Shown piece by piece: positions 1 to 25,402 of a stretch of 25,402 bases of DNA. Below the pieces are notes generated by a model that made no database searches, was not told the origin of the DNA, and was given only the letters and a program-made list of their open reading frames with translations. The DNA comes from a virus: positions 1 to 25,402 of the IMG/VR virus record IMGVR_UViG_3300031456_000057; one strand, 5' to 3'. Position numbers and translations under genes: made by a program. How positions within the stretch are numbered: position 1 is the stretch's first letter; every line of letters starts with the position of its first letter.

Positions 1-1187
1 TCCGTACCCGAGAGCTCCAGCGTCAAACCGTCGACAGTGTCGCTGATCGCGGTGTCATTGAGGGTGAAGACACCGAGCGGGATGAACTCGTCCCGCGAGG
101 CGTCCAGCGACACCGCGAATTCGAGCCGCCTGAGAATCGGGGTCGGACCACCCAGGGTGTTCGTGCGCAGCGTCGCTCTGGCAAGCACTGTCTTAGCGAC
201 CAGGGACCCAATGACCAGCCGCGGGATAGGCTCGGCATCGGTGGCTACCTGCCAGCTCGCCCCGTTGTCGGTGGACGTCTCGATCAGCAGGCTCGCCCCG
301 GCTGGGATCACCGCATCCCACGCCACATAGCTACCGGTGACCGGAATGTCTTTCAGCACCATCGGCGGTGAAATCCACACGCCTTCAAGCGGGTTGATAA
401 TGGAGCGGACCGTGTTGGTTTCGAAGACCTTGCCGAGCATCATTGTCGTCGGACCGAACGACTGAGTCATTGCCCGGACAGTGTTCGTTTCGGTGATCTT
501 CCCCAGGGACATGACCTGGTCGGGCAGACCACGCACAAATATCGACGTGGCCGCCCACGGACCCGGATACAGCGCGGTGCCATTGGTGAGCGTCACCGCG
601 GTACGGGTACCACTAGTGCCGGATGCGCGCGGCTCCCATTCAAACATCGTGACCGGGCCGACGTTAATGCTGCCACCGCTGGCGCTCGACGCGCTCCGCG
701 CTTGCAGGATGCTCATGCCAGCGGCGGGTGTCCAGCTATTGAACCCGCTACCAGCGTCGTTGCTCTGTTGCTTGGTGTGATAGCAGAGCAACACCCCATA
801 CCCGGTGGCCACCGAAGGCGCAACAATGCTGGTGGCCCCAGTGGAAGACCCCGCCGTGGACGGCACCAGTGTGTACGTGGAATCCCATGCCCGGGCCGCG
901 ACACCCTCCATTGTGTACGCGCACACATTGGAGAATGTCATTACGCCGTCGCTGTCGCCGGCCACAGCGGTCTTTGTGAATACACCGACCCGCTTAGCGC
1001 CTGTAATTACCTGGTCATGAATCTTGCTCCAGCCGAAGAAATTCAGAAACGTAATGTTGGTTGGGCAGGTAACTCGAACGATGTGCTTATCGCCAGGTAT
1101 CCAACCAATGGCCAGCCGCAGCGGTGCCGTGGCGCCAGCGGGGGTAACCGTGGACGTGGCCCATGCGCCAACCAGCGTAACTGCCAT
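1..1187 (-). CDS. minor tail protein, 3' end cut off by the window edge
   Basis: An open frame begins at an ATG 5 bases after the stop of the preceding gene and stays open for 395 codons to the left edge, so its stop lies outside the window. The N-terminal half is beta-rich and low in charge. It is followed by two copies of a short motif, LGKITETNTVR and LGKVFETNTVR (about residues 230 and 250), of a kind common in actinophage tail proteins. A domain with a STDNGASW core follows. The last visible residues (EFIPLGVFTLNDTAISDTVDG) resemble the second half of the actinophage tail domain I know as DUF5047. The position after the tape measure and other tail-tip genes supports a tail-tip or host-recognition role. 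Family naming is from memory of motif patterns; the precise function is unknown. Confidence 0.75.
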   Translation of the reverse strand, partial: MAVTLVGAWATSTVTPAGATAPLRLAIGWIPGDKHIVRVTCPTNITFLNFFGWSKIHDQVITGAKRVGVFTKTAVAGDSDGVMTFSNVCAYTMEGVAARAWDSTYTLVPSTAGSSTGATSIVAPSVATGYGVLLCYHTKQQSNDAGSGFNSWTPAAGMSILQARSASSASGGSINVGPVTMFEWEPRASGTSGTRTAVTLTNGTALYPGPWAATSIFVRGLPDQVMSLGKITETNTVRAMTQSFGPTTMMLGKVFETNTVRSIINPLEGVWISPPMVLKDIPVTGSYVAWDAVIPAGASLLIETSTDNGASWQVATDAEPIPRLVIGSLVAKTVLARATLRTNTLGGPTPILRRLEFAVSLDASRDEFIPLGVFTLNDTAISDTVDGLTLELSGT

Positions 1188-1192
1188 GGGGG

Positions 1193-1642
1193 TTAGCTGG
1201 ACCCCGCCAGGCCAGCGGCATTAACCGAGGCGATCAGGTCGGACCCGTTGGTAGTCGCGGTGACCCCGTATTTCCACAATGGGATGATCGCCGAATCAAG
1301 CGAGTTAGAGGCCGGCGCGTAACACCACACCACCGCACCCAGCGCATTAGTCGGGGCCGCCGCGGTCCACGTTTGGTCGGGTGCGTCAACGTCGACACTG
1401 TTCGTGGTGTTATTCGGGGTGATCACAATACCGGTGGTGACCGGCTTGCGGACATAGTTGGAGAAGTCCGCCTCGGCGTTGCTCGCCTTAAGCGAAGCAA
1501 GGTCGGTGTAATTGTTTAATACGTCATCGGCTTGCAACCCAGCGCTTTTAAATAGCACCACAAGCAACCTGTCACTGGTATCTGGCAGGGTGCAGTAGTA
1601 CCGCCAAATTCCTTTGGCGATGTTGAACATAGTGTCAGACAT
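1193..1642 (-). CDS. hypothetical tail protein, 149 aa
   Basis: I chose the ATG at 1642 (MSDTMFNIAKG), which overlaps the stop of the upstream gene by 8 bases, rather than the longer frame from 1672, whose first residues fall inside the upstream gene. The protein has an aromatic, charged N-terminus (KGIWRYYCTLP) and a Thr/Asn/Ala-rich middle that looks like beta structure (VITPNNTTNSVDVDAPDQTW). There is no signal peptide or membrane segment. I do not recognise the family. It sits between two tail-tip genes in an unbroken coupled series, so a small structural or tail-tip assembly role is the most economical inference. A 7-bp hairpin with an AAAGGA loop lies about 20 bases inside the start, probably by chance. 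Confidence 0.6.
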   Translation of the reverse strand: MSDTMFNIAKGIWRYYCTLPDTSDRLLVVLFKSAGLQADDVLNNYTDLASLKASNAEADFSNYVRKPVTTGIVITPNNTTNSVDVDAPDQTWTAAAPTNALGAVVWCYAPASNSLDSAIIPLWKYGVTATTNGSDLIASVNAAGLAGSS

Positions 1643-2021
1643 GACCAGGAGCCCCCAGAACCAGAAAGCCATCTACGTTTGACTGGACACCCCAGGACTC
1701 ACCTTCGCTCCAGTCGTCGGCGGTCTCATTCAGTGACACAAACTCAGCAATCACTGGCACGCGGACCCCCAGATAGAGCTTGAGGATTGTTCCGAATGGT
1801 GCGAGCAAATCGCGGATCGTGGCCGGCGTAAGCGTCTGATCGGGGTCGGCCACGGTCGCGGTAAAGCGCCGCATGTACTTGTTGTTGCGGTCGGCATCGA
1901 CCGTCCCGGCGTGGACCTGGAGGGAGATAACCACTACGCCCTCTTGGAGCACGTCGACCCGGCAAATGTGCTGGTGCGATCCCTTGACCAGCAGCGCGAA
2001 TTCGCGGGTGATACCGAGCAT
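1635..2021 (-). CDS. tail protein resembling the N-terminal half of a DUF5047-like domain, 128 aa
   Basis: The ATG overlaps the stop of the 558-aa tail gene in a TAATG junction. The sequence (ICRVDVLQEGVVV, then GTVDADRNNKYMRRFTATVAD, then LLAPFGTILKLYLGV) follows the pattern of the first half of the actinobacterial phage tail family I know as DUF5047: a bulky N-terminal strand, a 'V..G.V..DR...RR' stretch and a 'L.PFG..l.ly.G' stretch. The usual continuation, an IPLGVF-type strand, is not here but appears near the far end of the partial gene at the left edge. The protein may therefore be one half of a domain that is a single chain elsewhere. The likely location is the tail tip. The assignment rests on motif resemblance only. 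Confidence 0.6.
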   Translation of the reverse strand: MLGITREFALLVKGSHQHICRVDVLQEGVVVISLQVHAGTVDADRNNKYMRRFTATVADPDQTLTPATIRDLLAPFGTILKLYLGVRVPVIAEFVSLNETADDWSEGESWGVQSNVDGFLVLGAPGHV

Positions 2022-3697
2022 TAGCGCTTCTCTCCGTGGTTCGGAGAGGTCGGCGGGTACGTCTCAGTCCACGGGATACCGATCTTGCGGTATTGGGTGT
2101 CGTTCCACCGCATGCCCCATTGGCCCTGGTCCAGGTCACCGAGCGACACATACCACTGTTCGCCGTTGGGGGCCTGGAGGAGAAGTGTCCGACCGGGGTC
2201 ATTGATGACCTGGAATTTCTCCCACGAATCTTCTGTGCCGTCAGCCTCGGGAACGAATACCGCGGTGATGTCCCCCTCCCAGCCGTACTGAGGACCATTG
2301 ACAATGATCTTCTTGGCTTGGCGGTTGAGGTCGGACACCAGCGGGGTAAAGATGCCGCGGGCGCGGGGCCGCTTGCTGGAGTGCTCGTGAACCCAGAGCC
2401 GGATATTGAGCGCCGGCACGAGCGGGTCTTTGAGCCACCAGTCATCGGTGAGCGGGGTCGCCGTGGCGATGTTGCTGTAACCGGACGTGACGGTAATCGA
2501 ATTGAGGATGCGATACGCGGCGCCGCGATACCAGCGCGTGCGACCGGACGGGGCTTCGTAATCGTAGAGGAGCGAATCGCGCTCAGCGTCTACGTCGACC
2601 TGGAGACCATTCCGGAGCAGCGCCCAGGTAACGCCCATATTGTCGCTGTATTCGAGATTATATGTGTCGGTCGCCGGCGAAGGGCCGCCCTCATGGAGGT
2701 CCAGGCGAATGCGGTTGAGGTCGGCCTCATAAGTCGCGGTGAGCAGCGGCTCCGGGGGACCCGGTACGTCTTGCACCCATTGCCAGTAGTTCCACGTGGA
2801 CAAGTGCCGGCCGATACCGGACCACACCTGCTCGACCTGGACATAAGCCCGGTAGGTCCCATTGGGGAAGTCCCGGTTCACACCCCAGAAAACGTCCTCG
2901 CCCTTAATCCACCCGTCGCCGTCCGCGAGTGGGGACTGCACTGTCTCGTCGAACGCGACGCTGGTTTCCGGGTCAAATGAGGGCTGCGTATAGACGTCCT
3001 CGGTGAAGATCCGGGATCGGAACGCCTGCTGCTTATCCGACTCCGCGTCTTCGTAGACCCATTGAATGGTGGGGAGGGTGATGTCAACGAGCGGACCGAC
3101 CGGGCCGACGACGGTTACCGCGGGGCGCTCGTTGTAATCCAAATCAACGAGCACCTCGGAAATGCGTAGCTCAACGTCTTCGTCGTCGGTGCGACCGAGG
3201 CTCACAAAGAAATCGTTGAAGCTCTGCTCTGTCCATTCGCCGCCGCCCGGCTGCTCCAAATAATAGGAGAGGTCAACCGTCGTCCACTCGGGCGGGTCCG
3301 GCGGATCTGTGGGGTTCGGCTTCGGTGGCTTACGCGGACAGCGGAACCCGAACAGGATACGGAAAATGAACTCGATCAGGAGGCCAATGAACCCGTGCAT
3401 ATGGAAGCCGCAATGAGGGTGCGGGGTGGGCGGGTCCGGGTCATCATCGGTGGCCTGGATTTTCTGCACCCGGATACGACTCCGCACAGCAAAAATCTTC
3501 GCGCCGTCCGGAACGTCGAAATCCTGGATCGAGAACTTAGCGATCTCGCCATCGGTCTGCACCCGCTGATTGACCTCAATATAGGTGAGGTCATTGTCAT
3601 CATTGAGGCAGGCGTGCATGGTGATCCCGGGCGGGCCGACCTTAGCCCAAACACCTTCTTGCAGAGTCCCGTCCGGGCGAGTCGTGATGATGGGCAT
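2021..3697 (-). CDS. minor tail protein with a hydrophobic His/Cys/Pro insertion, 558 aa
   Basis: The ATG overlaps the tape measure stop (TGATG). The position directly after the tape measure is where siphophages encode distal-tail and tail-tip proteins. Residues 1-80 are beta-rich. Residues 86-140 form an odd insertion: an acidic/proline stretch, a His/Cys cluster (HPHCGFHMHG), a strongly hydrophobic run (about residues 102-118) and a Pro/Lys stretch (RCPRKPPKPNP). Residues about 140-330 carry strands typical of actinophage tail proteins (for example GTYRAYVQVEQVW). Residues about 335-430 look like a fibronectin type III-like module (YNLEYSDNMGVTW and RWYRGAAYRI). The C-terminus (about 440-558) resembles a carbohydrate-binding-like beta domain. 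Function beyond a tail structural role is inferred. Confidence 0.7.
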   Translation of the reverse strand: MPIITTRPDGTLQEGVWAKVGPPGITMHACLNDDNDLTYIEVNQRVQTDGEIAKFSIQDFDVPDGAKIFAVRSRIRVQKIQATDDDPDPPTPHPHCGFHMHGFIGLLIEFIFRILFGFRCPRKPPKPNPTDPPDPPEWTTVDLSYYLEQPGGGEWTEQSFNDFFVSLGRTDDEDVELRISEVLVDLDYNERPAVTVVGPVGPLVDITLPTIQWVYEDAESDKQQAFRSRIFTEDVYTQPSFDPETSVAFDETVQSPLADGDGWIKGEDVFWGVNRDFPNGTYRAYVQVEQVWSGIGRHLSTWNYWQWVQDVPGPPEPLLTATYEADLNRIRLDLHEGGPSPATDTYNLEYSDNMGVTWALLRNGLQVDVDAERDSLLYDYEAPSGRTRWYRGAAYRILNSITVTSGYSNIATATPLTDDWWLKDPLVPALNIRLWVHEHSSKRPRARGIFTPLVSDLNRQAKKIIVNGPQYGWEGDITAVFVPEADGTEDSWEKFQVINDPGRTLLLQAPNGEQWYVSLGDLDQGQWGMRWNDTQYRKIGIPWTETYPPTSPNHGEKR

Positions 3698-6600
3698 CAG
3701 TAGTCCCGCTGTGCTTCGATAGCCCGACGCGTGTCTTTGTAGCCACGCACGATCCGCTTATCAATCACAGGCGTTAGCTCCGTGCTGTCGATCTTCGCGG
3801 TCACGTAGACATTGGTGACCGGCTCGGCCGCCATCGGAGCAGCATTGGCCGCTGTAAACGAGGCGCCGGCCGCTTGCATGGTGGTGCTCGGTACACCGGC
3901 CGCGCTCATTGCCCCGCTCAGCGCGTTATTGGCCACCGCACCGAGTGCGCTCGCCGAGGTCGCCACCGCCGATTGGGTGTCATCCATCCCCCCCGCGAAC
4001 GCATACCCGAAGTTCTGACCGATTGCGATAGCGACCTTGGACGGCGACGCCATCTGAATACCGCTCATGGTGGATTGAGCGGCGACCTGCGCGAGGTATT
4101 GGCCGGCGGCCTGGACAGCGGGCGCGGCGTCAATCATTCCCTGCGCCATCGAAATGCCGTAGGCGTAGCCGATCTGATAGAAGATGTCGACGTATTGAAT
4201 GAGGATGTCGACTACCTGAGCGATGATATCCAGCATTGCCTGGAAACCTTGGAGCGTGACGTCCAGCATGGCTTGCAGACCCTGAACCCAGCCGCTGTAC
4301 ATCGCATTAATGCCGTCGATGATTGCGGCTGTCATGGCGATCATCGCGGCTTCGATCGCGGCTTGTGCCGCCGGGAAAACCTCATTCACCTTGGCAAGGA
4401 ATGCGTCCAGCTTCGGACCAATTCCGTCGACCGCGGTCCCAAGATTGGTGATCGCCGTATTCAAATTGGTGATGTTAGTGACCAGGGTGGCGAGCGCCGG
4501 GTTAGTGGTGACCAGCGCTGTTCCCAAATTGGTCATGCTCAGCGTAAATGTGGTGAGCGCCGGATTCAGCTTGGCTAGCGTGTCGCTCCAGATAGTGAGT
4601 GCCGGGTTAAGCGTACCGAGGGTGGCGGTAAACGTCGTCAGCTGAGGATTAGCCGTGACCAGCGCCGTACCCAGCGCCGTCATGGAATCCTTGAATACGA
4701 CCAGCGCCGGGTTGAGCGTGGTGAGTGTGGTACCCCAGACAGCCAGCGCCGGGTTGAGCTTTGCCAGCGCATCGGCAAGAGGTTGCACCAGCGGGTTGAA
4801 TGTTCCCAGCGCGGTCCCCAGTGCACCCAGGTTAGTGACGAATGGGGGGAGCTGCGCGTTAAGGGTGGTGAGGCTGCTCGCCCAAATCACCATTGCCGGG
4901 GCGAGTGCCACTACCTGCGCGGTGAACGTGACGAATAGCGGATTGAGCGTGGTGAGCGCGGTCCCCAATGCGACCAGCGCCAACGTGAATGGGGTGAGCA
5001 GCGGGTTAAGCGTCCCCAGGTTGGTACCCCAGGTAGCGAGCACCGGGTTAAGCGCAACGAGGTTTGTGGCAAATGTCGCCATCAATGGGTTGAGCGTGGT
5101 GAGCGCTGTACCCATTGTGGTGATGCTGGTCGTAAAGGGGAGCAGCTGCGGATTGAGCGTCGTCAGCGCACCGGACCAGGCGGTCAGCTGCGGCACCAGC
5201 GCGAGCAGCGCGGTATTGAGCGCCGTCAGTACCGCCACTTGCGGGCTGAGCGTCCCCAGGTTCGTCGAGAGAGTGGCAAGGGCGGTGTTGACCAGACCCA
5301 ACGGTCCCGCGCCGTTAGCGGCTGATGTGGACACCCCTGCTAGGGCGGTACCGAGGGTGGCGACCTGAGGTGCGGAGTTGGACGACGCGGTACCGACGCC
5401 GACCATGGAGTCCGCCGCGCCCTGGACGTCGCTCACCAGAGTGGGCGCGGCACCGGTCACACCTTGGGACCAGCCGGCCACAGTGTCCGCACCGATACCC
5501 GCGAACTCCGTGGACGGCGAGCCGATACCCAGGATCGACTTCGCCTTATCGAGAATACCTTTACCGATTGAGGTGATCTTGTCCCATAGCGCGCTTGCCG
5601 CGCCGGTCACTCCATTGATCAGACCCATGATCAGGTCTTTGCCCATTTGCAGCATCTGCGCGGGCAAACCGGTGAGGAAATTCCACACCACAGTCCAACC
5701 GGTCTGTACCGCCGTGCTCACCGAGGTCCAGGCCGTCGTTGCCGCTGTGACAATGAAATTCCAGGCTGCTGTTGCCCAACCGGCGATGGTGGTACCGATG
5801 CCCGAGATGAAACCCCAAACCGCGTTCCAACCATTAGTGACCGCTGTCGTAACCGCGGTCCAGGCTGTCGTTGCCGCCGTGGCGATCCAATTCCAAGCGG
5901 CTGTCGCCCATCCCGCGATCGTCGAACCGATACCGGAAAGGAATCCCCAAACCGCATTCCAACCAGTAGTGACCGCCGCAACGACTGCGTTCCAAGCGTC
6001 GACAACCGCTTGCGAAACAGCGGACCAGGCCGCAATCGTCCACGCTTTGATCGTGTCCCAATTGGCGATGATCAGCGCGGCCAGCGCGATCACGGCGGCG
6101 ATAACCCATCCAATGGGACCCAGCGCGATAAACCAGGCCAGCGCGACACGCGCCGCCGCGAGCAGGGACTGAGCCCCTATCCAAACCCACTTGCCGACGA
6201 AAGCCAGCGCCGCGGACGCCATGCTGGCGACCGCGGACGCCATCTGCGAGCCGGTGGTAATCACCCACGCCCCGGCTGCTTTCGCCGCCTGAATGCCGGA
6301 CTGGAGCGCGATCTTCGCCCACTCGGCAACGAACTTGAGGGCCGCCCCCGCCATATCGGAGAGTGCGGACGCCATCTGCGAGCCCTTGGTGAGAGCCCAC
6401 GCCCCGGCGGTCTTTGCCGCGTTGAGCGCCGATTCAGCGGCGACCTTGACCCAATGCCCGACCCATTCCGCCGCGCCCTTACCCCACTTCGCGGCAGCGG
6501 ACACCCCATCTGCCGCTGACTTACCGAGGTCCAGCGCCGCGCTACCGGCCTTGGCCGCGAACTCGCCGACCTTGACCGACGCGGCCCCGATGTTCTGGAG

Positions 6601-8307
6601 CAGACCGAATGCCCCGACAACGCCCTTGACCAAGCCGGTGAGGGGTGAGAGCACAAAGCCGAGGATCTTGAGCCCGCCACCGAATGCCAGAACGTTGCCG
6701 ATGATGGGGGCAAGGATGGGTGCCCACTCGGAGAGGAACCCCGCCACCGTCTGCACGATCGGACCGAGAGTTTGGATGGCATTGTGCAGGCCGGTCGAAA
6801 GCTCGGTCGACACAGCCTTAATGAACGGCAGCGCCTTCTGAAACGCGGGATAGAACTGCTCCCACGCCTGCTTAGCGAGGTCGACCGCGGTTTTGAGACT
6901 CGAGCGCAAGAAGTCGCCGAGCTGCTTTAGCGCACCCTGGACCTGCGCTGATTGCATGAACTTGACTACCTGGTCCGTGAGTGCGCGGACACTCCCCAGC
7001 GACGCCCCAGCACCACCACCCAGACCCTTAAATAGCGCCGAGAAGACCTGGCCGACGTTGCCGATGATCGCGCCCAGATCCTTGACACCCTGGACAGCGT
7101 CCATCATCCACTGTGCGAGTTGCCCAGTCTCCCGAGCCTTGGAGATAAACGCGGCCCACTTGGTGGTGAGCGAACCGACGTTGCCGGTCATCCCGCCGAT
7201 TACCTGGAGGCCGACTACGCCGATGTCCCGGAAGATCTGCAGAATCGGCTGCACGCCCGCTTTGAGGTTGGCGAGGATAGCGCCGACCGTGGAGAACGCC
7301 GTCCCCACATCGGACACGGTCTGCTTCTGGAGGGCGAACTTTCCGAATTCCTTGACGATGCCGTTAATGGCGATAGCAACAGCGCCCATCCCCTTCTGGA
7401 GCACGGGGAGGTACTTCGTCGCCAGCGCGGAAATCTCGGCCGACACACCCGCAAACAGCTTTTGCTGAACGGAGTTGCGCAGCTGCTCCCACGCCGGCTT
7501 GAGCGCGCGGATATTGAGGGCGAGCGCCTGGACCGCCGGTGACTGACCCTCCAGCGCCTTAGTGAGCGCCTTCGCGTCCTTGGCGTCGAACGCCTTTTTG
7601 ATGGTGTCGCCAACTCCAGCGAACCCGACTTTGAGGGTTGCGCCGACCACACCGAGCCCGACCAGCGCACCAGCCGCGATACCGGCGAGCCCGGACAGCT
7701 GGGATAGCGCGGACCCCAGAAATTGCACGGCGGAGCCCCCCACCTGGAGGGCTCCACCGAGGGCAATTGCCGCGGTGCCGGCGTTATTGATGACCCCGAC
7801 AAACTTGCCGAGGTCAGCCGTCGCGCTACCGAACGCTGTCTTAGCGTCGCTACCTATCTTGCCGATCGACTTACTCACGGCGGTCAGCGCGGGTCCAACT
7901 CGCGCCGTGTCTACGTCGACTTTGACCGTGTTCTTCTTGTCGATCAAACCGGCGAGCTGGACACCCAGCGCGGCTAGCCTGGCTTGAGCCACAGCAATAT
8001 CGGCGTCGACCTTGGCAGAGTGCGGCTTAGCCTGCAATTGTTCAAGGTTCAGCGTGATCTTCGCTATGTTGGCCTGGGCCACCGCAATATCGGCGTCGAT
8101 TTTTGCTTTGGTGAGATTGGGAACCGACTTGATAGCGGAGTTCGCGTCGGCCGCACCACGCACGGCACCACTAGCGTTCGCGTCAATGGTGACGCTGACA
8201 CGATTCTCAATGGACGCGACAAGCTTCTCCAGCGCGGCGAGATCCGTCAGGATCGCCGAGAGGTTGGCGTCACCGTCAACTCTGAGTTTCGATGTCCTCG
8301 TCGCCAT
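3697..8307 (-). CDS. tape measure protein, 1536 aa
   Basis: This is the longest gene and directly follows the tail assembly chaperone pair, the usual place for the tape measure. The ATG lies about 10 to 15 bases after a purine-rich ribosome binding site (AAAGGAGAGGGGG) inside the end of the chaperone frame. The protein is Ala-rich and mostly helical: an N-terminal coiled-coil region, a Gly/Ala/Val-rich hydrophobic stretch near residues 175-235, Trp-rich 44-residue repeats (about residues 640-870), a strong membrane-like segment (WFIALGPIGWVIAAVIALAA), and a 49-residue superrepeat (about residues 1031-1289). Tape measure length sets tail length at roughly 0.15 nm per residue in known phages, suggesting a tail of about 230 nm. 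I see no recognisable peptidase or lysozyme domain. Confidence 0.93.
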   Translation of the reverse strand: MATRTSKLRVDGDANLSAILTDLAALEKLVASIENRVSVTIDANASGAVRGAADANSAIKSVPNLTKAKIDADIAVAQANIAKITLNLEQLQAKPHSAKVDADIAVAQARLAALGVQLAGLIDKKNTVKVDVDTARVGPALTAVSKSIGKIGSDAKTAFGSATADLGKFVGVINNAGTAAIALGGALQVGGSAVQFLGSALSQLSGLAGIAAGALVGLGVVGATLKVGFAGVGDTIKKAFDAKDAKALTKALEGQSPAVQALALNIRALKPAWEQLRNSVQQKLFAGVSAEISALATKYLPVLQKGMGAVAIAINGIVKEFGKFALQKQTVSDVGTAFSTVGAILANLKAGVQPILQIFRDIGVVGLQVIGGMTGNVGSLTTKWAAFISKARETGQLAQWMMDAVQGVKDLGAIIGNVGQVFSALFKGLGGGAGASLGSVRALTDQVVKFMQSAQVQGALKQLGDFLRSSLKTAVDLAKQAWEQFYPAFQKALPFIKAVSTELSTGLHNAIQTLGPIVQTVAGFLSEWAPILAPIIGNVLAFGGGLKILGFVLSPLTGLVKGVVGAFGLLQNIGAASVKVGEFAAKAGSAALDLGKSAADGVSAAAKWGKGAAEWVGHWVKVAAESALNAAKTAGAWALTKGSQMASALSDMAGAALKFVAEWAKIALQSGIQAAKAAGAWVITTGSQMASAVASMASAALAFVGKWVWIGAQSLLAAARVALAWFIALGPIGWVIAAVIALAALIIANWDTIKAWTIAAWSAVSQAVVDAWNAVVAAVTTGWNAVWGFLSGIGSTIAGWATAAWNWIATAATTAWTAVTTAVTNGWNAVWGFISGIGTTIAGWATAAWNFIVTAATTAWTSVSTAVQTGWTVVWNFLTGLPAQMLQMGKDLIMGLINGVTGAASALWDKITSIGKGILDKAKSILGIGSPSTEFAGIGADTVAGWSQGVTGAAPTLVSDVQGAADSMVGVGTASSNSAPQVATLGTALAGVSTSAANGAGPLGLVNTALATLSTNLGTLSPQVAVLTALNTALLALVPQLTAWSGALTTLNPQLLPFTTSITTMGTALTTLNPLMATFATNLVALNPVLATWGTNLGTLNPLLTPFTLALVALGTALTTLNPLFVTFTAQVVALAPAMVIWASSLTTLNAQLPPFVTNLGALGTALGTFNPLVQPLADALAKLNPALAVWGTTLTTLNPALVVFKDSMTALGTALVTANPQLTTFTATLGTLNPALTIWSDTLAKLNPALTTFTLSMTNLGTALVTTNPALATLVTNITNLNTAITNLGTAVDGIGPKLDAFLAKVNEVFPAAQAAIEAAMIAMTAAIIDGINAMYSGWVQGLQAMLDVTLQGFQAMLDIIAQVVDILIQYVDIFYQIGYAYGISMAQGMIDAAPAVQAAGQYLAQVAAQSTMSGIQMASPSKVAIAIGQNFGYAFAGGMDDTQSAVATSASALGAVANNALSGAMSAAGVPSTTMQAAGASFTAANAAPMAAEPVTNVYVTAKIDSTELTPVIDKRIVRGYKDTRRAIEAQRDY
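4441..5217 (-). repeat. 147-bp tandem superrepeat in the tape measure gene
   Basis: Four full units start at 5112, 4965, 4818 and 4671, and a partial fifth starts at 4524, all exactly 147 bases apart. A degenerate 105-base lead-in precedes the first. Each unit encodes 49 residues arranged as seven heptads with Leu or an aromatic at positions 4 and 7, for example GTALTTL, NPLMATF, ATNLVAL, NPVLATW. Asn-Pro recurs at the start of every second heptad. The units have diverged in sequence but not in length, so the array is old and is maintained in register. Confidence 0.9.
5701..5964 (-). repeat. 132-bp Trp-rich tandem repeat in the tape measure gene
   Basis: Two units begin at 5964 and 5832 (GWNAVWGF, then SGIG, TIAGWATAAWN), with a degenerate third start (GWTVVWNF) at 5700. 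The period is 132 bases or 44 residues. Repeats of this Trp-rich type are familiar in tape measure proteins of long-tailed phages. Confidence 0.85.
6121..6384 (-). repeat. second 132-bp repeat tract in the tape measure gene
   Basis: Two units start at 6384 and 6252, each beginning GSQMASA and followed by A.AL.FV..W and a Gln/Ala-rich helix. A more degenerate copy lies just upstream (EWVGHWVKVAAESALNAAK). The spacing is again exactly 132 bases or 44 residues, the same period as the Trp-rich tract, although the sequences differ. Confidence 0.75.
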
Positions 8308-8976
8308 CAGGCGAACGCCCCCTCTCCTTTAGTCCAAACTTCAACAGGAAATCGCTGAGCTTGAGCCGGCTCGACCCCTTCTTGCGGTTAGCGCTGGCAA
8401 TCATCAGAGCGACCTGAGCGGCGTGAAAGTCACCGCGTTGTGGCCCTAGCGGACCGGCGACCCGCTCGTAAAGCAGCCAGTCAAATAGCTCCGATGCGGG
8501 GAGCTTTCTCAGCTCAGAGACAGAACGGCAGAGGTGCCCGGCGAGTCGGAATTCGAAGAGACGCCAAGGGTCTGCCCGGAGTCGTTTCCCAGGTCTTCAA
8601 ACTCGTCTTCGTCGTTGACCAGCCGGGACAGCTTGCGGGCGACCGTGGCCAGGCGCTCGACAGCGCCGGCCCCCTTACGCAGCAGCATCGGGGCGTCCAG
8701 CTCGGAGAAGATCCGCTGACCGTCCTCCGGGTCCCGCGCGGCGAGACACACCAGCCGGGCGGTCTGACCCTTCAACTTCCTGGGGTCCAGCTCCATGTTG
8801 TTCCGGTCGCGCCGATTGGGGCGCAGCATGCCCTGCCGCCAGTTATCCAGCTCCTCGCCGGTCATCTCAGAAATGCGGACCCAGATATCCCACTCGGGCA
8901 CCCAAACGTCTTCATAGGCGAGCTGCACAGATTCCAGGTCGCTGACACGGCGCAGAAACTTCTTGGTGTTACTCAA
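8276..8976 (-). CDS. tail assembly chaperone, -1 frameshift product (G-T type), about 233 aa
   Basis: This product shares its first 131 codons with the shorter chaperone, slips back one base at GGGAAAC (8590 to 8584), and continues for 102 codons to a TGA at 8278-8276. The extension begins KRLRADPWRLFEF and contains ELFDWLLYERVAGPLG, HAAQVALMIASANRKK and KLSDFLLKFG. It looks like real protein throughout and matches the style of known second tail chaperones. The extension has no stop between the slip site and its end. It overlaps the tape measure start by 32 bases. In known siphophages the short and long forms are made in a fixed ratio and chaperone the tape measure during tail assembly. The slip is inferred from sequence, not demonstrated. 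Confidence 0.88.
8509..8976 (-). CDS. tail assembly chaperone, unshifted form, 155 aa
   Basis: The start is a TTG (MSNTKKFLRRVSDLES) with a weak GAGAA upstream; no better start is available before conserved-looking sequence begins. The protein is charged, with a WVPEWDIWVRISEMTGEEL segment and a Ser-rich C-terminus ending in ...TSAVLSLS. Its place between the major tail region and the tape measure, its size, and the second frame entered through a canonical slippery heptamer together identify it as the G-type chaperone. The last 24 residues after the slip site differ from those of the long form. It should act in the cytoplasm, holding the tape measure before the tail tube polymerises around it. 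Confidence 0.88.
   Translation of the reverse strand: MSNTKKFLRRVSDLESVQLAYEDVWVPEWDIWVRISEMTGEELDNWRQGMLRPNRRDRNNMELDPRKLKGQTARLVCLAARDPEDGQRIFSELDAPMLLRKGAGAVERLATVARKLSRLVNDEDEFEDLGNDSGQTLGVSSNSDSPGTSAVLSLS
8584..8590 (-). promoter_or_regulatory. programmed -1 ribosomal frameshift slippery site
   Basis: The heptamer GGGAAAC sits in the exact X XXY YYZ phase of the chaperone frame (codons CTG GGA AAC). Slipping back one base gives GGG AAA CGA and enters a frame that stays open to 8276. This is the classic arrangement in dsDNA phage tail chaperone genes. Confidence 0.88.
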
Positions 8977-9009
8977 CGGGGATTCTCGATTCTCGTCGGG
9001 GCGGATTGT

Positions 9010-9444
9010 TTACTTGAGGAAATTACGGTCGAACTCATCCCCGAAAGCCGCTTCGGCAGCGGGGGTGTCTTGGGTGAATGCCGGCAGGAAATAGGGTTGC
9101 GCGCGGATCGTGACCTTCCGGACAAACGTCAACCCGTTACGACTGCCGACGAACTCAAGCTTTTGTTTGTGCGCGCGGATCGTCGCACCGAATTCCTGGA
9201 CGAACGAGTACGGGGAGTCGGTGCCGACACTCACGCTGGTGGGACCGGTGATCTCCAGCTCAATCGAGCGGGCCAGCGCCCCAGACTTGCGCGGCGCGCG
9301 GTTCTGGGCACCCTTCTGAATGACTGTCATCGCGGCTACCAGCGCGTCGGTGACGGCCGGCGGAGACGCCGCAGCTATCGCGGCGTCCACGGCACGGCGC
9401 ACGTCCTGAACGTCGAACTGGACGCGCACCGTGCCCTTGGACAT
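9010..9444 (-). CDS. HK97 gp10-like head-tail/neck protein, 144 aa
   Basis: The ATG starts 5 bases after the major tail protein gene ends. The sequence has the hallmarks of the HK97 gp10-like family: an N-terminal strand (VRVQFDVQDVRRAVDAAI), a helix ending in VIQKGAQNRAPRKSGALARSI (the 'A..R.P..tG.L..si' signature), and YSFVQEFGATIRAHKQ followed by AQPYFLPAF. The family contributes to head-tail joining or tail completion. Its position is unusual: in related phages the gene usually lies before the major tail protein, between connector and tail terminator genes, whereas here it follows it. Confidence 0.83.
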   Translation of the reverse strand: MSKGTVRVQFDVQDVRRAVDAAIAAASPPAVTDALVAAMTVIQKGAQNRAPRKSGALARSIELEITGPTSVSVGTDSPYSFVQEFGATIRAHKQKLEFVGSRNGLTFVRKVTIRAQPYFLPAFTQDTPAAEAAFGDEFDRNFLK

Positions 9445-9448
9445 CGGC

Positions 9449-10189
9449 TTAGCGCTTGTGCCGGGAGACGCACACGGCGACCTGCACCGCGGGCAAGGTG
9501 CCCCCGGCGAGAGCGACCTTGGCGCGGAGGAACTTCGGAATCGGCAGCACCGGGCTGGTGACCTTCCGCGCGAATCCCTCGGCGGTCATCGGGTCGAACG
9601 CAATGACCGATGCCCAGGCAGTCGTCCCATCCGCGGAGCCCTCAACCGTGACCGTGACCCCGGTCGGTGCTCCCGTGACGTCGATCAGGTGGACGTGCGC
9701 CGAGGCACCCTTGGTGGTGGCAGCGGCGGCACTTACCGCGTTGCCCGTGGTGAGAGCCCCGGACACCTGAATATCCGAGCCGATCAGAACGGTCCCGCGG
9801 TGGACCGAGCTGGCCCGGAACTCCCATTCATCCTGGGCCAGATCGTCGGCCGCGACGTCCAGGTCTTCGGACGTCTGAATCATGGGAGTGAGGTAGCAAG
9901 GCTCCCCGGAAATGGCGCCACGCGGGCAGATCGTCACTACCTGATCGCCGGCGGTTCCGAAGGTGTCTTCGAGCACGGCATCAAGGGATCCGTCGTCGCC
10001 GCTCCAGTGACCGGAAAGGGTGACGGTGTTCTCGTGAGGACCGCTCAGGAATTCCTTGTCGATCGCACCGAAACGCGTGACCTCAATATCATCGGCCTGG
10101 CGCTCGATCTCGAATTCGTTCAGGAACTCCGACGCGTCGATCTGATTGACGAGAATGGTCGCGTCGCGGCCGGCAATTGCGTGCGGCAT
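9449..10189 (-). CDS. major tail protein (tail tube), 246 aa
   Basis: The ATG overlaps the upstream stop in a TAATG. The N-terminal part (DATILVNQIDASEFLNEFEIERQ, ADDIEVTRFGA, NTVTLSGHWSGDDGSLDAVL) follows the tail tube pattern of actinophages: a strand, then the 'F.r.gt...i.v.a..G..dG..d.i....' region. Residues about 145-246 look like a separate beta domain (SAHVHLIDVTGAPTGVTVTVEGSADGT), probably a surface domain on the tube. The place between the tail terminator and the chaperones supports the call. It assembles as stacked hexamers to form the tail tube. Confidence 0.85.
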   Translation of the reverse strand: MPHAIAGRDATILVNQIDASEFLNEFEIERQADDIEVTRFGAIDKEFLSGPHENTVTLSGHWSGDDGSLDAVLEDTFGTAGDQVVTICPRGAISGEPCYLTPMIQTSEDLDVAADDLAQDEWEFRASSVHRGTVLIGSDIQVSGALTTGNAVSAAAATTKGASAHVHLIDVTGAPTGVTVTVEGSADGTTAWASVIAFDPMTAEGFARKVTSPVLPIPKFLRAKVALAGGTLPAVQVAVCVSRHKR

Positions 10190-10368
10190 TAGTCGCTCTC
10201 CTCCTTAGACGTTGCCGGCCTGATATGTCCGGCTTTGACGGCCCATTCCGGTGCCCCGCTTTTGAAATCGCTGATCAGGTCACCAGGTGCAGGGTTCTTG
10301 TGGGTTCCGTCAGCTGCGAGGTATTCGGTCAAGCTGACGTTTTCCCAGACCTTCGACTTAGAAGTCAT
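10189..10368 (-). CDS. hypothetical small protein, 59 aa
   Basis: The ATG at 10368 has AAGGA 8 bases upstream and is preferred over the TTG at 10386, which is inside the upstream coding end. The protein (MTSKSKVWENVSLTEYLAAD) is small, soluble and charged, with PGDLISDF and APEWAVKAGHIRPA stretches. It has no membrane segment. It lies directly before the major tail protein, with a TAATG overlap. Small proteins of this sort recur in actinophage head-tail regions but I cannot assign a function. Confidence 0.65.
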   Translation of the reverse strand: MTSKSKVWENVSLTEYLAADGTHKNPAPGDLISDFKSGAPEWAVKAGHIRPATSKEESD

Positions 10369-10382
10369 AGGTGGATTCCTTG

Positions 10383-10781
10383 TCAATTGAGGACCTCAGC
10401 GAGCACCAGCAGTCCCAGGTAGGTCGCGCCGCCGACAATCACCGGACCGAAATTGCTACCCTCGGTGGCCGTGCACGGACCCCGGAACATGCGTGCGCTA
10501 TTGAGTCCCGTAATGAGCGGACCGTCAGCCGACGCGAGATCGTTGAGCGTTTCGTGCGCGGTTGTCTCGGCGAACCGACCCACCAGCACCAGCACCTCAA
10601 GCCGGTACAGCGCGAGCGTTGAGCGCCCGGTGCGCTGCCGGTAATCGGCAAACGGTGAGGCCGGACGGATAAACCCAATGGGGGGCGAGATGGTGTCCGG
10701 CTCATTCGGCTTAAACGGGATTCCGGTCGCCTGCTGGAGATGCGTTGCAAGTGCTTCCCGCGTGTCACCGAAGATCGTCAC
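10383..10781 (-). CDS. probable tail terminator protein, 132 aa
   Basis: The GTG start has AAGGAG a few bases upstream. The layout is that of a tail terminator: an N-terminal helix (FGDTREALATHLQQATG), a strand and loop (ISPPIGFIRPASPFADYRQR), a long strand (LALYRLEVLVLVGRFAE), a helix (AHETLNDLASADGPLITGL), and a closing strand (GATYLGLLVLAEVLN). Terminators cap the tail tube and join it to the head. The gene order connector, this gene, small protein, major tail protein fits. Sequence identity to known families is not obvious by eye, so a neck protein of another type is the main alternative. Confidence 0.65.
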   Translation of the reverse strand: MTIFGDTREALATHLQQATGIPFKPNEPDTISPPIGFIRPASPFADYRQRTGRSTLALYRLEVLVLVGRFAETTAHETLNDLASADGPLITGLNSARMFRGPCTATEGSNFGPVIVGGATYLGLLVLAEVLN

Positions 10782-10790
10782 ACGTGCTCC

Positions 10791-11378
10791 TTAGGGCAAT
10801 TTGTACGGCAGCAGCAACGCGCGAGCCTGCGGGTTAAACGCGGCCACGCGGATAGGGCCGAGGTCGCTAAACCCAGCCACACCACCGGTGAGGTCTTTCG
10901 ACTTGAAATGGTCAATCGCCAGGATCTGACACGCCTGCTCGACAGCCTCAGGAACAGCCGCCCATCCCCACCTGGCCGTGACCCGCACCGTAGGGCGGGC
11001 CTGGGCGCACGGGAATCGCTTGTCACCAATGGCAATGATCCGGTCGAATGGTCGACCGTTGAGCCTGCGAAGCGGCTCCGCTGAAATGTCGGTGGACACC
11101 CAGACCGTTTCGTAAGTGCCGTCGCCGTCCAGGTCGACGGCAACCGTCAGACCGACAGTGGTGGAGAAGTCCCCGGTCCACAGAATCAGCGGGTTGTCCG
11201 CGCGGAACAGTCGCGCGGTCGGGGTCGCATCGAGCCAGAATTGATCCCCACGGAATTCGTCGATCTGTCTGCTCGCGGCCTCAATAGCGCGCTCGTAAGC
11301 CTCATCGTGCGCTTCGGAGTCTTCCCCGACCGCCTCTTTGAGTTGTTCGAGCTTGAGGTAACCGTTCGTGATTCCCAC
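10791..11378 (-). CDS. head-tail connector/adaptor protein (HK97 gp6-like), 195 aa
   Basis: The GTG start follows the upstream TAA directly, with AAGGG about 9 bases before it. The N-terminus (GYLKLEQLKEAVGEDSEAHDEAYERAIEAASRQIDEFRGDQFW) is the helical opening typical of gp6/gp15-like adaptors: a 'l..y......D......i..As..id...gr.F' pattern. A strand-rich insertion follows (about residues 55-110, including VAVDLDGDGTYETVW). The C-terminal helix region contains RVTARWGWAAVPEAVEQACQILA, another adaptor hallmark. The adaptor ring attaches below the portal. Confidence 0.82.
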   Translation of the reverse strand: MGITNGYLKLEQLKEAVGEDSEAHDEAYERAIEAASRQIDEFRGDQFWLDATPTARLFRADNPLILWTGDFSTTVGLTVAVDLDGDGTYETVWVSTDISAEPLRRLNGRPFDRIIAIGDKRFPCAQARPTVRVTARWGWAAVPEAVEQACQILAIDHFKSKDLTGGVAGFSDLGPIRVAAFNPQARALLLPYKLP

Positions 11379-11558
11379 TTAGCTACCCTTAGGGCTGCGA
11401 GCCTTATGCCTCGGGGGCGCGCTGACAGCCTTAGCCTCCGCGGGCTTAACCTTCTCCACGGGGGTAGCACCGAGCGCCTTAGCGTCTTCCTCGGTCAATT
11501 GCATAGTGGTCTCATAACCACCACTGGTGGTGACCGTGTATTCGCGCAGCTCAGCCAT
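11379..11558 (-). CDS. hypothetical small protein, 59 aa
   Basis: The ATG at 11558 (MAELREYTV) is fixed by a very strong ribosome binding site, AAAGGAGGT, 4 bases upstream; the longer frame from 11630 runs through a hairpin and is rejected. The protein has a short strand region (EYTVTTSGGYETTMQL), a helix (TEEDAKALGA) and a Lys/Ala/Pro-rich tail. Its size and position between capsid and adaptor are common for a small accessory protein in actinophages, but its function is unknown. The hairpin and strong binding site in front of it suggest independent control of its translation and that of the genes after it. Confidence 0.75.
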   Translation of the reverse strand: MAELREYTVTTSGGYETTMQLTEEDAKALGATPVEKVKPAEAKAVSAPPRHKARSPKGS

Positions 11559-11580
11559 GGTTACCTCCTTTCGGGATGGC

Positions 11581-11619
11581 CCGGTCCGGGGTACCGCCCC
11601 GACGGCATCCCCGGACCGG
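11581..11619 (-). terminator. strong intergenic hairpin after the capsid genes
   Basis: CCGGTCCGGGG (11581-11591) is a perfect inverted repeat of CCCCGGACCGG (11609-11619) with a 17-base loop. It fills most of the 71-base gap between the two small genes downstream of the capsid. There is no run of T after it on the minus strand, so it is not a textbook rho-independent terminator. It could be a partial terminator, an RNA processing site or a stabiliser of the abundant capsid message. Confidence 0.6.
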
Positions 11620-11629
11620 ACCAAGCTCA

Positions 11630-11815
11630 CTAGCTGATCACTCCAGCTTTGCGCAGCTCAACCAATGCGGCATTGAGCTTGGTCTTCAATTCATTGATGA
11701 GGTCCGCGGTTGTCTGACCGTAGGAAGCGGTTGCATCGGCCGTAGCCACATTTGCAACCGCGACTACGGTGTAGCTGGTGCGACGCTTACCAGCCGTCGT
11801 ATTCGCGTAAGCCAC
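11630..11815 (-). CDS. small capsid-associated protein, head-fibre-like, 61 aa
   Basis: The GTG start has AAGGAG 9 bases upstream. After a basic N-terminus (MAYANTTAGKRRTSY) the sequence is VVAVANVATADATASYGQTTADLINELKTKLNAALVELRKAGVI. The C-terminal amphipathic helix, opening TTADLINEL and ending with a short hydrophobic tail, resembles the C-terminal helix of phage head-fibre/decoration proteins and may trimerise. The gene lies 12 bases after the major capsid gene, where such proteins are often encoded. The function is inferred from shape and position only. Confidence 0.7.
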   Translation of the reverse strand: MAYANTTAGKRRTSYTVVAVANVATADATASYGQTTADLINELKTKLNAALVELRKAGVIS

Positions 11816-11827
11816 GACTAGCTCTCC

Positions 11828-13147
11828 TTACGGAAGGGTGATCCGGACGAACGCGTTCGGCTGGAGGACACCGAAAGCGACGCGCAGCTCGGCCAGGATG
11901 GCGACCATGTTTCGCACGAAGAAGTCGCTGTGCGAATCGGTCATGGTGATCGAAGCCTGTTCCCGGTCCCAGAGAATCGCCTTGGACCAGTCCGCCACAT
12001 AGGCCGTACCCGCCGCGATTGCCTCACTTTCAATGACTGGCAGGTTCCACAGCGGACCGGCCGCGCCGGTCTGCGAAACGCTCGAACCACCGGGACCGCC
12101 GAAGTAATAGCGGTTCTCATTGTCCGTGAGGAGATCGAGCTTCTCGACGTCTGCCGGGTTGAGGACGTAGCCATTCGGTACCGAGCGGCCGACAATGCGG
12201 ACCTTGGTCTTTGCCTGGCGCAGAGTGGCGAGCATGTCGGTTCCGACAGCCGACTGGGTCTGAATTCCGGAAACGGTGCTGAGACCAGTGAGGTTCTCGC
12301 CGGTACCATCGCCGGCAATCATCTGGTCTTCGACCTCTTCCTCCAGGCCGTAAAGGAGGAAGTTGTCAATGAGGGTCAGCATCTGCGCGGCATCCGACAT
12401 GGCGCGCTTCGTGATCGGGATCCAATGGGCAATGGTCCTAACCGGCGTGGTAACCGTGGTGGTCGCCAGAGCCGACTCCGGCTTAGTACCGCTGGAGCCG
12501 GTCGTTGCCGTTGCCTCCGCGACCGGGGCCGCGTTGTTGGTGATTCCCGTGACGCGCGCGTATTCGATGGTGTCCGTGGTGGTGCTACCGCTGGTCACCA
12601 GGTCCCGCAGCATGAGCGGCCGATAGAACGGGCCAAGCCCGACCTGGAGACCAAGCCAGTCGGACCGCACCAGCGCGCCACCAGAGGTGTCCGACAGACC
12701 CGTAACCAGGGTCTTCTGACCGGACCGACCCGGCAGCAGCCGCTCGAATCCGACCGGGCGGGACTGGACGCGGTGATCCTTGGTGAAGTGACCACCCGGA
12801 GCGCTATCCAGAAGCGCCTTATAGGCATCGGACCCGATGAAGTGCTGACCGACTGACTGACCATCCTGGGGGATCATCAGCCCAGACGGCGTGGTCTTCC
12901 CCTTGGGATCTTCGACAATGCCGATACCGTCGCCCAGCTCCTTGATAGCGGCGCGGGTACGGTCGTCGGCCTTGAGCTGCTCCAGTGCCTTCTTGCAATC
13001 GCCGGCCTTACCCATAAGCTCGGTGATCTGCGCGCGCTCGTCGTCGGTGAAATCGCGGTCACCAGCGGCGTCCGCGATAGTCCGAGCGGCCTTAAGGTGC
13101 GCGGTCAGCTCCTCGGTAAGGCGCTTAATCCGTTCACTCATACTCAT
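11828..13147 (-). CDS. major capsid protein, HK97 fold, 439 aa
   Basis: The ATG at 13147 starts 18 bases after the protease gene ends. Residues 1-75 form a charged coiled coil (ERIKRLTEELTAHLKAARTIADAA and ELMGKAGDCKKALEQLKADDRTR), the delta/scaffold domain that the protease normally removes. The rest carries HK97 features: LSDTSGGALVRSDWLG, the E-loop region, VRTIAHWIPITKRAMSDAAQML, LYGLEEEVEDQMIAGDGTGENLTGL, LRQAKTKVRI, VLNPADVEKLDLL and VIESEAIAAGTAYVADW. Length and the neighbouring protease and portal agree with this. It forms the icosahedral shell. Confidence 0.95.
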   Translation of the reverse strand: MSMSERIKRLTEELTAHLKAARTIADAAGDRDFTDDERAQITELMGKAGDCKKALEQLKADDRTRAAIKELGDGIGIVEDPKGKTTPSGLMIPQDGQSVGQHFIGSDAYKALLDSAPGGHFTKDHRVQSRPVGFERLLPGRSGQKTLVTGLSDTSGGALVRSDWLGLQVGLGPFYRPLMLRDLVTSGSTTTDTIEYARVTGITNNAAPVAEATATTGSSGTKPESALATTTVTTPVRTIAHWIPITKRAMSDAAQMLTLIDNFLLYGLEEEVEDQMIAGDGTGENLTGLSTVSGIQTQSAVGTDMLATLRQAKTKVRIVGRSVPNGYVLNPADVEKLDLLTDNENRYYFGGPGGSSVSQTGAAGPLWNLPVIESEAIAAGTAYVADWSKAILWDREQASITMTDSHSDFFVRNMVAILAELRVAFGVLQPNAFVRITLP

Positions 13148-13165
13148 TGGTCTATTCCATTCCTC

Positions 13166-14050
13166 TTAGTTGTCTTCTAGGGCGTCGACCTCGGCCATTA
13201 ACAGGTGGAGGTCTGAGCGAAGACGTTCGGAGGCGGCTCCTTGCCGGGCTGGCGGATCTACCTTGGCCCCGGCGGGCTCCTCGGTAGTCGCGGGCTGGGC
13301 AGGCATGGCCTGGCCGTTACCGTCCTTAGCTCGCTGGCTCATCACTGCCAGCAGATCTTGGGCGAACTTCTGCGCGGCCTCGGCGACAATGCGCTCCAGG
13401 TCGGCGGGCTCGCTCGGTGCGTCGTCGGAACCTTCCCCCAACTTGGGGGAAGGTTCTCCGGTCGGCTTGTCCTTGGTCGGCTTGTCCTTGGTGTCGGTAA
13501 TGGTCTCTCTCCCAGCGCTCGCCTTGATATCCAGTAGCTCGGTATCCCGGTGCGCCCCGACCAGGCACGGGCCGACCTCGAACAGCTCCAATTCGCGCAA
13601 TTCGTACGGCTGCATTTCGTCGAGTGCAAGTGCGCCGTCCTTCTCGCGGTCCGGATCGGGCTCTCGAAATCCGCCGTCCTTGATTTCGTAGGCGAAGCTG
13701 AAATCGCGGACCCTGCCGCCCTTAAGCAGCCGGTACACCTGGGCCGCCTTGGGGTTGTTGTGGATATCCAGCTTCCCGCGGATCTTGAGACCGGCTTCGA
13801 CTTCCTCAGCCGATACGCTGTACCCGATGTGAGAGAAAGGATCTTTCCAGTCGTGTGACCACACAACAGGTACCGGTGCCGAGTTATCAGCAAACCCGGC
13901 TAGCGTGTTTTTAAATGCTCCCGGCATGACAATGTCGCCGACGCTATCGACCGTATTGAATACGGACACAATCGCTTCGAATTCACCTTCGGCAAGGTCG
14001 TCGGCCTGCGCGACGGTCTTCACCTTCGCCGGGGCCGTCTTCATTCGCAC
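13166..14050 (-). CDS. prohead protease (HK97 gp4/U35-like), 294 aa
   Basis: A GTG at 14050 and an ATG at 14044 are both possible behind GAAGGTGAG. Residues 1-180 match the HK97-type prohead protease: FEAIVSVFNTVDSVGDIVMPGAF, the catalytic His in VVWSHDW (about residue 66), the catalytic Ser in RVRDFSFAYEI (about 118) and an acidic residue in LRELELFEVGP (about 155). The enzyme trims the capsid delta domain during maturation. Residues 180-294 are a low-complexity Lys/Pro/Glu-rich tail ending in a helix (SERLRSDLHLLMAEVDALE), probably a scaffold-like anchor. That tail is encoded over a perfect palindrome and a perfect 15-base tandem duplication, signs of recent rearrangement. Confidence 0.92.
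   Translation of the reverse strand: MRMKTAPAKVKTVAQADDLAEGEFEAIVSVFNTVDSVGDIVMPGAFKNTLAGFADNSAPVPVVWSHDWKDPFSHIGYSVSAEEVEAGLKIRGKLDIHNNPKAAQVYRLLKGGRVRDFSFAYEIKDGGFREPDPDREKDGALALDEMQPYELRELELFEVGPCLVGAHRDTELLDIKASAGRETITDTKDKPTKDKPTGEPSPKLGEGSDDAPSEPADLERIVAEAAQKFAQDLLAVMSQRAKDGNGQAMPAQPATTEEPAGAKVDPPARQGAASERLRSDLHLLMAEVDALEDN
13428..13456. repeat. 29-base near-perfect palindrome inside the protease gene
   Basis: GAACCTTCCCCCAA (13428-13441) and its exact reverse complement (13443-13456) flank a single C. All 14 pairs match. On the protein it encodes residues 199-208 (EPSPKLGEGS) of the disordered protease tail, where insertion would be tolerated. A hairpin needs unpairing of at least the central bases; as DNA it is a candidate two-fold protein-binding site. 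Confidence 0.9.
13461..13490 (-). repeat. perfect 15-base tandem duplication in the protease tail
   Basis: GTCGGCTTGTCCTTG (plus strand) occurs twice without a gap (13461-13475 and 13476-13490). It encodes the repeated KDKPT of the protease tail. The lack of any mismatch suggests a recent slippage event, 4 bases from the palindrome. Confidence 0.9.
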
Positions 14051-14084
14051 ACCGACTCACCTTCTTTCGCCAATTGGTTAGCGG

Positions 14085-16022
14085 TCATTCCGCTAGCGCC
14101 ACGTCCATGGAGCACTTACAGCCGTCGCGTTGTTCGGGCGGTAGCTCGACGTCTCCAGGCCACCGACCGCCATTCGAGAACTTGCCGGACAATGCGACGG
14201 TCTCTCCGTCCAGCGCGGCGTGCGAGGCGCGAGGATTGTCGGAATGGGTGCGCCACGTCTTCGTTGCCTCGTGCCCAGACTTTTCGACGGCCTCGGCTGT
14301 GCCGAACCCGCTCATTGCCGTCGCCTCGTTGTCCGCGATCTGCTCCGCGCGACCGGTAGCGAACTGAGCGAAGAGAGTCGCTACCGCTTTACCGGGGTCT
14401 TCCTGGGTGAGCGCGTCTTTGAGTCCAGCCTTGGTGCTGGTCTCGATCCCCTTGGCCGCGCCCTCGGCGTGCGCCTGCAAATACGCGAGGGTGCGATCTT
14501 CGTCGTATTCCTTGGGGTCCAGACCGAGAGCTCGGAGCGTCGCCTTAGCGGCGGCTGTGGCGATCTGCACGGCCAGGGAGAACAGGTCCGAGGACAGCTC
14601 ACCGACCCAGCGGTTTTCGTCGTATACGTCGCTCAGAGTCGGGGTCCCGGTCGCCGCGCCGATGCGCGAGGAGATGACCTGCCCCTGCCGGGCGAAATAC
14701 CCCGATAGCGTCTTCTGGGCCTTCGTCACTTGGCTGTCGTCGACCCGCATCTTCACGCGCGGGCCGGTCGCCTTGGGCGGGTTGTCGTCGACTGCCTGTC
14801 CCGGTGGGGGTGCGGAGTCGGTGGCGCTGGCCTGCCCGCCGACTAGGACGTTGAGCGGGGTGATCAGTTCATCCCCACCGTCGAGCTGCGGCATGTTGCG
14901 CATTGCCCGCGCTTCGTTGCGGGTCATCCACGGTGCACCGACCGCGGTTTGCAGCTGCGTTGCCTGCTGTTCGAAGCTGCCCCGCAGCTTCTCCTCCAGG
15001 TTGAACTCCGTGTAAATACCATCGGTGTCGCCGAAATCGCTCAGCAGCTGGAGGTCAATTTCCTGGGAGATCATTTGCAGCCACGGACCCAAGGTGTCCT
15101 GGTAAAGAATTTTGTGCTGCTCGACGATGTTGCTATAGGTGGCGTTGTCGAGAATGCCGACCATGGGGGGCGGGACATAGTACGCCGCGGCTACTTCCTC
15201 GCGGGTGAGCTTGCGGGCCTCCAGGTATTGCGCCTGCTCCGGGGTCACCGAGGCGGACGTGAATTCCATTCCGTCCTCGAGGATAGGTGTTCCACCGGTC
15301 AGCGCGCCGTCTCCCGAGTACTGATTGCGCCAGCCCATAGTGAAACGCTCGCGCGCCTCCCGCGACCATTCCGGGGCCTCTACTGGACGGCGGAGGTAGC
15401 CGCTGGCCCGAGCCCCGTTGCGCCACATTTGCTCCCGATATTGCGCGGCCTGGTATTCCTCGGCAAGGATGGTGCGTAGCGTCTCAATGGGAGAGCTACC
15501 CATACGCGGATCGTCCGGGTTGAACCCCCGGAAATGGACCACCTGATCGGCGGGGAAGTGCTGGATACCCTGCCCGCCGCGGTACTCGAATTCGTCGGGG
15601 TAGAAGGCGTTCGGTCCCTTGGGGGTAGTGCGCCTCGGGTCCAGTCGCACCAGCGCGCGGTTCTGGGCATCCTCTTTGACCTTGAGCCAATAGGCGTTGT
15701 CATAGATGCCGAGGTCTTGGACCAGTGCGTCAACGAGCCGGTAGCGGGTGCAGTGCGGCGAGGGTGACGAAAGGAGAATGGCGAGCGGATGGTCCGGGAT
15801 TTGCGAGCGATCAACGTCACTTCGCCGGCGGTACACCTTGATTCCGAGCTGTGCGATATTGCGCGCGAGGAACCCGATAACCGTTCTGACCTGGGGTTGT
15901 GTCCTCCAGATCGTCGCGTAGTCCTGGACGACGGTTGGGGTTATCTGGACTACCTGAGGGCGGATCGTCATCCTTGGGGTGTCAATGCTGAGCAGTCGAC
16001 CCTCAGACACGACGAATGCCAT
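14085..16022 (-). CDS. portal protein with C-terminal MuF-like domain (fusion), 645 aa
   Basis: The ATG overlaps the upstream stop (TAATG). Residues 1-400 are an HK97-family portal: VRTVIGFLARNIAQLGIKVYRR, LVDALVQDLGIYDNAYW, VVHFRGFNPDD, and the signature AAYYVPPPMVGI (about 279-290) followed by TYSNIVEQHKILYQDTLGPWL. A Pro-rich linker (SAPPPGQAVDDNPP) leads to a helical region and a MuF-type end (about residues 588-645: KTWRTHSDNPRASHAALDGE, then CKCSMDVAL), where the 'D.RaSH..ldG' and Cys-x-Cys features are seen. Family portals are usually about 400-500 residues with MuF as a separate gene, so this is a natural fusion. The portal is the dodecameric DNA channel; MuF-like domains aid head assembly and may be ejected. 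Confidence 0.93.
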   Translation of the reverse strand: MAFVVSEGRLLSIDTPRMTIRPQVVQITPTVVQDYATIWRTQPQVRTVIGFLARNIAQLGIKVYRRRSDVDRSQIPDHPLAILLSSPSPHCTRYRLVDALVQDLGIYDNAYWLKVKEDAQNRALVRLDPRRTTPKGPNAFYPDEFEYRGGQGIQHFPADQVVHFRGFNPDDPRMGSSPIETLRTILAEEYQAAQYREQMWRNGARASGYLRRPVEAPEWSREARERFTMGWRNQYSGDGALTGGTPILEDGMEFTSASVTPEQAQYLEARKLTREEVAAAYYVPPPMVGILDNATYSNIVEQHKILYQDTLGPWLQMISQEIDLQLLSDFGDTDGIYTEFNLEEKLRGSFEQQATQLQTAVGAPWMTRNEARAMRNMPQLDGGDELITPLNVLVGGQASATDSAPPPGQAVDDNPPKATGPRVKMRVDDSQVTKAQKTLSGYFARQGQVISSRIGAATGTPTLSDVYDENRWVGELSSDLFSLAVQIATAAAKATLRALGLDPKEYDEDRTLAYLQAHAEGAAKGIETSTKAGLKDALTQEDPGKAVATLFAQFATGRAEQIADNEATAMSGFGTAEAVEKSGHEATKTWRTHSDNPRASHAALDGETVALSGKFSNGGRWPGDVELPPEQRDGCKCSMDVALAE

Positions 16023-16315
16023 TACCGACCCCCGGCAACCTGGACGAATTCAACCCGGCCGCGGTCCAGGATTACCTCGCCGTCCATATCGACAGGTGGG
16101 GTGCCAGGCTCGATGAGCGTCACGTCACGCAACACAATTAGCCTCCCCCTCCGCGACCATAGGACACCGTTCATTGCTTTACCGTCGATCAGCGACACGA
16201 GTACGCGGGCGCGTAGCGCGAGCCGGTCATTGCGAATTCGGAACGCCGACCAGGTGGCGGCGCCGATGAGAAGTAGTGCGACCTCCAGCAGGAAGATCGT
16301 GGTTTGCCAGGTCAC
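16022..16315 (-). CDS. membrane-anchored protein with an Sm-like C-terminal region, 97 aa
   Basis: The GTG at 16315 overlaps the esterase stop as GTGA, which fixes the start; the longer frame from 16531 lies inside the esterase gene. Residues about 5-24 (TIFLLEVALLLIGAATWSAF) form one membrane segment, followed by basic residues (RIRNDRLALRAR). The remaining 60 residues (VLVSLIDGKAMNGVLWSR, LIVLRDVTLIE, then DMDGEVILDRGRVEFVQV) follow the Sm1/Sm2 pattern of the Sm/LSm fold: a 'v.V.l.dG....GvL' strand pair, then a closing 'DG...i.r..V.fv.v' pair. The Sm assignment is my reading of the pattern, not a search. It is conserved in position before the portal, coupled to it by TAATG. The function is unknown. 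Confidence 0.72.
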   Translation of the reverse strand: MTWQTTIFLLEVALLLIGAATWSAFRIRNDRLALRARVLVSLIDGKAMNGVLWSRRGRLIVLRDVTLIEPGTPPVDMDGEVILDRGRVEFVQVAGGR

Positions 16316-18237
16316 GGTGTCCCGTAAAACGTTTTCTGGTTCGCCTCGGCGAGCTGACGATCCGAGGTTGACAGCACCGACGTCCAGAACACCGCCTCGG
16401 AGAACGTCATCGGGGCCGGTGCCAGCGAGCCAGAGCGGACGACACCGCCGATAGCGAAGCGGTCCCGAGCGGCTTCGCCACCGGTTCTGGTGTAAGCCAC
16501 CGAGGCCAGGTCGACCGCGCCGTCCAACCATTGGGCCATCGCGCTACCTGTGTCCGTCGCGGAGAATTGGTGAATGACATTGTTGAAAGTCGACAGGTTC
16601 CCTTGATAGGTGACCGATTGGTCCGGCGGGGACAACACCGGGCGGGCGCGGGTGAAGCCGCCCGCGGCATTGTTATCCGGTTCAGTCAGCCCGTACTGCA
16701 ACACCGATGAGGTGGACACACTTTCCGCCCACCAACGTTTCTGCGTGCCCGGGGTGGGGGCGGACAGAACCGCGCACATTGACGCCGCGCCGGCCGCGTA
16801 GAGGTTCGCCACCGTAGCGAATAGGTGGTCATCGACACCGTCGAACGAGGCGGCCGGTTTCCCACCCGAGGTGATGACCGCCCCGGCATTCACCAGTTTT
16901 GGCTGTGACGTGGTGGTGGCCTGAGTGAGGTGTCGACCGTTACCGCTCTGGTCATACCAGGTGTCTATGAACCCATCGCCCGCCCCGCAGAACGTCAACA
17001 GAGCGGCGGTGTCCAGGGCGCCAGCAGAGAACCCGATGTCGAGCGTGGTGCTGTCCGAGGAACGGCGCACCTTTACCGCGCTACCCGCGTAGCTAGGCAC
17101 GACCAGGCGCAGCGAGTAGGCGCGGCTGGTGACGGTGGACTGGCCGAGCCCGTTGTTTGCCGGGGTTGCGGAAACTGTCGCGGATGCCGTGCCCGGCCCG
17201 GCGGTGGATACCGCGATCACGCGGAAGTCATAGGAGGTGCCGGTGGTTAGCCCAGTCACCGCAGCTGTCGGCGAGGTGACGGTGGCGATGGTCGCAAACG
17301 TTGGCCCCGCGGTGGTTTTGCTCTGGACGTTGTAAGACCCCGCACCCGACGTTGCGGACCAGGTGAGGGTTAGCCCGGTGGCGCCAACGCCGGTGGCCGC
17401 CAGACCGGTGACCTGCCCCGGCACAGCGGGCGGAGTGGGGTCGGCCGCACCATTAAGAATCCGTTGGTACGCGTCGAACATGGCGCGGCCGAGGATGCGC
17501 TGGGCAATGGCGTTGTAATGGTTGCCGTCGTTGTTGTTGTTGGCGTACACCCCAGGGGCGACCCGAACCCGGGTGACCCGTGACGGGGTGGCCAGGTGAA
17601 TGGTGTTGATCGCCGCCCGGGTACCCGTCGCCAAGTACTCGGGGACCATTTGCCCCATCACGAACGGCAGGGTCGACACACCCAGATCCGTGCGGGCACC
17701 AGTGATCAGGGCGTCCAGGTCGGCTTGGTACGTCGCCCCGCTGATTCCGTTGTCGCCGTCTGTTTCGCCCTGCACCCACAGAATCGCCGCGATCCTGGCT
17801 TTCGCGCCGGCCGCCGCGAGTGCCGCTTGCGCCTGTGCGACAGCTTGGGCGTAGAGCCCCCCGGCGACACCGCGGCGCCATCCCGTTGCCGATGCTGTGG
17901 AGAGTTGGGTTCCGCCGAGCGCGGACGGCACCAGCAATACCCTCCGGTTGATCGGAGCTGAATGCAGATACCAGCGTGCGAATACCAGGCCGGGGCCGAT
18001 TCCGGATGGTACGTCTTTCATGGCCAGCGGCTCGACGGCCTGCGAGATCACCCCGGCATAGGTGCCGGAAGCGCCCCACTGCTGAATGCGCGGGTCCGAG
18101 GGATCGTAGCGGGTTGTGTCGTATGTGGCGCCCCGGCCGGACATATTCGACTGACCCCACAATAGGATGAGGTCATAGCCGACGTCGGAGACATTCAGCG
18201 CCGATGTCGAGGGCGACGACATACCCAGCTTCGGCAC
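16312..18237 (-). CDS. SGNH/SASA-type esterase with Fn3 and arabinofuranosidase-like C-terminal domains, 641 aa
   Basis: A GTG start lies 3 bases after the upstream stop; an ATG at 18222 is an alternative. Residues about 20-262 are an SGNH hydrolase of the sialate O-acetylesterase/CE6 type: GQSNMSG with the Ser at 30, WVQGETDGD with Glu at 158, and DGNHY with Asp 237 and His 240. Residues about 270-360 are a fibronectin type III domain (PGQVTGLAATG to ATVSATPA). Residues about 370-641 resemble the lectin-fold domain of ArfB-type arabinofuranosidases (AYSLRLVVPSYAGSAVKVRRSSD, IDTWYDQSGNGRHL, ASFDGVDDHL). There is no signal peptide. The protein probably sits on the virion and removes acyl groups from a surface polysaccharide. 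A place between TerL and portal is unusual for such a protein. Confidence 0.85.
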   Translation of the reverse strand: MPKLGMSSPSTSALNVSDVGYDLILLWGQSNMSGRGATYDTTRYDPSDPRIQQWGASGTYAGVISQAVEPLAMKDVPSGIGPGLVFARWYLHSAPINRRVLLVPSALGGTQLSTASATGWRRGVAGGLYAQAVAQAQAALAAAGAKARIAAILWVQGETDGDNGISGATYQADLDALITGARTDLGVSTLPFVMGQMVPEYLATGTRAAINTIHLATPSRVTRVRVAPGVYANNNNDGNHYNAIAQRILGRAMFDAYQRILNGAADPTPPAVPGQVTGLAATGVGATGLTLTWSATSGAGSYNVQSKTTAGPTFATIATVTSPTAAVTGLTTGTSYDFRVIAVSTAGPGTASATVSATPANNGLGQSTVTSRAYSLRLVVPSYAGSAVKVRRSSDSTTLDIGFSAGALDTAALLTFCGAGDGFIDTWYDQSGNGRHLTQATTTSQPKLVNAGAVITSGGKPAASFDGVDDHLFATVANLYAAGAASMCAVLSAPTPGTQKRWWAESVSTSSVLQYGLTEPDNNAAGGFTRARPVLSPPDQSVTYQGNLSTFNNVIHQFSATDTGSAMAQWLDGAVDLASVAYTRTGGEAARDRFAIGGVVRSGSLAPAPMTFSEAVFWTSVLSTSDRQLAEANQKTFYGTP

Positions 18238-18240
18238 CGG

Positions 18241-18525
18241 TCACACCCCCGTTTCGAGGGTCTGCACGGTCTGAGTCCCAGTCGACACCACGCCGTACAA
18301 TTGTTCCCCGGCGGAATCGCCGAGGTCGGCTTGCAGTGTGGCTCCAGAGGGGAGCGTGATTCCGGTCGACACGGTCACCGACGCATTGCCGACAATGAGG
18401 TCCAGCGGTCCCGGGTTGTACACCATCACCGAGCAGCCACGCTGGGAATCGGCGGTGCTGGAGTGCGTCGGCCCGAGCAAGGTAGCGGTGGTGCCGACAC
18501 TCGGCCTGGTCGTATAGACGGACAC
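18241..18525 (-). CDS. hypothetical small virion-type protein, 94 aa
   Basis: The GTG start has TAAGGAG 7 bases upstream. The protein is beta-rich with little charge (SVMVYNPGPLDLIVGNASV, then ITLPSGATLQADLGDSAGEQLYGVVSTG). This pattern resembles small beta-sandwich decoration proteins, but I cannot name a family. It stands between the preceding small gene and the esterase and could be an adaptor or decoration protein for the esterase. Function is inferred from context only. Confidence 0.65.
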   Translation of the reverse strand: MSVYTTRPSVGTTATLLGPTHSSTADSQRGCSVMVYNPGPLDLIVGNASVTVSTGITLPSGATLQADLGDSAGEQLYGVVSTGTQTVQTLETGV

Positions 18526-18535
18526 CTAACGCTCC

Positions 18536-18829
18536 TTACGGAGTAAACGGCGTGAAGTCGGTATTCGCCCCGCCGGCCATTTTTGCCGCGGTGCGAACCT
18601 GCCAGGTTCCTTTGTTGTAGCCGACATAGCTATTCGCCGGGACAGAGAACACGGTCGCGGAGTTGTGCACCACTAGTGCGTTACCGGCATTGGCGGCATC
18701 GGCGAATACCTGGACAGTGGTCCCGCCCAGTGCGGAGTTGAGCGCGGTAGCCAGCGCCGCTGGAGTGCTCGAATACTGGACGAACGTGTAGACGTCCAGG
18801 GCGTCGGCGGTCTCTAGGAACGTAGCCAT
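18536..18829 (-). CDS. hypothetical small virion-type protein, 97 aa
   Basis: The ATG has GGAGGA 7 bases upstream, overlapping the end of the terminase gene. The protein is Ala/Thr/Val-rich with no membrane segment (MATFLETADALDVYTFVQYS, then TTVQVFADAANAGNALVVHN, VFSVPANSYVGYNKGTWQV). It is probably beta-rich. Directly after TerL and before the next small protein, it seems to open the accessory head block. No family is recognised. Confidence 0.7.
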   Translation of the reverse strand: MATFLETADALDVYTFVQYSSTPAALATALNSALGGTTVQVFADAANAGNALVVHNSATVFSVPANSYVGYNKGTWQVRTAAKMAGGANTDFTPFTP

Positions 18830-18841
18830 TGGAGCGTCCTC

Positions 18842-20551
18842 CTATAGAACTTCCAGGTCACCGGATTCGTACGCGGATACGCGGGGCGGCTGATGGTGCA
18901 TTGCGCGGTTCATCGCGGTTACCAGTGCGGCGATGCCGTCGATCTTGTCGGCGGCCCGTGACTTATCGGGCTTGACATTTCCGGCGGGGTCCATAGCCAC
19001 GGCTAGGTTGTCGGTCATCCAACGGGCGACCGGGTTGCCACCATGCCGCAGCATCGGCTTTTCGGCGGTGCCTTCGACCAGTAGCCTTTTGACCTCTTTG
19101 AGCGCGGGGCTCAGCGACGCATAGCCTTGCCTGACTTGCACCATGGGTGCACCCTCAGAGGTCAACCTGTTGACCAGGTCGGTTGCGTTCCATGGGTCAT
19201 ACGCCAATTCGACGGCGCGGAATTTGGAGAGGTCCGAGGAGATCTGCGCTTTCACCACTTCGTAATCGGTGACATTGCCGCTGGTCAACCGGAGCAGACC
19301 GAGGCTTTTCCACACCGTTGCGGCGCCGGCGGTTCGCTTATCCATTTCCCGCAAATTGTCCTCGGGCATCCAGAACCGCCAGAGGACATCGTGCCCGCCG
19401 TCGGTGTTGGGGAATATCCAACAGAGCGACGTGAGGTCGCTGGTTGCCCCCAGGTCCAGGCCACCATAGGCAACGCGCCCGTTGAGCCTGTCCTCCACCA
19501 CCATCCCGGCGTTGCGGTCCCATTCGTCGAGCATGAGATAGCGGGTGGTCTGCCGGGTGCGAATGCCGAGGTGGAGCCGTTGGAATCGTGCGAAGTTGAC
19601 CGGGCTCTGTTGTGCCCGGCGGGATTCATCCTCCAGGGCCTCGCGGGTCGGTGCGACCCCAAAGCCCGGGTTTGCCTTCCGCCAGGTGGACAGCTGGTGC
19701 GGATCATCCTGCTCGGTGGCCGCGAAGATCACACCCCATTGCCGGGGGTTCCGCAGTGTCCGCGCGGCCAGCTGCTCGATATAGCCGCGCTTCGTCCCGT
19801 AGACGCTATTCGGGCGACCGTCATCGGGGGTGGTGATGATGAGGATGAGCGGCTGTTCCCGGGCGCCCGTGCCGGATTCGACGGCGTCGAGCACGCCCGC
19901 GTTCTTGTGGACGTGCAGCTCATCAATGACGGCGCCGTGGACGTTCGCGCCGTGCAGCAGATCACCGAGTGAGCTAGCGACCTCGAACACGGAGCCGTCG
20001 CTGTCGCGGACAATGCGGCCCTGGAGCGCGCGCACCCCCGCGGACCGCAGCTGCGGTGAGCGTTTAGCGATCTGCGCGGCGGGGTCGAAACACTTGCGGG
20101 CCTGGTCTTTACCGGCGGCGACGGCGATCACCTGGGCGCCCGGCTCCCGGTCCCCGAAAGCCAGATACAGCGCGAGGCCGGCGGACAGTGTGGTCTTTCC
20201 GTTCTTTCGGGGTACGTCGATATAGGCGTTGCGGATAATCCGCACCAGGTCACCGTCATCATTGGGGGCGACCCAGCCGAACACGGGTGCGATCAGGAAT
20301 GCGACCTGCCAGGCGTCCGGCTCCAGCGGCCGGCCTCGCCATTTACCTTGGGTGTGCCGCTGGAATCGGAGCGACTTGATAACCCGATCGACCCGCGCCG
20401 GGTCGAATGTCGCACCCGGGTAGTCCACCGGTTCCGGTGTCCTCAGGTAGGGGACACACCAGTCCGGTAGCACGTACCCCCGTTCCCCTAGGTACCATTC
20501 AACCTCGGGCGAGAGGTTAGCTACCGGTGTCGGCGTAGGGGTTGTCTTCAA
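18842..20551 (-). CDS. terL: terminase large subunit, 569 aa
   Basis: A TTG at 20551 overlaps the TerS end by 35 bases. No better start is available before the conserved region (VEWYLGERGYVLPDWCVPYL). The ATPase half has a Walker A-like PRKNGKTT (about 114-121), a Walker B VIDELHVHKN (about 208-217) and a motif III-like LILIITTPDD. The nuclease half starts with AYGGLDLGATSDLTSLCW (Asp about 366) and has a second acidic cluster (VELAYDPWNATDLV). The pattern fits the HK97-like Terminase_1 group. The protein powers DNA packaging through the portal and cuts the concatemer. Confidence 0.96.
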   Translation of the reverse strand: MKTTPTPTPVANLSPEVEWYLGERGYVLPDWCVPYLRTPEPVDYPGATFDPARVDRVIKSLRFQRHTQGKWRGRPLEPDAWQVAFLIAPVFGWVAPNDDGDLVRIIRNAYIDVPRKNGKTTLSAGLALYLAFGDREPGAQVIAVAAGKDQARKCFDPAAQIAKRSPQLRSAGVRALQGRIVRDSDGSVFEVASSLGDLLHGANVHGAVIDELHVHKNAGVLDAVESGTGAREQPLILIITTPDDGRPNSVYGTKRGYIEQLAARTLRNPRQWGVIFAATEQDDPHQLSTWRKANPGFGVAPTREALEDESRRAQQSPVNFARFQRLHLGIRTRQTTRYLMLDEWDRNAGMVVEDRLNGRVAYGGLDLGATSDLTSLCWIFPNTDGGHDVLWRFWMPEDNLREMDKRTAGAATVWKSLGLLRLTSGNVTDYEVVKAQISSDLSKFRAVELAYDPWNATDLVNRLTSEGAPMVQVRQGYASLSPALKEVKRLLVEGTAEKPMLRHGGNPVARWMTDNLAVAMDPAGNVKPDKSRAADKIDGIAALVTAMNRAMHHQPPRVSAYESGDLEVL

Positions 20552-20987
20552 TGGGTCCGCCGGCCTCGCGGCTGCGGATCGTGCTCCGTGCGCTCGGCGT
20601 CAGCCCGAATTCCTGGGCGAATGACCGGATGGTCTGGGCGGTGTCCCGCTGGATCTGCAACGCCGGGTTACGCACCAGGTTGCCGTGCAATCCGACCACC
20701 AGCACTGGGCTCTTTGCCAGGACAGCGCACGCCCGGCGGTGCTGCACCACTGCCTCACAGAAGCAGCGCAGCGAATCGGAGTCGCTCTGAAACGCGAGCC
20801 CCATACCCTCCAGCTCGCGGACGGTTTCCCGCCACACGGTCTGCACCGCGTGCGATGCCTCGGCCGGGACCTGCGGGGAATTGGGGACCGGGACCGGTTC
20901 GTCCTGATTCAGCCTGTCCTGGTGCTTCTCGCCGTGCAGAATGCGCAGCTTCGTCGGCAATGGAGGCCGACCGACCCTACCGCCCAT
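20517..20987 (-). CDS. terS: terminase small subunit, P27-like, 156 aa
   Basis: The ATG has GAGGAGATC upstream and overlaps the FolE stop by 11 bases. The opening GRVGRPPLPTKLRILHGEKHQDRLNQDEP is the hallmark of the P27-family small terminase subunit, and the helical core (WRETVRELEGMGLAFQSDSDSLRCFCEAVVQHRRA) and NPALQIQRDTAQTIRSFAQEFGLTPSAR also match. It binds the packaging-start DNA and hands it to TerL. Because the phage probably carries modified guanines, its recognition of DNA would have to tolerate the modified base. Confidence 0.92.
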   Translation of the reverse strand: MGGRVGRPPLPTKLRILHGEKHQDRLNQDEPVPVPNSPQVPAEASHAVQTVWRETVRELEGMGLAFQSDSDSLRCFCEAVVQHRRACAVLAKSPVLVVGLHGNLVRNPALQIQRDTAQTIRSFAQEFGLTPSARSTIRSREAGGPIEDNPYADTGS

Positions 20988-21558
20988 GATGATCTCCTCG
21001 GTGGTTATTGAGCACGGCCACCACGTCGGGGTGACTCAGGTCTTCCCGCCACCTACCGGTGAGGGCGTGCGTCGTGGTGCGCGTGTCGGACTGCTGGACG
21101 CCGCGCATGGTCATGCAACCGTGCTCCGCGGTGATGATGCAGGCCGCGCCAATGGGCTCGAGTTCCGTTTGCACGGTCGCCGCGACCTGGTAGCCCAAGC
21201 GTTCCTGGACCTGGAGGCGGGCGGCGTAGTCGCCGAGTACCCGGGCGAGCTTGGACAGCCCCACGATCCGGGCACCCTCGGCGGGCCGGTAGGCGACCGT
21301 CGCGGTACCGACGATCGGCAACATGTGGTGTGCGCACGTCGACCGAACCCGGATACCGGACACGATCACCAGCCCAGCGTCCGGGGGTGCGGGGAATGTG
21401 CGGGCCAGGTGCCGCGCCGGGTCGACCTCATAGCCGCCCAGAGCGGCGCTCCAGGCGCGCGCTACCCGCTCCGGGGTGTCCTCACTGTGCTCGCCCTCAT
21501 CGACGTCCAGCGCCGTCAGGAGGTCACGCACCGCGGCGGCTGTCTTCTCCAGGTCCAT
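20977..21558 (-). CDS. folE: GTP cyclohydrolase I (FolE), 193 aa
   Basis: The ATG at 21558 follows GGAGAGGGGG and overlaps the QueE stop as TGATG; a GTG at 21582 in the same frame is less likely. The protein shows the FolE1 signature: STCAHHMLPIVGTATVAYRP (about 73-92), GLSKLARVLGDYAARLQVQERL (about 100-121) and HGCMTMRGV (about 146-154). The zinc ligands are Cys 75, His 78 and Cys 148, and all are present. The enzyme turns GTP into 7,8-dihydroneopterin triphosphate, the first step of both folate and 7-deazaguanine pathways. Encoding it in a phage raises precursor supply for DNA modification. It forms the end of the modification block. Confidence 0.96.
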   Translation of the reverse strand: MDLEKTAAAVRDLLTALDVDEGEHSEDTPERVARAWSAALGGYEVDPARHLARTFPAPPDAGLVIVSGIRVRSTCAHHMLPIVGTATVAYRPAEGARIVGLSKLARVLGDYAARLQVQERLGYQVAATVQTELEPIGAACIITAEHGCMTMRGVQQSDTRTTTHALTGRWREDLSHPDVVAVLNNHRGDHHGR

Positions 21559-22286
21559 CAATGCCCCCTCTCCGTGCCCCACGCCAAAACGTGTAGGCGG
21601 TGAGAGGCGTTGACGGAATGGTGCGCGGCGGCGGAGGCGATCGCCGGCCAGCGCTCTGCGAGTTCAACGGCGGTGGCACCCTCGGGCATGACCCATACAC
21701 GGTCACGCGGCCACCCCATTTCAGCGGCCCAGTCCGCCACCTGGCCGACTTCCTTGGGGGTCTGGCACACCACTTTGAGGTACATCCATGGGAACCGACC
21801 GAGCTTCACCCAGTCCGGATGAAGCGTCGGATCCTGGTGACCGCGGTGCAGCCCAGCATTGGTGAGCTTGGGAGACACCACCATCTCGGATACGTGGTCA
21901 ATGGTGTCCACGTTGGGCGAGATCGTGCCGTTGGTCTCCAGGTGAATCCGATATTTGTGGGCCTCCAGGGTCTGCAGAAGCACCCGCCAACCGGGTTGAT
22001 CCTGCTGGAGCAGCGGCTCACCACCAGTGAGCACCACAATATTCGTGTTGATCCCGCACGACATTGCCTTAAGGGCGACCAGCTCGGCGGACATCATATG
22101 GCGTTGCGCACGTAAATCGAACCGTGAGGCATCCCAGGTGTACGCGGTATCGCACCAGTCGCAGCTGAGGTTGCAGCCCATGAAGCGGATGAACGTTGCC
22201 GCGCGGCCGGCGAAAGGTCCCTCACCCTGGATCGTCGGCCCGAACACCTCGGACACCGGGAGGTCGGTGGTCGCTAGCTTCTCCAT
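21558..22286 (-). CDS. queE: 7-carboxy-7-deazaguanine synthase (QueE), 242 aa
   Basis: The ATG at 22286 (MEKLATTDLPVSEVFGPTIQGEG) overlaps the QueD end by 13 bases; the longer frame from 22424 is rejected because its first 46 residues run inside QueD. The radical SAM cluster motif is CNLSCDWC (Cys 38, 42 and 45, spacing 3 and 2), preceded by IQGEGPFAGRAATFIRF. TGGEPLL follows at about 87-93 and ETNGT near 115. The enzyme converts 6-carboxy-tetrahydropterin to 7-carboxy-7-deazaguanine with SAM and iron-sulfur chemistry. The length is normal for the family. It needs host iron-sulfur assembly. Confidence 0.96.
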   Translation of the reverse strand: MEKLATTDLPVSEVFGPTIQGEGPFAGRAATFIRFMGCNLSCDWCDTAYTWDASRFDLRAQRHMMSAELVALKAMSCGINTNIVVLTGGEPLLQQDQPGWRVLLQTLEAHKYRIHLETNGTISPNVDTIDHVSEMVVSPKLTNAGLHRGHQDPTLHPDWVKLGRFPWMYLKVVCQTPKEVGQVADWAAEMGWPRDRVWVMPEGATAVELAERWPAIASAAAHHSVNASHRLHVLAWGTERGH

Positions 22287-22696
22287 AGGTCGGTTTCCCA
22301 CGTCGCCGAATTGACGTGTGTCTCGTCGACCGTCACCCGAAAGCCCGGCGTTCCCTCGAAGTTCTGGCGCGCCCACTCGGCGACCCAGCGTGCAATGTTC
22401 TCCGTCGACGGATCGTTGCCGCACAGAATGACCCCAGGGAGGTCATACTTAGCGAGCGGATCGTTACCGTTGAGCAGTAGGTGATGGTCGTAATTGGTGT
22501 CCAGGTAGGCGCGGAACTTGCGCTTGACGTCACCGAAATCAAGCCCGCCGAGGTACCCGTCCACGTCGATTTTGTGACCCAGCAAATCGAGCGTTACCCA
22601 CATGCTGTGACCGTGAATGTTCTCGCATTTACCGGGGAGCATGAACAGTCGGTGCGCCACTTCGATGTTGTGTCGAACCCGCAGAGTCCCGCTCAT
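22274..22696 (-). CDS. queD: 6-carboxy-tetrahydropterin synthase (QueD), 140 aa
   Basis: The ATG at 22696 overlaps the methyltransferase stop as ATGA, which supports it over the ATG at 22732. The family signature is visible: zinc ligands His 15 (EVAHRL), His 28 and His 30 in CENIHGHS, with the catalytic Cys 24 (C-x3-HGH). Then DFGDVKRKF, LDTNYDHHLLLN, PSTENIARWVAEW and VDETHVNSATW follow. It takes the FolE product and forms 6-carboxy-tetrahydropterin, the QueE substrate. Size and motifs are normal. Confidence 0.96.
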   Translation of the reverse strand: MSGTLRVRHNIEVAHRLFMLPGKCENIHGHSMWVTLDLLGHKIDVDGYLGGLDFGDVKRKFRAYLDTNYDHHLLLNGNDPLAKYDLPGVILCGNDPSTENIARWVAEWARQNFEGTPGFRVTVDETHVNSATWETDLWRS

Positions 22697-23472
22697 TTCT
22701 GTCCCCGCACGGTCCAGAATACGGGCATGCATAGCACCGTTTCCGGGTCTTCCATAAGGTCTAGGTAGTCGTCTATCTCGGTGTCTGTGATGCCGAGATC
22801 CATCAATTCGGTAGCCATTTGGGACACGTTGGCCTGCATCAATTCGGCGACCAGACCGCCGCCTACGCCCTGGTGGACCAGCCCGTGACCGGCCACATTG
22901 ACCAGCCCTTGCCCGAGTAGCTGACCGTGCAACGCGGAGCCGAGGTGAGGGTTGCCGCCGCGGGAGCCGAGCACCTCGGTAAACGCGTGACCGACCCGGT
23001 TGATCAGGTCCGTGATCGGGGCATCCGGCCGGTAGTCGAACAGGGGGTCAAGCTCCTCAACGATCAGCCAGCCGCCGGGGGCGAGCGCGGCCACCAGCTT
23101 GGGGAGCACCTCCGGCCACTGGGGTAGGTGGCTGGCGACCAGCCGCACGTGCACCAGGTCCAGGTTGATACCGGGTGGATCGTCGGTGACCACGTCATGC
23201 TCCAGCACCGTGCACAACGACCGGGCCGGGAGCGATACCCATCGGGTGTCCAGGTCGGTGGCGTACACCTCGCCCAGCTCGCCGACCCGCTCGCCCAGCC
23301 AGGCCGCCACCGAGCCCGACCCGCAGCCGACCTCCCAGCACTGCCAGCCCTCGGTAGCGCCCACCTGGGACAGCTGGGCGGTCGTAATGCCGTCATACAT
23401 CGCGGCCAACAGGGCGAGCCGGGCGCGGGCCTCGGGGGCGTCGTTGTCGAGCACGTAGTCAGTGCGCCTCAC
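22693..23472 (-). CDS. SAM-dependent class I methyltransferase inside the modification cassette, 259 aa
   Basis: The GTG at 23472 overlaps the DpdA stop as GTGA; an upstream start at 23505 would lie inside DpdA. Motif I is CWEVGCGSGSVAAWLGERVG (about 46-65), followed by EVYATDLDTRWVS, a post-I acidic motif, then LDLVHVRLVASHLPQWPEVL and APGGWLIVEELD. The fold is that of a Rossmann small-molecule or natural-product methyltransferase rather than a DNA methylase: I see no NPPY or Pro-Cys motif. Its substrate is unknown. Being encoded between DpdA and QueD suggests it acts on a 7-deazaguanine base or a precursor, but it might be an unrelated passenger. Confidence 0.88.
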   Translation of the reverse strand: MRRTDYVLDNDAPEARARLALLAAMYDGITTAQLSQVGATEGWQCWEVGCGSGSVAAWLGERVGELGEVYATDLDTRWVSLPARSLCTVLEHDVVTDDPPGINLDLVHVRLVASHLPQWPEVLPKLVAALAPGGWLIVEELDPLFDYRPDAPITDLINRVGHAFTEVLGSRGGNPHLGSALHGQLLGQGLVNVAGHGLVHQGVGGGLVAELMQANVSQMATELMDLGITDTEIDDYLDLMEDPETVLCMPVFWTVRGQK

Positions 23473-24512
23473 GCCGGCACCCCCTCGGGTACCTGCGCGC
23501 GGCACCAGCGGTGATGATCACGGCCGTAGATCCGCCACACCCGCGGGACCTCCGGGCCGGTGTGCAGCTCGGCGTCCGTGGCGCTGACCGCGTCCGGGAG
23601 CCACTGCCCGGCGGCCACGGAGTTGTACAGATGCGGGCCCGCGTTGTGCAGCTCGGTGTCCAGCTGGCCGACCCAGTAGCCGTCAGCGGACCGGGCAACC
23701 GAGCTGTACACATGCGGACCCGCGCCGCCGCCGCTGTGCTCGACCAGCTTCACCGGGGCCGGCACCGGCACGGACGCTTTCAGCACCTCATCCGCAACCG
23801 CATAGGCCAGCGACATTGCCTGCATTAGCTCCCGCCGACCGGTCATCTGATCAGGCATCCGGCGGGTACGGACCAGCGAGGCCAGGTCCACACCATGCGC
23901 GCGGAGGTCATCACGACTCCGGGTCAGCTTCGCATGGTCCGAGATCGGGGTATTCCGGATCTCCTTGCCGTCGAAATACACCACGGTCCCGAACCGGAAC
24001 GCACCGGACACCGACGACGCGTCAGCCGAGTACGGGCGGGCCGCGCGTAGCGCTGTCATCGAGCCGACACCGAGGGCATGGATCCCGCCGCCGAGGTCTT
24101 GCGCGCGACGCTGAAGCATCCGAACCCGCGACAGCTGGTGCTTCAGCGGCAAGCCGACCGTGCCACCCACGGCGACATAGCCGACGTCTTTCACCATCGC
24201 GTCGAACTCTTGGAGCGTCCCGCCCTTGGTAAACACCGGCATAACCGGCAGCCCGCGCATATGCAGCTTCCGAGTCTGTGCCGCGGTGCGTACCGGATCA
24301 CCGATCACGTCCAACGTCATCGCGTGATCCCAGCAGCCGCGCCAACGCTCGAGGAATTCCGCATACTCATTGAGGGTGATAATGCGCCCGGTGGTGAATG
24401 CGGTGAACGCCCCGGAGTCAATGAGCATCCTGCCGCACACCAAATCCCGGCGGACCTTGGCAATGTCAGTCGACTCATGGAAGGCATACGAGCACAGCAG
24501 ATTAACAGCCAC
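23469..24512 (-). CDS. dpdA: DpdA-type DNA 7-deazaguanine transglycosylase (TGT-like), 347 aa
   Basis: I prefer the GTG at 24512 (MAVNLLCSYAFHES) because family members begin just before this strand; GTGs at 24521 and 24572 are possible and none has a clear ribosome binding site. Hallmarks of the tRNA-guanine transglycosylase fold, numbered from 24512: IDSGAFTAF (Asp 32, equivalent to the substrate-binding Asp of the DSGGF motif), TLDVIGDP, YVAVGGTVGLP (TGT 'GG..vG'), IHALGVGS, and SADASSV (Asp 164, probable nucleophile). No CxCxxC zinc site is seen. Phage DpdA proteins exchange guanine in DNA for a 7-deazaguanine base. The last 90 residues form an extra tail with two GPHxYxSVA motifs (265-273 and 292-300). 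Confidence 0.9.
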   Translation of the reverse strand: MAVNLLCSYAFHESTDIAKVRRDLVCGRMLIDSGAFTAFTTGRIITLNEYAEFLERWRGCWDHAMTLDVIGDPVRTAAQTRKLHMRGLPVMPVFTKGGTLQEFDAMVKDVGYVAVGGTVGLPLKHQLSRVRMLQRRAQDLGGGIHALGVGSMTALRAARPYSADASSVSGAFRFGTVVYFDGKEIRNTPISDHAKLTRSRDDLRAHGVDLASLVRTRRMPDQMTGRRELMQAMSLAYAVADEVLKASVPVPAPVKLVEHSGGGAGPHVYSSVARSADGYWVGQLDTELHNAGPHLYNSVAAGQWLPDAVSATDAELHTGPEVPRVWRIYGRDHHRWCRAQVPEGVPA

Positions 24513-24696
24513 GGTGCGCACCGCCGTTTCGCCGGCGCCGCTGACACCAGCATTCGCCGAGTCCGTGCGCACTCGGGCTGTGCTGGCGCACCATTCGACC
24601 GAGCCAGGTCGCCCGCCACGGCTGCTTCCACCTGTCGCTACCCGGCAGGTAGTACCCGTGGTTACGCATCCGCCACCGCTCGACCAGTCCGCGCAC
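24502..24696 (-). CDS. small unknown ORF between the ParB-like gene and dpdA, 64 aa
   Basis: A GTG at 24696 overlaps the ParB-like stop as TAGTG, and the frame ends at 24502, overlapping the preferred dpdA start by 11 bases. The protein is very basic and Trp/Arg-rich (WRMRNHGYYLPGSDRWKQPW). The N-terminal half looks like protein, the C-terminal half (GECWCQRRRRNGGAHRG) less so. If it is real, its basic character would fit a nucleic-acid-binding partner. If dpdA starts at 24572 the overlap grows to 71 bases and the ORF becomes less likely. Confidence 0.4.
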   Translation of the reverse strand: MRGLVERWRMRNHGYYLPGSDRWKQPWRATWLGRMVRQHSPSAHGLGECWCQRRRRNGGAHRGC

Positions 24697-25274
24697 TAGA
24701 TACCGGCCTCGTTGAGCAGCGTAAAGACCCGATGCATGTCGTCCTCGCCGTCCACCAACAGCCAACGCTGGTGCACATCAGGCGGGACCTGGCAGCGAAT
24801 GACCGGCCAGCCTGCCCGGTCGGTGTCCTCCAGGATCTTCTCGTCGTCATCCGCGGCGGGCTCCAGCAACGAAATCAGCGCGTCAAGGTCGCCCTGGTCG
24901 AAGCCGGTGCCCTTCAGATCCGGCAATTCACCCAGCAATTCCGCTAGGACAGCCTCGTCATAGCCGCCCCTATCGGCTGTGCGGTTGTCCGCGGCAACGA
25001 TTCTCTTGGCCTGGTCGTCGTCAACGTCCACGAAACAGACCGCAATGTGGCTCCAGCCCTCATCACGCGCGGCCATAAGCGTATGATTTCCGGCGAGCAC
25101 TTCATTCTTTCGCTTCGTGTGCGTACCAATATTCGCAACGATCGGCTTGTACTGGCCATTCACACGCAGCGATTCGCGTATCGCTTCGACGTCTCCCTTA
25201 CGCGGATTCAATCGGTAGGTCCGCAATTCTTTAACCGGGATACGCTCAGTCTTCAATTCGTTGGAGGTGGACAA
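24696..25274 (-). CDS. ParB-like nuclease/CTPase-domain protein, 192 aa
   Basis: The start is a TTG with AAGGGA 7 bases upstream. The first 100 residues are a ParB-type domain: VKELRTYRLNPRKGDVEAIRESLRVNGQYKPIV (N-P-R and 'i..s...nG...Pi'), NEVLAGNHTLMAARDEGW (about 58-74), VDVDDDQAKRIVAADNRTAD. The usual Arg after GxH is Thr here (GNHTLMAA), as is common in phage ParB-like proteins. The C-terminal half is acidic and ends WLLVDGEDDMHRVFTLLNEAGI. ParB-like genes sit beside DpdA in other phage modification clusters, and bacterial DpdB is, as I recall, also ParB-related. A role in guiding DpdA to DNA is therefore an inference. Confidence 0.85.
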   Translation of the reverse strand: MSTSNELKTERIPVKELRTYRLNPRKGDVEAIRESLRVNGQYKPIVANIGTHTKRKNEVLAGNHTLMAARDEGWSHIAVCFVDVDDDQAKRIVAADNRTADRGGYDEAVLAELLGELPDLKGTGFDQGDLDALISLLEPAADDDEKILEDTDRAGWPVIRCQVPPDVHQRWLLVDGEDDMHRVFTLLNEAGI

Positions 25275-25402
25275 TTGAATTCCCTTCGGGGTGGGAACGC
25301 ATATCTATACATTGAGGTCTTGCACTAACGGAGGCGAATGAATACACGGTTAGCGGCTTGCTATTCCTCAAGCCAAAAATAACCCCATGTCATACGCTTC
25401 GT
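25275..25402 (-). other. 128-base upstream region: leader of the modification block and possible end of another gene
   Basis: This stretch precedes the ParB-like gene. Nearest the gene is the AAGGGA ribosome binding site. A TATAGAT on the minus strand (about 25304-25309) is a weak -10 candidate, but I see no good -35 box, so a promoter is only possible. The outermost 35 to 42 bases could be the 3' end of another minus-strand gene: two frames stay open to the window edge, ending ...TWGYFWLEE (stop at 25361) or ...EAYDMGLFLA (stop at 25368). I cannot choose between them. A GCTTG/CAAGC inverted repeat at 25361-25378 is too short to be convincing as a terminator. Confidence 0.3.

Follow-up and report, generated by a model that had tools for sequence, protein, structure and literature searches.

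The siphovirus-like phage fragment analysed here harbours a predicted 7-deazaguanine DNA modification cassette, in which a class I SAM-dependent methyltransferase gene is found in the slot of QueC. This replacement of QueC by a methyltransferase, which recurs in dozens of uncultured phages, is the point of interest of the cassette. We somewhat favour the interpretation that the cassette is an actinophage DpdA2-type system, in which the methyltransferase stands in for QueC, the carboxyl group of 7-carboxy-7-deazaguanine (CDG) is methyl-esterified, and the base is inserted into DNA by DpdA.

The stretch of DNA studied, hereafter the window, is the complete IMG/VR record IMGVR_UViG_3300031456_000057 of 25,402 bases, which represents a fragment of the phage genome. 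The terminase and portal genes, together with others that appear to be structural, are encoded on its minus strand. The cassette is located on the minus strand at positions 20977-25274, at the upstream end of the window. In order of transcription, the genes encode a ParB-like protein, a 64-aa ORF, DpdA, the methyltransferase, QueD, QueE, and FolE, followed by the small and then the large terminase subunit. The predicted features are:

24696..25274, minus strand: ParB-like gene, 192 aa, first in the cassette (phrog_723 ParB-like, E=1.6e-52)
24502..24696, minus strand: small ORF of 64 aa between ParB and DpdA, conserved with locus L005
23469..24572, minus strand: DpdA2-like DNA guanine transglycosylase, ORF of 367 aa (phrog_887, E=3e-28; motifs; tree)
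22693..23505, minus strand: class I SAM-dependent methyltransferase occupying the position of QueC (Methyltransf_12, 5e-10; Methyltransf_23, 1e-8)
22274..22732, minus strand: QueD, 6-carboxytetrahydropterin synthase (PTPS, 3e-22; C-x3-HGH)
21558..22424, minus strand: QueE (phrog_2076, 3e-63; Radical_SAM, 1e-9; Cx3Cx2C cluster)
20977..21582, minus strand: FolE, GTP cyclohydrolase I (GTP_cyclohydroI, 9e-53; zinc and catalytic motifs)
20517..20987, minus strand: terminase small subunit, directly downstream of the cassette (Terminase_4 / sm_term_P27)
18842..20551, minus strand: terminase large subunit (TerL ATPase and nuclease domains; phrog_9, 1.7e-137)

The start of the 64-aa ORF overlaps the stop of the ParB-like gene, and its end overlaps the start of dpdA. 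No Pfam family was found for this ORF, which shares with its counterpart in L005 the pattern LVRGL.ERWRMRNHGYYLPGSDRWK.PWRATWLG. Stop and start codons overlap as GTGA between DpdA and the methyltransferase, as ATGA between the methyltransferase and QueD, and as TGATG between QueE and FolE. Given these overlapping pairs at the junctions, translational coupling along the whole series is probable. The true starts are likely internal to the listed ORFs, at around 24512 for DpdA (a conserved GTG), 23472 for the methyltransferase (GTG), 22696 for QueD (ATG), 22286 for QueE, and 21558 for FolE (ATG). The preliminary description had proposed six genes in one coupled series, and the family matches, the motifs and the stop/start overlaps agree with it.

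The synthesis of CDG from GTP by FolE, QueD, and QueE is established chemistry. All three enzymes possess complete catalytic motifs, as had been noted before, and these align with solved enzymes: the FolE motifs CAHH and AEHGCMTMRG with 4uqf, the C-x3-HGH motif of QueD with 3qn0, and both the CNLSCDWC (Cx3Cx2C cluster) and the C-terminal LHVLAWGTERG of QueE with 5tgs. Thus, the window contains the FolE, QueD, and QueE components of the preQ0-type systems that Hutinet et al. 2019 placed in their group 2. CDG is the substrate of QueC, which transforms the carboxylate to an amide and then to the nitrile preQ0 (PMC13329287). No match to QueC (PF06508), a further component of group 2, occurs anywhere in the 25,402-base record, which is a fragment. 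Since the record lacks QueC and has the methyltransferase in its slot, the encoded pathway would end at CDG.

The window DpdA has no Pfam match of any kind at E 0.1, and its sequence matches no PDB entry, solved tRNA-guanine transglycosylases (TGTs) included; it could not be assigned to the TGT family. It aligns with the transglycosylases of the phages Saguaro, Sour, Sonali, and Bipper, and the DSGA, LDVIG, and S-D-S/A-S motifs are invariant across seven phage DpdAs. The match to phrog_887, the alignment and the tree identify it as a DpdA/DpdA2 homolog, as in group 2 of Hutinet et al. 2019. Judged by its sequence, the protein is a phage DpdA of the DNA-modifying type and not a tRNA TGT. A pattern search revealed 79 viral loci with relatives, and later searches brought the collection to 117 non-duplicate DpdA loci. 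Ninety-eight out of the 117 contain a ParB-like gene, which in 85 is located directly upstream of DpdA. The assignment of a DpdA-type transglycosylase within a 7-deazaguanine cassette, made in the preliminary description, is therefore well supported by phrog_887 and by the ParB-DpdA-Que neighbourhoods of many loci; a firm grouping with tRNA-modifying TGTs, named there as the finding that would overturn it, was not observed.

The protein in the QueC slot possesses the Rossmann-type SAM-binding domain of class I SAM-dependent methyltransferases, including the motifs WEVGCGSGSVA and PGGWLIVEE and an acidic residue after strand 2. Methyltransf_11, 12, 23, and 25 match over cut-off both in the window and in L005, its nearest relative, which comes from another metagenome. 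The two loci share the order ParB-DpdA-MTase-QueD-QueE-FolE, and their DpdA proteins (over the alignment) and same-slot methyltransferases are each 70% identical. The next DpdA relatives, L006, L009, and L087 (a Pseudonocardiaceae contig), carry QueC in the slot. In the DpdA tree, the window and L005 nest inside QueC-bearing cassettes, so the exchange of QueC for a methyltransferase looks local and recent. The cassette had earlier been regarded as a 7-deazaguanine-making and DpdA-inserting set with an unusual gene order. The first part stands, and the second does not, as the order matches that of actinophage cassettes gene for gene, except for the methyltransferase in place of QueC. The absence of QueC and the presence of a methyltransferase in its exact slot had been missed; with them, the product to be expected is no longer preQ0 but a methylated derivative of CDG.

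Close relatives of the window methyltransferase are scarce. None was found among 50,697 phage records, none beyond L005 among the viral contigs, and none in genome contigs searched by conserved peptides; the family is known from two contigs only. Whole-genome searches revealed actinobacterial methyltransferases with 31-39% identity, which suggests that the phage gene was probably recruited from a cellular methyltransferase family. As to a CmoM-like function, i.e. a class I carboxyl O-methyltransferase acting on nucleobases, the matches to family profiles were weak and non-specific (e.g. trans-aconitate 2-methyltransferase, 6e-6, far below cut-off). An AlphaFold model of the protein, built with one homolog as input, reached a pLDDT of 38 and was set aside.

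Other methyltransferases are found in comparable cassettes. In loci L010 and L011, the slot is filled by a distinct protein of 213 aa, whose 73% identical homolog in L012 has a Pfam methyltransferase match of 1.2e-4, just under the curated cut-off. A third family is represented by L065 (Methyltransf_23, 4e-12). BLASTP showed no relationship of the window methyltransferase to the L010-L012 and L065 types, and comparing profiles between the first and third families aligned the SAM motif only. Searches with the L065 protein alone and then with the family alignment recovered 54 viral loci, of which 51 contain at least one deazaguanine gene and 39 contain DpdA. The order DpdA-MTase-QueD-QueE-FolE is present in many of them (L099, L102, L110, L113, L116, L120, L123), and a differing order in L105, L108, and L132. 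The L065-type family is well defined, with invariant CCGR and YTS-EHM motifs, and AlphaFold predicts a confident class I methyltransferase fold (pLDDT 94.5). Its Foldseek neighbours include many class I enzymes at TM ~0.5-0.6, among them cap guanine-N7 methyltransferases and small-molecule methyltransferases such as ToxA; they span many substrates and do not discriminate between candidate substrates of the family. No close relatives of the slot methyltransferases were detected among 50,697 deposited phage genomes, and one L065-type member retrieved two at 25%. In L097, on a single contig, the methyltransferase is extended, as a fusion, by a T-fold tail that resembles QueF weakly, below the QueF cut-off, and retains a cysteine. 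A role of QueF as partner of the methyltransferases was rejected: no clear QueF was found in the related methyltransferase records, and apart from the L097 tail the weak matches, all below cut-off, were mostly on FolE, which has the same T-fold.

Whole records, some of them near-copies, were searched for QueC (PF06508). It was present in 46 of the 50 DpdA records without these methyltransferases and in five of the 58 methyltransferase records (2/30 and 3/28). A strict exclusion of the two genes was rejected, because five records (L012, L119, L125, L126, and L128) carry both; L119 has three DpdA genes. QueC is missing from most methyltransferase records even on contigs of 45-99 kb. When the set was restricted to loci with DpdA, QueD, QueE, and FolE and duplicates were removed, 57 loci with QueC and five without it lacked a methyltransferase, versus two with QueC and 22 without it among those possessing one (Fisher p 1e-13; the DpdA tree has most L065-type loci on one of its two halves, so that lineage confounds the counts, which are not independent). 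The presence of a methyltransferase needs eight changes on the best DpdA tree. Four independent pairs lie on well-supported branches; QueC was opposite to the methyltransferase in 3.2 of the four on average and changed in the same way in about none. The sign test on these pairs gave p 0.125-1, a phylogenetically corrected test that cannot reach significance with only four pairs on strong branches. The methyltransferase as a general passenger of deazaguanine cassettes was also rejected, as none occurred in 68 other ORFs around control cassettes.

Beyond the preQ0 stage, the formation of dADG requires DpdC (DUF6884; PMC11888242), so cassettes that do not make preQ0 are expected to lack it. When this prediction was checked, DUF6884 exceeded the cut-off in 16 of 50 QueC-type records versus none of 50 methyltransferase records (p 7e-6, to which the lineage confounding applies too).

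In the proposed pathway, FolE, QueD, and QueE would make CDG from GTP, and the methyltransferase would cap its carboxylate, either before or after the base enters DNA; a methyl ester is the most likely form of this cap. DpdA, probably assisted by the ParB-like protein, would put the base in the place of guanine in the phage DNA. The synthesis of CDG and the insertion by DpdA are proposed by analogy with known pathways; that CDG is the methyl acceptor and its carboxylate the methylated atom is what we infer here only, from gene content. Since the methyltransferase replaces QueC, and the chemistry of QueC takes place at the carboxylate, methylation of this group would be the simplest SAM reaction. 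Carboxyl methylation on tRNA bases is carried out by Trm9 and TYW4. The class I methyltransferase CmoM forms the methyl ester of cmo5U in tRNA (PMC12783734). The predicted product, 2'-deoxy-7-methoxycarbonyl-7-deazaguanosine, would presumably shield the DNA from guanine-recognising restriction enzymes, and restriction protection is known for related phages (PMC6884629). dCDG and methylated forms had been named among the products to seek in the preliminary description.

More tentatively, we propose that the DNA base is 7-methoxycarbonyl-7-deazaguanine or another methylated CDG, that at least three mutually unalignable methyltransferase families have replaced QueC, and that the position between DpdA and QueD is an exchangeable tailoring slot. 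QueC in this slot would then lead to preQ0, a methyltransferase to the ester, and, possibly, a DpdL-like protein to 7-deazaguanine.

Several alternatives to the ester were considered. QueC could come from the host, or its gene could lie in a part of the phage genome outside the record, giving dPreQ0 as in Rosebush; the methyltransferase would then have another role, such as the methylation of DNA, RNA or a host metabolite. The window is a 25 kb fragment, Corynebacterium glutamicum, among the control genomes, matches the QueC family, and L012 and L119 carry both genes, all of which is consistent with this explanation. However, it is difficult to reconcile with the long contigs lacking QueC, with the absence of DpdC from the methyltransferase records, and with the other cassettes that lack any methyltransferase, and we consider it rather unlikely. 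Methylation of the 7-deazaguanine product at another atom (O6, N1, N2 or the ring), with a free carboxylate and a non-ester methylated dCDG as product, is unlikely as well. The guanine-N7 cap and small-molecule methyltransferases among the L065-type Foldseek neighbours make purine-type acceptors plausible, but it would be left unexplained why QueC, with its carboxylate chemistry, is specifically replaced, and by three unaligned families.

The methyl ester might also be an activated intermediate, converted to the amide (dADG) or to another acyl derivative by an enzyme or ammonia, with the methyltransferase as a SAM-dependent substitute for the ATP-dependent QueC. Its occupation of the QueC slot and the L097 fusion fit such a role; nevertheless, the window cassette contains no recognisable amidotransferase and the QueF-like tail is confined to one sub-threshold case, which makes this option improbable. 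We give hardly any credence to the idea that the cassette boosts host tRNA queuosine or folate metabolism with DpdA as a tRNA-modifying TGT. Although PHROGs labels phrog_887 as queuine tRNA-ribosyltransferase, the window protein lacks the TGT matches described above and groups with phage DpdA genes whose neighbours, in DNA-modification cassettes, are ParB-like genes and DpdC. Furthermore, Rosebush, which has DpdA and the four preQ0 synthesis genes, was shown by measurement to contain dPreQ0 in its DNA, and deletion of dpdA in CAjan abolishes DNA modification (PMC6884629).

The methyl ester interpretation predicts an unreported modified DNA base. A literature text search, with Cui et al. 2023 outside its scope, found no relevant text on a CDG methyl ester or on a methyltransferase together with CDG in phages, and a prior report is possible. 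Methyl esters are easily lost or turned to amides in common DNA work-up; the modification could thus escape notice or be taken for dCDG or dADG. The interpretation would also provide a reading rule for phage deazaguanine cassettes, by which the final modification can be told from the gene that separates DpdA from QueD, and would account for many cassettes lacking QueC that otherwise seem broken or CDG-making.

Among known systems, the preQ0-type cassettes of actinophages (Mycobacterium phages Rosebush and Saguaro, Gordonia phage Sour, Arthrobacter phage Sonali) share gene order, orientation and DpdA family with the window and are mostly located beside the terminase. Saguaro, Sour, and Sonali possess the order ParB-DpdA-QueC-QueD-QueE-FolE, and in Saguaro and Sour the terminase directly follows FolE, similar to the window. 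They differ in having QueC between DpdA and QueD, where the window has a class I methyltransferase and no QueC. In Rosebush DNA, dPreQ0 amounts to ~28% of G (PMC6884629).

Mycobacterium phages Bipper and Typha have the same order as the window and likewise lack QueC. However, their slot contains an unrelated 141-aa protein with no Pfam match, where the window has the methyltransferase; this protein is possibly DpdL, which Cui et al. 2023 reportedly described as a CDG decarboxylase. CDG was suggested as a possible modification in Bipper (PMC6884629). CmoM is the proposed parallel for a SAM-dependent methyl ester on the carboxylate of a hypermodified nucleobase, although it acts on tRNA uridine instead of 7-deazaguanine and no close sequence relation to the window methyltransferase was found. 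DpdL, DpdM, and DpdN were reportedly described by Cui et al. 2023, and DpdM is said to be a dPreQ1 methyltransferase that depends on QueC and QueF and whose fold is new among nucleic-acid methylases. DpdM, too, is a methyltransferase of phages with a 7-deazaguanine derivative as its substrate, as is predicted for the window protein; by this reported description, the window methyltransferase is set apart as a class I enzyme encoded in a cassette without QueC.

The QueC slot, between DpdA and QueD, holds other occupants in the following loci:

L001:5770-6195, (-) strand, 141-aa protein in the slot, Bipper/Typha pair of loci
L040:2043-2468, (+) strand, 141-aa protein in the slot, Bipper/Typha pair of loci
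L012:1568-4407, (+) strand, slot methyltransferase and divergent QueC, the latter located 3' of FolE

Pfam gave no match for the 141-aa slot protein of Bipper and Typha, which is a candidate CDG-tailoring enzyme and possibly corresponds to DpdL, a CDG decarboxylase. The mixed cassette of L012 may produce two modifications, or one mixed modification.

Tandem DpdA paralogs were present 5' of QueC in L013, L015, L019, L023-L025, L031, L088, L090 and L091, including contigs from Streptomyces and Kutzneria genomes. The three DpdAs of a further locus possibly each serve a different base:

L119:2059-10029, (+) strand, three DpdA genes in a row, QueC and a third-family methyltransferase

This third methyltransferase family also includes a fusion and distant relatives:

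L097:1916-3016, (+) strand, methyltransferase with fused C-terminal QueF-like T-fold domain
L121:5854-6603, MW202621, distant relative
L122:4842-5738, MW202510, distant relative

The QueF-like domain scored 2e-4, below the cut-off, and its cysteine looks conserved. The distant relatives (25%), from two uncultured Manatee Spring phages, adjoin genes for pyrimidine hydroxymethylase, NTP-PPase and dCMP deaminase, apparently a second kind of DNA-base hypermodification cluster.

Additional features lie in the window itself or in its nearest relative L005:

window 23469-23800, (-) strand, DpdA C-terminal repeat tail, GxHLYxS / GPHxHLA motif
window 16312-18237, (-) strand, SASA-type carbohydrate esterase with fibronectin type III domain, between terminase and portal genes
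window 24502-24696, (-) strand, 64-aa ORF between ParB and DpdA, overlapping both
L005:2837-3157, (+) strand, additional 106-aa ORF, methyltransferase-QueD interval

In alignments of the window, L002, L004, L005, L006 and L009, the tail carries one to several motif copies. The terminase-portal interval is an uncommon location for a host-surface enzyme such as the esterase, which the L005 contig lacks. Pfam assigned no family to either small ORF. The 64-aa ORF is strongly conserved between window and L005 (RWRMRNHGYYLPGSDRWK.PWRATWLG). The 106-aa ORF of L005 has no counterpart in the window.
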